A DNA stretch of 64,000 bases from Deltaproteobacteria bacterium CSP1-8 (lineage in GTDB: Bacteria; Desulfobacterota; Deferrimicrobia; Deferrimicrobiales; Deferrimicrobiaceae), in contig LDXO01000003.1 in NCBI GenBank assembly GCA_001443455.1, positions 65,627 to 129,626 on the forward strand, given 5' to 3'. The number at the start of each line of letters is the position of its first letter. The stretch's first letter is position 1. Both the position numbers and the translations under genes were made by a program. The notes under the pieces are model-generated. The model ran no database searches and was not told where the DNA came from. It worked only from the letters and a program-made list of their open reading frames with translations. Below, piece after piece: positions 1-64,000 of this stretch.

Positions 1-1
1 T

Positions 2-463
2 CTCCTATTCGGCATAAACGGGTTGGATCCGGCTTTCGATCCTGAATTTCGGGCATTTTTGGATTTCCCTCTCGGCGGATCGACCGGGGGGGACGTGGTG
101 CCTGCAAACGCAGAGATCGTGTCCGCGACCATTACGGTTTTCGTCGATGACGTTTTGTTTGCTTCCTCCGTACCAACCCTGATCGACCTCGTCCGATATC
201 CCCTCTCGGGGTTACGATCGTCGGATTATGATTCTCCCCCTCTGGGAAATGTCGTCGGCAAGACTTTTTTCACATCCGCCGATATAGGGTTTGATGTCAC
301 TTTCGATGTGACTCCTCTGATGCAGGAGGCACAGCTTCGAGGCTTTTCGGACTTTCAGGTTCGTCTTCTGCTCGATTTCTCGGGCGCCATTGGACTGGTT
401 AGAATCGAAGACTTGCCAAATGTGGCTATCAGCGCCCCCCTCCTGAGCGTCGAGTATCGCTGA
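2..463 (+). CDS. C-terminal part of a secreted beta-sandwich-like protein (partial)
   Basis: The reading frame is open from the first bases of the window, so the true start lies outside. About 153 residues remain. Alternating beta-strand-like segments (SATITVFVDDVLF, FDVTFDVTPLM, FQVRLLLDFS, ISAPLLSVEYR) and a region reading like 'AEIVSATITV' resemble the DNRLRE/CBM-like modules of secreted proteins, in which a 'sum of parts' strand precedes a coupled beta-sheet. That family assignment is a guess from pattern only. Its base composition is visibly lower in GC than the genes that follow, which could mean transfer or just an exported protein. The stop is at 461-463 and no gene continues into the next 300 bases. 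Confidence 0.55.
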   Translation, partial: LLFGINGLDPAFDPEFRAFLDFPLGGSTGGDVVPANAEIVSATITVFVDDVLFASSVPTLIDLVRYPLSGLRSSDYDSPPLGNVVGKTFFTSADIGFDVTFDVTPLMQEAQLRGFSDFQVRLLLDFSGAIGLVRIEDLPNVAISAPLLSVEYR

Positions 464-777
464 GCCTGACCGGCCGACTCCCTCCTGCGGCAGCTTCGCC
501 GGTAACAACGGCTCAACGCCGCGGCGCACGGTCCGTCCGGTTAGCGCCTGAAATCAGCGTCGCCGCTCTACGGGGCCCCTTGGCGATGCGGGGGGTTCCG
601 CGAAGCGGCCTGTGGAGCGAGTTCCCGGTTGTCGCGAGCGGAACCGGCAGCGAGCGGGCGAAGGTCGAGAGCGTAGCGGATGCGGAAGCCCCCGCGAGCC
701 GGAGGCCCAGGGAAACGGTGCCGGCGCTGCAGCGATCCCGGTCGCGGAATTTGCGGAAATTGTTGTAGAATCTTCTC
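464..777. other. Gap of 314 bases without a convincing gene
   Basis: The sequence is very GC-rich with purine-rich GCGAGCGG-like stretches near 637-660. Open frames exist on both strands, but none has a start with a ribosome site or family-like sequence. A TAGAAT at 766-771 could be a -10 box for the kinase that follows, but no -35 box is convincing. The gap separates a low-GC gene fragment from a kinase that lacks its usual N-terminal sensor half, so it may mark a deletion or recombination junction (inference). Confidence 0.4.
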
Positions 778-1545
778 GTGCCTGCCACGGGGACGAGGAA
801 ACGGTTAGCCGACCTCGGTGCGGTCGCGTCGGGCCTGGCCCACGAGATCCGCAATCCGCTGAATGCCCTCTACATCAACAGCCAGATCCTCGAGGAGATG
901 CTCGCCGCGCTGCCGGAAGAGGCCACGGACAGGAAAGAGGAGCTCCTCTCCCTGGCACGCGCCAACATGAGGGTCACCCAGCGCCTGAACGACATTCTCT
1001 CCGAGTTCCTGCGGTTCGCCCGGCCGACGGCGATGGAGCTCGTGGTGGCGGACCTGAACCGGGTCGTAGCCGACACGCTCCGGTTCCTCGAGGTCGACTT
1101 CGCCCGCCGGGGGATCGAGTTGGTCGCCGCCTTCCACCCGGACCCGCTTCCGCTGTTCGCCGACGAAAAGCAATTGCGGCAGGCCCTCCTCAATGTCCTT
1201 CTGAACGCCGAGGAGGCGCTGGACAAGGAGAAAAAAGTCATCAAGGTGACGACCGGGTCGGAGCGGGGACAACCGTTCGTGCGCGTAACCGACAACGGCC
1301 GGGGCATCCCCCGGGCGGACCGGAAGCAGATCTTCCATCTCTTCTTCTCCACGAGGAAAAACGGCACCGGGCTGGGGCTTCCCATCGTTCGGAAAATCGT
1401 GCGCGAGCATGGGGGAAAGATCGGCATCCGGAGCCGTGAGGGGCGCGGCACGACGGTGACGATTTTCCTCCCCCCGGAGGAACAGTCCAAGGCCAGGATG
1501 CGGGAGCGGGCGTCCGGGAGGCCGCTTCCGGAGAAGGTACGGTGA
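778..1545 (+). CDS. Two-component sensor histidine kinase, catalytic half only
   Basis: A cytoplasmic kinase core of 255 residues. The phosphoacceptor His22 sits in 'LAHEIRNPL' (HisKA). It is followed by an ATPase domain with an N box around residues 137-150 (LLNVLLNAEEAL), a G1 box DNGRGIP near 171 and a GTGLGL glycine box near 196. Only about 20 residues precede the H box, so PAS, HAMP or membrane sensor domains normal for this family are missing. The GTG start follows an in-frame stop at 766-768, so the truncation is real in this sequence. It overlaps the next regulator by GTGA, the usual arrangement for a cognate NtrB/NtrC-type pair. It could be a soluble kinase fed by another sensor, or the remnant of a longer gene. 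Confidence 0.85.
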   Translation: MPATGTRKRLADLGAVASGLAHEIRNPLNALYINSQILEEMLAALPEEATDRKEELLSLARANMRVTQRLNDILSEFLRFARPTAMELVVADLNRVVADTLRFLEVDFARRGIELVAAFHPDPLPLFADEKQLRQALLNVLLNAEEALDKEKKVIKVTTGSERGQPFVRVTDNGRGIPRADRKQIFHLFFSTRKNGTGLGLPIVRKIVREHGGKIGIRSREGRGTTVTIFLPPEEQSKARMRERASGRPLPEKVR

Positions 1546-2927
1546 CAGAGAAGGCGAAGGTTCTCATATTCGACGACGACCCGGACAGCCTCTCGAGCAT
1601 CGCCGCGGCGTTGCGGCGGGACGGGTACGAGGTCCATCCCTTCGCCGATCCGAAGGAGGGGCTTGCGGTCCTCGCCTCCCGGGGGGGAGACGTCGTGCTG
1701 ACCGACCTCAAGATGCCCGGGATCACGGGCCTGGAGGTGGTCCGCCGCGTGGTACGGGAGAACCCGGGCATTCCGGTCGTGGTCGTGACCGCGTTCGGCA
1801 CCGTGGAGAGCGCAGTGGAGGCGGTGCGGGCGGGAGCGTCCGACTACCTCCTCAAGCCGGTGGGGATCCCGCAGCTGCGCGCCGCTGTCTTCAAAGCGGC
1901 CAAGGAGCGCAGCAAGAACGTGGAACTCGAGAAAAAGGACAGGGAGATCCGGCGCCTGCGGGAGGAGAGGGACCGGAAACGGGGCGTGGGACGGATCATC
2001 GCCGATTCGAGGAAGATGGAGGAGGTGATCCGGAAAATCCACATGGTCGCCCAGACCCGGATGAACGTTCTCATCCTGGGGGAGAGCGGCACGGGGAAGG
2101 AGCTGGTGGCCCGGGCGATCCACGACCAAAGCCCGAGGGGGGAGATGCCCTTCCTGCCGATCAACTGCGCGGCGATTACCGAAAGTCTCCTGGAATCGGA
2201 GCTCTTCGGCCACGAGAAGGGTGCGTTCACGGGCGCCGTCGCCACCCGGCAGGGATTGATGGAGATCGCCGAGGGGGGAACCCTGTTCCTCGACGAGGTC
2301 GGCGAAATGTCCCTCTCGCTGCAGGTCAAGCTGTTGCGGGCGATCGAACAGAAGGAGATCATCCGGGTCGGCGGATCGGAGGTGATCCGTGTGGACGTCC
2401 GGATCATCGCCGCGACCAACCAGGACCTCAAGGCGAAAGTGGCGGGGAAGACCTTCCGGGAGGATCTGTTCTATCGGCTGAACGTGTTCAACATCTCTGT
2501 GCCCCCTCTGCGGGAACGCCGCGAGGATATACCGAAACTCGCCGGCCACTTCCTTTCCGAGATCGCGGGCGAGAACCAAATCACGCCCAAGAGGTTGTCG
2601 GCCGGCGTGCGCATCGCCCTTATCGCGTACCGGTGGCCCGGAAACGTCCGGGAGTTGCGCAACGCCATGGAGACCGCTTCTCTGGTGGCCAAGGGCGAAA
2701 CGATCGAGTGGGGGGACCTCCCCCAGGAAATTCTCGAGAATATCCTCCCTCCCTCCCCGTCTGGGCCGATTCCTCTCCCCTCGCCCCGGACGCTCGAGGA
2801 GATCGAGCGGGAGGCCGTCGTGGCCGCCCTGCTGAAAACGGACGGGAACAGGACGCAGGCGGCGAAGATGCTCGGGATCGGGCTGCGAACCCTCCAGAGA
2901 AAAGTCAAGGAGTACGGGATCTCATGA
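1542..2927 (+). CDS. NtrC-family sigma-54-dependent response regulator
   Basis: 461 residues with the three classic domains. The receiver has acidic residues Asp11-13, phosphoacceptor Asp55 in 'VLTDLKMPG' and a lysine in 'YLLKPVG'. A sigma-54 AAA+ domain has Walker A GESGTGKE near residue 180 and an intact GAFTGA loop near 226, needed to contact sigma-54. A C-terminal Fis-type helix-turn-helix ends the protein (NRTQAAKMLGIGLRTLQRKV). It is translationally coupled to the kinase upstream. A sigma-54-like promoter lies about 150 bases downstream of its stop, ahead of the chaperone genes, so control of that island by this regulator is an attractive inference. Confidence 0.95.
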   Translation: MTEKAKVLIFDDDPDSLSSIAAALRRDGYEVHPFADPKEGLAVLASRGGDVVLTDLKMPGITGLEVVRRVVRENPGIPVVVVTAFGTVESAVEAVRAGASDYLLKPVGIPQLRAAVFKAAKERSKNVELEKKDREIRRLREERDRKRGVGRIIADSRKMEEVIRKIHMVAQTRMNVLILGESGTGKELVARAIHDQSPRGEMPFLPINCAAITESLLESELFGHEKGAFTGAVATRQGLMEIAEGGTLFLDEVGEMSLSLQVKLLRAIEQKEIIRVGGSEVIRVDVRIIAATNQDLKAKVAGKTFREDLFYRLNVFNISVPPLRERREDIPKLAGHFLSEIAGENQITPKRLSAGVRIALIAYRWPGNVRELRNAMETASLVAKGETIEWGDLPQEILENILPPSPSGPIPLPSPRTLEEIEREAVVAALLKTDGNRTQAAKMLGIGLRTLQRKVKEYGIS

Positions 2928-3056
2928 AGAAGGGCTATGCCAGAATGACGCCGCCGATGGGATAGCAGGGATGTCATTATGGCGCGGTTTTTTTACCCGC
3001 AAATTATCCTGCAACGTCTCCGATAAATATAATTAGCAAAAACAGATAGTTATGTT

Positions 3057-3088
3057 ATCCGTGCGGGGACTTCCCCCTTGGCACGGAT
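3057..3088. repeat. Inverted repeat upstream of the chaperone operon
   Basis: ATCCGTGC at 3057-3064 is perfectly matched by GCACGGAT at 3081-3088. The space between contains a nested GGGGA/TCCCC pair. The right arm overlaps the -24 element of the sigma-54-like promoter. No T-run follows, so it does not look like a terminator. It could be an operator or a leader hairpin. Confidence 0.6.
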
Positions 3089-3094
3089 ATTGGT
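3079..3094 (+). promoter_or_regulatory. Sigma-54-like (-24/-12) promoter for the CheY-dnaK chaperone operon
   Basis: TGGCACG, four bases, then TTGG. The -24 half matches the sigma-54 consensus exactly and the GG-to-GG spacing is right, but the -12 element has G where C is normal. A start about 12 bases downstream of the -12 box would leave a leader of roughly 15 bases holding the ribosome site GGGAGGAG. An NtrC-type activator gene sits immediately upstream. No CIRCE element and no clear heat-shock sigma-32 boxes are seen. Confidence 0.45.
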
Positions 3095-3120
3095 TCCTAT
3101 AGGGATCCAGGGAGGAGAAA

Positions 3121-3495
3121 GTGGCACGAAGGGTGGTTCTGATCGCGGATGCACAAGGAGATGACTGGGGTCCGATGGGTCCGCTTCTGGGGGCACTCTC
3201 CGAGGCGGGGGCCATGACGGAGCTCTTCACGGACTGCACCGCCGGTCTTGTCAGCGCCGTCCGCGGGGGGACAGACCTCCTCGTCATCGACATGGACGCG
3301 CCTTCGTCGGGTGGCCTGGACACGTTGGCGAAGATCGGGCGGATCGCTTCGCAGCTCCCGGTCCTCCTCCTGTCCGCCGAGGCCAGCAAGGCGCAGCGGA
3401 TGTGGGCGGTCGAGGTGGGCGTGCTGGGGTACGTCACCAAGCCGCTGGACGGGCAGGCGCTCGCCCGTTTCCTATGGAAAGTGTTGAGAGGGTAA
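3121..3495 (+). CDS. CheY-like stand-alone receiver protein
   Basis: 124 residues, one receiver domain and no output domain. Asp57 in 'LLVIDMD' fits the phosphoacceptor and the lysine in 'GYVTKPLD' fits the conserved switch lysine. The N-terminal acidic pair is reduced to one aspartate (IAD, Asp10), so magnesium binding may be weaker. The GTG start follows a strong GGGAGGAG site. It is the first gene of the chaperone run and ends 34 bases before dnaK. A receiver-only gene in a chaperone operon hints at signalling input or output, but no partner can be named from sequence. Confidence 0.75.
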
Positions 3496-3529
3496 TACGA
3501 AAGAATCCGGGAGAGAGGAGAAGGACAAG

Positions 3530-5425
3530 ATGGCGAAGATCATCGGGATCGATCTCGGCACCACGAACTCCGTGGTGGCCGTGATGGAGGGCGGGGAGCC
3601 CAAGATCATCATCAACGAGGAGGGCAGCCGGCTGACGCCGTCGGTGGTCGGCATCGGCAAGGGGGGCGAGATCCTTGTCGGCCAGGTGGCCAAGCGCCAG
3701 GCGGTATTGAACCCCGAGAACACCGTCTTCTCGATCAAGCGGTTCATGGGCCGCCGGTACGATGAGGTCGCCGAGGAGATGAAGCTCGTTCCCTACCGGG
3801 TGACGAAGGGGGACAACCAGAAGGCCACGGTGATGGCCGGGGGGAAGGAGCACACCCCCGAGCAGATCTCCGCCATGGTGCTCGGGAAGCTGAAGAAAGC
3901 CGCGGAAGTGTACCTGGGCGAGGAGGTGAAGAAGGCGGTCATCACGGTGCCGGCGTACTTCAACGACTCGCAGCGCCAGGCGACCAAGGATGCGGGCGCG
4001 ATCGCGGGGCTGGAGGTCCTCCGGATCATCAACGAGCCGACGGCCGCGGCGCTCGCGTACGGCCTCGACAAGAAGAAGAACGAGCTGATCGCGGTCTTCG
4101 ACTTCGGGGGGGGCACCTTCGACATCTCGATCCTTGAGGTGGGAGACAACGTCGTCGAGGTGAAGTCGACCAACGGGGACACGCACCTGGGCGGCGACAA
4201 CATCGACCAGCGGATCATCGAGTGGATCGTGGCGGAATTCAGGAAGGACCAGGGGATCGACCTGTCGAAGGACCGGACGGCGCTTCAGAGGCTGAAGGAG
4301 GGGGCCGAGAAGGCCAAGATCGAGCTCTCCTCCGTGATGGAGACCGAAATCAGCCTCCCGTTCATCACCGCGGACGCGACGGGGCCCAAGCATCTCCAGC
4401 TCAAGCTCACGCGAAGCAGGATGGAGCAGATGATCCAGGAGATCCTCGACCGGACGCTTCGGCCGTGCGAGCTGGCGATCCAGGACGCCGAAATCTCCGT
4501 GGACAAGATCGACGAGGTCGTGCTCGTCGGCGGCTCCACCCGGATCCCGAAGGTCATCCAGATGGTGAAGAGCTTCTTCCGCCGCGATCCGCACCAGGGC
4601 GTGAACCCCGACGAGGTAGTGGCGGCGGGCGCCGCCGTCCAGGCGGGCGTGCTCGGCGGCGAGGTGAAGGACATGCTGCTCCTCGACGTGACCCCTCTGT
4701 CGCTCGGGATCGAGACGCTCGGGGGCGTGATGACGAAGCTCATCGAGAGGAACACGACGATCCCGGTCCGGAAGAGCGAGATCTTCACGACGGCGGCCGA
4801 TGGCCAGACGAGCGTGGAGGTCCACGTCCTGCAGGGGGAGCGGGAGATGGCGGCGGCCAACCGGACCCTGGGGAGGTTCCACCTCGAGGGGATTCCGGCC
4901 GCGCCCCGCGGCGTCCCCAAGATCGAGGTGACCTTCGACATCGACGCCAACGGCATCCTCCACGTCAATGCGAAGGACACGGCGACCGCCAAGGAGCAGA
5001 AGATCACGATCACGGCGTCGACCGGCCTCGTCAAGGAGGATATCGACCGGATGGTCAAGGAAGCCGAGGCGCACGCCTCCGAGGACCGGAAACGGAAGGC
5101 CGTCATCGAGGCGCGCAACCACCTCGACTCCCTCGTTTACAACACCGAGAAGACGCTCCGGGAGAACCGGGAGAAGGTGCCCGCGGATCTGGCGGCCGAG
5201 GTGGAGGCCGCCGTCACCGAAGCGAAGGAGTCGATGAAATCCGAGGACGAGGGGGTCCTGAAACAGGCCGCGGAGAAACTCATGCAGCGTTCGCACCGTC
5301 TCGCCGAGCACATGTACAAGGAGGCGGCGTCTTCCGCCCCCCCCTCGCCGGGCGCCGGGGAGGAGAGCAAGGGAGCGGAAGGGGAAGTGGTGGACGCGGA
5401 GTACGAAGATCCCGCGAAAAAGTAG
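3530..5425 (+). CDS. dnaK: Chaperone protein DnaK (Hsp70)
   Basis: 631 residues, normal for DnaK. The nucleotide-binding domain opens with [17 protein letters not shown] and has [12 protein letters not shown] and GGSTRIPKV phosphate-binding motifs. The substrate-binding domain follows ([14 protein letters not shown]), with the usual helical lid. The tail [12 protein letters not shown] is a variant of the DnaK end motif that interacts with partners. It binds exposed hydrophobic stretches in an ATP cycle driven by J-proteins and a nucleotide exchange factor. Here the J-protein is at 6524-7525. No grpE is in the window, so this may be a second DnaK for a special regulon rather than the housekeeping copy (inference). 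Confidence 0.97.
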
Positions 5426-5487
5426 CGTTCGTGGCAAAGCAGACGTTCCGGCCGCGGTACGGGGCCGGGAGAAAGAAGGAGACATCG

Positions 5488-5937
5488 ATGGCAATCATTC
5501 GTTGGACGGATCCCTTCCGGGATGTTGGAACAATGCAGGATCGGATGAACCAGATCTTCGGCGATTTGCTCGATCGCGATCGAGGCGTCGAGGAAATGAC
5601 GGGGACGGGCCTCTGGATGCCAGCGGTGGATATCTATGAAACGAAGGACGCCGTCTGCGTCCGGGCGGAGCTGCCCGGCGTGGACAAGAATGCCGTAAGC
5701 GTCGGGGTCAAGGACGGAGTCCTCCGGCTGCAGGGGGAGCGCAAGTTCGACAAGGAGGTCAAGGAGGAGGACTACCACCGGATCGAACGGTCGTACGGTA
5801 TGTTTCATCGCTCCTTCACACTGCCTTCCTCGGTCGACCCGGAGAAGATCATCGCCAGGATGAAAGATGGTGTGCTCGAGATTGACCTGCCCAAGAAGGA
5901 GCAGGCGAAACCGAGGCAGATCAAAATATCTGCATAA
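5488..5937 (+). CDS. Small heat shock protein Hsp20 (first copy)
   Basis: 149 residues with an alpha-crystallin domain: 'PAVDIYETKDAVCVRAELPGV' type entry, the central 'GERKFDKEVKEEDYHRIERSYG' strand region, and a C-terminal 'KMKDGVLEIDLPKKE'-like segment. The ATG at 5488 follows GAAGGAG, and the frame upstream of it lies inside dnaK in another phase, so this is the correct start. Such holdases bind unfolding clients without ATP and hand them to DnaK/ClpB. It closely resembles the next gene and arose by tandem duplication. Confidence 0.95.
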   Translation: MAIIRWTDPFRDVGTMQDRMNQIFGDLLDRDRGVEEMTGTGLWMPAVDIYETKDAVCVRAELPGVDKNAVSVGVKDGVLRLQGERKFDKEVKEEDYHRIERSYGMFHRSFTLPSSVDPEKIIARMKDGVLEIDLPKKEQAKPRQIKISA

Positions 5938-5960
5938 CTTTTGACTAACGATAACGAATA

Positions 5961-5989
5961 CGCCCCGATCCCGTAAATAAGTCGGGGCG
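5961..5989 (+). promoter_or_regulatory. Hairpin between the two hsp20 genes
   Basis: CGCCCCGA at 5961-5968 pairs with TCGGGGCG at 5982-5989 across a 13-base loop. The second hsp20 ribosome site (AGGAGGAG) begins about seven bases after it. With no T-run it is unlikely to end transcription. It could stabilise or process the mRNA, or tune translation of the second copy. Confidence 0.5.
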
Positions 5990-6006
5990 GGAAAAGGAGG
6001 AGAACC

Positions 6007-6459
6007 ATGGCGATCGTACGGTGGCTGGACCCGTTTCGGGACCTGTCCGCCATCCAGGAAAGGATGAACCAGATTTTCGAGGACGCGCTTGCGCGCTCCC
6101 GCGGTCGGGAAGAGGGTCTCCGGACGGGGATGTGGACCCCCGCCGTGGACATCTACGAGAACAACGATTCCGTCGTGGTCAAGGCGGAGCTTCCGGGCGT
6201 GGAAAGGGACCAGATCTCCGTGGAGGTCAAGGACGGGATCCTCACGCTGCGCGGGGAGCGCAAGTTCGAGAAGGAGGTCAAGGAGGAGAGCTACCACCGG
6301 ATCGAGCGGTCGTACGGGAACTTCCAGCGTTCCTTCTCGCTGCCGGTTTCCGTCGAACAGGACCAGGTGACCGCCCGGTTCAAGGACGGCGTCCTCGAGG
6401 TGATCCTTCCCAAGAAGGAGCAGGCCAGGCCGAAGCAGATCCAGGTGGATGTAAAATAA
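6007..6459 (+). CDS. Small heat shock protein Hsp20 (second copy)
   Basis: 150 residues with the same layout as the first copy: a short N-terminal arm starting MAIVRWLDPFRDL, the alpha-crystallin core, then a tail rich in lysine. The two proteins share long identical runs such as 'HRIERSYG' and 'PAVDIYE', so they are recent tandem paralogues. The N-terminal arms and tails differ most, which in this family changes oligomer size and client choice. An AGGAGGAG site directs the ATG. It lies in the same operon as dnaK and the J-protein. Confidence 0.95.
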   Translation: MAIVRWLDPFRDLSAIQERMNQIFEDALARSRGREEGLRTGMWTPAVDIYENNDSVVVKAELPGVERDQISVEVKDGILTLRGERKFEKEVKEESYHRIERSYGNFQRSFSLPVSVEQDQVTARFKDGVLEVILPKKEQARPKQIQVDVK

Positions 6460-6523
6460 ACGCGGTTTCCGGGAGCCGGGGAGCGATGCCGATCCCCGGG
6501 ATGCTTTCCCGGGGAAGGCGGCC

Positions 6524-7525
6524 GTGGAGGGGATGGATCCCAAGAAAAACTACTACGAGCTGTTGGGCGTGTCGGAAAACGCCACCTTCGACGAGATCCG
6601 GAAGGCGTTCCGGCGGCTGGCGAAGAAATGCCATCCCGACGTGAATCCCGGAGACAAGGCCGCGGAAGGCCGGTTCAAGGAGATCAACGAGGCGCACGAG
6701 GTATTAGGCGACGAGAAGAAACGGGCGGAATACGACGCGATCCGGAAAGGGGTCTTCACCGGGGGATTCGGAGGAGGGGGCCCGTACCGGTGGCCCGGGG
6801 GTTCCGATTTCGACCCCGGGGCGTTTGGCCGGGGGGAACCATTCGATCTCGGGGACATGTTCGGGGACCTGCTCCGGGGAGGTGGCTTCTCGCAGACCGC
6901 CGGGCGGGGAACCGACCTTGCCATGGAGCTCCCGGTCGATTTCCTCGACATGGCGAAGGGCTCCGTTCGGGATCTCGAGTACCGGCGGCCCAGGGCGTGC
7001 CCGGCATGCCGGGGATCCGGACGGTCGGGACGCCGGGGGTGCCCGCAGTGCGGGGGAGCGGGCATGACGGAAGAGGGCGAGCGGATCAAGGTCAAGATCC
7101 CCGCGGGGGCGCAGGACGGTTCCACGATTCGCGTCACGGGCAAAGGAGGGGAGGGGGCCGGCCCGGGGAAAAGCGGGGACCTCGTGATCCGTCTCCGCAT
7201 GATCCCCCACCCGTACTTCCGCCGGGAGGGGCGCGACATCTACCTCGACGTTCCGATCACCTATTCCGAGGCGGTGAAGGGGGCGAAGATCCCGGTGCCC
7301 ACGATCGACGGGCCGGTGACGGTATCGGTTCCGGCGGGATCGTCGAGCGGCAGAAAGCTCCGCCTGAAGGGGCGGGGCGTCCCGACGCCCCGGTCCCAGT
7401 CGCGGGGCGACCAGTACGTGGTGTTGCATGTGGCTGTCCCGAAAGAACAATCCAGGGAGTTTCTCTCACTTGTCGATCGGCTGGCGGCATATGAGGATCC
7501 GAATTTGCGAGGCGGGTGGAACTGA
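6524..7525 (+). CDS. DnaJ/CbpA-type J-protein with a reduced zinc finger
   Basis: 333 residues. The J domain at the N-terminus has the HPD motif (KKCHPDVNPGD) and is followed by a glycine/phenylalanine-rich linker. A cysteine region around residues 159-180 has only two CxxCxGxG-type repeats (CPACRGSG and CPQCGGAG) where DnaJ has four. Two beta-barrel substrate domains follow (IKVKIPAGAQDGSTIRVTGKGG). It is thus between DnaJ (type I) and CbpA (type II). The GTG at 6524 has GGGGAAGG at good spacing; the ATG at 6533 is an alternative nine bases later. It is probably the dedicated co-chaperone of the DnaK encoded upstream. Confidence 0.9.
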   Translation: MEGMDPKKNYYELLGVSENATFDEIRKAFRRLAKKCHPDVNPGDKAAEGRFKEINEAHEVLGDEKKRAEYDAIRKGVFTGGFGGGGPYRWPGGSDFDPGAFGRGEPFDLGDMFGDLLRGGGFSQTAGRGTDLAMELPVDFLDMAKGSVRDLEYRRPRACPACRGSGRSGRRGCPQCGGAGMTEEGERIKVKIPAGAQDGSTIRVTGKGGEGAGPGKSGDLVIRLRMIPHPYFRREGRDIYLDVPITYSEAVKGAKIPVPTIDGPVTVSVPAGSSSGRKLRLKGRGVPTPRSQSRGDQYVVLHVAVPKEQSREFLSLVDRLAAYEDPNLRGGWN

Positions 7526-7531
7526 TTTGGT

Positions 7532-7537
7532 TATAAT
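7532..7537 (+). promoter_or_regulatory. Possible -10 box for htpX
   Basis: A perfect TATAAT lies 37 bases before the htpX start in the short gap after the J-protein. No good -35 box is found at 16-18 bases upstream, so any promoter would be weak or activator-dependent. Confidence 0.3.
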
Positions 7538-7573
7538 GGAATCAATACGCATGAGAGGAGTGCGAACACCCCT

Positions 7574-8425
7574 ATGGGAAATACTCTGAAAACCGGTCTC
7601 CTGCTTGCCGTTCTTACCGTTCTGTTCGTCGCGGTCGGAAACGCCGTGGGCGGCCAGAGCGGCATGCTCACGGCGTTCGCCTTCGCTGTGCTCATGAACG
7701 TCGGCGCCTACTGGTTCTCCGACAAGATCGTGCTCCGGATGTACCGCGCGCAGGAGGTTTCCGAGGCGGAGGCGCCGCAGCTGCACGCCATGGTTCACCG
7801 GCTCGCCACTGCAGCCTCCCTTCCGATGCCGAAAGTCTATCTCCTCCCCTCGGATTCCCCCAACGCGTTCGCCACGGGAAGAAACCCGGCGCACGCCGCG
7901 GTTGCCGTGACGCAGGGGATCATGAGGATCCTCACCCCGGACGAGCTGGAAGGAGTGCTCGCCCACGAGATGGCCCACGTGAAGAACCGGGACATCCTGA
8001 TCGGGACGATCGCCGCAACGCTGGCGGGGGCCGTCATGATGCTGGCTCGGTTCGCCCAGTTTGCCGCGATCTTCGGGGGCGGTGGAAGAGACCGGGAGGA
8101 GGGAGGCGGGGGTTTGGGTCTCATCCTGATGGCGATTCTCGCCCCGATCGGCGCCATGCTCGTCCAGATGGCGGTGTCCCGGTCGCGGGAGTACCAGGCC
8201 GACGCGAGCGGCGCAAGGTTCTGCGGGCGACCCGAATCGCTCGCCCGCGCCCTGGAGAAGATCGCCGCTGCGTCGAGCCGCGTTCCCCTGGAGGCATCGG
8301 CGGCGACCGCCCACATGTTCATCCTGAGCCCCCTGTCCGGCAAAGGGATGATGTCGCTGTTCAGCACGCACCCGCCCGTGGAAAAGAGGGTGGAGAGATT
8401 GCGATCGATGCGGGTGGCCGCCTGA
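7574..8425 (+). CDS. htpX: HtpX-family membrane zinc metalloprotease (M48)
   Basis: 283 residues. Two hydrophobic N-terminal segments ([17 protein letters not shown] and a second one near residue 35-55) anchor it in the inner membrane. The zinc site HEMAH is in '[12 protein letters not shown]', with further membrane segments after it and the downstream glutamate in '[11 protein letters not shown]'. HtpX degrades misfolded membrane proteins alongside FtsH. Its position between the J-protein and the Clp unfoldase supports membrane quality control within this island. The ATG at 7574 is preceded by a weak ribosome site; length and N-terminus match the family. Confidence 0.95.
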
Positions 8426-8468
8426 AGGCCAGATCGCCGAAAGGCGGGAGAGGAGAGTCGGTAACCCC

Positions 8469-10739
8469 ATGATGGAGATATCGTTCTACCGGGAAAAGCT
8501 TTCCGAGTCCGGGCACCGGATGCTGAACGCCTCCATCGAGGAGTCGCAGCGGCGTCACCACTACTACCTCGGCCTCGAGCACCTGTTCATCGCCTTCGCC
8601 GATCAGGAAAAAACCCTCTTCCGGGAACTCATGGCGTCCGTGGGGCTTTCCGTCGAGGCGGTTCTCTACTCGGTGAACGAGCACTTGAACATCTCCCGCC
8701 AGTACCTCGGCGTGGGGCTCAAGGTCCCCCCGGCCACGAAGCAGGTCTTCCGGGTGGCCTGGGAGACGGCGCAGAGGAACCGCCGGTCCCAGATCGACTC
8801 GGCGGACCTTTTCCTGGGGATCTTCCACGAGGTCCATTCGATTCCCTCCCGGATTCTCAAGAACTACGGGGTGGACCCCGCCGTCGCCCTTTCCCGTTTT
8901 TCGACCCAGCTGCGCAGCCGGGAGGAGAAGGTCGAGGAGTTCCGCAAGCGGTACGAGCTGCCCGCCAACCTGCGGACGTTCGGGGTGAACCTGAATCTTC
9001 TCGCGCGGGAGGGGAAGATCCCGCCGATCGTGGGACGGGACCGGGAGATCGACCGGATCATCGAGTACCTCTGCCACAAGGACCGCAGCAATTCGGTGAT
9101 GATCGTCGGGGACCCCGGCGTCGGAAAGACCGCGGTGGTGGAGGGGCTCGCGATGCGGCTGGAGTACGAGCCGCACAGGGTCCCGGAACGGCTGCGGGCC
9201 CACCAGGTCGTCAATCTCCAGATGAACACGGTGGTGGCCGGCACGGTCTTCCGCGGGATGTTCGAGGACCGCATCGAGAAGGTCATCGCCGAGGTCAGGG
9301 ACCGCAAGAACCTGATCCTGTTCATCGACGAAGCACACACCATGATCGGGGCCGGTTCCGCGATGGGCGTCCCCTCCGACGCCGCGAACATCTTCAAGTC
9401 GAGCCTGGCCCGGGGCGAGGTCCAGATCATCGGCGCCACGACCGTCACCGAGTTCAAGGAGATCATCCAGGAGGACGAGGCCCTCGCGCGCCGGTTCCGG
9501 GTCGTCAAGATCGACGAGCCGACGGTGGAGGAGACGCGGGAGATCCTGTTCGGGCTGAAACCGAGGCTGGAGACCAATTACGGCGTGGAGATCGCGGACG
9601 AGGCGATCGAGTTCGCCCTCTCCATGTCCGACCGGTACGCGCGGTCGCTGCGGCTGCCCGACAAGATCATCAACTGGATCGACACGGCGTGCGTCCGGGT
9701 CGAGATCGGAGGGAACGAGGAGAAGACCGTGAGGTCCCCGGATATCCTCGGGGTGATCTCCGAGGAGACGAAGACTCCCGCGGACATCGTGCGGCGCGAC
9801 GTTCTCGAACGGTTCCGGGACCTGGAGGAGAAGATCGCGAGGCGGCTGGTCGGCCAGCACGAGGCGATCCGGGCCGTGGCGAAATCGCTTCGGTTGAACA
9901 AGGGCCCCTTGAAGGAGAACGTCTACCGTCCGGACGGCGTTCTCCTGTTCCTCGGACCCACGGGCGTCGGAAAAACGGAGATGGCGAAGGCGCTCGCGGA
10001 ATACCTGTTCGGCGACGATCGCCACATGGTCCGCGTGGACATGTCCGAATACCGGGACGGGGCACTCGCCGTGGACAAGCTCATCGGGATGCCGCGCGGC
10101 ATCGTCGGCTCCGAACGAGGGGGGATCCTGACCAACCAGGTGAGGGACAATCCCTATACGGTCGTCCTTCTCGACGAGATCGAGAAGGCGGACCCCTACG
10201 TGCACAGCCTCTTCCTGCAGGTCTTCGACGAGGGGTGGCTTACCGACGGCCGCGGGAAGAAGGTGTACTTCTCGGACTCGATCATCATCTTGACGAGCAA
10301 CCTGGGCGCGGAAGAACTGTCGAAGCTGACACGCCCCCTGGGATTCGCGACCGGCACGGAAGATTTCGAGCCGGTGAAAAAAAGCGTCCTCAAGGCGGTC
10401 GAGAACCGGTTTACCCCCGAGTTCATCAACCGCCTCGACGACATCATCGTCTTTTCCCCGCTCACGTTCGACGAGGTGAAACGGATCGCGGAGATCTACC
10501 TCGGGTCGATCCGGAAGACGATGGCGGCCTCGGGCAAGACGCTCCTTATCTCCGACGCCTCCCTCTCCGCGCTGGCCGGAGCAGGCTTCAGCGTGAAGTA
10601 CGGGGCCCGTTACCTCAAGAGGTACATCGACGAGAAGGTGAAGATGCCGATCACGCTCAGGTGGAAGGAGTCCGATCGCTTCTTCGTCGAGGCGGAAAAC
10701 GGGGAGGTGGTCGTCATCGCGGAGGGGGTGCCCACCTGA
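8469..10739 (+). CDS. ClpA-like double AAA+ unfoldase with altered pore loops
   Basis: 756 residues, the size of ClpA, with a Clp N-domain (residues 1-145) and two AAA+ modules. Walker A1 is GDPGVGKT near 215 and Walker A2 is GPTGVGKT near 497. There is no coiled-coil M-domain, which argues against ClpB/ClpC. A 'PLGF' segment near residue 622 sits where ClpA/ClpC carry the IGF-type loop for docking on ClpP. The substrate-gripping pore loops are unusual: KYRG is VFRG (Phe261) in the first ring, and GYVG is GIVG (Ile545) in the second. It overlaps the next gene by one base. No clpS or clpP is nearby. It could be a specialised unfoldase or a disaggregase-like relative. Confidence 0.88.
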   Translation: MMEISFYREKLSESGHRMLNASIEESQRRHHYYLGLEHLFIAFADQEKTLFRELMASVGLSVEAVLYSVNEHLNISRQYLGVGLKVPPATKQVFRVAWETAQRNRRSQIDSADLFLGIFHEVHSIPSRILKNYGVDPAVALSRFSTQLRSREEKVEEFRKRYELPANLRTFGVNLNLLAREGKIPPIVGRDREIDRIIEYLCHKDRSNSVMIVGDPGVGKTAVVEGLAMRLEYEPHRVPERLRAHQVVNLQMNTVVAGTVFRGMFEDRIEKVIAEVRDRKNLILFIDEAHTMIGAGSAMGVPSDAANIFKSSLARGEVQIIGATTVTEFKEIIQEDEALARRFRVVKIDEPTVEETREILFGLKPRLETNYGVEIADEAIEFALSMSDRYARSLRLPDKIINWIDTACVRVEIGGNEEKTVRSPDILGVISEETKTPADIVRRDVLERFRDLEEKIARRLVGQHEAIRAVAKSLRLNKGPLKENVYRPDGVLLFLGPTGVGKTEMAKALAEYLFGDDRHMVRVDMSEYRDGALAVDKLIGMPRGIVGSERGGILTNQVRDNPYTVVLLDEIEKADPYVHSLFLQVFDEGWLTDGRGKKVYFSDSIIILTSNLGAEELSKLTRPLGFATGTEDFEPVKKSVLKAVENRFTPEFINRLDDIIVFSPLTFDEVKRIAEIYLGSIRKTMAASGKTLLISDASLSALAGAGFSVKYGARYLKRYIDEKVKMPITLRWKESDRFFVEAENGEVVVIAEGVPT

Positions 10740-11209
10740 TGTCCGAAGAGGAGAAGAAGGGATTCAAGGTCGTTGACCGGCGGGGCGTGGAGAGGGAGGA
10801 AAGGAAGAACGAGGAATCCGTCCCCCCTCCGGCTCCGCAAGGCGATGCCGGGAACCGCCCGGCCCCGGGAAGTGTCCAAAGGGGAAAAAGCCCTGAGGGC
10901 GGCAAATCGCCCGTCGGAGGACCGTCGTTCCTCGATCTCGTGATGTCGCTGCAGATGGGGGCGATGGTCAACCTGGGGATGGTCCAGGCCGGGGACGGCC
11001 GGCGGTCCCCGGTGAACCTCCCGGCGGCCAAGGACTCGATCGACCTCCTCGATATCCTCAAGGAGAAGACGAAGGGGAACCTCACCGAGGAGGAGTCGGG
11101 CGTTCTTTCGGAGGGTCTCTATCACCTCCGGATGGTGTACGTGGGGGCCGTCAAGGCGGGGGTTCCCGCGCCGAATGCAGGACAGGGCCCGGGAGGGAAG
11201 GAAAAGTGA
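10739..11209 (+). CDS. DUF1844 family protein
   Basis: 156 residues. A charged, proline/glycine-rich N-terminal half of about 60 residues is probably disordered. It is followed by a compact helical domain with the DUF1844 pattern 'FLDLVMSLQMGAMVNLG', 'NLPAAKDSIDLLDILKEKTKGNL' and a final 'LYHLRMVYV' helix. The family has no established function. It starts inside the stop of the ClpA-like gene (TGATG) and ends overlapping the protease gene by four bases. Tight coupling on both sides suggests a role with the unfoldase or the periplasmic protease. Confidence 0.85.
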   Translation: MSEEEKKGFKVVDRRGVEREERKNEESVPPPAPQGDAGNRPAPGSVQRGKSPEGGKSPVGGPSFLDLVMSLQMGAMVNLGMVQAGDGRRSPVNLPAAKDSIDLLDILKEKTKGNLTEEESGVLSEGLYHLRMVYVGAVKAGVPAPNAGQGPGGKEK

Positions 11210-12678
11210 TCGGAAAAGGCAAGGTGGTCGTTCTCGTGCTCGCGGCGGTGGCCGCCGGGTTGATCCTTTCGGCGGGGTTGAACCTGTCTCCCCTGACCAG
11301 CGCCTTCTTAGGGGCGGGCGGGAAGGGGAAGGGCGGCGAGACAGGCGCTGCCGCCCCGGGCAAGGCCCTCCCCGTCGAGAACATTCCCGCCCTCGCGAAG
11401 GAGGTGTCGCCGGCGGTCGTAAACATCAGCACGACGCAGGTGGTGCGGTTCAGCAGGCCGCGGTTGCGTTCCCCCTTTGGCCAGCAGGACCCGTTCGAGG
11501 AATTCTTCAACAACTTCTTCGGGAACATCCCCCGGGAGCAGAAGCGCAGGAGCCTGGGGTCCGGGTTCATCGTCTCCGATGACGGGTACATCCTCACCAA
11601 CAACCACGTGGTCGAGAAAGCCGACGAGATCACGGTGGTCCTGCTGGACAAGGAGGAATTCCGGGCGGAGGTGGTCGGAACCGACCCGAAGACCGATATC
11701 GCCCTCATCAAGATCAAGGCGGGGAAGAAGCTCCCGTTCGTCCCCCTCGGGGACTCGGAGAAACTGGAGATCGGGGAATGGGTCCTGGCGATCGGGAATC
11801 CTTTCGGCCTCGGGCACACCGTGACGGCCGGGATCGTGAGCGCCAAGGGGAGGGTGATCGGCTCCGGGCCGTACGACGATTTTATCCAGACCGACGCGTC
11901 GATCAACCCCGGGAATTCGGGCGGCCCCCTGTTCAACCTGGTGGGGGAGGTCGTGGGGATCAACACGGCGGTCATCCAGGGAGGCCAGGGAATCGGCTTT
12001 GCGACCCCCATCCATCTGGCCAAATCGGTCCTCGCCCAACTGAAGGAGAAGGGAAAGGTCACACGCGGCTGGCTCGGCGTCTACATCCAGCGGCTGTCGC
12101 CGGACATGGCGGAGACGCTTTCCGTGCCGGGGAAGAAGGGTGCCCTGGTGGCGGACGTCACGAAGGACGGGCCGGCGGAGAAGGCGGGTCTTCGGTCCGG
12201 GGACGTGATCATCTCCTTCGGAGGGAAGGAAGTGACGGACGAGCACGACCTTCCCCAGATCGTCGCCGCCACGAAACCCGGGAAGAAGGTGGATGTGATC
12301 GTGGTCCGCGACGGCAAGGAGGTCACCATTCCCGTGACCATCGCGGAGATGGAGCCGGAAGCCGGGCAGAAGCGCGCCGGCGGGCCGGACCTGTCGAAGG
12401 GGCTGGGACTCACGGTCCAGGACATCACGCCGGAAGTGGCCCGGCATCTCGACATCACGAACCGGGCGGGCGTGCTGGTCACCTCGGTCGAACCCGGAAG
12501 CCCGGCGGACGATGCCGGCTTCCGCGATGGGGACGTCATCCGGGCGATCAACCGGATGCCCGTCAAGGATTCCCGGGAGTTCGATGCACGGATCAAGAAG
12601 GTCAAAGACGATAAGACCGTCCTGTTCCTGGTGGAGCGGGGGGAGGGGCGGCTCTTCCTCGCGGTGAAGAACCGGTAG
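11206..12678 (+). CDS. degQ: HtrA/DegQ-type periplasmic serine protease
   Basis: 490 residues. An N-terminal hydrophobic segment (VVLVLAAVAAGLILSAGL) exports or anchors it. The trypsin-like domain has the catalytic triad His134 (TNNHVV), Asp164 (KTDIAL) and Ser238 (NPGNSGGPL). Two PDZ domains follow, the first with 'GWLGVYIQ' and the second near 'VLVTSVEPGSPADDAGF'. This is the Do/DegQ layout that degrades and chaperones misfolded envelope proteins. The GTG start overlaps the DUF1844 stop. Its place among cytoplasmic chaperones means the island covers cytoplasm, membrane and periplasm. Confidence 0.95.
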   Translation: MIGKGKVVVLVLAAVAAGLILSAGLNLSPLTSAFLGAGGKGKGGETGAAAPGKALPVENIPALAKEVSPAVVNISTTQVVRFSRPRLRSPFGQQDPFEEFFNNFFGNIPREQKRRSLGSGFIVSDDGYILTNNHVVEKADEITVVLLDKEEFRAEVVGTDPKTDIALIKIKAGKKLPFVPLGDSEKLEIGEWVLAIGNPFGLGHTVTAGIVSAKGRVIGSGPYDDFIQTDASINPGNSGGPLFNLVGEVVGINTAVIQGGQGIGFATPIHLAKSVLAQLKEKGKVTRGWLGVYIQRLSPDMAETLSVPGKKGALVADVTKDGPAEKAGLRSGDVIISFGGKEVTDEHDLPQIVAATKPGKKVDVIVVRDGKEVTIPVTIAEMEPEAGQKRAGGPDLSKGLGLTVQDITPEVARHLDITNRAGVLVTSVEPGSPADDAGFRDGDVIRAINRMPVKDSREFDARIKKVKDDKTVLFLVERGEGRLFLAVKNR

Positions 12679-12716
12679 CTCCGTCAGGGAAACACTTCCC
12701 GAGAGGTCGGCTGGCG

Positions 12717-12778
12717 GGGGACACTCCTGCACAGGGGGGACGCTCCAAAGACATGGAACTCGAGATAGGAATGTCCCC
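12717..12778. repeat. Palindromic repeat of the GGGGACA type, copy 1
   Basis: GGGGACACTCCT at 12717-12728 is mirrored by AGGAATGTCCCC at 12767-12778, and another ATGTCCCCC follows at about 12785. The arms match those of the copy inside clpB. It fills the gap between degQ and clpB. Such short, unit-like palindromes often belong to REP families moved by RAYT transposases. None is encoded here. Confidence 0.7.
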
Positions 12779-12817
12779 CCTGAAAATGTCCCCCTGACCG
12801 AGCGGTAAGAATATCCG

Positions 12818-15442
12818 ATGATTTCTCTGGACAAACTCACGGTGAAGTCGCAGGAGGCCCTGCAGGACGCCGTGCACATCGCCTCGGAGGCGGGGCACGC
12901 GCAGGTGGAGCCGGAACATCTCTTCGTCGCCCTGCTCCGGCAGGAGGGGGGCGTGGCGGCGGACCTCTTCGCGCGGGCGGGGGTGCCCATCCAGCGCCTC
13001 CTGCCCGGAGCGAACGCCCTGCTCGGCTCTTTTCCCAAGGTGTCGGGAGCCGTGAATCGCGGTCTCTCCCCGCGGATGGAGCCCCTGTTCCACCGGGCTC
13101 TTACCGAGGCGGACTCCTTCCGGGACGAGTACCTCTCCGCCGAGCACTTCCTCCTTGCCTTACCCTCCGAGCCGGGGCCGGTCGCGGATCTGCTCCGCCG
13201 TCACGGCGTGACGCGGGAGGTCCTCCTTTCGGCGCTTGTCTCCATCCGGGGTACGCAGCGGATCACGGACGAGAACCCCGAGGCGAAGTACCAGGCGCTC
13301 GACAGGTACTGCCGGGACCTGACCGAACTGGCCCGCCGGGAGAAGCTTGACCCCGTCATCGGCAGGGACGACGAGATCCGGCGGGTGATCCAGGTCCTCT
13401 CCCGGCGGACGAAGAACAACCCCGTCCTGATCGGGGACCCGGGAGTGGGGAAGACGGCGATCGCCGAGGGGCTGGCGCAGCGCGTCGTCTCCCGGGACAT
13501 CCCCGAAAGTCTCCGGGACAAAAAGGTTCTCGCCCTGGACATGGGAGCGCTGATCGCCGGCGCGAAGTACCGCGGCGAGTTCGAGGAGCGGCTCAAGGCG
13601 GTTCTTTCGGAGATTGCCGCCGCGGAGGGGCGAGTGATCCTCTTTATCGACGAGTTGCATACGCTCGTGGGAGCCGGCAAGGCGGAAGGGGCGATGGACG
13701 CTTCCAACATGTTGAAACCCGCCCTCGCCCGGGGGGAACTGCGTTGCGTCGGGGCGACCACCCTGGACGAGTACCGCAAGTACGTGGAAAAGGACGCCGC
13801 GCTCGAGAGGCGCTTCCAGCCCGTTCTCGTGGAGGAGCCGTCGGTCGAGGACACGATCGCGATTCTGCGGGGGCTGAAAGGGCGGTACGAGGTGCACCAC
13901 GGCGTACGGATCAAGGATTCCGCCCTCGTCGCCGCGGCCACGTTGTCGAACCGGTACATCTCCGACCGGTTCCTCCCCGACAAGGCGATCGACCTGGTGG
14001 ACGAGGCCGCCTCGAAGCTCAAGATCGAGATCGATTCCGTCCCCACCGAGATCGACGAGGTCGAACGAAAGATCATCCAGCTCGAGATGGAGAGGCAGGC
14101 CCTGTCGAAAGAGACCGATGCCGCCTCGGGGCAGCGTCTCGTCCGCATCCAGGACGAACTGGCGGCCCTCCAAGGGAAGGTGGCGGGGTACCGGTCCCGG
14201 TGGGAGGAGGAAAAAAAGGCCATCGGGAAGAGCCGCGAGGTCAAGGAGAAGATCGAGCGGGCCCTCTCGGAGATGCAGCGGGCGGAGCGCGAGGGGGAAC
14301 TCGAGAAGGCCTCGGAGCTGAAATACGGCAAAATCCCGACGCTGCGGCGGGAAGCGGAGGCGCTGAGGGGGGACATTCCTGATTCATCTCCGGGATACGG
14401 GAGAGGAGTGTCCCCGGACACTCGGGACGAAGGGCGCCTCCTCAAGGAGGAAGTGGATGAAGAGGACATCGCCCAGGTCGTCTCCCGCTGGACCGGGATC
14501 CCGGTGTCGAGGCTGGTCGAGGGGGAGATCGAGAAGCTCGTGCGGATGGAGGAGCGGCTGGGCGAGCGGGTGGTGGGCCAGGACGACGCCGTCCGGCTCG
14601 TCTCCAACGCCGTCCGGCGCGCCAAGTCGGGGTTGAAGGACCCCCGCCGCCCCATCGGTTCCTTCCTGTTCATGGGGCCCACCGGCGTGGGGAAAACGGA
14701 GCTGGCACGGGCCCTGGCCCAGTTCCTTTTCGACGACGAGACGTCGATGGTGCGCCTCGACATGTCCGAGTACATGGAGAAACACTCCGTGGCGCGGATG
14801 ATCGGGGCTCCCCCCGGGTACGTGGGGTACGAGGAGGGGGGGGCGCTGACCGAAGCGGTGCGGCGGAAACCGTACACGGTGATCCTGTTCGACGAGGTGG
14901 AGAAGGCGCACCCCGACGTCTTCCACATCCTCCTGCAGATCCTCGAGGACGGGCGGCTGACCGACGGGAAGGGACGGACCGTCGATTTCCGGAACGCCGT
15001 CGTGATCCTCACCTCCAACATCGGCTCCCACTGGATCCAGGAACTCTCCGGCAAGGGAGAGGAGGCCGTCCGGGCAAAGGTCATGGAAGAGCTCCGCCGG
15101 GAATTCCGCCCCGAGTTCCTGAACCGCCTCGACGAGATCATCCTGTTCCGGTCCCTCGGGAAGGAGGAGCTGGCGATCATCATCGGGATCATGCTCCGGG
15201 AGGTAAACGACCGCCTCGCGGACAGGAAGATTTCGGTTACCGTGACCGACGCCGCCCGGGAGAGGCTGGCGGAGATCGGGTACGACCCCGCCTACGGGGC
15301 GAGGCCGCTTCGCCGGGCCATCCAGAAGCACCTCCAGGACCCCCTGGCGCTCCATATCCTCAAGGGGGTTTTCCGCGAAGGGGATACCGTCCTGGTCGAC
15401 GCGGACGGGAAAACCGGTTTTTCCTTCCGGAAAGCCGCCTAG
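12818..15442 (+). CDS. clpB: ClpB disaggregase
   Basis: 874 residues. It has a Clp N-domain, a first AAA+ ring (Walker A GDPGVGKT), a coiled-coil M-domain (about residues 400-520, rich in E/K/R), and a second ring (GPTGVGKT) with a normal GYVG pore loop. ClpB pulls polypeptides out of aggregates together with DnaK, here encoded upstream. The ATG at 12818 is the natural start. One oddity is about 18 extra residues ([19 protein letters not shown]) between the M-domain and the second ring, encoded by a palindromic repeat at 14369-14415. The frame is kept, so the protein is probably functional. Confidence 0.95.
14369..14415. repeat. Palindromic repeat of the GGGGACA type, copy 2, inside clpB
   Basis: GGGGACATTCCT at 14369-14380 is mirrored by AGGAGTGTCCCC at 14404-14415. 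These are the same arms as in the upstream copy (GGGGACAYTCCT and AGGARTGTCCCC) with a different 23-base loop. It interrupts the ClpB linker in frame. Confidence 0.75.
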
Positions 15443-15463
15443 CGGCAGGCGTTCGCGGGTGCC

Positions 15464-15492
15464 TTGACAAAGGGAGGTGCAAGGGGTAGGGT
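15464..15492 (+). promoter_or_regulatory. Sigma-70-like promoter for ispE
   Basis: TTGACA at 15464-15469, a 17-base spacer and TAGGGT at 15487-15492. The -35 is perfect and the -10 is poor; a TAAAAT four bases further on is a rival but too far away. It lies in the gap after clpB. Confidence 0.5.
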
Positions 15493-15524
15493 AAAATAAA
15501 AACACTGTTTGAAATGGGCAGAGT

Positions 15525-16376
15525 GTGACCGCATCCTCGGCAATTTTTTTCCTCGCCCCGGCCAAACTGAACATATCCCTCCGGGTTTTCGGGAAGCGTC
15601 CCGACGGTCTCCACCACATTCGATCGGTCATGGTTCCGGTATCCCTCTACGACGAGGTCACCGTGGAGGAGACGTCCGCGGGCATCTCCGTTGAGGTGGA
15701 CGACCCCGCTGTGCCCGGCGGCATCGGGAATACCTGCTACCGGGCAGCCACCTTGTACCGGGACTGGGCGGGCGGCCCGGAAGGGGTCCGGGTCCGGGTC
15801 CGCAAGACCATCCCCGCGGAGGCGGGCCTGGGCGGGGGGAGCTCCGACGCGGCCGCCACGCTGAAGGGGTTGATCGCCCTGACGGGGAAGTCGCCTTCCC
15901 CGGAGAAGCTGCTCTCCCTGGCGGCCGCCGTCGGGGCGGACGTACCGTTCTTCACGATGGGCCGGCCCGCCCTCGTGGAGGGGTACGGGGACCTGCTGAC
16001 GCCGGTCGAATGGAAGGTTCCCTTCTTTGCGGTGATCGTCAAGCCCCCGTTCGGGCTTCCGACGCGGGAGGGGTACGAAAAGCTGGGGAGGGAGCCGGCC
16101 GGCCCCCCCGGGCGAGTGGCTCCCCCTTCCTTCCGGGAATGGGGGGATCTGGTGTCGGCCGTGGGAAATGATTTCGAGAACGCCTGGGGAGACGTCCGGC
16201 CGGATATCCGGGGGATCAAGGGGGAGTTGCTCGCGGCGGGGGCGGAGGCCGCCGGCCTCTGCGGGAGCGGCTCCGCGGTGTTCGGCCTGTTCCGGAATGA
16301 ACGGGATGCCCGCAGTGCGAAAAGGAGACTGGGGAACGGGAACGGGCGGAGACTGTTCGTTGCCCGCAACATTTGA
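15525..16376 (+). CDS. ispE: 4-diphosphocytidyl-2-C-methyl-D-erythritol kinase
   Basis: 283 residues, normal length. This GHMP kinase phosphorylates CDP-methylerythritol in the non-mevalonate isoprenoid pathway. The family N-terminus 'LAPAKLNISLRVFGKRPDGLH' and the ATP loop 'AGLGGGSSDAAAT' are intact, as is 'CGSGSAVFGLF' near the end. The GTG start at 15525 directly precedes the conserved PAKLN segment. It leads the common gene order ispE, tRNA-Gln, prs, rplY, pth. Confidence 0.96.
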   Translation: MTASSAIFFLAPAKLNISLRVFGKRPDGLHHIRSVMVPVSLYDEVTVEETSAGISVEVDDPAVPGGIGNTCYRAATLYRDWAGGPEGVRVRVRKTIPAEAGLGGGSSDAAATLKGLIALTGKSPSPEKLLSLAAAVGADVPFFTMGRPALVEGYGDLLTPVEWKVPFFAVIVKPPFGLPTREGYEKLGREPAGPPGRVAPPSFREWGDLVSAVGNDFENAWGDVRPDIRGIKGELLAAGAEAAGLCGSGSAVFGLFRNERDARSAKRRLGNGNGRRLFVARNI

Positions 16377-16397
16377 CGACATGGGAGGAGGGGGGAG

Positions 16398-16682
16398 ATG
16401 CAGCTCACCGAGGTGAAGGTCTATCCCGTGACCGACGACGAGAAACTGAAGGGATATGCGACGATCGTCTTCGACGGCTGCTTCGTGGTCCGGGACCTGA
16501 AGATCATCAACGGCAACAGCGGTCTGTTCGTTGCGATGCCGAGCAAGAAGAAAAAGGACGGCACGTACCGCGACACGGCGCACCCGCTGAACAACGAGAC
16601 GCGCCAGATGATCGAGGAGGCGGTGCTGGGGGAGTACGAGCGGGTGATCCGCAGGCTTGACGCTCTCGTCGTGGCGCGCTAG
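16398..16682 (+). CDS. spoVG: SpoVG-type RNA/DNA-binding regulator
   Basis: 94 residues with the typical 'VKVYPV' start, 'GYATIVFDGCFVVRDLKIING' core and 'HPLNNETRQMIEEAVLGEYE' end. SpoVG proteins are small site-specific nucleic-acid binders found in Firmicutes, spirochaetes and deltaproteobacteria. The name comes from sporulation, but most carriers do not sporulate. The ATG follows GGAGGAGGGGGG. It sits between ispE and tRNA-Gln and is probably cotranscribed with ispE. Confidence 0.95.
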   Translation: MQLTEVKVYPVTDDEKLKGYATIVFDGCFVVRDLKIINGNSGLFVAMPSKKKKDGTYRDTAHPLNNETRQMIEEAVLGEYERVIRRLDALVVAR

Positions 16683-16785
16683 CATTCCTTTCGGACCGCG
16701 GAGTTTCGTTCCGCGTGTTGGCGGCCTGCCCGGCGCGGGCTCGGGAGAGGATCCGGGCCGGGGGAATTGGTTCGCACGGTTGCGC

Positions 16786-16859
16786 TGGGAGGTCGTCTAA
16801 CGGCAGGACAGGGGCCTTTGGAGCCTCTAATGAAGGTTCGACCCCTTCCCTCCCAGCCA
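16786..16859 (+). tRNA. tRNA-Gln (anticodon TTG)
   Basis: A complete cloverleaf of 74 bases. The acceptor TGGGAGG pairs with CCTCCCA; the D stem is GTC/GAC; the anticodon stem GGGGC/GCCTC has one G-U pair and the loop CTTTGGA (anticodon TTG); the T stem GAAGG/CCTTC has the loop TTCGACC. G and CCA follow and are encoded in the DNA. It lies between spoVG and prs. Confidence 0.97.
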
Positions 16860-16873
16860 TTCTCGTTTTCTCC

Positions 16874-16901
16874 TTGCCACGGGACGACCAACCGGTATAA
16901 T
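16874..16901 (+). promoter_or_regulatory. Sigma-70-like promoter for prs
   Basis: TTGCCA at 16874-16879, a 16-base spacer and a perfect TATAAT at 16896-16901, right after the tRNA. The leader to the prs GTG would be about 40 bases. Confidence 0.65.
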
Positions 16902-16948
16902 GATTTTTTCCTTATTCATCGGATGGTTTTCCGAGCAGAGGACTGGGT

Positions 16949-17884
16949 GTGACCAGGCTCAAGATGTTTTCGGGCAACGCGAATATCGATCTCGCCAGGG
17001 AGATCTGCGCATTCCTCTCCGTTCCCATGGGGGCCGCGGAGGTGAAGCGGTTCAGCGACGGGGAGATCAACGTCGACATCGGGGAGAACGTCCGGGGGGC
17101 GGATGTGTTCATTGTGCAGCCGACCTGCCCCCCGGTGAACGACCACCTGGTCGAACTCCTGATCCTGATGGACGCCCTGAAGCGCTCCTCCGCCAAGAGG
17201 GTCACGGCGGTCATCCCGTATTACGGGTATGCGCGGCAGGACCGGAAGGTGCTCCCCCGTGCCCCGATCACCGCGAAACTCGTGGCGGACCTTCTGACGA
17301 CGGCGGGGGTCTCGCGGGTTCTCACGATGGATCTGCACGCCGGGCAGATCCAGGGGTTCTTCAACATCCCGGTCGACCACCTCTACGCCGCCCCCGTGAT
17401 GCTCGAGTACATCAAGGCCAACTGGTACAACGATATCGTGATCGTTTCCCCCGACGCGGGGGGGGTGGAGCGTGCGCGGGCCTTCGCCAAGCGGCTGAAC
17501 GCCACGCTGGCGATCATCGACAAGCGACGGGCGGGAACCAACGAATCCCGGGTGATGAACATCATCGGCGACGTCGAGGGGAAAACGGCGGTCCTCCTCG
17601 ACGACATGGTGGACACGGCGGGGACGATGGTCCAGGGGGCGGCCGCGGTTCGCCGGAACGGGGCGAAGCGCGTGTTCGCCTGCGCCACCCACCCCGTCCT
17701 CTCGGGCCCGGCGATCGAGCGGTTGGAAAAGTCCGAGATCGAGCAGCTCGTGGTCACCAACACGATCCCCCTGGGGGAGAAAACCGCGTGCAGGAAGATC
17801 CGGGTACTCTCGGTGGCGAACCTTCTCGGGGAAGCCATCAAGCGGATCCATTTCAACGATTCCGTAAGTTCGCTCTTCGTATAG
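16949..17884 (+). CDS. prs: Ribose-phosphate pyrophosphokinase
   Basis: 311 residues, full length. It makes PRPP from ribose 5-phosphate and ATP for nucleotide, histidine, tryptophan and NAD synthesis. Visible are the N-terminal '[13 protein letters not shown]', the flexible-loop region with '[10 protein letters not shown]', the '[12 protein letters not shown]' motif and the PRPP-binding loop '[13 protein letters not shown]'. The GTG at 16949 gives the standard N-terminus. rplY follows after 15 bases. Confidence 0.97.
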
Positions 17885-17899
17885 CGGGAGGAAAGCGAA

Positions 17900-18556
17900 A
17901 TGGCCATGATGGAGTTGACGGCGGTCCGCCGCCACGGGTCCGGGAAGGAGGGCGCCCGGAAACTGCTTTCCCGGGGGAAGGTCCCGGGGATCATGTACGG
18001 AAAGGGTCTTGCGACCCGCTCGATCGAGTTCGATCGCCGGGATCTGGAGAAGTTCCTCAGCGTCGCCCGCCGCGGGACCGTCATCGTCCGGATGAACGTG
18101 CAGGACGAGGCCGAGGCGAAGGAGTCGTACGCGGTCCTCAAGGATATCCAGACGAACCCCCGGACCGACCGGGTGATCCACGTCGATTTCTACGAGGTTG
18201 CCTTCGGGAAGAAGTTCCGCATCGAGGTGCCCATCCGGATCAAGGGGAAGGCGGCCGGGATCGAGCAGGGGGGCATCGTCGAGCAGGTGACCCGCAGCCT
18301 CGAGGTCGAATGCCTCCCGGCCAATGTGCCGGAGTTTCTGGAGATGGACGTCACGCCGCTCGAGATCGGCGACTCCCTCCACCTCGAGGACGTGAAGTTC
18401 CCCGAGGGGGTCCAGCCGGTGGAGAAGGACATGACGACCACCATCGTCTCCGTACACGCCCCGAGAGTCGAGGAGGTCGTGAGCGCGGCGCCCGTGGAGG
18501 AAGCGGCGGCGGTGGAAGGCGCCAGTGTGGCGGAACCCGCGGAAAAGGAGAAGTAG
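17900..18556 (+). CDS. rplY: Ribosomal protein L25 (general stress protein Ctc form)
   Basis: 218 residues, the long bacterial form with an L25 5S-rRNA-binding domain (residues 5-95, 'GKVPGIMYGKG') followed by the TL5 C-terminal beta domain ('VDFYEV.FGKKFRIEVPI'). The tail is rich in Ala and Glu and is probably disordered. It binds 5S rRNA in the large ribosomal subunit. It follows prs and its tail overlaps the start of pth, so the two are coupled. Confidence 0.95.
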   Translation: MAMMELTAVRRHGSGKEGARKLLSRGKVPGIMYGKGLATRSIEFDRRDLEKFLSVARRGTVIVRMNVQDEAEAKESYAVLKDIQTNPRTDRVIHVDFYEVAFGKKFRIEVPIRIKGKAAGIEQGGIVEQVTRSLEVECLPANVPEFLEMDVTPLEIGDSLHLEDVKFPEGVQPVEKDMTTTIVSVHAPRVEEVVSAAPVEEAAAVEGASVAEPAEKEK

Positions 18557-19151
18557 CACCGTCTCCCCCCCTTCCCGTCTCGTGTTCGGCCTCGGGAACC
18601 CCGGCCGGCGCTACGCGGGAACGTTCCACAACGCGGGGGCCGAGGCGGTAACCCTCCTGGCGGAGGGAAACGGCATCCGGCTCCGGCCTTCCGGGAAGGC
18701 CGATTACGGAATGGGGCCGGTAAGCGGGGTGACGGTCCTCCTCGGCAAGCCGAAGACGTTCATGAACGCAAGCGGCCAGGCCGTGGCGCCCGTCTACGGG
18801 AGGTTTGCGGGCTCCCCCGGCGACCTCGTCGTTCTCCACGACGACCTCGATCTGGATCTGGGAGTCGTGAAGCTGAAACGCGGCGGCGGGACGGGGGGGC
18901 ACAATGGTCTCCGCTCGCTCACGGAGGAACTCGGCACCGGGGAGTTCCTCCGCGTCCGGATCGGGATCGGCCGTCCCCCCGCGGGTGTCGACCCGGCCGA
19001 TTTTGTTCTCCGCACGGTCCCGGGGGAGTTGCGGGAACGGTTCGAAGGCGGAATTTCCTCCGCCGCGGAGGCTGTCGCGGACATCCTCCGGGAAGGGTTC
19101 GACAAGGCGATGACGCGCTGGAATGCGCGGCGCGGGCAACCCCTTTCCTGA
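18525..19151 (+). CDS. pth: Peptidyl-tRNA hydrolase
   Basis: About 200 residues. It releases peptides from tRNAs dropped by stalled ribosomes. The family motif 'FGLGNPGRRYAGTFHNAG' contains the catalytic His; Phe replaces the common Arg just before it. 'VVLHDDLDLDLGVVKLKRGGG' carries the catalytic Asp and 'GGHNGLRSL' the conserved Asn. The GTG at 18525 inside rplY has GGAAGG upstream and is preferred. The GTG at 18582 would start right at the first strand but lacks a ribosome site. Confidence 0.93.
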   Translation: MWRNPRKRRSSTVSPPSRLVFGLGNPGRRYAGTFHNAGAEAVTLLAEGNGIRLRPSGKADYGMGPVSGVTVLLGKPKTFMNASGQAVAPVYGRFAGSPGDLVVLHDDLDLDLGVVKLKRGGGTGGHNGLRSLTEELGTGEFLRVRIGIGRPPAGVDPADFVLRTVPGELRERFEGGISSAAEAVADILREGFDKAMTRWNARRGQPLS

Positions 19152-19235
19152 AACGCGGAAGGAAGGGAACATACTCCTTGCTCCCGGCGGCTTGCGACCG
19201 GGGGCTCGATCAGCCGAAAGGAGGCGAAAGGGAAG

Positions 19236-19634
19236 ATGACGAAGTACGAAACTGCCATCCTGTTCGATCCGGAACTCCCCGAGGACCGGCGCAAAGAGTT
19301 TCTCACCAAGCTCGAGGGGGTCATCACCTCCTTCGGGGGGGAAACCCTCAAGCAGGACGACTGGGGAATCCGGAAGCTCGCCTACCTGATCCGGAAGAAG
19401 CACAATGCGTACTACACGTTCCTGGTCTATTCCGGCAAGCGCGGCGTGGTGGAGGAGGTGGAGCGGAACATCAAGATTTTCGACGGGGTGATGCGCCACA
19501 TGACGTCCCGCGTGGAGTACGAGATCAAGCCGGCCGCGGCGGCTCCGGTTGCGGAGGAAAGCCCTCCGGGCCCGGAGAACGGCGGGGAGACTCCCGATGC
19601 CTCCCGGCCCGCCGACGGGGCGCCCACCGCCTGA
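19236..19634 (+). CDS. rpsF: 30S ribosomal protein S6
   Basis: 132 residues. The S6 ferredoxin-like fold is clear ('YETAILFDPEL', 'WGIRKLAYLIRKKHNAYYTFLVYSG'). The last 35 residues are an Ala/Pro/Glu-rich extension. S6 pairs with S18 on the small-subunit platform. It heads the classic S6-SSB-S18-L9-DnaB operon and is preceded by AAAGGAGGCGAAAG. Confidence 0.96.
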   Translation: MTKYETAILFDPELPEDRRKEFLTKLEGVITSFGGETLKQDDWGIRKLAYLIRKKHNAYYTFLVYSGKRGVVEEVERNIKIFDGVMRHMTSRVEYEIKPAAAAPVAEESPPGPENGGETPDASRPADGAPTA

Positions 19635-19649
19635 GGGGAAGGAGGACCG

Positions 19650-20048
19650 ATGGTCGCCTTTAACCGTGTGATCCTCGCGGGAAACCTGGTCCGCGACCCG
19701 GAGATCCGGTACCTTCCCTCCGGCCTGTCGGTGACCAGCTTCGCCATCGCGGTCAACTCGCGGTACCGGCAGAACAACGAACTCAAGGAAGAGGTGTCCT
19801 ATTTCGATATCGTCGCCTTCGGGAAGCTGGGGGAAACCTGCGCCGAGTACCTGTCCAAGGGTCGGCCCGTGCTCGTGGAGGGGCGCCTGCGTCAGCGCCG
19901 CTGGGAGTCCGAAGGAACGAAGAGGAGCAAGATCGAGGTGGTGGCGGGGGGCATCCAGTTCCTCGGGGGAGGCCCGAAGAGCGGCGGGAGCGAAGGCGAG
20001 CCGGGCGGCACCCCGACGGACACCCAGGAAGACGACATTCCGTTCTAA
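19650..20048 (+). CDS. ssb: Single-stranded DNA-binding protein
   Basis: 132 residues. The OB fold spans residues 1-105 ('NRVILAGNLVRDPEIRYLPSG', 'SYFDIVAFGKLGE', 'RPVLVEGRLRQRRWE'). A short flexible linker follows, and the acidic tip DDIPF recruits replication and repair partners. It lies between rpsF and rpsR as in many bacteria. Confidence 0.96.
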   Translation: MVAFNRVILAGNLVRDPEIRYLPSGLSVTSFAIAVNSRYRQNNELKEEVSYFDIVAFGKLGETCAEYLSKGRPVLVEGRLRQRRWESEGTKRSKIEVVAGGIQFLGGGPKSGGSEGEPGGTPTDTQEDDIPF

Positions 20049-20081
20049 CGAGAAATCATTCGAGGAGGCGAACGAAAAACG

Positions 20082-20375
20082 ATGAGTGTCCCGACGAAAC
20101 CGAGGTACGGCTCGGCCAGGCCCGGCGGCGGGCCCGGAGGCGGCCCGAAAAGGCGATACGTCCGGAAGAAGTTTTGCCGGTTCTGCGCGGAAAAGGATCT
20201 CCGGATCGAATACAAGAACGTGTACCTGCTCAAGCACTTCATCTCCGAGCGGGGCAAGATCGTCCCCCGCAGGATTTCGGGGACATGCGCGACCCACCAG
20301 CGCAAGCTGACGGTGGAGATCAAGAAGGCCCGCATCGTGGCGCTGGTACCGTTCACGGCGACGCAGGTCAGGTAG
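20082..20375 (+). CDS. rpsR: 30S ribosomal protein S18
   Basis: 97 residues. After a Gly/Pro/Lys-rich leader come the S18 signature 'KKFCRFC' and '[31 protein letters not shown]'. The cysteines of the first motif are retained (KFCRFCAEK), so this is the zinc-ribbon-like C+ form. The start at 20082 follows CGAGGAGGCG. It ends 10 bases before rplI. Confidence 0.96.
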
Positions 20376-20385
20376 GGAGAACCCG

Positions 20386-20829
20386 ATGAAAGTGATCCTG
20401 CGCGAGGACGTCGAAACCCTCGGGAAGGCCGGCGACGTCGTGAAGGTCGCCGACGGGTTCGGGCGCAACTACCTCATCCCGAAGCGGCTGGCGGTTTTGG
20501 CCGACGTGCGAAACCTCCGGGCGCTCGAGCACGACCGCCGGGTCATCGGGGCCCGCGCGAAGAAGACCCGAAAGACGGCGGAGGAACTGGGCGGGAAGCT
20601 GTCCTCCCTGTTCCTCACCATCCCGGCGAAGGCGGGGGAGGGGGGGAAGCTCTTCGGGGCGGTCACGTCGCGCGACATCGCCCAGGCGCTCGAGAGAGCC
20701 GGCGTCCCCGTCGACCGGAAGATGGTGCTGCTTGACGAGCCGATCAAGCAGATCGGGGAGTACAAGGTGAAGGTCAAGGCGGGGACGGAGATGGTCCCCG
20801 AGATCTCGGTCAAGGTGGTGGCGGAATAG
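20386..20829 (+). CDS. rplI: 50S ribosomal protein L9
   Basis: 147 residues. The N-terminal RNA-binding domain 'MKVILREDVETLGKAGDVVKV' with 'GFGRNYLIPKRLA' is joined by a long helix (residues 45-75) to the C-terminal domain 'LFGAVTSRDIAQAL'. L9 restrains frameshifting on the ribosome. It precedes dnaB in the operon. Confidence 0.96.
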   Translation: MKVILREDVETLGKAGDVVKVADGFGRNYLIPKRLAVLADVRNLRALEHDRRVIGARAKKTRKTAEELGGKLSSLFLTIPAKAGEGGKLFGAVTSRDIAQALERAGVPVDRKMVLLDEPIKQIGEYKVKVKAGTEMVPEISVKVVAE

Positions 20830-20857
20830 CGGCCACCTGCCGGGAAAGGGGGGCACG

Positions 20858-22243
20858 ATGAGCGGTTCGAGGCTGACGTCGCACGGAGCGGCGGAAACTC
20901 CTCTTCTGAAGGTCCCTCCCCACAGCCTCGAGGCCGAGCAGGCGGTGCTCGCCTCGGTCCTGCTCAACAACGACCTGATGAACGACGTGGTGGAGATCCT
21001 CCGCCCGGACGACTTCTATCAGGGCGCGCACCGGACGCTCTTCTCCACCATGGTGGACCTCTACGAGCGCGGCCGTGCGATCGACCAGCTGACCCTCGCC
21101 GAGGCCCTCAACGCCCGGGGCGTGGCGAACGAGGTGGGGGGCCTCTCCTACCTCTCCGAGCTCATCCACAACATTCCCACCACCGCGAACGTCGCCGACT
21201 ACGCGCGGCTGGTCAAGGAGAAGGCGATTCTCCGGAGGATGATCGTCGTGGCCCAGCAGATCACGAATTCCGCGTTCCAGGGCGTGGGCGAGGTCGATGA
21301 CTTCCTCGACAGGACCGAGCAGGCCATCTTCTCGATCGCCGAGGAGAAGATCAAGCCCTCCTACTACTCGATGGCCGAGATGGGGAAGGAGGCGATGCGG
21401 GAGATCGAGAAGCTCTACGAGAAGAAGGAGCTGATCACCGGGGTCTCATCCGGCTTCCGCGACCTGGACCGGCTGACGGCGGGGTTCCAGAAGTCCGACA
21501 TGATTGTCGTCGCGGGCCGTCCCGGCATGGGAAAGACGGCCTTTTCCCTGAACGTCGCCCTCCATGCCGCTCTTCGCAACGCTTTGCCGGTTGCAATCTT
21601 CTCGCTGGAGATGAGCCGCCAGCAGCTTGCGCTGCGGATGATCTGCTCGGAGGCGAGGGTCAACTTCCAGCGGCTTCGGACCGGGTACGTTGCCCAGGAC
21701 GAGATCAACCGGATCGTCGCCGCCGTGGGGAGGCTCTCCGAGGCGCAGATCTACTGCGACGATTCCGGGGTGCTGAACGCCCTCGAGATGCGGGCGAAGG
21801 CGCGCCGCCTGAAAAAAGACAAGAACATCGGGATGGTCATCATCGACTACCTCCAGCTCATGCGGGGGGTAACGTCGCGGGGAAGCGCGGAGAACCGCGT
21901 GCAGGAGATCTCGGAGATTTCCCGGTCGCTCAAGGCCCTGGCGAAGGAGATCAACATCCCGGTCATCGCCATCTCCCAGCTGAACCGTGGCCTGGAAAGA
22001 CGCGACGACAAGCGCCCCCAGATGGCCGACCTGAGGGAATCGGGAGCGATCGAACAGGACGCCGACCTGATCCTCTTCATCTACCGCGAGGAGATGTACA
22101 GCAAGGGAGAGATTCCCGATGACAAGAAGGGGATCGCCGAGATCATCATCGGGAAGCAGCGCAACGGCCCCATGGGCAAGGTCGAACTCACCTTCCTGAG
22201 CCAGTACACCCGTTTCGAGGACATGGCGAGGGACTACGAGTAG
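20858..22243 (+). CDS. dnaB: Replicative DNA helicase DnaB
   Basis: 461 residues. The N-terminal helical domain ('PPHSLEAEQAVLASVL') precedes the RecA-like motor, with Walker A GRPGMGKTA near residue 219, Walker B 'MVIIDYLQLM' and the 'DLRESGAIEQDADLILF' DnaB motif. No intein interrupts the motor. It forms the hexamer that unwinds DNA ahead of the replisome. It is the last gene of the S6-L9 operon. Confidence 0.97.
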   Translation: MSGSRLTSHGAAETPLLKVPPHSLEAEQAVLASVLLNNDLMNDVVEILRPDDFYQGAHRTLFSTMVDLYERGRAIDQLTLAEALNARGVANEVGGLSYLSELIHNIPTTANVADYARLVKEKAILRRMIVVAQQITNSAFQGVGEVDDFLDRTEQAIFSIAEEKIKPSYYSMAEMGKEAMREIEKLYEKKELITGVSSGFRDLDRLTAGFQKSDMIVVAGRPGMGKTAFSLNVALHAALRNALPVAIFSLEMSRQQLALRMICSEARVNFQRLRTGYVAQDEINRIVAAVGRLSEAQIYCDDSGVLNALEMRAKARRLKKDKNIGMVIIDYLQLMRGVTSRGSAENRVQEISEISRSLKALAKEINIPVIAISQLNRGLERRDDKRPQMADLRESGAIEQDADLILFIYREEMYSKGEIPDDKKGIAEIIIGKQRNGPMGKVELTFLSQYTRFEDMARDYE

Positions 22244-22272
22244 CCCCCTTCGCTCCGCTGCCGGGCATCCGG

Positions 22273-22315
22273 GGGAGCGCCAAAGATCGCCGCACGCTCC
22301 CTTTCCGTGGGAGCG
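22273..22315 (+). terminator. Alternative hairpins after dnaB
   Basis: Three arms are seen: GGGAGCG (22273-22279), CGCTCCC (22295-22301) and GGGAGCG (22309-22315). The middle arm can pair with either neighbour; the second choice gives a tight 7-base loop. A weak T-rich stretch (TGTCTTTT) follows. It probably ends or attenuates transcription of the dnaB operon. Confidence 0.4.
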
Positions 22316-22388
22316 CCTCGTGTCTTTTCGAACCAGTACGCGAATCCGGGCGGGACGGAAATCTCCGGCAGGAGGGAGGGAAGGCCGC

Positions 22389-23081
22389 ATGAGGGAAAAG
22401 GCACGGAGGGAAGTCGGGTGGTTGGCCGCCTTCGCGGCGGTCCTCCTCCTCGGTGCGTTCGGGTTCCTCGTTCCCGGCGTCTGCGAAGGCGCGGGCTCGG
22501 GGGATGGGGGAGGCGCAATCGCTGCGCAGGGAGCCAGGGAGGTCGGCGCCCCCCCGAATCTCCCGGAGGGGGCGAAGGTTTCCGAGAGGATTGTTCACCT
22601 CCCCGGTCTTTCCCACGTGGGAAGGGTTGCCCCGGGAATATACCGGGGGGCCCAGCCACTGCCGGAAGGGTACGCGACGCTCGCGAAAATGGGCGTCCGC
22701 ACGGTGATCAATCTCCGCTCCCGGAACGGGGAGAAGAAGACGGTCGAGGCCTGGGGGATGCGTTCCGTCGGGTTGCCGATGGACGCCTACGGCGATGTGG
22801 ATCCGGAGACGGTCCGGAAAACCGTTGCGCTGATGGCAGACCCGGGGAACCAGCCCGTCTACTTGCATTGCCGGCAGGGGCGGGACCGAACCGGTCTGGT
22901 CGTCTCGGTCTACCGGATGGAGGTCGACGGATGGACCCCGGAGGAGGCGGAAGAAGAGATGCAGGCGTACGGCTTCCACGACATCTGGTTCCGGATGAAA
23001 AACTTCGTACACCGGTATCGAACGGGGAACGGAACGGACACCGGGCAGGAGGAAGGAGAAAGGGGAGGAGGGAAACCGTGA
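22389..23081 (+). CDS. Tyrosine/dual-specificity phosphatase-like protein with N-terminal membrane anchor or signal
   Basis: 230 residues from the ATG at 22389, which has GGAGGGAGGGAAGG ahead of it. A hydrophobic segment (WLAAFAAVLLLGAFGFLVPGV) spans residues 9-30, so the enzyme is exported or anchored facing the periplasm. The phosphatase loop is HCRQGRDRT (HCX5R) near residue 160, preceded by 'RTVINLRS' and a possible general-acid aspartate. Members hydrolyse phosphoprotein, inositol or phospholipid phosphates. It overlaps the next glycosyltransferase gene by four bases, so a lipid substrate such as phosphatidylglycerophosphate is conceivable (inference only). Confidence 0.8.
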   Translation: MREKARREVGWLAAFAAVLLLGAFGFLVPGVCEGAGSGDGGGAIAAQGAREVGAPPNLPEGAKVSERIVHLPGLSHVGRVAPGIYRGAQPLPEGYATLAKMGVRTVINLRSRNGEKKTVEAWGMRSVGLPMDAYGDVDPETVRKTVALMADPGNQPVYLHCRQGRDRTGLVVSVYRMEVDGWTPEEAEEEMQAYGFHDIWFRMKNFVHRYRTGNGTDTGQEEGERGGGKP

Positions 23082-24325
23082 CGCAGGGACGGGGATCCGT
23101 GATGGTCCTGTCCGCCGCGTCCGGCGCCGGTCACGTCCGGGCCGCCGAAGCCCTCGTGTCCGCCTTCGCGGCGGCAGGCCGAAAGGCGCGCCACGTGGAG
23201 GTTCTCGGATATACGAATCCCCTCTTCAGGAAGATCTACGCCGACCTGTACGTGGAACTGGTCAACCGGCGGCCCCACCTCCTCGGCCTGCTCTATGATG
23301 CATTGGACCGTCCGTGGGAATTCCAGAAGCGGCGTCTTGCCCTGGACCGGCTCAACACGCGTCCTCTCGTCCGCCTTCTGAAGGAGGAGAACCCGTCCCT
23401 CGCCGTCTGCACCCATTTTCTCCCCGCGGAGATTCTCGCCCACTTGAGAAGAAAGAAGATTCTGGAAGTCCCGATCGGGGTCGTCGTGACCGATTTCGAC
23501 GCCCACGCGATGTGGCTGTACCGGGGGGTGGACTGGTACTTCGTCGCCTGCGAGGAGACGAAAGTCCACCTGTCGGAACTGGGCATCCCGCAGGAGACAA
23601 TTCACGTGACGGGCATCCCCATCGACCCCGCCTTCTCGGTGCAAAAGCCGAAGAGGGAAGCCCGCCTCGGCCTCGGTCTCGATCCGGACCGGACCACCGT
23701 TCTCGTCTCCGCGGGGGGGTTCGGCGTCGGGCCGGTGGATTCGCTTGTGCGGTCTCTCCACCAGGTGAGCCATCCCCTCCAGGTCGTCGTCATCTGCGGC
23801 AGAAACGCACAGCTTGCCCGTCGCCTGGCAGCCTTCGGGGAAGGCGCGCATCCGATGCGGGTGGTGGGGTACACGACCGAGATGGACGCCTGGATGGCCG
23901 CTTCGGACCTTCTTGTGGGGAAGGCGGGGGGACTCACCAGTTCCGAGGCCCTGGCGCGCGGGCTCGTCATGGTCATCGTCAATCCCATCCCCGGCCAGGA
24001 GGAGAGGAACAGCGACCATCTCCTGGAGGACGGTGTGGCCATCCGGTGCAATAACCTCCCTGCCCTGGCCTACAAGATCGACGCCCTCCTCGGGGACAGG
24101 GACCGATACGCGAGGATGCGGAAGGCGGCTTCCCGCGCGGGCAGGCCGGATGCCGCACGGGACGTCGTAACCATCATGTCCGGATCGGGGACGATCCCCC
24201 GGGGACGCGCGCCGGTCCGGAACCCCTTGGAGAGCGTCTCGGAAACCCCCGGCACTCGACGGCCAGGATCACCGGGAACCCGGATGACCCCGCCCGGTTC
24301 ACCTCCCGGACGTTCTGCCGGCTGA
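23078..24325 (+). CDS. MGDG-synthase/MurG-like glycosyltransferase (GT28)
   Basis: 415 residues. The first 170 residues match the monogalactosyldiacylglycerol synthase N-domain ('VLSAASGAGHVRAAEAL', 'THFLPAEILA', 'VVVTDFDAHAMW'). The second half has the nucleotide-sugar domain ('VLVSAGGFGVGPV', 'ASDLLVGKAGGLTSSEALARG'). Such enzymes add sugar to diacylglycerol to make membrane glycolipids. The GTG start overlaps the phosphatase stop. The family normally ends near 'RPDAARDVV' (about residue 365). The remaining 45 residues, rich in Pro/Arg/Gly, read through sequence that looks coding on the other strand, so the tail may be an accident of a lost stop. Confidence 0.85.
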   Translation: MTQGRGSVMVLSAASGAGHVRAAEALVSAFAAAGRKARHVEVLGYTNPLFRKIYADLYVELVNRRPHLLGLLYDALDRPWEFQKRRLALDRLNTRPLVRLLKEENPSLAVCTHFLPAEILAHLRRKKILEVPIGVVVTDFDAHAMWLYRGVDWYFVACEETKVHLSELGIPQETIHVTGIPIDPAFSVQKPKREARLGLGLDPDRTTVLVSAGGFGVGPVDSLVRSLHQVSHPLQVVVICGRNAQLARRLAAFGEGAHPMRVVGYTTEMDAWMAASDLLVGKAGGLTSSEALARGLVMVIVNPIPGQEERNSDHLLEDGVAIRCNNLPALAYKIDALLGDRDRYARMRKAASRAGRPDAARDVVTIMSGSGTIPRGRAPVRNPLESVSETPGTRRPGSPGTRMTPPGSPPGRSAG

Positions 24326-24407
24326 TCCCGGAAATGGCGATGGCGGGGAGGAAGACGGCGCCCGCCCCCTCCGCGATGAGCTTCGGGGCCCGAAGCTCCC
24401 GGTCACC
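24231..24407 (-). pseudogene. Possible remnant of a ThiE-like TIM-barrel gene
   Basis: On the minus strand, just past the NtrC-like stop, an open frame reads 'LIAEGAGAVFLPAIAISG' and 'ISRQNVREVNRAG' with strong G/C in third positions. This resembles the C-terminal glycine loop of thiamine-phosphate synthase (AI.GI..ENV.EV..AGA.G.AVI.A). No start codon and no N-terminal part are present. It overlaps the odd tail of the glycosyltransferase. The similarity is from memory and short, so the call is weak. Confidence 0.25.
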
Positions 24408-24409
24408 CC

Positions 24410-25846
24410 TTATCGGGACTTCCTTTTCCGGGGCAGGAGGGAGAGGGAGGTCAGTTTTTTCCGCAGGGTGTTCCGGTTGATTCCCAGGATCGCCGCGGCC
24501 TTCCTCTGGTTTCCGCCGGCCGCCTCCATGACGATCTTGATCAGCGGCCTCTCCATCTGCAGGAGAAAATAGCCGTGGAGGTCGCCCTCGCTCTCGATCG
24601 CTTCCCCCAGCCGGCCCGCGAACTCCCGGATCCGCTCCTCGATGACCTGCTCCAGCGGTGCCGTGGAGAGGTCCGGCGCACCGTCCGCCTTGGCCAGTTC
24701 CCGCGCCACCTCTTCCCGCCGCAGGAGTTTTCCCGTGGCAAGGACGGCCAGTCTCTGCACGAAGTTTTCCAGTTCCCGGACATTTCCTTTCCAGTTGTGG
24801 GCCGCAACCGCCTCCAGCGCCTCTTTCGAAAAGGACCGGGGGGGGCGGGAGAGAATCGCGCAATACTTCTGGAGGAAGAAATCCGCGAGAAGGGGGATGT
24901 CCTCCCGCCTCTCCGAGAGGGGGGGCACGCGGATCGGGAAAACGTTCAACCGGTCGAAGAGGTCCTCCCGGAACTTCCCGTCGGTGACCATCCGCCGCAG
25001 GTCCCGGTTGGTCGCCGCGACGACGCGCCCCCGGAACTTCCGGGTTTCGTTCGACCCCAGTCTCGAGAACTCCTTTTCCTGCAGCACGCGGAGAAGCTTC
25101 GCCTGCAGGTCGGCCGGGATGTCCCCGACCTCGTCGAGGAAGAGGGTTCCTCCCGCGGAAGCCTCCAGTTTCCCTTCGCGGGCCGCCTCCGCCCCGGTGA
25201 ACGCCCCCTTCTCGAAGCCGAACATCTCCGCCTCCTGCAGGTCCCTCGGGATGGCGGAGGCGTTGACCGCCACGAACGGGCCGTCGGGGGTCCGAAGCTC
25301 GTGGATGGAGCGGGCGACGAGCTCCTTCCCCACGCCGCGCTCCCCCAGCAGCAGGACGGTGGCGTCGGAGTCGGCCACCTTTCCCACCCCCAGGAACACG
25401 TCCAGGATGGCGCGGCTCCGCCCCACGATCCGGGACGATTTCCACTCCTCGGGGTCTTCCGCCCGGAACGGCCGCTCGCGGGAGGAGGATTCCTTCGCGA
25501 CTTCCCGGAGCAGGTTCTCGATATGGGCGATGTCGAACGGCTTGGTGATGAACTCGGCGGCCCCCGCGCGGGTGGAGCGTGCGGCGGCATCCGGGCGGCG
25601 GACGGCCGTCATGATGAAGAACCGGGTCGGGGATTTCCTCGCCTGGACCCGTTCGAGGACCTCGATCCCTTCCATGGCGGGCATGCGGATGTCGACGAAA
25701 GCCGCGGCGTAGGTGTTCTTCGTCAGCAGGGAGAGCGCCTTCTCCCCGTCCTCCGCCAGGTCGGGCGAAAACCCCATTCCCGCGACCGTTTTCTTCAGGA
25801 CCCAGCGAATGCTCTCGTCGTCGTCGGCTATGAGGACTTTCTTCAC
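24410..25846 (-). CDS. NtrC-type sigma-54 response regulator
   Basis: 478 residues. The receiver has Asp8-10, phosphoacceptor Asp52 and a 'FITKPFD' lysine. The AAA+ domain has Walker A GERGVGKE and an intact GAFTGA loop. The C-terminal Fis-like helix-turn-helix is 'NQRKAAAILGINRNTLRKKL'. The GTG start overlaps the kinase stop by four bases (GTGA). The order dusB-kinase-regulator matches nifR3-ntrB-ntrC of alphaproteobacteria, so nitrogen control is a reasonable guess. No glnA or glnB is in the window to support it. Confidence 0.93.
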   Translation of the reverse strand: MKKVLIADDDESIRWVLKKTVAGMGFSPDLAEDGEKALSLLTKNTYAAAFVDIRMPAMEGIEVLERVQARKSPTRFFIMTAVRRPDAAARSTRAGAAEFITKPFDIAHIENLLREVAKESSSRERPFRAEDPEEWKSSRIVGRSRAILDVFLGVGKVADSDATVLLLGERGVGKELVARSIHELRTPDGPFVAVNASAIPRDLQEAEMFGFEKGAFTGAEAAREGKLEASAGGTLFLDEVGDIPADLQAKLLRVLQEKEFSRLGSNETRKFRGRVVAATNRDLRRMVTDGKFREDLFDRLNVFPIRVPPLSERREDIPLLADFFLQKYCAILSRPPRSFSKEALEAVAAHNWKGNVRELENFVQRLAVLATGKLLRREEVARELAKADGAPDLSTAPLEQVIEERIREFAGRLGEAIESEGDLHGYFLLQMERPLIKIVMEAAGGNQRKAAAILGINRNTLRKKLTSLSLLPRKRKSR

Positions 25847-26964
25847 GTGACCGTTTTCTTCCCCGGGGTGACCGGAAGGGATATTGTAACCGTCGTTCCC
25901 TCTCCCCGCACGGATTTTATTGCCATCTTCCCGCCGTGACGGGAGATCGACTGACGCGCCATCACGAGACCCAAGCCCGTCCCCTTCGCTTTCGTCGTGT
26001 AGAAGGGCAGGAACGCCCTCCGCATCTCCCCCTCCGACATCCCCACGCCGTCGTCCGCGATGAGGATGTCCACGAAGGACCGCATCCTGCCCCTCGCCCG
26101 CCCCCACCGGTAATTGACGTTCATCCGGGTGTCGATCCGCACCGTTCCCTTCTTCGGGATCGCCTCCGCGGCATTCTTGAGGACGTTCACGATCGCCTGG
26201 AACACGGTGTCCGGGTGCCCGGAAACGTCGGGAAGGCTCGGGTCGGCGGCGAGATCGAAACGGATCTCCTTCTTCTGGGCGCGCACGTCCGCGCGTATAA
26301 GCTCCGCGGCCTCCCGGAGGATCGGAAGGATCGGGAAGGGGCGGGGTGGCGGGGGAGTCCTCCCCATCTCGAGCATCTTCTCCACGAGCCCGTTGATTCT
26401 CCCCGCCTCCCGCAGGATCAGCCGCGTTCCCTCCCGGCGCTCCTCCTCGGATGCCTCCCCCCGCATCATCCACTGGGCCGCGCCGAGGATTCCCCCCAGC
26501 GGGTTCTTGATCTCGTGGGCGATGCCGTAGGCGAGTGTCTGCATCTCTTCGGCGCTCACGGCGGCCCTTTCCTCCTGTCCGACCATGCTGAGGATCTCGG
26601 CGGGCTTGATCGAAAGGACGGCCCCGTTCGGCTCTCCCGCCGGACCGGGCATGGGGGATGCCCCGATGATGACGGGGAGCGATGGGGGGACCGGGTCGCC
26701 CGCCGCCTGTGCCCGCCGGGGAAGCCGAAGCTCCACGTCGTAGCCGGTGACGGCCGCGTTGTCCTCCAGGGCTTTCCGCAGAATCCGCACGGCCCCGGGG
26801 GATCCCCGGAAGACCGTCCGGTAATGTTTTCCCGCGAACGCCCGCGACGACCCGTGGAGGATTTCCTCGGCGGCCGGGTTGATGTAGCTGAGCCTCCCCG
26901 CCCCGTCGAACGCGAGGATCCCGATGCTCACGGATTCGAGCGTCTGCTGGAAAAGTTCGCTCAA
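25843..26964 (-). CDS. PAS-containing NtrB-like sensor histidine kinase
   Basis: 373 residues. A PAS domain comes first ('SIGILAFDGAGRLSYINPAAEEIL', residues 13-36). His150 in 'GIAHEIKNPLGG' is the phosphoacceptor, and the ATPase boxes are 'VLKNAAEAIP', 'DDGVGM' and 'GTGLGL'. No membrane segment is visible, so it is cytoplasmic like NtrB. The TTG at 26964 overlaps the dusB stop (TTGA) and is preferred; frames further upstream lie inside dusB. It is the cognate partner of the regulator that follows. Confidence 0.88.
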   Translation of the reverse strand: MSELFQQTLESVSIGILAFDGAGRLSYINPAAEEILHGSSRAFAGKHYRTVFRGSPGAVRILRKALEDNAAVTGYDVELRLPRRAQAAGDPVPPSLPVIIGASPMPGPAGEPNGAVLSIKPAEILSMVGQEERAAVSAEEMQTLAYGIAHEIKNPLGGILGAAQWMMRGEASEEERREGTRLILREAGRINGLVEKMLEMGRTPPPPRPFPILPILREAAELIRADVRAQKKEIRFDLAADPSLPDVSGHPDTVFQAIVNVLKNAAEAIPKKGTVRIDTRMNVNYRWGRARGRMRSFVDILIADDGVGMSEGEMRRAFLPFYTTKAKGTGLGLVMARQSISRHGGKMAIKSVRGEGTTVTISLPVTPGKKTVT

Positions 26965-27917
26965 AAGAATCGCTCGACGGCCGAACGGAAATCGTCGCAA
27001 GTCCGAACCGTTACAAGGTGGCCCCGAAACGCCGAGGCGCCCGGAATCCCCCGGCTGTACCAGGCAAGATGCTTCCGCATCTCCCGGATCCCGCCCTCCC
27101 CGTGGCGACGGTGCATCTCCTCCCCGTGCCGCAGGATCAGCGTCCTGCGGGCTTCGGGGGAGGGCCCGTCCGGCGTCCCCGGCGCGCCGCCCCCCGCCGC
27201 GACGGCAACCCCACGGCGGATTGCGGAAAAGATCCAGGGATTCCCGAGGGCCGCCCGCCCGATCATCACGGCGTCGCATCCGGTCTCCGAGACCATCCTC
27301 CACGAGTCCTCCGGCTGCCGGACATCCCCGTTTCCGATCACGACGCGGTCGGGGAACTCCCGTTTCAGTCGCTCAATCTGTCCCCAGTCGGCTGTGCCGG
27401 AAAACATCTGTCCCCGGGTACGTGGGTGGAGGGTGACGGCCGCTGCCCCGGCACCGAAGACCTCACTCGCCACCGGGAGGTACGAATCCGGCTCCGTGCC
27501 GAAGCCCGAACGGATCTTCACCGTGACGGGAATCCCCGCCGCGTCGACGGCCGCCTTCACGATCTTTCCCGCAAGGGGGGGGTGGGAGAGAAGGGCCGCC
27601 CCGGCTCCTCCCGCCGTGACCTTTCGGACCGGGCACCCCATGTTGATGTCGACGAAGTCGAATCCGAGCCTCCGGATCTCGGCGGCTGCTTCGGCCATCT
27701 CCTCCGGGATCGCCCCGAACAGTTGCGCACCGACGGGGCGCTCCCCCTCCCCGTACTCGAGGTACCGGGCCGTCCGTGCGGGCTGCATGAGCAACCCCCT
27801 GGCGGAGACCATCTCCGTGACCGTCACGTCGGCTCCGTTTTCCCGGCAAAGGAGGCGGAAAGTTCTGTCCGTAATCCCGGCGAGAGGCGCCAGGATCAGT
27901 TTTCCCCTGAACTCCAT
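26961..27917 (-). CDS. dusB: tRNA-dihydrouridine synthase
   Basis: 318 residues. An FMN TIM barrel starting 'LILAPLAGITDRTFR', with the catalytic Cys in 'INMGCPVRKV', 'TVKIRSGF', 'HPRTRGQMFSG' and 'VIGNGDV'. It reduces uridines in the D-loop of tRNA. A TATAGT box on this strand (27927-27932) lies only ten bases before the ATG, with TAGGA between. It is the first gene of the dusB-kinase-regulator operon. Confidence 0.96.
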   Translation of the reverse strand: MEFRGKLILAPLAGITDRTFRLLCRENGADVTVTEMVSARGLLMQPARTARYLEYGEGERPVGAQLFGAIPEEMAEAAAEIRRLGFDFVDINMGCPVRKVTAGGAGAALLSHPPLAGKIVKAAVDAAGIPVTVKIRSGFGTEPDSYLPVASEVFGAGAAAVTLHPRTRGQMFSGTADWGQIERLKREFPDRVVIGNGDVRQPEDSWRMVSETGCDAVMIGRAALGNPWIFSAIRRGVAVAAGGGAPGTPDGPSPEARRTLILRHGEEMHRRHGEGGIREMRKHLAWYSRGIPGASAFRGHLVTVRTCDDFRSAVERFF

Positions 27918-28005
27918 GATATTCCTACTATATCACTCCCGGCTCCGGGCAGGATTGCCCGGGGACCGAACGTGCTCCCCGGAACTCCCGGCACCCGGTT
28001 TTCCC

Positions 28006-28034
28006 TTGACCCGCCAGGGAGTCCATGCTATGAA
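28006..28034 (+). promoter_or_regulatory. Sigma-70-like promoter for hppA
   Basis: TTGACC at 28006-28011, a 17-base spacer and TATGAA at 28029-28034, leaving a leader of about 110 bases before the hppA ATG. No riboswitch-like fold is recognised in the leader. Confidence 0.55.
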
Positions 28035-28150
28035 CAATGCGTTTTATTCATAACGGACAGAACCAGGCAGATTCTCAAGGGCACATGATACCAATTTGTT
28101 CCCGGCGGAAATCTCGTCTCATTTCATAATCTCCAATACAGGGAGGGGTC

Positions 28151-30694
<2,544 letters not shown>

Positions 30695-30757
30695 GGGCGG
30701 GCGACCCGGCACGCGGGATCTCCGGCCGGACCGGGAACAACAAGCCACTGCGATACA

Positions 30758-30788
30758 GGAAAGGGGCCCTTGCAGGGGCCCCTTTTCC
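30758..30788. terminator. Bidirectional rho-independent terminator
   Basis: GGAAAGGGGCCC at 30758-30769 pairs with GGGCCCCTTTTCC at 30776-30788 over a short loop. T-tracts on one strand and A-tracts on the other let it serve both hppA (plus) and the convergent nuclease-like gene (minus). Confidence 0.8.
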
Positions 30789-30806
30789 GTCGGGGGGGCG
30801 AATCCC

Positions 30807-31922
30807 TCAGTTCCCTGTGTCTCCGACGACCGTGATCGCCGCGGGGGAGGTCACCACGATTTCCGGCCTGTCCTTGTGCAGGGTGACCGTGCCCCGGACC
30901 CGGAGCGCCTTGTTCCGGTAAAACGTCTCCGGGTTGTCCGGAAATCCGGGGAGGTCCTTCCCGAAAATGACCACGGTCAGGTATTTCTTCCAGTTCGGGT
31001 GGAAGTTGAGGTACAGGATGTTTTTCCCGCGGTGCGTCCGGACGATCTTCCCCTCCACCGTTACCTCGCGCCCGACGTGCGCGCGTGCCTGATCCCACGG
31101 GACCGTCTCCCCCGCGGTTGCCGCGGCGTCCCCGCGGCCGAAGGGGGGAAAGGGGGGCACGGGGAGAGACCCGGATTCCGTCAGAGGCCGGAACCCGGCC
31201 TCCTCCGCTTTCCTGGCGTACTCGGGCCCCGCGTTCTCCGCGCGTAGCCGCACGATCCGGCTGATCGTCCTCCCGAGTTCCTCGCGTTCCACATCCGGCT
31301 TCCCCCGGTCTCCGTAGACGACGGCAAACGTTCGGCCGCTCGCGGGGTAGACCAGGACGGGTTCCGCGCCGCTTGCCCGCAGCCAGGAAAGTTCCGCCCT
31401 CCCCCCGTCCTTCCAGATCCCCCGTCCGTTCTCCCTTGCCTCTTCCTCGGCCCGCTCGAACTCCTCGCGCCGGGAGAAGGGAAAGATCCGCAAGACCCGG
31501 GCGTGCCCGGAACGGACCAGTTCGAGGTTCGCGAGTCTGCCGTCCGGGGCGGGGAGGAAGACATACCGCAGGTACCGGCCGTACGGGTCGGTATCCTCCT
31601 CACCGGGTTCGAGGAGGACCTCTTTCCCCTCGCACAGGGCCGAGAGGTACGCTGCGGATTCCACGCTTAAGAACTCGCGGGGTCTCGCGGGATGCCCCAT
31701 TTCTGGGGAATCGATGCCGATGAGCCTGACGGTGCGGACGTCCTGACCAGAGCGGACCAGGAGCGTGTCCCCGTCGAACACCTCGAGGACGTGGGCGCGC
31801 TCCCCGGCGTCCGCGGGAAAGGGCGTGGGAAAGAAACCCGAAGCGAGGAGCAGCCAGAGGGGCCAGGCGTGCCCGAAGCGGATTCCCCTTCCGGCCCCTG
31901 CGATGCGTCCCAAGCCCGTCAA
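30807..31922 (-). CDS. Secreted or anchored staphylococcal-nuclease-like protein with OB-fold domain
   Basis: 371 residues. A hydrophobic N-terminal segment (AWPLWLLLASGFFPT) precedes an SNase domain: 'VFDGDTLLV', 'RLIGIDSPE' with the catalytic Arg, 'DPYGRYLRYVF' and 'LELVRSGHARV'. The C-terminal 100 residues resemble an OB fold ('REVTVEGKIVRTHRGKNILYLNF'). The combination suits an envelope nuclease or a nucleic-acid-binding protein. Start is uncertain: TTG at 31922 or 31913. It lies eight bases after the PpiD-like gene and is probably cotranscribed with it. Confidence 0.75.
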   Translation of the reverse strand: MTGLGRIAGAGRGIRFGHAWPLWLLLASGFFPTPFPADAGERAHVLEVFDGDTLLVRSGQDVRTVRLIGIDSPEMGHPARPREFLSVESAAYLSALCEGKEVLLEPGEEDTDPYGRYLRYVFLPAPDGRLANLELVRSGHARVLRIFPFSRREEFERAEEEARENGRGIWKDGGRAELSWLRASGAEPVLVYPASGRTFAVVYGDRGKPDVEREELGRTISRIVRLRAENAGPEYARKAEEAGFRPLTESGSLPVPPFPPFGRGDAAATAGETVPWDQARAHVGREVTVEGKIVRTHRGKNILYLNFHPNWKKYLTVVIFGKDLPGFPDNPETFYRNKALRVRGTVTLHKDRPEIVVTSPAAITVVGDTGN

Positions 31923-31929
31923 GGGGTGC

Positions 31930-33798
31930 CTACTTCAAGGCTTCGGGGTTGATCTCCACCTTGGCCTGTTTCCTGCGTTCGGCGAGGAACGCCTCGATGG
32001 TAGTGGCCCGTTTCTGCTCCGCCAGTCCCCGGAGGAAGGAATCCTTTCCGGCCTCCCATTCCTTCGGGTCCGCGGGCTGTTGTCCGACCAATGCGACCGC
32101 CAGGAATTTCGTGCCGGCCGGGTACACCTTGGAGGAGACAGCGGCCTCCGGCGAGAGAGGAAGCAGGTCCCTGCGAATGTCCCCCGCCTCCGATAGTACG
32201 CCGGGGACAGGGCCGGAAAGCAGCGTGAAGTAGGAGGTAGTCGCCACGGCCAGTCCGGCCTTCGTCGCATTCCGTTCCAGGTCGGACGCCGTTTTTGCAC
32301 CGGCGAGGGCTGTTTCGAGTTCCGCCCGTGCGGCGGCCTCCCGTTTTTCCTTCACGACGGCGGCGGCGATCCGGTCGCGCACTTCCGAGAGGGGCGGAAT
32401 GCGGGAGTTCTCCTTGGCGGTCACGCGAAAGAGATAATGCGTGTCCCCGACCGTCTTGACCGGCCCGATTTCGCCGGCTAGGAGCAGAAGCGACTCCTGG
32501 ACGACGGCGGGGGGGACGTCGGTGCCCTTCCCGTCACTCGTCCATCCCGTTTCCTTGAGGGTGACGCCGTACGGCTCGCACGCCCCGCCCAGGTCCTGCG
32601 ATTCCCTCGCCTTCCCGTGCGCCTCGTACGCCCGGAGGACCGCGGAATCCTTCCCTTTCTCGTGTCTGAGGAGCGCCAGCGCGCGGTCCCGGACCTGCGC
32701 CAGGGGGAGGGTTTCGGGGAAACGGATCTGGTTGACGCGAACGATGGTGAAGCCGCTCCCGGTGTCGACGGGGCCGACCACCTCGTCCACCGGCGCGGAG
32801 AAGACGGCGTCGGCGAGCTCGGCCCGCATCTCGCGCCTGGTGAGCCAGGTCGCCCCCCCCTTGCCCCGGGACAGATTCTTCGCGATCTCCTCGAACCGGT
32901 TTCTCCCCTTTCCCGCGTCCGCGAGCACCTCCTGTGCTTTTTTGCGGGCCGATTCCCGGGACCCGGCCGCATAGGGGATCGTGATGGGGTGTACCAGACG
33001 GGATTCCTCGGTCCGGAACTTGTCGGAGTTCCCCTCGTAGAAGGAAAGGATCTCCTGCTCGGAAGGCTCCGACTGCCGGGCGAACGTCTCCGGGGAAAAA
33101 CGGGCGACGGAGAGCCTGACCCGGGCGGGAACCCGGTAGGTCTCCTTGGTCTGTTCGTGCTTCGCCGCGATTTCCCCTTCCGCGGGGGGAGGGACTCCCC
33201 TCACCCCCGAGGGATCGGCGGTGACCACGAGGAAACGAACCTTCCGAAACATCAGGTTGAAGTGGTCGCGAGCTTCGATCGCGGTTACGCGGGCGGAGGC
33301 GGATAACAGGCCCTCCATCTTCCCGACGGTGATCTCCTGCTGCTTGGAAATCTCGTACTCCGTCGGGGAAACCCGGTTGTAGGCGAGAATGCTCCGGTAC
33401 CGGTCCTCGCTGAACTTCCCGTCGACCTGGAACGCGGGGGTCACGGCGATTTCCCGCCGAACCTCCTCGCGGGAGGCGGCGAGCCCCATCTTCTCCGCCT
33501 CGGCGAGCAGCAGCTTCCGGCGGACGAGCGTGTCCAGGGCCTGCTTGCGGAGGGAAAGCGCCTTGGCCATGTCCGGGGTGAACGCGTTTCCGTACACCTC
33601 CCGGTACGTTTTTTCCAGCCCTGCGGTTGCCTCCGCGAGCTCCGCCAGGGAGACCTTTTCCCCGCCGACGGTGGCGGCCACGTCGCGCCTGCTCTGGGAG
33701 TACGAACCCACGCCCCACCAGATGAACGTGAGCGCGATGAAGGAAAGGATGAGCTTGATGGCCCAGGAACCGGCGTTCCGGCGAAGCACGTCGAGCAT
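31930..33798 (-). CDS. ppiD: PpiD/SurA-type membrane-anchored periplasmic chaperone (peptidyl-prolyl isomerase)
   Basis: 622 residues. One membrane helix near the N-terminus (IKLILSFIALTFIWWGVGSY) is followed by a SurA_N-like helical domain ('VGGEKVSLAELAEATAGLEK'), a central parvulin-like domain ('WLTRREMRAELADAVFSAPVDEVVGPVDTGSGF') and a long C-terminal helical part with a second, weaker parvulin-like stretch. It helps outer-membrane and secreted proteins fold after translocation. The ATG at 33798 gives a normal MLDVLRRNAGSW start. The gene diverges from the mreB operon. Confidence 0.88.
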   Translation of the reverse strand: MLDVLRRNAGSWAIKLILSFIALTFIWWGVGSYSQSRRDVAATVGGEKVSLAELAEATAGLEKTYREVYGNAFTPDMAKALSLRKQALDTLVRRKLLLAEAEKMGLAASREEVRREIAVTPAFQVDGKFSEDRYRSILAYNRVSPTEYEISKQQEITVGKMEGLLSASARVTAIEARDHFNLMFRKVRFLVVTADPSGVRGVPPPAEGEIAAKHEQTKETYRVPARVRLSVARFSPETFARQSEPSEQEILSFYEGNSDKFRTEESRLVHPITIPYAAGSRESARKKAQEVLADAGKGRNRFEEIAKNLSRGKGGATWLTRREMRAELADAVFSAPVDEVVGPVDTGSGFTIVRVNQIRFPETLPLAQVRDRALALLRHEKGKDSAVLRAYEAHGKARESQDLGGACEPYGVTLKETGWTSDGKGTDVPPAVVQESLLLLAGEIGPVKTVGDTHYLFRVTAKENSRIPPLSEVRDRIAAAVVKEKREAAARAELETALAGAKTASDLERNATKAGLAVATTSYFTLLSGPVPGVLSEAGDIRRDLLPLSPEAAVSSKVYPAGTKFLAVALVGQQPADPKEWEAGKDSFLRGLAEQKRATTIEAFLAERRKQAKVEINPEALK

Positions 33799-33837
33799 GG
33801 CGCTGATTTCTCCCGTGGGAATGAAGACGTCAGATAA

Positions 33838-35031
<1,194 letters not shown>

Positions 35032-35070
35032 GCCGGGTTCGCGCGGGAACCACGCCGGAAAGATCGGCTG

Positions 35071-35916
35071 ATGGTGAAGGCGTTTTTCCAAAAGTGGTGG
35101 CGTCTCTTCCTCGTGGCCGCTCTTCTGGTGGCGGCAATCCAGTTCTTCGTCCGCCCCCCCGGGTTTTCCCCCGACCATGGGATGGGTGAAATCGGGACGT
35201 CCGTGTTCCGTCCCGTCTACAAGGCGGTCGATTTCCTCCGGCGGGGGATCTCCTCCGTGTGGTCGGGGTATATCGGCCTGGTGAACGTCTCCCGGGATAA
35301 CGCGGAGCTCAGGAAGGATCTGGCAGCGTTGCAGGAGAAACTCAAGGAGAGCCGCGACGCCGTGCTGGAGAACCAGCGGCTCGAGGAACTGCTGCGGTTC
35401 TCGAAGACCCTGGAGAAGCGGACAATCGGCGCCCGCATCGTGGGACACGACGTCTCCCCCTGGTTCCAGGGCGTATTCATCGATGCGGGGAGCGGGATGG
35501 GGGTGGAGCCGGGGATGGCGGTCCTCATCCCCGGCGGCGCCGTCGGACGCGTTCACAGGACCTTCTCGGGCCTTTCGGAGGTCATCCTCCTGACGGACAG
35601 CCGTTTCGCCGCGGATGTGATCGTCGAGCGCACCCGCGTGCGGGCGATCGCCGAGGGGATGGGGGGGGACCTCTGCCGGTTGAAGTACGTCTCCCCGACC
35701 CAGGACGTGGTGCCGGGCGACCGGGTCCTCTTCTCCGGGTTCGACGGAAGCATGCCGAAAGGGACGCTTCTGGGAACCGTCGCGAGCGTGGACCGTCCCC
35801 GCGAAGGGCTCTTCTTGATCATCCGGGTGGTAAGCGCGGTGAACCTCCTGTCCGTCGAGGAGGTCCTGGTCGTGTTGTCCCGTCCCGCCATCCCGTTCCG
35901 GCAGGGGAAGCCGTGA
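35071..35916 (+). CDS. mreC: Rod-shape protein MreC
   Basis: 281 residues. A single N-terminal membrane helix (LFLVAALLVAAIQFFV) leads into a coiled coil (residues 70-110) and then two beta-barrel domains in the periplasm ('PWFQGVFIDAGSGMGVEPGMAVL', 'GAVGRV'). MreC links cytoplasmic MreB to periplasmic PBP2. It overlaps mreD by four bases. Confidence 0.95.
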   Translation: MVKAFFQKWWRLFLVAALLVAAIQFFVRPPGFSPDHGMGEIGTSVFRPVYKAVDFLRRGISSVWSGYIGLVNVSRDNAELRKDLAALQEKLKESRDAVLENQRLEELLRFSKTLEKRTIGARIVGHDVSPWFQGVFIDAGSGMGVEPGMAVLIPGGAVGRVHRTFSGLSEVILLTDSRFAADVIVERTRVRAIAEGMGGDLCRLKYVSPTQDVVPGDRVLFSGFDGSMPKGTLLGTVASVDRPREGLFLIIRVVSAVNLLSVEEVLVVLSRPAIPFRQGKP

Positions 35917-36398
35917 GACCCCTCCTCGTCCTGCTCGCGTTGTCGTTCGCCGGGACCGCGGCGAATGTATGGCTGCTTTCCGGCGTCGTCCCGTGGTTCC
36001 TCCTGCCGGATGTTTCGTTCCTGGTGATCGTCTACGCCGGGCTGTTTCTCTCCGGCCCGCTCGGATTCGTGGCCGCTCTCCCCCCCGCGCTGTTCCGCGA
36101 GGTGACGATTCTGGGCCCCCCCGGGTCGTTTTTCCTCGCCTCGCTGGCGGTGTATTTCGCCGCGAGCGAGATCGGCCGCCGCCTTTTCCTTCGCTCCGAG
36201 ATATTCATTCTCCTGATCGTCGCGGGGCTTCTCGCGGCCGAATCCGCCTCCGTGACCCTCCTCCTGGTTCTGGAGGGAGGGCAATCCGTCTCGGCTCTCT
36301 GGGGGGCGGAGGAGGCGGTCCGGATCTCCTGGACGGCGCTTCTCGGCGTCTTCCTCTTCGTGGACCTCTCCAGCCGGTGGCAGCGGATCCAGGAATGA
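35913..36398 (+). CDS. mreD: Rod-shape protein MreD
   Basis: 161 residues of mostly hydrophobic sequence, about five or six membrane helices ('LLVLLALSFAGTAANVWLL', 'FLVIVYAGLFLSGPLGF'). MreD is poorly conserved; position between mreC and mrdA fixes the call. The GTG start lies in the mreC stop (GTGA) and the gene ends inside the mrdA start (ATGA). Confidence 0.88.
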   Translation: MRPLLVLLALSFAGTAANVWLLSGVVPWFLLPDVSFLVIVYAGLFLSGPLGFVAALPPALFREVTILGPPGSFFLASLAVYFAASEIGRRLFLRSEIFILLIVAGLLAAESASVTLLLVLEGGQSVSALWGAEEAVRISWTALLGVFLFVDLSSRWQRIQE

Positions 36399-38236
36399 AG
36401 GGGCGCATCCGGAAACGGGAGCAGGACCCCTGGATCACGTCGAGGGTCCGCATCCTCCAGTGGATCGGGCTGGGCCTGTTTATCCTGCTCCTGGGACGAC
36501 TGTACTGGCTCCAGGTGGTGAAGTACGAGTATTTCAAAACGCTTTCCGAGAACAACAGGATACGGATCCGGGTCGTCCAGGCCCCCCGCGGCGTCATCCT
36601 CGACCGGAGAGGGCGGCCGATCGCCGAAACCCAGGGTTCGTTCGATCTCATCGCCACGCCGGTGGATGTGGAGGACCTTGCGGGGGAGCTTCGCCTCCTC
36701 TCGGAGGTGGTGGAGTTCGATCCCGAGGAAATCCCCGGGAAGATATCCATGGCGAAGAAGGCGAACCCCTACCGGAGCATCACGGTGGCGCGCGACCTGC
36801 GGTTCGAGCAGGTGTCGGTGATCGAATTCAACCGCGAAGCCCTTCCCGGGTTTTCCATCATGATCGAGGCGAAGCGGAGCTACCCCTTCGGAGCGGAATT
36901 CGCCCATGTTCTTGGGTACGTGGGGGAAGCAAGCGAGCAGGAACTCGCGGCGGCGCAGGCGGAACGACTCGCGATGGGGGACATCGTGGGCAAGTACGGG
37001 CTGGAGAAGACGAGGGGGGATGTTCTTCGCGGGGTGAACGGGGGGCGCCAGGTGGAGGTGGACGCCGCCGGCCGGGACAAACGGCTGGTCGACGATGTGC
37101 CTCCACGGACCGGGGGAACGATACAGACCACGATCGACGCGGACATGCAGAAGGTGGCTCACGAGGCGATGGAGAAACGGGCAGGCGCCGTGATCGCGAT
37201 GAACCCGAAGACGGGGGAACTCCTCGTCTTCGTCTCGGCGCCGGCGTTCGACCCGAACAACTTCTCCCGGGGAATCCGGAAGGACGAATGGGCAGCTCTG
37301 GTCACGGATCCGAGAAAGCCTCTCCAGAACAAGGGGCTCCAGGGGACATACGCGCCAGGATCCACGGTGAAGCCCTTCCTGGCCCTCACGGGGCTGGAGG
37401 AGGGGGTCCAGGACCCGAAAGCGACGGTTCATTGCGGGGGGTCTTTCCAGCTGGGGAACCGGACGTTCCGGTGCTGGAAGGAGAAGGGTCACGGAACGGT
37501 GGACATGTACCGGGCCATCGTGCAGTCGTGCGACGTGTATTTCTACACCCTGGGTCTCAAACTCGACCCGGACCGCGTCTCGTCCCTAGAACGGGGTGCC
37601 GGCCTCGGTGTCCTGACCAGGGTGGATTTGCCGGGCGAGAAATCCGGCCTGGTTCCCGACACCGCCTGGAAGCGCGAGGTGATGAAAGACCGGTGGTACA
37701 GTTACGAGAGTGTCCTGCTCGGCATCGGACAGGGCGCGATCCACGTCACGCCGCTGGGGATGCTGTCGGCCTATGCGTCGATCGCGACGGGCGGGGAGGT
37801 GATGCGCCCCCGCCTGGTGAGCCGGTTGGTCCGGATGGACGGCACGGTGGAGGAGTTTCCTTCCGAACGGGAAAGGAAGCTGCCATGGAAAACCGAGAAC
37901 GTCGCGTTCATCCGGCGGGCGCTGGCGGGCGTGGTCAACGATTACGGGACGGGCGGCGCGGCCAGGCTCCCCGGGATCGAGGTGGGGGGGAAGACCGGGA
38001 CGGCGCAGCTTGTCACCGTGAAAGGGAAGATGGTCAAATCCGAGCAACTCCGCTATGAAATACGCGACCACGCCTGGTTCGCCGGTTTCGCGCCCGTCGC
38101 GGACCCCGAGATCTGCGTCGTGGCCATGATCGAGCACGGGGGGCACGGGGGATCGGCGGCCGCTCCCGTGGTCAGGGCGGTGATGCAGGAATATTTCCGG
38201 TTGAAGCAGGTCGCCGGGAAGGGCGGGGGGATGTGA
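36395..38236 (+). CDS. mrdA: Penicillin-binding protein 2 (elongasome transpeptidase)
   Basis: 613 residues. One N-terminal membrane helix (IGLGLFILLLGRLYWL), then the dimerisation domain ('APRGVILDRRGRPIAET') and the transpeptidase domain, with the active-site Ser326 in 'PGSTVKP', 'QSCDVYFY' near 378 and the KTG box in 'GGKTGTAQ' near 533. It cross-links peptidoglycan during side-wall growth together with RodA. The ATG at 36395 overlaps the mreD stop. Confidence 0.96.
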   Translation: MKGRIRKREQDPWITSRVRILQWIGLGLFILLLGRLYWLQVVKYEYFKTLSENNRIRIRVVQAPRGVILDRRGRPIAETQGSFDLIATPVDVEDLAGELRLLSEVVEFDPEEIPGKISMAKKANPYRSITVARDLRFEQVSVIEFNREALPGFSIMIEAKRSYPFGAEFAHVLGYVGEASEQELAAAQAERLAMGDIVGKYGLEKTRGDVLRGVNGGRQVEVDAAGRDKRLVDDVPPRTGGTIQTTIDADMQKVAHEAMEKRAGAVIAMNPKTGELLVFVSAPAFDPNNFSRGIRKDEWAALVTDPRKPLQNKGLQGTYAPGSTVKPFLALTGLEEGVQDPKATVHCGGSFQLGNRTFRCWKEKGHGTVDMYRAIVQSCDVYFYTLGLKLDPDRVSSLERGAGLGVLTRVDLPGEKSGLVPDTAWKREVMKDRWYSYESVLLGIGQGAIHVTPLGMLSAYASIATGGEVMRPRLVSRLVRMDGTVEEFPSERERKLPWKTENVAFIRRALAGVVNDYGTGGAARLPGIEVGGKTGTAQLVTVKGKMVKSEQLRYEIRDHAWFAGFAPVADPEICVVAMIEHGGHGGSAAAPVVRAVMQEYFRLKQVAGKGGGM

Positions 38237-39360
38237 TCGTGCACAAACGGTTCGCCCGGATGGACTGGCCTCTTTTCCTTCTGGCCCTCGCCCTGTCCGG
38301 GGTCGGGCTTCTGAACGTGTATAGCGGGACGCGGGTTTTATCGTCTTCCGGAATCCCCCTGTTTACCAAGCAGATGGTCTGGATTCTGCTCGGGATGGGC
38401 GTCTTTTTCCTCTTCAGCTTCGTGGGGGGCGGATGGATCGAGGAGATGGCCTGGCATATCTTTTTTACCGTTGTCGCCCTCCTCCTGGTCGTCCTCCTCA
38501 TCGGCAAGGTGCGGGGAGGTGCCCAGCGGTGGCTGTCCCTGGGTTTTTTCACCTTTCAGCCTTCGGAATTTGCCAAGATCGCCCTCATCCTTGTGCTTGG
38601 GGGCTATTTCTCCGGGCGGTACCACTATGATGGGCTCGGGTTCCTCGACCTGGTGCCCGCGGTGGGAATCACCTTGGTTCCGTTCCTGCTCGTTGCGATG
38701 CAGCCCGACCTGGGGACCGCGGGGGTGTTTCTCATCATCCTCGCCGCCATGACGGTGATCGCCTGCGTCCGCGGGAAGGTGTTCCTCCTCATGGGCGCCG
38801 CGGGAGCGGCGGCAGTTCCCGGTCTCTGGCTCATGATGAAGGATTACCAGAAGCAGCGGGTGTTTACCTTCCTCGACCCCGGCAGTGACCCCCTGGGCGC
38901 CGGGTACCACGTCATCCAGTCCAAGATCGCCGTCGGGTCGGGGGGATTTCTCGGGAAGGGATATCTCCGGGGGACCCAGGGATCGCTCCGGTTTCTCCCC
39001 GAGCAGCACACCGATTTCGCCTTTGCCGTGTTTTCCGAGGAATGGGGCTTTGCAGGGTCCGTGGTGCTGCTTCTCCTGTTCCTCGCGTTGGTCTCCCGGA
39101 TGTTCCACCTTGCCTCCCAGGCCCAGGACCGTTTCGCTTCCTTCGCCTGCGGAGGGCTTGCCTCCTATTTCCTCGCGCACATTTTGATCAACATCGCGAT
39201 GGTGTGCGGGTTATTCCCCGTCGTCGGGATACCGCTTCCCTTCGTGAGCTACGGCGGGTCCTCGATGCTCACCAACATGATGGCGCTGGGGATCCTCGCC
39301 AATCTCTCCCGTACGCGGTTCACTTTTCCGCCGCCGGCGGAGAATCCGTTCTCCGTCTGA
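38233..39360 (+). CDS. rodA: Rod-shape glycosyltransferase RodA
   Basis: 375 residues, SEDS family with about ten membrane helices. Conserved points include 'GAQRWLSLGFFTFQPSEFAKIALIL', 'QPDLGTAGVF', 'EQHTDFAFAVFSEEWGF' and the closing 'PLPFVSYGGSSMLTNM'. It polymerises peptidoglycan strands for PBP2. GTG start overlaps mrdA (GTGA). Its last 41 bases overlap the convergent TlpA-like gene. Confidence 0.96.
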   Translation: MIVHKRFARMDWPLFLLALALSGVGLLNVYSGTRVLSSSGIPLFTKQMVWILLGMGVFFLFSFVGGGWIEEMAWHIFFTVVALLLVVLLIGKVRGGAQRWLSLGFFTFQPSEFAKIALILVLGGYFSGRYHYDGLGFLDLVPAVGITLVPFLLVAMQPDLGTAGVFLIILAAMTVIACVRGKVFLLMGAAGAAAVPGLWLMMKDYQKQRVFTFLDPGSDPLGAGYHVIQSKIAVGSGGFLGKGYLRGTQGSLRFLPEQHTDFAFAVFSEEWGFAGSVVLLLLFLALVSRMFHLASQAQDRFASFACGGLASYFLAHILINIAMVCGLFPVVGIPLPFVSYGGSSMLTNMMALGILANLSRTRFTFPPPAENPFSV

Positions 39361-39898
39361 CCTCCTCCGCCAGCGAGTCGGCCAGGGAGGGGGAATAGCC
39401 GGTCCATCGCTTCGTGACCTTGCCGCTCCGGTCCAGGAGAAAGAGAACCGGGGTCTGGGTGACCCGGAACTGTTTCCGGAACGGTCCGGGAAGGGCCCAA
39501 AGGGTTGTCACCTCGAGGGGCGCCGCGCCGGGTTTTCCGGCCGTCGTTCCCGGGGCGGGGGCGGGATGGAGGGGGGGCGTTTCCCGGGTTCCTCCCCGCT
39601 CGTAGATCCGTTCGCGGTCGAACAGGATCCTGACCACGCGAACGGACCCCGGCGGGAACTTCCCCGCCGCAGCCCCGAGGGCCTCCCAGGCCTCGCGGCA
39701 CTGCGGACACCACGGGGAATCGAGGAAGACCAGACGGACAGGCTCGGGTGGGCCCGGGAGGATCGCCGTTTCGTTCCCGGTTTCGTCCACGAATACCGGC
39801 TTCTCCGCGGGAAAGGGGACGGAGCCGACGGAAATGCTTTTCGCCCCGCACCCGGCGGAAAGGGAAAGGGCCGCCGCGAGGACGAGGACATTCGCCAT
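39320..39898 (-). CDS. TlpA-like thioredoxin-fold lipoprotein
   Basis: 192 residues from the ATG at 39898. The signal ends in the lipobox LSAGC, so it is a lipoprotein. The redox motif is WCPQC in 'FLDSPWCPQCREAW'. A 30-residue insert rich in Pro/Gly/Ala follows the second strand, and 'TQTPVLFLLDRSGKV' gives the cis-proline end of the fold. It is probably a periplasmic reductase or thiol exchanger. It runs convergent to rodA, overlapping it by 41 bases. Confidence 0.82.
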   Translation of the reverse strand: MANVLVLAAALSLSAGCGAKSISVGSVPFPAEKPVFVDETGNETAILPGPPEPVRLVFLDSPWCPQCREAWEALGAAAGKFPPGSVRVVRILFDRERIYERGGTRETPPLHPAPAPGTTAGKPGAAPLEVTTLWALPGPFRKQFRVTQTPVLFLLDRSGKVTKRWTGYSPSLADSLAEEVRRRTDSPPAAEK

Positions 39899-39938
39899 GC
39901 GCCTTCTTCCCCGCCGCGGGAAACGTCTTCCGGTCACA

Positions 39939-40265
39939 TCAAAGGTTTTTCTGGATCAACTGGACGATGTTGTTCTTGGGGTTGACTCCCACCATCTGAC
40001 CCTTGATCTGCCCTTCCTTGAACAGGATGAGGGTAGGGATTCCGCGGACGCCGAACTGGGAGGCGATGTCCGGGCTGTCGTCCACGTTCAGCTTGGCCAC
40101 CCGCACCTTCCCCTCGAACTCCTTCGCCAACTCCTCGAGAATGGGCGCGATGACCCGGCACGGGCCGCACCAGGGAGCCCAGAAGTCGACCAGCACCGGG
40201 GTGGGGCCGGCTTCCACCGTCGTCTTGAAGTTGCCGCTGTTGAGCTCCACTATGTTTCCGGCCAT
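39939..40265 (-). CDS. trxA: Thioredoxin
   Basis: 108 residues, exact thioredoxin size. The active site is 'FWAPWCGPCR', and the cis-proline is in 'GIPTLILFKEGQ'. It reduces cytoplasmic disulfides using thioredoxin reductase, which is not encoded here. It lies 40 bases upstream of the TlpA-like gene, on the same strand. Confidence 0.97.
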   Translation of the reverse strand: MAGNIVELNSGNFKTTVEAGPTPVLVDFWAPWCGPCRVIAPILEELAKEFEGKVRVAKLNVDDSPDIASQFGVRGIPTLILFKEGQIKGQMVGVNPKNNIVQLIQKNL

Positions 40266-40367
40266 CGTTTCCTCCCTGCCCGCCCTGTTTTTCCGCCGCC
40301 ATGCCGGGCGAACGCCGGCCGGCGAGAGGGACTCCCCTCGGCCTCCAGGCCGGGCCGCCAGGGTTGA

Positions 40368-40757
40368 TTACCTTCCCCGTTTCGCGAGCTCCTTCTTCAC
40401 GCAGAGGTCCATCACCACGGGGATGCCCGCCTCGGCGAGGCTCTTTCGGGCATGCTCGTTCACGACGCCCTCCTGCATCCAGAAATATTTTGCGCCGATC
40501 CGGATCGCCTCCTCGGCGATTGCAGGTACCTGATCCGATTTCCGGAAAACGTCGACCAGGTCGACCCCGCCCGGAATCTCCGTCAGGGATCCGTATGCTT
40601 TCTCCCCCAGCGCCTCGCGGATCGTCGGGTTTACCGGAATGACCCGGTACCCTCTTTCCCGGAGGTAGTGCGCCACGACGTGGCTCGGACGGTTTGGCTT
40701 GTCCGAAAGCCCCACGACGGCGACGGTTTTCGCCCCGTCCAGGATCCGGTCGATCAC
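40368..40757 (-). CDS. CoA-binding Rossmann protein (YccU family)
   Basis: 129 residues. One CoA_binding_2 domain: 'KTVAVVGLSDKPNRPSHVVAHYL', 'GYRVIPVNP', 'DLVDVFRKSDQVPAIAEEAI' and 'WMQEGVVNE', with the lone Cys near the end ('MDLCVKKE'). Members bind coenzyme A, and their cellular role is unclear. It probably shares a transcript with trxA. Start is a GTG in a region without a strong ribosome site. Confidence 0.85.
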   Translation of the reverse strand: MIDRILDGAKTVAVVGLSDKPNRPSHVVAHYLRERGYRVIPVNPTIREALGEKAYGSLTEIPGGVDLVDVFRKSDQVPAIAEEAIRIGAKYFWMQEGVVNEHARKSLAEAGIPVVMDLCVKKELAKRGR

Positions 40758-40849
40758 GTCGTCCAGAGAAAGTCCCTTTCGGAATTTTTTAGATGCGATT
40801 CATGCTACCCCGGTTCTTTCCGAAAAGGAAGGTGCGGGTCACCGGTTCC

Positions 40850-40878
40850 TTGACACTCTCGGAAAAAAGAGATTCAAT
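40850..40878 (+). promoter_or_regulatory. Sigma-70-like promoter for the sedoheptulose-phosphate isomerase gene
   Basis: A perfect TTGACA at 40850-40855, a 17-base spacer and TTCAAT at 40873-40878, 30 bases before the TTG start. Confidence 0.6.
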
Positions 40879-40908
40879 TTTCCTCTACCATTCCGGAGGG
40901 GATCCCAA

Positions 40909-41490
40909 TTGAAGGAAGCGATCGCGAAGATGCTGAAAGAGGGGGCGGACCTGCGCCTCCAGATGATCGAGACGATGACCGGCGACATCCTGGAGGCGGC
41001 GAAGACGATCGCGGATACCTTCAAGGCGGGAAGGAAGGTTCTTCTCTTCGGCAACGGGGGGAGCGCCGCCGATTGCCAGCACATCGCGGCCGAGTTCATG
41101 AACCGGTTCCTGATCGAACGGCCGCCCCTGCCGGCGATCGCTCTCACCACGGACACCTCCATTCTCACCAGCATCTCGAACGATTACGCATTCGACGATG
41201 TCTTCAGCAAACAGATCAAGGCCCTCGGGAAGAAGGGGGACATCGCGTTCGGGATCAGCACGAGCGGAAGCTCCCCCAACGTGCTCAAGGCGTTCCGGGT
41301 GGCGAAGAAGCAGGGGATGGTCACGATCGCCCTCGTGGGGGAGGGGGGGAAAGCGGCCTCGCTCGCGGATATCGCCCTTTGCGTCCCCTCCAAGAGCACC
41401 CCGCGGATCCAGGAGGCGCACGTGGTGGTGGGACACATCCTGTGCGAGCTCACGGACACCCTCCTGTTCCGCGAGGCCGGGAAGCGATGA
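40909..41490 (+). CDS. gmhA: Sedoheptulose 7-phosphate isomerase (GmhA)
   Basis: 193 residues. A SIS-domain enzyme of heptose synthesis for lipopolysaccharide: 'VLLFGNGGSAADCQHIAAEF', 'FGISTSGSSPNVLKA' and 'QEAHVVVGHILCEL' carry the sugar-phosphate and zinc-site residues. The TTG at 40909 with GGAGGGG six bases upstream is the best start; the frame upstream runs through the promoter. A GHMP sugar kinase (43300) may act in the same pathway. No gmhB or nucleotidyltransferase is present here. Confidence 0.92.
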   Translation: MKEAIAKMLKEGADLRLQMIETMTGDILEAAKTIADTFKAGRKVLLFGNGGSAADCQHIAAEFMNRFLIERPPLPAIALTTDTSILTSISNDYAFDDVFSKQIKALGKKGDIAFGISTSGSSPNVLKAFRVAKKQGMVTIALVGEGGKAASLADIALCVPSKSTPRIQEAHVVVGHILCELTDTLLFREAGKR

Positions 41491-42422
41491 GGGAGCTCGA
41501 CCTCTCCCGGCTCCGGCGCACCTCCCTCCACTCCCGGAAAAGCAAGGTCTCGTTCCGGGGATTCGCGTCCCCCGTCCGGAAGGGGATGTCCTTCGGCGAG
41601 TTCCTCGCGGGGCTCCCCGATTATCTGGCGGCGAAGGATTTCCGCGCGGTGGTGGACGCGGTGGTCCGGGCCAGGCGGCGGGGCGCGCCCGTCCTGCTCG
41701 GAATCGGAGCCCATTTCATCAAGGTGGGACTTTCCCCCCTTCTGCTCCAGGGGCTGTCGGAACGGATCTTCGACGGGGTGGCGATGAACGGCGCGGGGGT
41801 GATCCACGACGTGGAGCTCGCCCTGGCGGGAAAGACGTCGGAAGACGTGGATTCGCTGCTGGCGGACGGCTCCTTCGGGATGGCCCGGGAGACGGCCCGG
41901 TTCATCCACTCGGCACTGGCGTCCGGCGTGGGGGAGGGCCTGGGCTTCGGGGCGGCTGTCGGGAAGGCCCTTGCGGCATCACGCGCTCCCCACCGGGATC
42001 GCTCCCTTCTTGCCGGGGCGTGGAAGCGGGGGGTTCCGGTGACCGTCCACGTCTGCATCGGCGCGGACATCATCCACATGCACCCCGAGGCGGACGGCGC
42101 GGCGACGGGGGAGGCGTCGCTTCGGGATTTCCGCTCCTTCTGCGGACTGGTCGCCCGCCTCCAGGGGGGAGTCTATCTCAACGTCGGCTCGGCCGTGGTC
42201 CTCCCGGAGGTCTTCCTCAAGGCCGTGTCGGTCGCCCGGAACCTCGGGAAGCCCCTTTCGAGAATCACCACCGTGAACATGGATTTCCTGCGGCTGTACC
42301 GCCCGGATGTCAACGTCGTTTCGCGGCCCACCCGGGGCGGCGGGAAAGGGTTCCACCTGATCGGGCCGCACGAGATCCTCTTTCCCCTCCTCATGGCCGC
42401 CGTGACGGAAAGGATCGGGTGA
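41487..42422 (+). CDS. Conserved protein of unknown function, DHS-like Rossmann candidate
   Basis: 311 residues. I do not recognise a characterised family. Glycine-rich turns 'GIGAHFIKVGLSP' and 'MNGAGVIHDVELALAGKTSEDV', plus 'GADIIHMHPEADG' and 'NVGSAVVLPEVFLKA', look like a nucleotide-binding enzyme, perhaps related to the deoxyhypusine-synthase-like NAD-binding superfamily. That assignment is from pattern only. It starts in the gmhA stop (ATGA), so it is coupled to sedoheptulose isomerase and may act on a related sugar phosphate or nucleotide. Confidence 0.7.
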   Translation: MRELDLSRLRRTSLHSRKSKVSFRGFASPVRKGMSFGEFLAGLPDYLAAKDFRAVVDAVVRARRRGAPVLLGIGAHFIKVGLSPLLLQGLSERIFDGVAMNGAGVIHDVELALAGKTSEDVDSLLADGSFGMARETARFIHSALASGVGEGLGFGAAVGKALAASRAPHRDRSLLAGAWKRGVPVTVHVCIGADIIHMHPEADGAATGEASLRDFRSFCGLVARLQGGVYLNVGSAVVLPEVFLKAVSVARNLGKPLSRITTVNMDFLRLYRPDVNVVSRPTRGGGKGFHLIGPHEILFPLLMAAVTERIG

Positions 42423-42437
42423 TCCTCCCCCCTCACG

Positions 42438-43139
42438 TCACAGCAAAATCTCTTCCCCCGGGCTGAGGACGACCACCCGCGTCCCCGGAGCGGTCTTTTT
42501 CACCTCCGCGACGAAACGGTCCGCGTTCGGTTCGAGGATCGGGAACGTCCCGAAGTGCATCGGGATGACCGTCTTCGCTTTCAGCAGGGCGGCCGCCTTC
42601 GCCGCCTGGCGGTAGTCCATCGTGAAGACCGACCCGATCGGCAGGAGCGCCACGTCGACGGAATGGAGTTCGCCGATGAGCGCCATGCCGGCGAAGATGC
42701 CCGTATCCCCCGAGTGGTAGACGGTAAGCCCGGAAGGGGTCTGGATGACGTACCCCACGGGCGCGCCGAGCGTGCAGGAGTGCCTCGCCTCCGTCATCGT
42801 GAAGGAGAAGCCGTTGAGGACCACGGTTCCGCCCACGTTCATTCCGATCCCGCCGTGCAGGAGCTGGGACTCGGGAACGCCCTTCGCTTTCAGATCGCCG
42901 ATCAGCTCGAAGATCCCGATCACGAGGGCCCCGGTCTGGCGGGCGAGCGCGGCGGCGTCGGCCGCGTGGTCGAAGTGGTCGTGCGTGAGGAGCAGAAACT
43001 CCGCCTTCCTCACTTCCTCCGGCCCGGAGGGCGCGGTCGGGTTCCCCTGGAACCACGGGTCGATCAGGATGGTCTTGCCGGAGGGGTCCTGGAGGGAAAA
43101 GCCGGAATGGCCGAACCAGCGGATCTTGACGGGCGGCAT
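42438..43139 (-). CDS. UPF0173-type metallo-beta-lactamase-fold hydrolase
   Basis: 233 residues. The metal site motif is THDHFDHAAD, with further histidine ligands in 'EARHSCTLGAPV' and 'VIPMHFGTF', and Asp in 'YHSGDTG'. The fold hydrolyses phosphodiesters or similar bonds, but the substrate in this family is not known. It is convergent with the gene upstream. ATG at 43139. Confidence 0.88.
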   Translation of the reverse strand: MPPVKIRWFGHSGFSLQDPSGKTILIDPWFQGNPTAPSGPEEVRKAEFLLLTHDHFDHAADAAALARQTGALVIGIFELIGDLKAKGVPESQLLHGGIGMNVGGTVVLNGFSFTMTEARHSCTLGAPVGYVIQTPSGLTVYHSGDTGIFAGMALIGELHSVDVALLPIGSVFTMDYRQAAKAAALLKAKTVIPMHFGTFPILEPNADRFVAEVKKTAPGTRVVVLSPGEEILL

Positions 43140-43299
43140 CTGGAACCTCCTGTCCGACGGTGTGCAAATGGGTCGTCCTTTCCTACAATTTTATACAGGG
43201 TGCCCCGGCGGCCCGTAAAGGGAGAAATGACGCCTTTCTCTTCCCCCCCCCCCGTGTTAGAAAAAATCATAAACGTTACGTCGCAATGAGAGGCGTGGG

Positions 43300-44355
43300 A
43301 TGGCGGAACCGAAACGCCCGGGTGGAGCGCCTCTGGTCCGGGTGGTGGTGCCCAACCGGGTCGACATCGCGGGGGGAACCCTCGACATCTTTCCCCTCTA
43401 TCTTCTCGTCCCGGGCTCGATGACCGTCAATGCGGCGATCGACGTGGCGAGCGTCGTCTCGATCCACCCCGTCCGGGGCGCCGTACGCCTCGTTGCCGAA
43501 AACCTCTCTCGCCGGTCGGAAGCCCCGGACACGCACGGTTTCCCGGTGCGAGGGGGGTTCGGCTTGGTCGCCGCGGCCCTGCGGTGCTTCCCGCCCCGCA
43601 GCGGGATCGAGCTTCGGTTCCGCAACGAGGCGCCCATTGGCTCCGGGATCGGGGCGTCCTCCGCCCTACTCGTCGCCACGGTGCTGGCGATGAGCCGCCT
43701 TCTCGGGATGCGGAAAAGCTGGAGGGAGACGGCGCGGGAGGCGATGGAGATCGAGGCCGCCCACCTCCGGAACCTCACCGGTTCCCAGGACCACATCGCC
43801 GCGCTGCGCGGAGGGATCCAGGGGATCCGGTACCTGCCGGGGCGGCCGGAGCCGGAGAGAATCGGGCCGGGAAGCCCGGTCGGCCGCACGTTCGCCGCGC
43901 ACGGCTTCCTGGCGGGAACGGGGAAGTCCCACTTCTCCGCGGGGCTCAACTGGCGGATGATCCGGGGGGCGATCGACGGGAATCCCGAGGTGCTCCGGAA
44001 GTTCCGGGGGATCGCGGATGCCGCGCGGGATGCGTGGGAGGCCGTCTCCGCGGGGGAGATCGGCCGGGTCGGCCGGGCCATGGCGAGCGAGTGGGCGATC
44101 CGCAGGACGATCGCGCGGGGCATCTCCACGAAGGAGGTGGACGACGTGTTCTCCTCCCCCGGATTCCGGAGGCGGGTGGCGGGGGCGAAGCTCTGCGGCG
44201 CGGGAGGGGGAGGGATGGTGTTCGGGTTGCTTCGGGAGCCGGGGGACCGGGAAGCGGTGGAGTCGTTCCTCAAGGGCCGGGGCATCTCTCCGCTTCCGTT
44301 CCGGGTCTCCGCGGGCCCGCAAATCCTGTGCTCGGGAGAAATCGGTGTCCGCTGA
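43300..44355 (+). CDS. GHMP-family sugar kinase (heptose 7-phosphate kinase-like)
   Basis: 351 residues. The substrate loop 'PNRVDIAGGTLD', ATP loop 'PIGSGIGASSALL' and C-terminal 'GAGGGGMVFGLL' are all intact. The opening is close to HddA, the kinase that turns heptose 7-phosphate into the 1,7-bisphosphate for GDP-heptose. The gmhA gene three genes earlier fits that, but galactokinase-like roles are possible. It overlaps the FAD enzyme gene by 11 bases. Confidence 0.8.
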   Translation: MAEPKRPGGAPLVRVVVPNRVDIAGGTLDIFPLYLLVPGSMTVNAAIDVASVVSIHPVRGAVRLVAENLSRRSEAPDTHGFPVRGGFGLVAAALRCFPPRSGIELRFRNEAPIGSGIGASSALLVATVLAMSRLLGMRKSWRETAREAMEIEAAHLRNLTGSQDHIAALRGGIQGIRYLPGRPEPERIGPGSPVGRTFAAHGFLAGTGKSHFSAGLNWRMIRGAIDGNPEVLRKFRGIADAARDAWEAVSAGEIGRVGRAMASEWAIRRTIARGISTKEVDDVFSSPGFRRRVAGAKLCGAGGGGMVFGLLREPGDREAVESFLKGRGISPLPFRVSAGPQILCSGEIGVR

Positions 44356-45721
44356 ACCTGCTTCCGTCTGGGATGTCGTCATCGTGGGGGCAGGGCCCGC
44401 CGGTCTTTTCGCCGCCAGGGCGCTGGCCGGGAAGCTGCGCGTTCTCGTCCTGGAGGAGAAGGGCCGCACCGGCGGGGCCGGGGCGATGACCGACGGCAAG
44501 CTGAACCTCTCCCCCCACATCGGTCTCGACCTGACGGAGCTCGGATTGTCGGAAACGGAGGCCGGAGAGAAGATCGCCGCGATCGACGAGGTGTTTCTCG
44601 AGCACGGGGCCGACCGCGCCCTCTACGGGGTCGACCAGGAGCGGATCAACTGGTGGCTGGACCGGGTATCCTGGGTCAGGCACAGGACGGCCAGGGGGGA
44701 CTGGGACATCACGCTCGTTCCCGCGAGACAGCGGCACATGGGGACCGACCTGGCTCACCGGGTCGTCGCCCGGATGACGGATTCGATCGCCGGGAAAGGG
44801 GTCGCCTTCTCGCTCCGCACGTGGGTGACCGACCTTGCGCTGCAGGACGACGGGACGTTCCTCCTGCGTACTGCGCGGGGCGAGTTCCGTTCCCGGTACG
44901 TGGTGGCGGCACCGGGCCGGGAAGGCGCCTACTGGTTCCGCGAGGTCGCACGCGGGATCGGAGCCCGGACGCAGTATGGCGCCATCGACATCGGCTGCCG
45001 GGTGGAGGTGGCCCAGCCGGTGTACGACGAGATCACGCAGGTTCTGTACGACCCCAAGTTCCTCTTCGTGACTCCCACCCACGGGGACCGCACCCGGACG
45101 TTCTGCACCAACCCCGGGGGAAGGGTCCGCGTGGAGATGAGGAACGGATACCGCCTGGTGAACGGTGACGCTCTGAAGAAGAAAAAGACGCCGAACACCA
45201 ATTTCGCGATTTTAAACACCGTCTCCATGACCGAACCGGTCCAGGACACGACGGAGATGGGCCGAAAGGTGATGGAGTTCGCCAACTTCTGGGGCGGTGG
45301 GGACAGCCTGGTCGTCCAGCGGTGGGGGGACCTGACCGAAGGGAGCCGATCCAAGGCGGAGACGTTCCACTCGGCCGCCCTTGGATACGACAAGATGACG
45401 CCGACCCTCCCCTTGGGGCCGGGGGTGACGCCTGGGGACATCTCCTACGCCTATCCCGGGCGGATCGTCGACAACCTGAGGGAGAGCCTGCTCCTTCTCT
45501 CGCGCGTCATCCCGGGGGTGGCGCACCCCTCCACGACGGTCTACGTTCCCGAGATCAAGTTCTACGATACGAAATACGCCACCGACCGCAACCTCGAAAC
45601 CAACGTCCCGAACCTTTTCGTGGCAGGGGACGGCGTGGGAAAGTCCCGGGGGATCGTCGGCGCCGCGCTCAACGGCATCCTCGCCGCGGAAGGGATCCTT
45701 CGGAAAGAGGGGAAGGGATAG
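44345..45721 (+). CDS. FAD-dependent dehydrogenase (COG2509-like)
   Basis: 458 residues. The N-terminal Rossmann motif is 'DVVIVGAGPAGLFAARAL', the C-terminal FAD site is 'NLFVAGDGVGKSRGIVGAA'. Between them are the COG2509 marks 'TRTFCTNPGGRV' and 'NTNFAILNTVSM'. These enzymes are widespread and uncharacterised. GTG at 44345, just before the stop of the GHMP kinase, is the sensible start; the frame upstream is in the kinase gene. Confidence 0.85.
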   Translation: MSAEPASVWDVVIVGAGPAGLFAARALAGKLRVLVLEEKGRTGGAGAMTDGKLNLSPHIGLDLTELGLSETEAGEKIAAIDEVFLEHGADRALYGVDQERINWWLDRVSWVRHRTARGDWDITLVPARQRHMGTDLAHRVVARMTDSIAGKGVAFSLRTWVTDLALQDDGTFLLRTARGEFRSRYVVAAPGREGAYWFREVARGIGARTQYGAIDIGCRVEVAQPVYDEITQVLYDPKFLFVTPTHGDRTRTFCTNPGGRVRVEMRNGYRLVNGDALKKKKTPNTNFAILNTVSMTEPVQDTTEMGRKVMEFANFWGGGDSLVVQRWGDLTEGSRSKAETFHSAALGYDKMTPTLPLGPGVTPGDISYAYPGRIVDNLRESLLLLSRVIPGVAHPSTTVYVPEIKFYDTKYATDRNLETNVPNLFVAGDGVGKSRGIVGAALNGILAAEGILRKEGKG

Positions 45722-45740
45722 GCCTTCCGGAAAACGGGGG

Positions 45741-46745
45741 TCATCCCCCGACGGTCAGCACGCCCGTTCCCTGGAGTTTGTCCGCCTTGAGCAGCTGGAG
45801 GGCCCGGTTGGCCTCCTCGAGGGGGAAGAGGGTGACCTTCGGCCGGATGGGGACCTCCGCGGCCTCCCGGAGCAGGTCCTCCCCGTCCTGCCGGGTATTG
45901 GCGGTCACGCTCCGGATATTTTTCTCGTAGAAGAGACACTCCTCGTACTTCATTGCCGGGACGTCGCTCATGTGAATGCCCGCGATCGACAGGGTCCCCC
46001 CTTTTTTTACGTGTTTCAGCGCGGTGGGAACCAGTTCCCCCGCCGGGGCGAACAGGATCGCCGAGTCGGCGGGCGCGGGCATCTCCTCCGGGTCCTCTCC
46101 CGCCCAGGACGCCCCCATCCGTTTTGCGAGTTCCCGGTGCTGCTCCCCCCGGGTGCACACGAACACCTCGCACCCCCGGTGGAGGGCAAGCTGGATCACG
46201 ATGTGGGCGGACGAGCCGAATCCGTAGATCGCCAGTTTCCCCCCCTGGGGCAGGTCGGCCCGCCGCAGGGCGCGGAACCCGATGATGCCGGCGCACAGGA
46301 GCGGGGCGGCTTCGGCGTCCCGGAAGGCGGAAGGCAGGGGATAGGCGAACGCCTCCAACACGACCGCGTGCTCGGCGAACCCGCCGTCGCGGTGATACCC
46401 CGTAAACAGCGGCCGGTCGCACAGGTTCTCCTTTCCCGCCGCGCAAAATTCGCATACCCCGCAGGTTCGCGCGAGCCACGCGATCCCCACGCGGGTCCCC
46501 CGCGGGAACCGGGTTGCCCCTGCGCCGACGGCGTCCACCGTGCCCACGACCTGGTGCCCCGGGATGACGGGCGTTCGGCGGGGAGGAAGATCTCCCTCGA
46601 TCACGTGCAGGTCCGTCCGGCAGATCCCGCAGGCGGACACCCTCACAAGGATCTCCCCCGGGCCGGGGGAAGGGTCCGGCAGGTCCGCCGGCATGAGGGG
46701 AGAGGTTTCGATCGGCCTTCTCTCCCGCAGCAGCATGGCTTTCAT
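45741..46745 (-). CDS. Zinc-dependent alcohol dehydrogenase
   Basis: 334 residues. Catalytic zinc ligands are in 'ACGICRTDLHV' and 'PGHQVVG', and four structural-zinc cysteines in 'CGVCEFCAAGKENLC'. The NAD site is 'LAIYGFGSSAHIV', a GxGxxA variant of the usual GxGxxG. It oxidises alcohols or reduces aldehydes. The ATG overlaps the stop of the AcuB-like gene (ATGA), so the two are cotranscribed with acuC. Confidence 0.9.
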   Translation of the reverse strand: MKAMLLRERRPIETSPLMPADLPDPSPGPGEILVRVSACGICRTDLHVIEGDLPPRRTPVIPGHQVVGTVDAVGAGATRFPRGTRVGIAWLARTCGVCEFCAAGKENLCDRPLFTGYHRDGGFAEHAVVLEAFAYPLPSAFRDAEAAPLLCAGIIGFRALRRADLPQGGKLAIYGFGSSAHIVIQLALHRGCEVFVCTRGEQHRELAKRMGASWAGEDPEEMPAPADSAILFAPAGELVPTALKHVKKGGTLSIAGIHMSDVPAMKYEECLFYEKNIRSVTANTRQDGEDLLREAAEVPIRPKVTLFPLEEANRALQLLKADKLQGTGVLTVGG

Positions 46746-47401
46746 TTCCGGAAGTCCTTCGGGTCGAGGATCTGGTACCCCGCCTCCTGAAGGGCCTTCC
46801 GGATCGGACCCACGTTGAGTGTCGCAAGCCGGAAAAAGACGGCTCGTTTGTCCGGCTCGGTGTGCCCGGTGGTCAGGATGCTCGTGATGTTCACGTGGAA
46901 GGTCTTGATGATCGTGACGATCCCGACGAGCGCCCCCGGGACGTCGGGGACCACGACTTCCAGGCGGCTGCTGATTTCCCCCACCCCCAGCGCCTCGATG
47001 AAGGCCTTGAGGATGTCCGTCCTCGTGATGATCCCGGCCACCCTGCCATTGTCGTCCACTACGGGGAGGGCGTTGATCCGGAAGTCGTGCAGCAGGACGA
47101 TCGCGTCCTCGAGCGAGTCGGTGACCGTGGCGGTGACGACCTTCCGGGTCATGACCTTCTCCACGGGGGTGTTCGCGAGCATCTCCTCCATCTCCTTTTC
47201 CGAAGCGTCGGGAAGGAGTCCCACCGGCAGCATCGCCTCCCGGATGTCCCGATCCGACAAAATGCCGGTCAGCTTGTTGTCCTCGCCGGTGACCGGGAGC
47301 TGGCGCACGTTGTGCCCGCGCATCAGGCGGCGTGCCTCCTGGAGGGAAGCGGACGGGGAGACGGTGGCGACGTTCCGCCTCATTCTTCGGGTGACAAACA
47401 T
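46742..47401 (-). CDS. acuB: AcuB-like protein: two CBS domains and an ACT domain
   Basis: 219 residues from the ATG at 47401. Two CBS repeats ('VTRRMRRNVATVSPSASLQEA', 'VMTRKVVTATVTDSLEDA') are followed by an ACT domain ('LEVVVPDVPGALVGIVTIIKTFHVN'). In Bacillus, AcuB lies with the deacetylase AcuC and acts in acetyl-CoA synthetase control. Here the AcuC-like gene is directly upstream on the same strand. A CBS domain would sense adenine nucleotides and ACT an amino acid or similar small molecule. A paralogue is at 58429. Confidence 0.85.
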   Translation of the reverse strand: MFVTRRMRRNVATVSPSASLQEARRLMRGHNVRQLPVTGEDNKLTGILSDRDIREAMLPVGLLPDASEKEMEEMLANTPVEKVMTRKVVTATVTDSLEDAIVLLHDFRINALPVVDDNGRVAGIITRTDILKAFIEALGVGEISSRLEVVVPDVPGALVGIVTIIKTFHVNITSILTTGHTEPDKRAVFFRLATLNVGPIRKALQEAGYQILDPKDFRK

Positions 47402-47427
47402 GCAGTCCTCCTGTGGTTCTCCCGGAG

Positions 47428-48378
47428 TCAGTCCTTCTGGAGTTCCCGGATGTGGATTTCCGTGCAACGCGTGAGGGACTCTCTCTCGTACCCCCCTTCG
47501 AGCAGGGAGACGATCTTCCCGCCGCAGAACCGGTTTGCCAGCTCGATGGTGAACCTTGACAGGAACCGGAACCCTTCTTCCGTGAGCTGGATGTCGGCCA
47601 GCGGGTCGTCGCGGTGCGCGTCGAACCCGGCGGACAGGATAAGAACCTCGGGGCGGAACCTTTCCGCCGCGGGGGCGACCAGCTGCTCGAACGCCAACCG
47701 GTACTCGTCGTCCCCCGCGCCGGGCGCCATCGGCGCGTTGAGGGTCGTCCCCACCCCGGCCCCTTTCCCCGTTTCCCACCGCCTCCCCGTCCCGGGGTAG
47801 AGGAAGGCGGGGTTCTCGTGGATGCTGAAGAAAAACACCGATGGATCCTCGTAAAAGATGCTCTGGGTGCCGTTGCCGTGGTGGACGTCCCAGTCGATGA
47901 TCATCACTTTCGAAACGCCGTGCCGTGCCTGGAGATACCGGGCGGTGATCGCCGCGTTGTTCAGGAGGCAGAACCCCATCCCCTCGGAACGGTCGGCGTG
48001 GTGCCCCGGGGGTCGGACCGCGCAGAACGCCCGGTCGGCCTTCCCGGTGGCGACGGCCTCGGCCCCCGCGATGGCTCCCGCCGCCGAAAGCAGGGCGATC
48101 GAGTAGGAGTTCTTGTTCAGGTAGGTGTCCCCGGAGTCGAGCGTGAGGTCCCCCCGGCGGCAGGCAAGTTCCAGCTTCCGGAGGTAGTCGGGGTCGTGAA
48201 CCCTAAGGATTTCCCCGTTGTCCGGGTAGTCCGGGTTCACCGGCACGAGCGTCCCGAGGAGGCCGACGCTCTCGAGGTGCTGGTTGATCGCGATCAGGCG
48301 GTCCGGCGATTCCGGGTGTTCGAACGGGGGGATGTGGAGCAGATAGTCCGGATGGTAGACATACGCGACGTTTTTCAT
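47428..48378 (-). CDS. acuC: AcuC-like histone-deacetylase-family enzyme
   Basis: 316 residues, class I deacetylase fold: 'RPPGHHADRSEGMGFCLLNN' and 'IIDWDVHHGNGTQ' supply the catalytic His pair and zinc ligands, with a further Asp in 'ILSAGFDAHRDDPL'. It should remove acetyl groups from lysine, for example on acyl-CoA synthetases, which would link it to the ligase at 53155 (inference). ATG at 48378; it diverges from the membrane protein gene. AcuB and the alcohol dehydrogenase follow. Confidence 0.88.
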   Translation of the reverse strand: MKNVAYVYHPDYLLHIPPFEHPESPDRLIAINQHLESVGLLGTLVPVNPDYPDNGEILRVHDPDYLRKLELACRRGDLTLDSGDTYLNKNSYSIALLSAAGAIAGAEAVATGKADRAFCAVRPPGHHADRSEGMGFCLLNNAAITARYLQARHGVSKVMIIDWDVHHGNGTQSIFYEDPSVFFFSIHENPAFLYPGTGRRWETGKGAGVGTTLNAPMAPGAGDDEYRLAFEQLVAPAAERFRPEVLILSAGFDAHRDDPLADIQLTEEGFRFLSRFTIELANRFCGGKIVSLLEGGYERESLTRCTEIHIRELQKD

Positions 48379-48423
48379 CGGGACCCCGGAGCATAATTTT
48401 AGCACATCGGATATATTGGTACC

Positions 48424-49701
48424 ATGTGGATCCCCTGGGCCTGGGCGCTGGCGGCGTTCCTGCTTGCCGCGGGAGGGGCCGCGTTGACTGCGCTGCGTTC
48501 CTCCCTCCTCATCGTGGGCGAGGAGGGGCTGGCGGAGGACGCATCCGCGGGAAAGGAGATCGCCGCAGAGTTGCTCTCCACCGTCCGCGACCCGGAGGTC
48601 CGACATCCGTTCTCCCTCTGGGTGGCGGCGTCGGCGTTCAAGACGGTTGCGGGACTTTGCGCAGGGGTGGCGGCCGTCTCCCTCTTCGGCCACCTGCGGG
48701 GGTGGGCGGGGGTGGCCTCGGCGGCCGGATGGGTTCTTCTCTTCCTGGTCCTCCTCTTCTGCCTGGAGAACCTGTCGACGCAGGGGGCGATGACCAATCC
48801 CCGCCGGATCCTGCGGCGGGGGGGAAGGGGGTCCCTGCACGCGCTGCGGGGGGCAGCCGTGGCCGCAAGGCTTTTGGACCGCCTCGGCCGACTCCTGTTC
48901 GGGAAGGGCTATGTCCCCGAGGCCCTTCCGGACATCCGTTTCGGCTCGGAGGAAGGGATCCTCGATGTGATCGAGGAAGGGGCAGAGCACGGCACGATCG
49001 ATCCCACGGCGGAGAGGATGATCGAGGGGGTCTTGCGCTTCGGGGAGACGCTGGTAAACGAGGTGATGACTCCCTGGTCCGGGGTCGTGTGCTTGCGGAA
49101 GGGGATGGCGTACGCGGACGCGGCGGGCGTCGTCGGGAACACCGGCTTCTCGCGTTATCCCGTTCTGAGTCGGAACGGCGAAGAAATCGAGGGGATCGTC
49201 TCCTCCCGGAGCTTTTTCCGGCCGGGGGCGTCCGAACAATGGGATCCGTTCATCGAAAAGCCCGTGTACGTCCCCGAATCGATGAAGGTGTCGGATCTGC
49301 TCCGCCAGTTCCAGAGGACAAGGGTCCATCTGGCCGTCGTCATCGACGAGCACGGCAAACTTTGCGGGATCATCACGATCCACGACCTCCTCGAGGAGAT
49401 CGTCGGAAGACTGGCGGAGGGGAGGGAATCCCCCGAGGTCCCGGAGTGGGAGAAGGACGGGGCGCTGTCGGTGCCCGCCGCGACGCCGGTCCGGGTTCTC
49501 CGCGACGAGTACGGGATCGATATCCCCCTGGGGGACACCTACGAGACCGCGGGCGGCTTCGCGCTGGACTGCCTCCAGGACGTTCCGGAAGGAATGGTGA
49601 CTTTCCTTGCGCACGGGTACCGGATCACGGTAGCCGAAACCGAGCGGTTCCGGATCAAGCGGCTCCGGTTCGAGAAAGCGGGCCTTACCGGAACTCCGTG
49701 A
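48424..49701 (+). CDS. CNNM/hemolysin-C-like membrane protein with CBS pair
   Basis: 425 residues. Three or four N-terminal membrane helices form a DUF21/CNNM-like domain, then a CBS pair ('VNEVMTPWSGVVCLRK', 'GIITIHDLLEEIVG') and a C-terminal CorC_HlyC-type domain ('YGIDIPLGDTYETAGGFALDCL'). Members are implicated in magnesium or cobalt transport; 'hemolysin' is only a historic name. The N-terminal membrane part is more diverged than usual. Its end overlaps the convergent nitroreductase by 17 bases. Confidence 0.85.
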   Translation: MWIPWAWALAAFLLAAGGAALTALRSSLLIVGEEGLAEDASAGKEIAAELLSTVRDPEVRHPFSLWVAASAFKTVAGLCAGVAAVSLFGHLRGWAGVASAAGWVLLFLVLLFCLENLSTQGAMTNPRRILRRGGRGSLHALRGAAVAARLLDRLGRLLFGKGYVPEALPDIRFGSEEGILDVIEEGAEHGTIDPTAERMIEGVLRFGETLVNEVMTPWSGVVCLRKGMAYADAAGVVGNTGFSRYPVLSRNGEEIEGIVSSRSFFRPGASEQWDPFIEKPVYVPESMKVSDLLRQFQRTRVHLAVVIDEHGKLCGIITIHDLLEEIVGRLAEGRESPEVPEWEKDGALSVPAATPVRVLRDEYGIDIPLGDTYETAGGFALDCLQDVPEGMVTFLAHGYRITVAETERFRIKRLRFEKAGLTGTP

Positions 49702-50290
49702 CTTCCTCCGGCGGTTTCCTGGGCGGCTTCGGGGGGGATGAGTCCGGCTTCCCCAGGGCGACCACCGCGAGAAGTTCCTCGGGGGGCCGGAGGGAAAGGG
49801 CGGATTCGAGCTCGGGTTTGGCCACGAGGGGACCGGTCATCCAGCACGTGCCGTAGCCCAGGGAATACGCCGCCAGCAGGAACTGGGTGATGGCCGAGGC
49901 GACGCTCTGCAGGCCGGCGTTCACTTGGTAGCGCCGCACTCTGTGTCTCTCCGGGTCTTTCTCCCGTATCTGCCGGTCCGTCGCCGATTCGTACGGTTTT
50001 CCGACGACGCAGACCGCGGCGGGCGCCGCGGCGAAGAGGTTGTGGTAGTTGATCTTGCCGGGGGGGATCTCCTTCCCCGTGACCCGGGCCAGGATTTCGT
50101 CCACGATCCCCTTCATCCGGGAGAGAAGCGCGGGGTCCTCCACGACGAGGAACCGGACGTTCTGGGTGTTTCCTGCGGACGGCGCCCAGGTGGCCGCTTC
50201 GACCATCCTGAGGATCTGCTCGCGCGGGACCGGATCCTTGCGGAATTTCCGTATGCTTTGCCGCCCCTTCATTGCGTCGAAGACGTTCAT
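49685..50290 (-). CDS. Nitroreductase-family flavoprotein
   Basis: 201 residues. The family opening 'MKGRQSIRKFRKDPVPREQIL' gives FMN-phosphate contacts (RxSxRxF), followed by 'AATWAPSAGNTQNVRF' and the dimer region. It reduces nitro compounds, quinones or other electron acceptors with NAD(P)H. It runs on the minus strand alone, in the gap between two plus-strand genes. Confidence 0.88.
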   Translation of the reverse strand: MNVFDAMKGRQSIRKFRKDPVPREQILRMVEAATWAPSAGNTQNVRFLVVEDPALLSRMKGIVDEILARVTGKEIPPGKINYHNLFAAAPAAVCVVGKPYESATDRQIREKDPERHRVRRYQVNAGLQSVASAITQFLLAAYSLGYGTCWMTGPLVAKPELESALSLRPPEELLAVVALGKPDSSPPKPPRKPPEEVTEFR

Positions 50291-50362
50291 CCTGAAGTTC
50301 CTCCTCGCCCTTTGTTTTCGAAACCGGACACGGGATCCCGAACGACCGACGGGTCACCCGGG

Positions 50363-51283
50363 TCAGGGAATGACCAGCAGCAGTTCGGTCCCCCTGTCCC
50401 GGCTCCCTGCGTTGGCCAGCACCCGCCCCGGCGGCAACGAGTGCCCTTTCGTCAGGGCGGCGCGGATTTCATTGGCCTGCGCCTTCCCCGCTGCCGTGAT
50501 GATGACCGCGGCCGCGGGGAATTCCGACGCCGTCTTCCCCATCTCCCTGATCACTTTCTTCCCCGCATCCGTCAGGACCAACTTCCCCTTCCGGAAGAGA
50601 ACCTGGTCGGGGACCAGGACGCGCATGGAGGGGCCCACCGGCGCCACCGCAATGCGGGAGGAGATGCCGGCGAACGTCGTCGCGAGTTCCGCGAACCGAA
50701 CGTCCCGTCGTCTTGCTTCCTGGTGCCTCTCTTCCTCCATGCGCTCGACGCGGCCAAGCAGGATGTCCCGTTCCCGCCTAAGGGTTTCCATCTCGGGGGT
50801 TTCCGCGGCCTGTTGGTCCGGATCGGCACCGGTCTTCTCCCGGGCGACGGCCTCCTTCCGGAGTGTTTCCCGTTCCGCATCGCACGCCTGCGCCATTGCG
50901 CTCAGTTCCTGCATCCGCTTGCCGATCGCCTTCTCCTTTTCCAGCAGTTCCGAGATCATCTCTTCCCGGGTGATTCGCGTCCCCTCGTATTTCCTGGTAG
51001 CCGAGGCGAACTCCTCCTTGACCTTGCGGAGCTCTTCTCCCTGCTCCTGGATCCGCAAGGAGAGGATCGCATTCGCCTCTTTCCCGTCGGAGATCTGCTT
51101 CTGGGCCGCGAGAACTCTCGCCTCGAGGGTACTCTTCTCCTTGTTGGCGGAGGCAAGAGCCTCCCGAATCGAGTCGGCCTCCCTATTCTTCGCTTCGTAG
51201 GTGGAGGTGGTGACCAGGCAGCCCCCCGTTCCCAGCGTGAGTGCCAGGATGGGGACGACCTTCCGGAATCCCTTTGTTCGCAA
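50363..51283 (-). CDS. Coiled-coil lipoprotein with OmpA-like C-terminal half
   Basis: 306 residues from the TTG at 51283, which has GGGGGAA upstream and gives a tidy signal (MRTKGFRKVVPILALTLGTGGC) ending in a lipobox. Residues 25-190 are long heptad-like coiled coil, rich in Glu/Lys/Arg. The last 100 residues ('VLFRKGKLVLTDAGKKVIREMGKTASEFPAAAVIITA') have the OmpA/MotB peptidoglycan-binding look. It is probably an envelope spacer or tether. The ATG at 51319 is an alternative, but it would share bases with the opposite gene's ATG. Confidence 0.75.
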   Translation of the reverse strand: MRTKGFRKVVPILALTLGTGGCLVTTSTYEAKNREADSIREALASANKEKSTLEARVLAAQKQISDGKEANAILSLRIQEQGEELRKVKEEFASATRKYEGTRITREEMISELLEKEKAIGKRMQELSAMAQACDAERETLRKEAVAREKTGADPDQQAAETPEMETLRRERDILLGRVERMEEERHQEARRRDVRFAELATTFAGISSRIAVAPVGPSMRVLVPDQVLFRKGKLVLTDAGKKVIREMGKTASEFPAAAVIITAAGKAQANEIRAALTKGHSLPPGRVLANAGSRDRGTELLLVIP

Positions 51284-51413
51284 CCGTTTCCCCCGGGAAT
51301 TGTCGTTACCGTGAGGCATGAAACATTTTACTTTCCCACCCCTTTTTTATAAAGTTCTAAATAAACCGGTCTCCCCGAAAGCCCCGGGACGGGTTGCGGA
51401 AAGGCGGGCCAAC

Positions 51414-53084
51414 GTGCGTGGTTCCCAAACCGAACTTCTCGACACCTTCCTCAAGCTTGGCTACCTGTCACTCGAAGCTCTTGCGAATCTGAGGGCGAGT
51501 GGTTCCCGTCCGGGAGTCCCGGCGGTCGAGGCGGCGCTCCTTTCCGGGATTCTCCACCCCGACGCGAAGGGATGGATCCTGGCGGAGACGCTGGGGATCC
51601 CGTTTCTCGAGGTCGATCCGGGAACCGTCCCGCTCTCGCTCTCCGAGGTCCTTCCCGAGGCGGTCGCACGCGAAAATATGGTGGCGCCCGTGTCCCGGGA
51701 GGAGGGAAGGCTCACCCTCGCGGTCGCCGACCCGTTCCGACACGGGGCGTTCTCCCTGATCGAGGAGATGACGGGACTGCGCGTGAGGCTTGTCGTCTGC
51801 CCGGTTCGCAAGATCGGGCGCATTCTCGAACGCTTCTACCCCGAGGCCCTTCCCCTTTCCTCCGGGGATATCGTAGGCGGCGCGATCGGGCGGGAGGAGG
51901 CGGAGGAGTGGCTTGTTCAGGGCCGGGGGCGGCGCCTGGCGGAGAACATCCTTCTCCATGCCGTGAAGGCGGGGATTTCCACCGTCCGGGTATCCTCGTT
52001 TGGCCGGAGCGTGACAGTCTCCGGAGACTCGGGAGGAGAAAAATCGCTCCTGCTCTCCTTCCCGCTCCGCTACCGGGGGTCGCTCGTCGGCTCCTTCGCG
52101 GAGCTTGCGGGGCTTTCCACGGGCCCGGAATCCGTGGTGGAGGCCACCTTCCAGCTGGAGACCGCGGCCGGAGTCCATGCGTTCCGGATCAGCATTCTTC
52201 GGGGGATCTCCGGGGTCGAGGCGATCGTGAAGGTTCTCCCGGACCTGCGGTCGGCCATCGCGCTGGACTCGATCGGGTTCAACCCGGAACAGAGGGAAGT
52301 CCTGCGACGCGTCCTGTCGGTGCGGGACGGCATCTACCTGGTCTCCTCCCCCGGGGGCGAGGGCGTGGCGACGACGATCTTCGCGATGCTCAGGGAAACG
52401 TACCGGGGGGGCAGCCGCGTCGTCACCGTCGAGGAGACCCACCGGTTCCGGAACGACGGGTACGTCCAGCTGGAGCGCCAGGAGGTCGAGAGGCGATTCG
52501 AGGGGAGATGGGCGCGGCTCGCCGAGACGCTCGAGCCCGACGCGCTGATGATCGAGCGGGTTTCCGACCCGCAGGAGCTTCTCGATCTCGTCCACATCGC
52601 CCGGCGAGGCGTACCCGTATTCTGCGGAATCCAGGGGATCAATCTCCGCCGGACGCTCCGGACCCTGTTCTCCCTGGAAGTCGATCCGTTCATCCTCGTG
52701 CGCGTCGTGCGACTCGTCATGCACCAGCGGCTCGTCGATCTCCTTTGCCCCGATTGCCGCCGGGCGGTTCCGGCCGTGCCGTCCTTGCGGCTCGCGGGCG
52801 AACGCCACCGGGGAAGGCTCGAAACCATCATCCGGGAGGTGTCCTTCTACGTTCATGACGGGTGTCCCAGCTGCCAGGGGACCGGGTATTCCGGGAAAAT
52901 GGCCCTGTTCGATCTGCTTCCGTTCGCCCCCGGCGTCCAGAACCAGATTCTTTCCGACGCGCCCCTCGAGGAGAGACTTTCGCGCATCATCGAGGAGAAT
53001 CTCCAATCCGCTTTTCCCTCGGTGGAAGATCTGTTGCGGCGGGGAATGGTCACGTTCGACGACGTTCTGCCGTTTTTTCGATAG
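51414..53084 (+). CDS. Degenerate PilB/GspE-type secretion ATPase (pseudo-ATPase)
   Basis: 556 residues. An N-terminal MshEN-like domain ('FLKLGYLSLEALANLRASG'; 'VAPVSREEGRLTLAVADPF') precedes a C-terminal domain that aligns along its length with PilB/GspE and keeps the CxxC...CxxC zinc loop ('LLCPDCRRA', 'GCPSCQGTGYSGKMALFDLL'). Walker A reads SPGGEGVATT: the catalytic lysine is valine (Val318) and the next Thr is Ala. Walker B reads MIERVSD where GEIRD is normal. It should bind no ATP, or hydrolyse none. The GTG at 51414 has GGAAAGG; an upstream ATG (51318) adds 32 residues that do not look conserved. No pilus genes are near. Confidence 0.8.
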   Translation: MRGSQTELLDTFLKLGYLSLEALANLRASGSRPGVPAVEAALLSGILHPDAKGWILAETLGIPFLEVDPGTVPLSLSEVLPEAVARENMVAPVSREEGRLTLAVADPFRHGAFSLIEEMTGLRVRLVVCPVRKIGRILERFYPEALPLSSGDIVGGAIGREEAEEWLVQGRGRRLAENILLHAVKAGISTVRVSSFGRSVTVSGDSGGEKSLLLSFPLRYRGSLVGSFAELAGLSTGPESVVEATFQLETAAGVHAFRISILRGISGVEAIVKVLPDLRSAIALDSIGFNPEQREVLRRVLSVRDGIYLVSSPGGEGVATTIFAMLRETYRGGSRVVTVEETHRFRNDGYVQLERQEVERRFEGRWARLAETLEPDALMIERVSDPQELLDLVHIARRGVPVFCGIQGINLRRTLRTLFSLEVDPFILVRVVRLVMHQRLVDLLCPDCRRAVPAVPSLRLAGERHRGRLETIIREVSFYVHDGCPSCQGTGYSGKMALFDLLPFAPGVQNQILSDAPLEERLSRIIEENLQSAFPSVEDLLRRGMVTFDDVLPFFR

Positions 53085-53154
53085 GAAGCCGGGATCCCCC
53101 GAGGAATCCGGGGGACCATAAGGATTACACCTTGCCGGACATTGCGGAGGGGAT

Positions 53155-54948
53155 ATGAAAGAGAAAACGATGAACCGGATGTTCCTGAACCGGATCGAGC
53201 AGGGGGGCGATTCCGTCCGGTATCTTGTCCCCCGCGACGGGAAGTGGGATCCGATGACGTACCGGGAGGTCGGAACCGCCGTCCGGGAGATGGCGAACGG
53301 GCTGATGGCGCAAGGTCTCTCCCGGGGCGACAAGGTGGCGATACTCTCCGCCACGCGCGTGGAGTGGTGCCTGGCCGACATCGCCATTATCCTCGGAGGG
53401 TTCGTCCCGGTTCCGATCTATCCCTCCAATCTCCCCGACCAGGTCGAGTACATCCTCTCGCATTCGCAGGCCCGCGCGGTCTTCGTCGAGAACGAGATGC
53501 AGTGGAACAAAATCGCCGGTGTCCGCAAGAATCTCCCCGCCCTGTCCGTGGCGATCCTGTACGCCGGGATCCCCGGGAAACAGGAGGGGGTGATCGACCT
53601 TCCGGGCCTTCGCGCGAGGGGGATCGAATTCGCATCGGCCAATCCGCACGCGCTTGCCCGACGCACGGAGGAGATCACCCCCGGGGACGACCTGACGCTC
53701 ATCTACACCTCGGGGACCACCGGTCCGCCGAAGGGGGTGGTGACCCGGCACAGCAACTACGTCTTCATCGTCACCTCCGCCCTCGAGGCCGTCACGGTCC
53801 GGAGGAACGAGCTGTTTCTCCAGTTCCTCCCCCTGGCGCATTCGCTCGGGAGGCTCGAGCATTTCCTCACCTTCGACGCCATGGCGGTTTCCGCGTTCGC
53901 GCGGGACATCCAGACGGTCGGGGAGGATCTGGCGCTCGTCCGGCCCGAGATCATGGTGAGCGTCCCCCGGCTGTACGAGAAGTTCTATGCCCGCGTCCTC
54001 GCCAAGGTGGAGGAGGACGGAGGGCTGAAACAGGCGATATTCGAATGGGCGCTCGGCGTGGGACGCGAGGTGTCCCGACGCCGCCAGCGGAAGGAACCGG
54101 TCGAGGGACTCCTCGCCCTCAAGCTTTCCGTTGCGGAAAGACTCGTCTTCAGGAAGATCCGGGAGCGGATGGGCGGCAGGTTCCGGTTCGCCATCTCCGG
54201 GGGGGCGCCGCTCTCCCCGGCGATCGCCGAATTCCTGCACGCCCTCGGTGTCCTGATCCTCGAGGGATACGGGCTCACGGAGGACTCGACCGTCACGGCG
54301 GTCAACCGGTACGAGAACTACAAGTTCGGCACGGTGGGGAAGGCGCTTCCGGGGACCGAGATCCGGATCGCCCCCGACGGGGAGATCCTCGTGCGCGGGC
54401 CCCACGTGTTCAAGGAGTACTTCCGCGACCCGGAGGCGACGCGGGAGGCGGTCGACGCGGAAGGGTGGTTGCACACCGGCGACATCGGGGAGCTGGACTC
54501 CGAGGGATTCCTCCGGATCACGGACCGGAAAAAGGACATCATCGTGACGTCGGGCGGGAAGAACGTCGCTCCCCAGAATATTGAGAACTTGCTGAAAAAC
54601 GACAAGTTCGTCAGCCAGGCCTTCGTATACGGCGACCGGCGAAAGTACCTGACCGCCCTCATCACCCTTTCGGCGGAGGAAGTCGGGAAGTGGGCGGAGC
54701 AGAACGGCATCCCGGAAACGGACCTGGTTCACCTTGCGAAAAACCCCCGGGTGGAGGCGATGATGCGCGGGCGCGTCGACGAGATCAACCGCAAGCTGGC
54801 CTCGTTCGAGCAGGTGAAGAAGTACGTCCTGCTCGGCGCCGACTTCACCCAGGAAACGGGGGAGCTCACCCCCACGCTCAAGGTGAAGCGCAAGGTGGTC
54901 ATCCAGAAGTACGGGAGCCTGCTTGATGCCCTGTACGAGAAAGATTGA
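53155..54948 (+). CDS. Long-chain acyl-CoA ligase (AMP-forming)
   Basis: 597 residues. The adenylation fold is clear: P-loop 'TLIYTSGTTGPPKGVV', the 'GAPLSPAIAEFLHALGVLILEGYGLTE' motif, hinge 'WLHTGDIGELDSEGFLRITDRKKDIIV' and an early 'EWCLADIAIILGG'. It activates fatty acids to acyl-CoA, with AMP release, and resembles FadD15-type ligases. The following gene starts inside its stop, so they act or are regulated together. Confidence 0.92.
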   Translation: MKEKTMNRMFLNRIEQGGDSVRYLVPRDGKWDPMTYREVGTAVREMANGLMAQGLSRGDKVAILSATRVEWCLADIAIILGGFVPVPIYPSNLPDQVEYILSHSQARAVFVENEMQWNKIAGVRKNLPALSVAILYAGIPGKQEGVIDLPGLRARGIEFASANPHALARRTEEITPGDDLTLIYTSGTTGPPKGVVTRHSNYVFIVTSALEAVTVRRNELFLQFLPLAHSLGRLEHFLTFDAMAVSAFARDIQTVGEDLALVRPEIMVSVPRLYEKFYARVLAKVEEDGGLKQAIFEWALGVGREVSRRRQRKEPVEGLLALKLSVAERLVFRKIRERMGGRFRFAISGGAPLSPAIAEFLHALGVLILEGYGLTEDSTVTAVNRYENYKFGTVGKALPGTEIRIAPDGEILVRGPHVFKEYFRDPEATREAVDAEGWLHTGDIGELDSEGFLRITDRKKDIIVTSGGKNVAPQNIENLLKNDKFVSQAFVYGDRRKYLTALITLSAEEVGKWAEQNGIPETDLVHLAKNPRVEAMMRGRVDEINRKLASFEQVKKYVLLGADFTQETGELTPTLKVKRKVVIQKYGSLLDALYEKD

Positions 54949-55742
54949 CGGTTTCGTTGCCTCTCTCGGTCTACGAAATCAACAGCATGCCGGAAAAGGA
55001 ACGCGAACGGTTCCTCTCCATCCTTCTCCCGCGCCGACTCCTGGAGATGTTCTCGATCGATCCGGAGACGTTCCGGAACGACAGGGGGGTGCGATGCGTC
55101 AGGTTCGTATGCCCCGAGAAGATGCCGTTTCTCCAGGTGGACCTGCGGCGAGATCCGGGGGACCGGGATGCGGTGTATTTCCTCGACCTTTCCAACTCGC
55201 CGTTCGGACAGATGGAGATCTCCTTCGTCATCGTGAACGACCCCGGCAGCGAGAGGTTCGACATCGACGTGGACGAACACGGGCAGGACACCTACTTCGG
55301 GACGGCCCGCCGGAACGTCCCGGAGGAGATCCGTGCGATGAAGGCGGGGTTGGCCCCCGGGCAGGTCCGGCGGGGGCTGAAGGCGATGAAGGAGCTCGTC
55401 GCCTGCTGGGACGAGTTCTTCGGCCGCGTCGGTCACAACTTCTATTTTCTGGAGCCCCTGACCTACAACAGCGCGGTCCTCTACGAAAGGAACGGCTTCC
55501 AGTACCTGAGCGGGAGTGAGATGATGAGGAAGATCGACCGGGAGTTCCGACCGGGCGGCGCTCTTTTCGCCCGGCTCGACGGAAGCACTCCGTTCCGGAT
55601 GCCCGGGCAGGAGAAGACGGTGAGGGGAAGAAGCTGGGCGATTCACGATGGGATCCTGGACACGCCGTGGGAGGGCCCGAAGATGTACAAGACGATCGGT
55701 GTCCACGCCGGGACGAGCACCTTCACGGGGGAGGGGTATTGA
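54945..55742 (+). CDS. Conserved protein of unknown function, possibly GNAT-like
   Basis: 265 residues, not recognised. The segment 'YNSAVLYERNGFQYLSG' resembles the acetyl-CoA site of GNAT acetyltransferases (N..A..LYE.NGF), and 'MEISFVIVNDPGSERFDIDVDEHGQ' looks like the central beta strands. The start TTG sits in the stop of the ligase (TTGA) and the end overlaps the LysM gene by one base. An acetyltransferase next to an AMP-forming ligase would fit lysine-acetylation control as in AcuA/Pat systems. This is speculation. Confidence 0.5.
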   Translation: MTVSLPLSVYEINSMPEKERERFLSILLPRRLLEMFSIDPETFRNDRGVRCVRFVCPEKMPFLQVDLRRDPGDRDAVYFLDLSNSPFGQMEISFVIVNDPGSERFDIDVDEHGQDTYFGTARRNVPEEIRAMKAGLAPGQVRRGLKAMKELVACWDEFFGRVGHNFYFLEPLTYNSAVLYERNGFQYLSGSEMMRKIDREFRPGGALFARLDGSTPFRMPGQEKTVRGRSWAIHDGILDTPWEGPKMYKTIGVHAGTSTFTGEGY

Positions 55743-57748
55743 TGATCCGGTTCGCGGCGGTGATCCTGGCGGTTCTCCTTCTGGCTTCCGGTTCCCGGGG
55801 GGAAGAGGGGGAACCCCCCAGGATCTTCCTCGAGAAGAAAATCTTCGAGGAGACCTCGACGGGGCGGAAAAACTTCTACGAGGTGCACACGGTATCGAAA
55901 GGGGAGAGTCTCTGGAGGATCCTGAGCGGGAAGTCCCCACTCTTTCCGGCGGACTACCCCTCGATGCTCCGGGAGTTCCGGCGGGCCAACCCGGACGTGA
56001 AGGACCCGGGGAGGCTCGCTCCCGGCCAGAAGATTCTTGTCCCGGCCGGCATCGGCATGAAGACCGCCCGCCTGATTCGCACCGGGAAAACGGTCGCCTA
56101 CCGGGTCCGGAAGGGAGATTCCCTCACGGGGATCCTGACGACCAAGGGAGTCCGGAGGAAGGATCTGTCGGGCTACCTGGACGCCGTGAAGGAGGTGAAC
56201 GATTCCATTCGCGACGTGGACGCGATCATCGCCGGAACGACCGTCCTGGTTCCTACCGAGGAGTATTTCGGGAAGAAGCCCGAGATCGTCGCCGGACAAC
56301 CGTCGGAAGCCCAAACCCCCGTGATCGCCCCCGCCCCGTCCGCTGCCCGGAAATCGCCTGCGCCTGAGCCGTCCGCGGTTGCGCTGGCGCGGGACGTCGC
56401 CCCGCCGTCCGGCGGAGAGGCACCGCCGAAGGCGAAACCGGATTCCCGGGTGGTGGCTCCCGCTCCTCCCCCCGACAAGGTGCTGCCTGCGCCGTCCGCG
56501 GTTGCACTGACGCGCGATGCAATCCCGGAGCCGGGCGTGGAGCCGCTGTCGGCCGCGAAACCGGAGACCCGGGTGGAGGTTCCCGCGCCTCCCGCGCCGG
56601 AATCGTTCGCCGTACTTTCCGGGCAGAAGGCGAAGGAGCCGGCATCCTCTGCGCTCCCCCAGCCGAAGCCTCCCTACCGCGGCCTTCTGTCGGACCTGGC
56701 GGGAGGGCTGGGGGAAAAGTGGGTCGACCGCGGGACGCTCTACCTTCCTGTCCCGGCTGGGGGAGAGGTCGTGCTCAATCTCGAGGAGTACCCCGTCGTC
56801 CGGTTCTCCGGGGGAATCCACGCGCTGATCGATTTCCGGGGCGCCCTGCCGGATGAGGTCCGCCGCCTGATTACGGAGACGTGGAAGAACTACCGCGTGG
56901 TCCCCATGGACGGGGCTTCCGGCGCGGAAGACATGATCGGCCGCCTGCTCGACGCCTCCGGATACCACTCCGCCAAAGAGGGGATCACCCACCCGCCTGT
57001 CATCGGGGAGGCGGTGTCGGTTACCTTACCTGCCCGGTGGGTGGTCCTCCGGACGAGCCAGAGCCTGCTCAGCGGCGAAATCATCCTGGTCAAGAAGGTT
57101 CCGGAGAAGCCCGACCGCGAGCTCTCGGCGGTTCTTCGATACGCGGAACGGGTCGGGATACGGGTGCTGCCGTTTTCGTACGATCCTTCCGCGAACGAAG
57201 GGTTTCTCGTCGGGCTCGACCCGGCAAAGAAGGCGGCGGAAGAGACCCCCGGGAAGGCCCTTCCGCAGGGGGGTCTCGAGGCCCTGGATTTCTCCCTCGA
57301 CCTGCTGGGCATTCCGAAATCGGAAGACAAACGGATCCGCATCGGCGGGGGAGCGGAATCCTTCCTCCTGACCGTCCAGCTGGAGAGGTTCTTCGAGGCG
57401 GGAGGCAAGCGGTTCGCGGTGGACACCGGGAAAATGTCCCCCGCCCTCCGGGCGATCATCCAGAACTCGGGGTACAGCGTCTTCGCAGTGGGCAAGAACG
57501 AGCCCGGCAGGTCGATCCTCCAAAGAGTCCTCGCGGCCGCCAAGATTCCCGTCGAGGAGAGGAAAACCTGCCTTCTTGCCGGGGGAAAGGAAAGGGGCTT
57601 CGAGGTGGTGGCGACGGGGACGTTTTTCACCTCCCGCGAATGGCTCGCGAGAAGGAAGGTCCGCGAGGCGGTCCTCGTCGGGGGGAAAGTGCACTCCGCC
57701 ACGAGGGACCTGATGCGAGAAATCGATGTGGAAATCCTGGAATGGTAG
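55742..57748 (+). CDS. Exported LysM-domain protein
   Basis: 668 residues from the ATG at 55742, inside the stop of the preceding gene. A signal peptide (FAAVILAVLLLASG) precedes two LysM domains (about residues 46-104 'HTVSKGESLWRIL' and 118-176 'YRVRKGDSLTGIL') that bind peptidoglycan. Next comes a Pro/Ala-rich linker with two 41-residue repeats, and then a large C-terminal domain of 340 residues (alpha/beta, unrecognised). The layout suits a wall-bound protein whose C-terminal domain acts in the periplasm. Confidence 0.75.
   Translation: MIRFAAVILAVLLLASGSRGEEGEPPRIFLEKKIFEETSTGRKNFYEVHTVSKGESLWRILSGKSPLFPADYPSMLREFRRANPDVKDPGRLAPGQKILVPAGIGMKTARLIRTGKTVAYRVRKGDSLTGILTTKGVRRKDLSGYLDAVKEVNDSIRDVDAIIAGTTVLVPTEEYFGKKPEIVAGQPSEAQTPVIAPAPSAARKSPAPEPSAVALARDVAPPSGGEAPPKAKPDSRVVAPAPPPDKVLPAPSAVALTRDAIPEPGVEPLSAAKPETRVEVPAPPAPESFAVLSGQKAKEPASSALPQPKPPYRGLLSDLAGGLGEKWVDRGTLYLPVPAGGEVVLNLEEYPVVRFSGGIHALIDFRGALPDEVRRLITETWKNYRVVPMDGASGAEDMIGRLLDASGYHSAKEGITHPPVIGEAVSVTLPARWVVLRTSQSLLSGEIILVKKVPEKPDRELSAVLRYAERVGIRVLPFSYDPSANEGFLVGLDPAKKAAEETPGKALPQGGLEALDFSLDLLGIPKSEDKRIRIGGGAESFLLTVQLERFFEAGGKRFAVDTGKMSPALRAIIQNSGYSVFAVGKNEPGRSILQRVLAAAKIPVEERKTCLLAGGKERGFEVVATGTFFTSREWLARRKVREAVLVGGKVHSATRDLMREIDVEILEW
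56368..56613 (+). repeat. Two 123-base tandem repeats in the LysM gene linker
   Basis: A unit of 123 bases (41 codons), starting at 56368 and again at 56491, encodes similar Pro/Ala-rich segments (PSAVALARDVAPP and PSAVALTRDAIPE). The copies have diverged, mostly in third positions. Confidence 0.65.
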
Positions 57749-57766
57749 CCGTACGATAGAGGTCGG

Positions 57767-58390
57767 GTGAATGTTCTTCGGGTACCGGGGGCCACGGGGA
57801 TGGTCGGATCGAGTCGTGAGAGCCCGGGGAAACGCACCGCCGAAAAAACATCCCTCTTTGGCCTGGTGAGTTTCCAGCCGCACCTGGCCATCGTCTTGAT
57901 CTTCCTGACGCTTACCCTGGCCGTCGTGGGCGTCCGGGTTTCGCAGGATTCGGGAATTCGGCGTGTGGATGACCTGGTGCGGGAAGCCCAGCGGGCCTTC
58001 GCCGCTCCGCAGAAGGAGGACGCGGGGGCCCGGGACCCGGCGGATGTGGAGGCGCGGGTCAGGGAATGGACGGGCGCAAGAATCATCCTCCCGCGGGACG
58101 AGGAGCTGTTTGCGTACACGGGGTTCTCCCGGGAGAAGATGGGGCGGCAGACGGTGGCCGCGGTCCGCTTCACCTTCTCGGGGGAACCGTACCTCCTCAT
58201 GGTCGTGCGGCGGGAGATGATCGGGGATGAGGGGTCCCCCGAATCCCTGTTTTCGGAATCGGGGTTCCTCTCCGGGGAGAAGGACGGGAAAGCGTTCGTC
58301 TTCTGGGAGAGGGAAGGGGTTTCGTACCTGCTTGTGACGGGAACGGAACTGGAGCATGCGTTCGACCTGGTCAGGAGATATTTCACCTGA
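57767..58390 (+). CDS. Single-pass membrane protein of unknown function
   Basis: 207 residues. A cytoplasmic N-terminal segment of about 40 residues, one membrane helix (HLAIVLIFLTLTLAVVGV) and a periplasmic region. The final part ('AFVFWEREGVSYLLVTGTELEHAFDLVR') resembles the tail of membrane anti-sigma factors (a strand pair reading 'VVYW..DG..Y.LV....'), but no cognate sigma factor is adjacent. It lies 18 bases after the LysM gene. Confidence 0.55.
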   Translation: MNVLRVPGATGMVGSSRESPGKRTAEKTSLFGLVSFQPHLAIVLIFLTLTLAVVGVRVSQDSGIRRVDDLVREAQRAFAAPQKEDAGARDPADVEARVREWTGARIILPRDEELFAYTGFSREKMGRQTVAAVRFTFSGEPYLLMVVRREMIGDEGSPESLFSESGFLSGEKDGKAFVFWEREGVSYLLVTGTELEHAFDLVRRYFT

Positions 58391-58428
58391 CCGGCAATCC
58401 TGCGCGATATTTCACGGGAGGAAATGCG

Positions 58429-59067
58429 ATGATCGTCGCCAAGAGAATGATGCGGAACCCGGTGTTCGTGGACGAGAACGACTCGATGAAGAAAGCGATG
58501 GACATCCTGAAGGAGCGGGAAATCCGGCATCTCCCGGTGCTGAAGGGAGGGGACAAGCTCGTGGGGATCCTGACCGAGACGGACATCAAGCAGGCCTCTC
58601 CCTCCCCCGCCACGGCCCTGGAGATCCGCGAGATCTTCTACCTTCTCGACAAGGTCAAGGTGAAGCAGATCATGACGCGGAGGGTATTCACGGTTTCCTC
58701 CAACGCTTCCATCGAGGAAGCGGCCCTGATCATGCGGGAAAAAAAGATCGGATGCCTCCCCGTCGTGGACGGCGGAAGGCTCGTCGGCATCCTGACCGAG
58801 ACCGATATCCTCGACGCGTTTCTCGATTCGATGGGGGTCAACGGGCCGGGATACCGGGTCGAGCTGGCCCTTCCGAACAGGCCCGGGATGCTCCTCGAGG
58901 TGGTGAAGCTCCTCAAGGACTTCGACGCGAACATCGTGTCGGTAGCGACGGCTTCCCACGACGACCCGGGGATGAGGATCCTCATCCTCCGGATCGAAAC
59001 GAAGAACTACAAGGTGCTCAAGGCGGCCATCAAAAAGAGCGGTTACGAGATTCTTTCGGCCGATTGA
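58429..59067 (+). CDS. AcuB-like CBS-CBS-ACT protein (second copy)
   Basis: 212 residues. The layout is that of the 46742 protein: 'KRMMRNPVFVDENDSMKKAM', 'QIMTRRVFTVSSNASIEEA' and an ACT part 'VELALPNRPGMLLEVVKLLKDFDAN'. The two share motif order and spacing, so they are paralogues. This copy opens toward the Fe-S genes; a role in their regulation is possible but unsupported. Confidence 0.82.
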   Translation: MIVAKRMMRNPVFVDENDSMKKAMDILKEREIRHLPVLKGGDKLVGILTETDIKQASPSPATALEIREIFYLLDKVKVKQIMTRRVFTVSSNASIEEAALIMREKKIGCLPVVDGGRLVGILTETDILDAFLDSMGVNGPGYRVELALPNRPGMLLEVVKLLKDFDANIVSVATASHDDPGMRILILRIETKNYKVLKAAIKKSGYEILSAD

Positions 59068-59146
59068 CCGGGATCAAGGAACCGGAAGGAAGAAAGAATC
59101 ATCCTACGAAAGACAGGCATTCACCAGTGGGAGGAGGTGTTGCGGA

Positions 59147-59365
59147 ATGAGAACGGACGTGGAGAAAGTCCTGGGCAAGATTCGCCCGGCCCTGCAGGCG
59201 GACGGGGGAGACGTGGAACTCGTCGACGTCGAAGGGGGCGTGGTGAAGGTGCGCCTGACCGGTGCGTGCGGAGGTTGTCCCATGGCCAACGTGACGCTGA
59301 AGAACGGGATCGAGGCGCTGCTGAAAAAGGAGATCCCCTCGGTCGACCGGGTCGAATCCGTGTAG
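59147..59365 (+). CDS. NifU C-terminal domain Fe-S carrier
   Basis: 72 residues, a single NifU-C (Nfu) domain: 'IRPALQADGGDVELVDVEGG' and Cys41/Cys44 in 'CGGCPMANVTL', which coordinate a [4Fe-4S] cluster for delivery to client proteins. It has no A-type or scaffold domain, so it needs a partner such as the IscU at 61913. Ribosome site GGAGGAGG lies upstream of the ATG. The ferredoxin follows after 23 bases. Confidence 0.93.
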   Translation: MRTDVEKVLGKIRPALQADGGDVELVDVEGGVVKVRLTGACGGCPMANVTLKNGIEALLKKEIPSVDRVESV

Positions 59366-59388
59366 TCCGACGGGCAAAAGGAAGCAGA

Positions 59389-59559
59389 ATGGCGTACCGG
59401 ATCACCGAGGAGTGCATCGCCTGCGCGGCATGCCTTCCGGAATGTCCCGAAGAGTGCATCGCGGAGGGGGACCCGGTCTATCTCATCGATGCGGCCAAGT
59501 GCACGGACTGCGCTTCCTGCGCGGCGGTATGCCCGACGGCGGCGTGCGTGCCGGCCTAG
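59389..59559 (+). CDS. Ferredoxin with two [4Fe-4S] clusters
   Basis: 56 residues, typical clostridial-type ferredoxin. The two cysteine runs are CIACAACLPECP and CTDCASCAAVCP (CX2CX2CX3CP), giving two [4Fe-4S] clusters as low-potential electron carriers. The ATG at 59389 has AAAAGGAAG ahead. Possible use: reducing the Fe-S scaffold, or anaerobic metabolism. Confidence 0.95.
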   Translation: MAYRITEECIACAACLPECPEECIAEGDPVYLIDAAKCTDCASCAAVCPTAACVPA

Positions 59560-59625
59560 GGAAGCGGCACGATCCGTCCGATCGGGGCTTTAGCCGCGCG
59601 GGGTGCCGTTGTCGGCCGGTCCCCT

Positions 59626-60171
59626 CTACAGAAGCTTCCGTACCTCCCTGTCGAAGTCGTCCTGGTCCAGGTACCCCACATGAACGTTCCGGATCTTGCC
59701 GTCCTTCCCGATGAAGAAGGTGGTCGGCAGGGAGGAGACGCCGCCGTAGGCCCTTGCCGTGTCAAGGTCCCCCAGGAGGATCCGGTATCCGATCCGATGG
59801 CTCATGACGAAGGCCGGGAGGTTCTCCCGGGTGTCGGTGTCGAGAGAGATCCCCACGAGTTCGAATCCCTTGTCCCGGTATTTGTTGTAGACGTCCACGA
59901 ACCCCGGGATCTCCTCGCGGCAGGGGAGGCACCACGTGGCGAAAAAGTTGACCACGGTGGGTTTCCCCAGGAAGTGCGAGGATTCGATGACGTTGCCGCT
60001 GATATCCTTGAGCGAGAAGGCCGGTGCGTTCGCCCCCGGAGGGGGGATTGCCCCGTCCGTCGTTCCCCACCCGTCGGCAAGATTTCCGCGCTGCGTGTTT
60101 TGGTAGAGGAGAAGGGCGGCCGCGGACGCCACGACCAGAACCCCGAAGAGCACCAGGGGGGATTTCTTCAT
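59626..60171 (-). CDS. ResA/TlpA-type membrane-anchored thioredoxin-like protein
   Basis: 181 residues. An N-terminal anchor (PLVLFGVLVVASAAALLLYQ) puts the redox domain in the periplasm. The active site is 'FFATWCLPCREEIPG', with 'LVGISLDTD' and a cis-proline in 'SSLPTTFFIGKDG'. It reduces disulfides such as apocytochrome c heme-binding cysteines. The TlpA-like lipoprotein (39320) is a relative with a different anchor. It converges with the ferredoxin gene. Confidence 0.9.
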   Translation of the reverse strand: MKKSPLVLFGVLVVASAAALLLYQNTQRGNLADGWGTTDGAIPPPGANAPAFSLKDISGNVIESSHFLGKPTVVNFFATWCLPCREEIPGFVDVYNKYRDKGFELVGISLDTDTRENLPAFVMSHRIGYRILLGDLDTARAYGGVSSLPTTFFIGKDGKIRNVHVGYLDQDDFDREVRKLL

Positions 60172-60483
60172 GAGGGAACCTCCGTGAATCCGACGATCCC
60201 CCGGTACGCCGTTTCGTTTTCCGGGGGCGCTGTGAGTATAATGAGGTTGGCAACAAGCTCTTGGTTTCCCGCCGTGCCAGCCGAAAAGTCCCCGGAATGG
60301 CGGCGGGCGGCCCGTGCCGGTGGTGCTTCGGCATTTCCGCGTTGTGCACCGTTTATTGTAAGGGGAGAAAGATGAAACGAAAAGCCCGTTCTCCCAATCG
60401 TACAGTCGGGATCGGCAAGGCCGCCCGGGGGCGGGGCGCGCGATCGTAGGAAGATCACCACATCCTGGCCGGGAGGAACACAG
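60172..60483. other. Gap of 312 bases with a possible promoter and a tiny ORF
   Basis: No normal-sized gene is supported. A perfect TATAAT at 60237-60242 (plus) has only a weak -35. A 25-codon ORF (60372-60449) with a good ribosome site is listed separately. No known structured RNA was recognised. The region divides the minus-strand ResA-like gene from the plus-strand mini-ferritin and isc genes, so it should hold their promoter. Confidence 0.4.
60372..60449 (+). CDS. Possible 25-residue basic peptide
   Basis: ATG at 60372 with AAGGGGAGAAAG just upstream encodes a short peptide of high Lys/Arg content (MKRKARSPNRTVGIGKAARG...). It ends 34 bases before the mini-ferritin start. It may be a leader peptide or chance. 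No conserved family is recognised. Confidence 0.25.
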   Translation: MKRKARSPNRTVGIGKAARGRGARS

Positions 60484-60681
60484 ATGGCAAAGTGGACGAT
60501 GGAAGAGGTGCTGCGCCTGGCGCTCCGGCACGAGATGGAAAACTTCGGGGAGTACAAGAAGGCCTCGGAGGAAATGAAGAATCCGGCGATCCGGTCGATG
60601 TTCAAGTTCCTGGCGGAGGAAGAGAAGAGACACATCAAGCTCATCCGGGACAAGATGACCGAGTTCAAGGTGAAGGAGTAG
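60484..60681 (+). CDS. Half-size ferritin-like (rubrerythrin-like) two-helix protein
   Basis: 65 residues, two helices. The first carries Glu in 'LRHEMENFGEYKKA'; the second has 'FLAEEEKRHIKLI' with an ExxH pair. That is one half of the diiron site of ferritin-like proteins, so the protein must dimerise to build the site, as in encapsulated ferritin. No encapsulin gene is in the window. It sits 13 bases before iscS, and 62817 encodes a relative. It may hold iron or guard against oxygen for Fe-S assembly. Confidence 0.8.
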   Translation: MAKWTMEEVLRLALRHEMENFGEYKKASEEMKNPAIRSMFKFLAEEEKRHIKLIRDKMTEFKVKE

Positions 60682-60694
60682 GCGGGGGTTGCCG

Positions 60695-61906
60695 TTGGCG
60701 CACATTTTCTTCGACCATATCTCCACCACGCCCCTCGACCCCCGCGTGCTCGAGGCGATGATGCCGTACCTCACCGAGTGGTACGGCAACCCGTCGTCCC
60801 ACATCCACGACCAGGGGCAGCGGGCGGTACAGGCGGTGGACGCGGCCCGGGCGGAGGTCGCACGCTTTGTCAACGCCAACCCGCAGGAGATCGTCTTCAC
60901 CTCCGGCTCGACCGAGGCGAACAACCTGGCGATCAAGGGCGCGGCGGCGGCCTGCGCAAAGAAAGGGAAGCACCTGGTGGTCTCCGAGGTGGAGCACTTC
61001 TCCGTGTTGAACGCCCTCCCGCCCCTTCGGAACCGGGGATACGAGGTCACAACCCTTTCGGCCGACAGCGACGGGAAGGTGGACCCGGACGACGTGCGGC
61101 GGGCCATCCGCCCCGACACGGTACTCGTCTCGGTGATGCACGCCAACGCGGAGATCGGAACGATCGAACCGATCGGGGAAATCGGGCGGATCACGAGGGA
61201 GCGGGAAGTCCTCTTCCACACGGACGCGACCGCGTCGGCGGGCCACATCCCGCTCGACGTCCGGGAAGCGGGAGCGGATCTTGTCACCCTGTCCGCGCAC
61301 AATTTCTACGGACCCAAGGGGACCGGCGCCCTCGTGGTGCGGGAGGGGGTGCGTCTCGATTCCCAGATCGACGGCGGATTCCAGGAGATGGGCTTCCGCG
61401 CCGGGACGGAAAACGTGCCCGGCATCGCAGGGATGGGCAAGGCGGCCGCGATCGCCTCCTCGGAGATGGGGGAGTGGGCGTCGCACCTTCGCCGGCTGGA
61501 GAAGAGGCTGCGCGACGGCATCGCTTCCTCGGTTACGCATCTCCACTTCACCGGCCACCCCACGGACCGTCTCCCGGGCCACGTGAGTTTCTGGGTCGAG
61601 TACGCGGAGGGCGAGTCCCTGCTGCTGTTCCTCTCCGTCCACGGCGTGATGGCGGCCTCGGGGTCGGCGTGCAGCTCGAACCTGAAAGGGAGGGACGAGG
61701 AGGACCTGGTCGCCTCCCACGTGCTCCGTGCGATCGGGGTCCCGAGCGACATCTGCACGGGGTCGATCACCTTCAGCATGGGGAAGGGGAACACCGAACA
61801 AGAGGTGGACCACGTCCTGTCCGTCCTGCCGGGAATCGTCAGGCGTCTCTGGGAGATGTCGCCCACCTATCTCGACTACCAGAAGAAGATCCTGCAGGGA
61901 GGGTAA
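60695..61906 (+). CDS. iscS: IscS-like protein lacking the PLP lysine
   Basis: 403 residues. The aminotransferase-like fold is intact ('FFDHISTTPLDPRVLEAMMP', 'FTSGSTEANNLAIKG', 'VEHFSVLN', active Cys326 in 'ASGSACSS', closing 'MSPTYLDYQKK'). But the lysine that holds PLP is Asn203 ('LSAHNFYGPKG'). Ala180 replaces Gln183 of E. coli IscS and Ala152 replaces Asn155, both PLP contacts. From memory this matches IscS of Archaeoglobus fulgidus ('DATAS'), which lacks PLP and desulfurase activity and serves as a cysteine-donating scaffold with IscU. TTG at 60695 has GGGGG six bases upstream; TTG at 60689 is an alternative. Confidence 0.88.
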   Translation: MAHIFFDHISTTPLDPRVLEAMMPYLTEWYGNPSSHIHDQGQRAVQAVDAARAEVARFVNANPQEIVFTSGSTEANNLAIKGAAAACAKKGKHLVVSEVEHFSVLNALPPLRNRGYEVTTLSADSDGKVDPDDVRRAIRPDTVLVSVMHANAEIGTIEPIGEIGRITREREVLFHTDATASAGHIPLDVREAGADLVTLSAHNFYGPKGTGALVVREGVRLDSQIDGGFQEMGFRAGTENVPGIAGMGKAAAIASSEMGEWASHLRRLEKRLRDGIASSVTHLHFTGHPTDRLPGHVSFWVEYAEGESLLLFLSVHGVMAASGSACSSNLKGRDEEDLVASHVLRAIGVPSDICTGSITFSMGKGNTEQEVDHVLSVLPGIVRRLWEMSPTYLDYQKKILQGG

Positions 61907-61912
61907 AGGGCC

Positions 61913-62296
61913 ATGGCGAGCGGACCGTACAGCGCGAAGGTGATGGACCACTTCATGAACCCGAGGAACGTCGGCGAGATCGAGGACGCCAGCGGCGTCG
62001 GCGAGGTCGGCAACCCTGCCTGCGGCGACATGATGCGCCTCTACCTCAAGGTCGAGGGCGGCAGGATCGTGGACGCGAAGTTCCGCACGTTCGGGTGCGG
62101 GGCCGCCATCGCCTCGAGTTCCATGCTGACGGAGATGATCAAGGGGAAGACGGTCGAGGAGGCACGGGCCATCACGAATCGGCACGTCGCCGACGCGCTC
62201 GACGGCCTCCCCGCCGTGAAGATCCACTGCTCGGTCATGGCGGAGGAGGCGGTGAAGTCCGCCCTGGACGATTACGCGAGAAAGAACCCCGCCTGA
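61913..62296 (+). CDS. iscU: Fe-S cluster scaffold IscU
   Basis: 127 residues. Cluster ligands are Cys37 ('NPACGD', with Asp39), Cys62 ('TFGCGAAIASSS') and Cys106 ('KIHCSVMAEEAV'), all intact. The loop after Cys106 lacks the LPPVK chaperone motif of E. coli IscU, which hscA binds; 'GLPAVKIHC' is close. It starts six bases after iscS. No iscA, hscA or hscB is present. Confidence 0.94.
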   Translation: MASGPYSAKVMDHFMNPRNVGEIEDASGVGEVGNPACGDMMRLYLKVEGGRIVDAKFRTFGCGAAIASSSMLTEMIKGKTVEEARAITNRHVADALDGLPAVKIHCSVMAEEAVKSALDDYARKNPA

Positions 62297-62317
62297 CGCC
62301 AAGGAGCGTGCATCGCG

Positions 62318-62839
62318 ATGCTGGACCGCAACGTGATCGAAATCCTTAAGGTCGCCCTCGCCCACGAGGAGCGGGCGAAGACGTTTTACGAGGGGCTGGC
62401 CCGCCGTCAGGGAGACAACCCCGCGGGGGACCTGTTCGCCTTCCTCGCGGAGGAGGAGGATGGGCACATCCGCAAGCTTTCCGCGAAGCACGGGATATCC
62501 GCCTCCGTCGCAGCTTGGGGAGAGAAGGTTTTGCCGTACATGATCGACCTGGACCGGCTCGCCTGGGAGGAAGGGATCGAGGCAGGGGGCGCCGAAGGTC
62601 CCGATGCGCTGCGGAAGGGGCTCTTGGTCGCGAAGAAGGCGGAGGCACATGCGATTGCTTTCTACCACCAGGCCGGGAAAGCGGTCGAGGACAGGGAGAC
62701 GGGGGAACTTCTTTCCCAACTGGAGTCCGAGGAGAGGATTCACCTTGCGAAGATCGAGGCATTCCTGAAAGACCTGGAAGAGCCCCGCGGGGCCATCAAC
62801 CGTTCCGGAGGCAGACATGAAGACGACGAACCCGATTGA
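62318..62839 (+). CDS. Ferritin-like four-helix protein (rubrerythrin type, no rubredoxin domain)
   Basis: 173 residues. Four helices with Glu/His ligand patterns 'LAHEERAKTFYEGL', 'FLAEEEDGHIRKL', 'KKAEAHAIAFYHQAG' and 'LESEERIHLAKI', a full diiron site in one chain. The rubredoxin-like domain of classic rubrerythrin is absent. Its last 23 bases overlap the next small ferritin-like gene. Likely roles are peroxide reduction, iron handling or sensing. Confidence 0.85.
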   Translation: MLDRNVIEILKVALAHEERAKTFYEGLARRQGDNPAGDLFAFLAEEEDGHIRKLSAKHGISASVAAWGEKVLPYMIDLDRLAWEEGIEAGGAEGPDALRKGLLVAKKAEAHAIAFYHQAGKAVEDRETGELLSQLESEERIHLAKIEAFLKDLEEPRGAINRSGGRHEDDEPD

Positions 62840-63017
62840 CGTGATCCGGATGGCGCTGGAGCGCGAGAAGATGGCGGTCCGGGACTACTCGGAATTCGCG
62901 AAGACGGCCACGGAGCCGTCGATCCGGGAGATGTTCCTCTTCCTGGCGGAGGAGGAGGAAAAGCACGTGAAGCTCCTGCAGGACGAGATCGACCGGGAGG
63001 TCAATCAGGAGATGTAG
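62817..63017 (+). CDS. Half-size ferritin-like two-helix protein (second)
   Basis: 66 residues. The same two-helix pattern as 60484-60681: 'MALEREKMAVRDY' and 'FLFLAEEEEKHVKLL' with one ExxH. The two copies flank iscS-iscU and the full ferritin-like gene. It overlaps the previous gene by 23 bases and ends 9 bases before cysS. Confidence 0.8.
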   Translation: MKTTNPIDVIRMALEREKMAVRDYSEFAKTATEPSIREMFLFLAEEEEKHVKLLQDEIDREVNQEM

Positions 63018-63026
63018 GGCCCCCCC

Positions 63027-64000
63027 ATGCTTTCCCTCTACGACACCGTTTCCCGGAAGAAGGTTCCGCTTGATCCCCTCCGGCCGGGGCGTGTCGGGGT
63101 ATATACGTGCGGCCCCACGGTGTACCGCTACGTCCACATCGGGAACCTGCGGACCTACCTGCTGACCGACCTGCTCCTGCGGGCCGTCCGGTTCGCCGGC
63201 CTCACGCCGTTCTCCGTCCAGAACATCACCGATATGGGGCATATGCACCAGGAGGCGCTTGAGCGGACGGAGGACAAGGTGATCGCCGCCGCCCGGGCTA
63301 TGGGGAAGACGGCGCGGGAGATCGCGGAGTTCTTCACCGGGGCGTTTTTCCGGGATTGCCGCCGGATGAACTTTCTTCCGTCCGACGTCTACCCGCGCGC
63401 GTCGGCCCACGTCCCCGAGATGATCGCGGTGGCGGAGGAGCTGGAGAGGAAGGGAGCCACCTACGGAGAGGGCGGGTACCTCTATTTCGACGTGACGAAG
63501 GCGAAGGGATACGGGGAGCTGTCCGGCGCGATCCTGGGGAAGGGGGAGGCGGCCGGCCGCACGGACGGGTCGATCCACCGCCGCAAGAGGCGCCCGGAGG
63601 ACTTCTCGCTGTGGCTTGCGGCGGAGCCCGGGCGGGAGTTCTGCTGGGAGAGCCCGTGGGGCGTCGGCTGGCCCGGATGGCACATCGAGTGCGCGGCGAT
63701 GGCGGGGAAGTACCTGGGGCCGGAGTTCGATATCCATGTGGGAGGCGCAGACCTTCGGTTTCCCCATCACGAAAACTCCCGGGCGATGGCGATGACGGCC
63801 ACCGGGGGGCGGTTCGCCTCCCTCTGGGTGCACGCGGCGCATCTGCAGGTCGACGGGCGCAAGATGTCCAAGTCGCTGAAAAACGAATATACGCTCGACG
63901 ACCTCGAGGCCCGGGGGGTGGACCCGATGGACTTCCGGTACCATTGCCTCACCCTCCATTACCGGACGCCGATGAACTTCACCTGGGAGGCGCAGGCGGC
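63027..64000 (+). CDS. cysS: Cysteinyl-tRNA synthetase (N-terminal part, runs off the window)
   Basis: About 324 residues are visible and the frame is open at the end. The class I start 'TCGPTVYRYVHIGNLRTYL' holds the HIGN version of HIGH, then zinc ligands Cys28-like and Cys in 'WHIECAAM', and His in 'FPHHENSRAMA'. The KMSKS loop is in 'DGRKMSKSLKN'. The loop 'NITDMGHMHQEALERTEDK' marks the GHM-type subgroup. It lies just after the Fe-S genes, fitting a cysteine-centred cluster. Confidence 0.92.
   Translation, partial: MLSLYDTVSRKKVPLDPLRPGRVGVYTCGPTVYRYVHIGNLRTYLLTDLLLRAVRFAGLTPFSVQNITDMGHMHQEALERTEDKVIAAARAMGKTAREIAEFFTGAFFRDCRRMNFLPSDVYPRASAHVPEMIAVAEELERKGATYGEGGYLYFDVTKAKGYGELSGAILGKGEAAGRTDGSIHRRKRRPEDFSLWLAAEPGREFCWESPWGVGWPGWHIECAAMAGKYLGPEFDIHVGGADLRFPHHENSRAMAMTATGGRFASLWVHAAHLQVDGRKMSKSLKNEYTLDDLEARGVDPMDFRYHCLTLHYRTPMNFTWEAQA

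Follow-up and report, generated by a model that had tools for sequence, protein, structure and literature searches.

The iscS-like gene of the window (the whole 64,000-nucleotide stretch of DNA that was analysed) encodes an IscS/MisS homologue that carries asparagine at the position of the pyridoxal phosphate (PLP)-binding lysine, and belongs to a large bacterial clade in which this lysine is consistently missing (K-less IscS, as opposed to the K-bearing enzymes). The most probable reading, to which we assign a likelihood of roughly 60%, is that K-less IscS works as a PLP-independent co-scaffold, which lends its loop cysteine to IscU while sulfur is supplied from outside as sulfide or persulfide. 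We infer a loss of desulfurase activity, a role as cluster ligand and a sulfur source external to the protein.

The gene spans positions 60695 to 61906 of the forward strand, the strand on which all window features described below are located, and encodes 403 amino acids from a TTG start; ATG, GTG or TTG occurs at the equivalent of TTG-60695 in most relatives examined from the organism's own family (f1; the sister family is denoted f2). The deduced protein matched PF00266 (E 8.6e-80), showing the aminotransferase class V fold to be present, and scored below the NCBIfam cut-offs for NifS (449.9 vs 530.75 bits) and IscS (383.1 vs 643.2). Its AlphaFold2 model (mean pLDDT 87.8) displayed an IscS fold, and Foldseek searches with this model matched IscS/NFS1 structures (TM approximately 0.9), with A. 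fulgidus IscS showing the top identity (47%) among the structural matches listed. The low-confidence segments of the model, 227-238 and 325-337 (the Cys loop and its insertion), were as would be expected of mobile loops.

At the residue level, the preliminary description of this DNA had reported an AAT codon in place of the lysine of SxHK, alanines at two further PLP contacts, an intact catalytic cysteine and an IscU-binding C-terminus, and each of these features was recovered. Asn203 (AAT, 61301-61303), at the position of E. coli Lys206, was read directly within the motif SAHNFYG, and Ala152 (61148-61150, HANAEIG) and Ala180 (61232-61234, HTDATAS) occupy the positions of E. coli Asn155 and Gln183. 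Cys326 (61670-61672, SGSACSS), equivalent to the loop cysteine Cys328, is preserved, and the C-terminal tail, LWEMSPTYLDYQKK, resembles the IscU-binding tail. A further loss, absent from that description, affects E. coli Arg354, replaced by Thr359 (61769-61771), while His101 (60995-60997) and Asp177 (61223-61225) correspond to E. coli His104 and Asp180. In addition, the Cys loop contains an insertion of about seven residues (NLKGRDE, 61679-61699), common to families f1, f2, f26 and f55.

A read-level error at position 61301, earlier raised as a possible refutation, was excluded, since relatives share the loss. The lysine was missing in every relative at 66-91% identity, with Asn in nearly all of them and His in G226 (L007, L036) and L037; among 14 distinct f1 sequences, the residue was Asn in 13 and His in one, the codons read among relatives being AAT, AAC or CAT. 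Moreover, dN/dS values (Nei-Gojobori) were 0.11-0.18 when the window gene was compared with six relatives and 0.10-0.18 when these relatives were compared with one another, and the gene is therefore under purifying selection (0.10-0.18). Nothing beyond the codon change itself speaks for a sequencing error or a decaying pseudogene, and both were ruled out, with practically no residual likelihood, by the intact frame, by these omega values and by conservation in numerous assemblies and families. The lysine was likewise missing from more distant homologues (45-57% identity) spread over many families of the phylum, where Q, P, T, S, L, M or A takes its place, and V was found at this position in one Omnitrophota genome, so that K-less IscS was distributed over 23 families of the phylum plus this single genome. 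A single-species oddity was discarded on the basis of these 23 families. The earlier claim of a loss in a bacterium was thus upheld, but the trait is not peculiar to one bacterium and is instead the hallmark of a large clade of bacteria.

The 59 bacterial K-less sequences included in the phylogenetic tree formed one clade (support 97/90), whose sister was the K-bearing sequence of PDB 9wep. When the tree was rerun without the diagnostic columns, as a safeguard against circularity, support was 82/79 for the K-less clade and 100/98 for the group formed by this clade and 9wep. A. fulgidus IscS2 was placed outside the bacterial K-less clade, and a joint clade was not rejected (AU p 0.342).

The alignment with archaeal and bacterial IscS that had been proposed earlier comprised 99 proteins, 37 K-bearing and 62 K-less (61 bacterial plus A. 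fulgidus), and bore out the loss of the lysine in the window gene. Lys206, Gln183, Asn155 and His205 were present in all 37 K-bearing sequences, and Arg354 in 32 of the 32 that could be scored. Among K-less sequences, Lys206, Gln183 and Arg354 were each found in 0/62, Asn155 and His205 were kept in 16/62 and 26/62, respectively, and Cys328, His104 and Asp180 were present in 62/62. The lysine that covalently anchors the cofactor, one of the cofactor's contacts and the substrate arginine have therefore been lost jointly, while the cysteine has remained fully constrained. In E. coli IscS, the K206A and Q183E variants showed no desulfurase activity and R354K was fully active (PMC9978102). Taken together, the residues point to a protein incapable of desulfuration and kept for its cysteine and its partnership with IscU.

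Despite the loss of Lys, Gln and Arg, the equivalents of His104 and Asp180 (His101 and Asp177 in the window protein), which belong to the PLP pocket of active enzymes, are invariant in the K-less set. This invariance is accounted for neither by a co-scaffold role nor by a persulfide relay (discussed below), and it counts against the former, as some ligand may still be bound in the pocket; the PLP left in E. coli IscS K206A and the full activity of R354K (PMC9978102) weigh in the same direction. PMP-dependent sugar dehydratases have His in place of the lysine. A K-less IscS that still carried out PLP/PMP chemistry would agree with the retention of H104 and D180 (in f1 also of S203, H205 and T76), with the His found at the lysine position in L007, L036 and L037, and with the fact that E. 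coli IscS K206A retains some PLP (PMC9978102). The residues at the lysine position across the K-less set are, however, diverse (Q, N, P, T, S, H, D, M, L, A and V), a range that makes a PMP-type enzyme unlikely; H205 is lost in 36/62 sequences and R354 and Q183 in all, and no common chemistry fits, so that we regard this possibility as very improbable.

The gene for the IscU/MisU scaffold (127 amino acids, 61913-62296) starts six bases past the iscS stop codon, in agreement with the earlier statement that iscU lies beside the K-less gene. It encodes all the expected ligands, with cysteines in NPACGD, FGCG and IHCS, the Asp, and an intact LPxVK motif, and across the clade almost every IscU that accompanies a K-less IscS has likewise retained its Cys and Asp ligands. 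Three rubrerythrin/encapsulated-ferritin-like proteins bracket the iscSU pair in the window, two of them single hairpins of about 65 residues: a 65-residue rubrerythrin/ferritin-like hairpin protein immediately upstream of iscS (60484-60681), conserved in f1/f2; a rubrerythrin-like protein of 173 residues (62318-62839), present in some members; and a 66-residue rubrerythrin/encapsulated-ferritin-like hairpin protein (62817-63017). Small rubrerythrin-like proteins flanked iscSU at 22/22 f1/f2 loci examined, were adjacent to iscSU in these two families only, and are possible iron donors or peroxide scavengers. The cysteinyl-tRNA synthetase gene cysS (63027-64000, continuing beyond the window; KMSKS and HIGH-type motifs) follows directly downstream of the iscSU cluster, an arrangement that is syntenic in most f1/f2 members. 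In genomes of f55 and f26, a UPF0047 (YjbQ-like) gene was found just 3' of the K-less iscSU (L125, L126, L127, L161, L163).

The Fe-S assembly inventory was analyzed in 17 f1/f2 genomes. In 13 of them, many being 96-100% complete, a single NifU_N protein was found and SufB/D core proteins were absent, and gene coordinates showed that the sole NifU_N gene adjoins the K-less iscS in 13/13 cases. All 17 genomes lacked a detectable A-type carrier (PF01521). Outside these families, one IscU without SufB/D was found in G019, G175, G312, G011 and G355, the lone IscU of G355 not being adjacent to iscS. The arrangement is not universal within f1, as seen in four genomes: G226 has a SufB-like protein beside a SufC-like ATPase, SMS-like (L119), G344 contains SufB/D, G363 has neither the iscSU pair nor SufB/D, and G382 carries an IscU homologue (L122) with no IscS within the 14 kb examined. 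The L119 locus belongs to a congeneric genome assembled as a single contig and encodes an SmsB/SmsC-like pair, with a C-terminal CGIC in the SmsC-like protein. Absences in the window organism's own genome are weak evidence by themselves, because its assembly is 79% complete. In f1 the iscSU pair is probably the main, and usually the only detectable, machine for de novo Fe-S assembly. Since it is the only detected Fe-S builder in several near-complete relatives, sulfur probably reaches it from elsewhere.

In order to identify a second, intact IscS, a search suggested by the preliminary description, the organism's own genome was screened, and a K-bearing IscS was found beside IscR and MnmA (L002). 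Its location with mnmA and not with iscU points to tRNA thiolation, which it presumably serves. Another K-bearing IscS lies beside a gene of Cys/Met metabolism (L003), and K-bearing IscS was present in nearly all f1 genomes examined. This presence in own and related genomes is what would allow the enzyme encoded beside IscR and MnmA to feed IscU directly, with the K-less protein as a merely regulatory or stabilising partner; yet the iscU-adjacent gene in f1 is the K-less one, the K-bearing gene has the tRNA-thiolation context just described, no K-bearing IscS of the L002 type was detected in the f2 genome G247, and the invariant cysteine would be left without explanation, all of which makes direct feeding rather improbable. 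The L002 enzyme nevertheless counts against the co-scaffold reading in another way, as it could act as a persulfide provider.

A gene cluster for sulfite reductase was found in the same genome together with TusA, an Rrf2 regulator and a CysK-like gene, its neighbours, identified by reading the sequence, also including putative siroheme and sulfate-transport genes. Across the clade, TusA (PF01206) occurred within 4.5 kb of iscSU at 12/70 K-less loci, belonging to 10 of 23 families (L049, L054, L057, L059, L060, L062, L064, L065, L067, L079, L081 and L193), and DsrE_2 near iscSU at six of these loci (6/70), while neither was found near the 31 K-bearing loci (16 families), some of which were without iscU. 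By family, the difference in TusA was 10/23 against 0/16 (one-sided p 0.0018, for families that are not phylogenetically independent), and the association of TusA with K-less iscSU is suggestive only.

These neighbours bear on the main rival explanation, a persulfide relay, in which Cys326 would take a persulfide from a TusA/DsrE-like carrier or from a K-bearing IscS and pass it to IscU. The contrast between K-less and K-bearing loci, the invariance of the loop cysteine and the presence of K-bearing IscS in nearly all f1 genomes examined are in its favor. In E. coli, IscS passes sulfur on to TusA, and a relay would run the opposite way; such a reverse flow was not documented in the open-access literature examined. 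Moreover, no TusA was found beside iscSU in f1, the window's own family, so that gene neighbourhood by itself does not establish a TusA relay as the explanation in f1; several f1 genomes had no TusA detected anywhere, and the family comparison ignores phylogenetic non-independence. We consider the relay unlikely, and it may hold in some branches of the clade.

The co-scaffold reading fits a supply of sulfide from elsewhere, a source with which the sulfite reductase and the TusA neighbours seem compatible. In anaerobic E. coli, H2S can substitute for IscS, IscU still being required (PMC13015791). Given the A. fulgidus precedent, the most economical mechanism is one in which the cysteine acts as a ligand to the cluster on IscU and sulfur comes from elsewhere. 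In such a mechanism, MisS would be PLP-independent and would no longer desulfurate cysteine, joining IscU in an IscS-IscU assembly complex; the cysteine of its mobile loop would reach the IscU site as the fourth cluster ligand, possibly serving also as a persulfide acceptor, and IscU, with its three Cys and Asp, would assemble the cluster from Fe2+ and externally supplied sulfur, either persulfide or sulfide, the latter taken up from the environment or produced by assimilatory sulfite reduction.

In archaea, a PLP-less IscS is already known (A. fulgidus IscS2) and another has been proposed (M. acetivorans IscS1), and no description of a bacterial one, or of one as sole detected system, was found in the open-access literature, the coverage of which was incomplete; the breadth of PLP-less IscS in bacteria, and its occurrence as the sole detected system, appears to be new. 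A broader proposal, to which we give slightly less than even chances, is that Fe-S clusters are built throughout a bacterial lineage by one machine without a working cysteine desulfurase, the IscS fold having become a Cys-donating co-scaffold or relay fed by sulfide or TusA-type carriers. Cysteine desulfurase activity is usually counted as part of bacterial ISC-type Fe-S assembly, including the minimal ISC system (MIS). The K-less clade offers a natural test of an essential role of IscS beyond sulfur release, as cluster ligand or platform, and of cluster assembly fed by sulfide or persulfide, as has been suggested for early anaerobes.

Among known systems, the closest characterised case is A. 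fulgidus IscS2 (PDB 4eb5 and 4eb7 with IscU, 4hvk, and 4r5f with D199K), which has no desulfurase activity and contributes a Cys as ligand of the [2Fe-2S] cluster on IscU (PMC7585200). The precedent named in the preliminary description is sound, 4eb5 having Asp at the Lys position. Both proteins have the lysine replaced, Ala for Gln183 in HxDATAS, and Arg354 lost, while keeping the loop cysteine and an IscU partner; unlike the window protein, the A. fulgidus one is archaeal, retains Asn155 and is without the loop insertion. In Methanosarcina acetivorans IscS1, the essential lysine is reported missing and an A. fulgidus-like action was proposed (PMC7585200), but this protein is also archaeal and its host has other IscSU copies, one of them shown to be active, in addition to SufBC. 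With E. coli IscS (ISC) the window protein shares the fold, the loop cysteine, a similar C-terminal tail and the IscU partner, and differs in the loss of K206, Q183, N155 and R354 and in that A-type carriers, IscA included, were not detected. The cysteine desulfurase of PDB 9wep, the closest K-bearing sequence, keeps the full active-site set, unlike the window IscS. The MIS (MisS-MisU) shares with the window pair its two components, IscS and IscU, and the lack of A-type carriers; MisS is described there as a cysteine desulfurase (PMC12192291, PMC11559095), whereas the window protein is a MisS without the catalytic apparatus.
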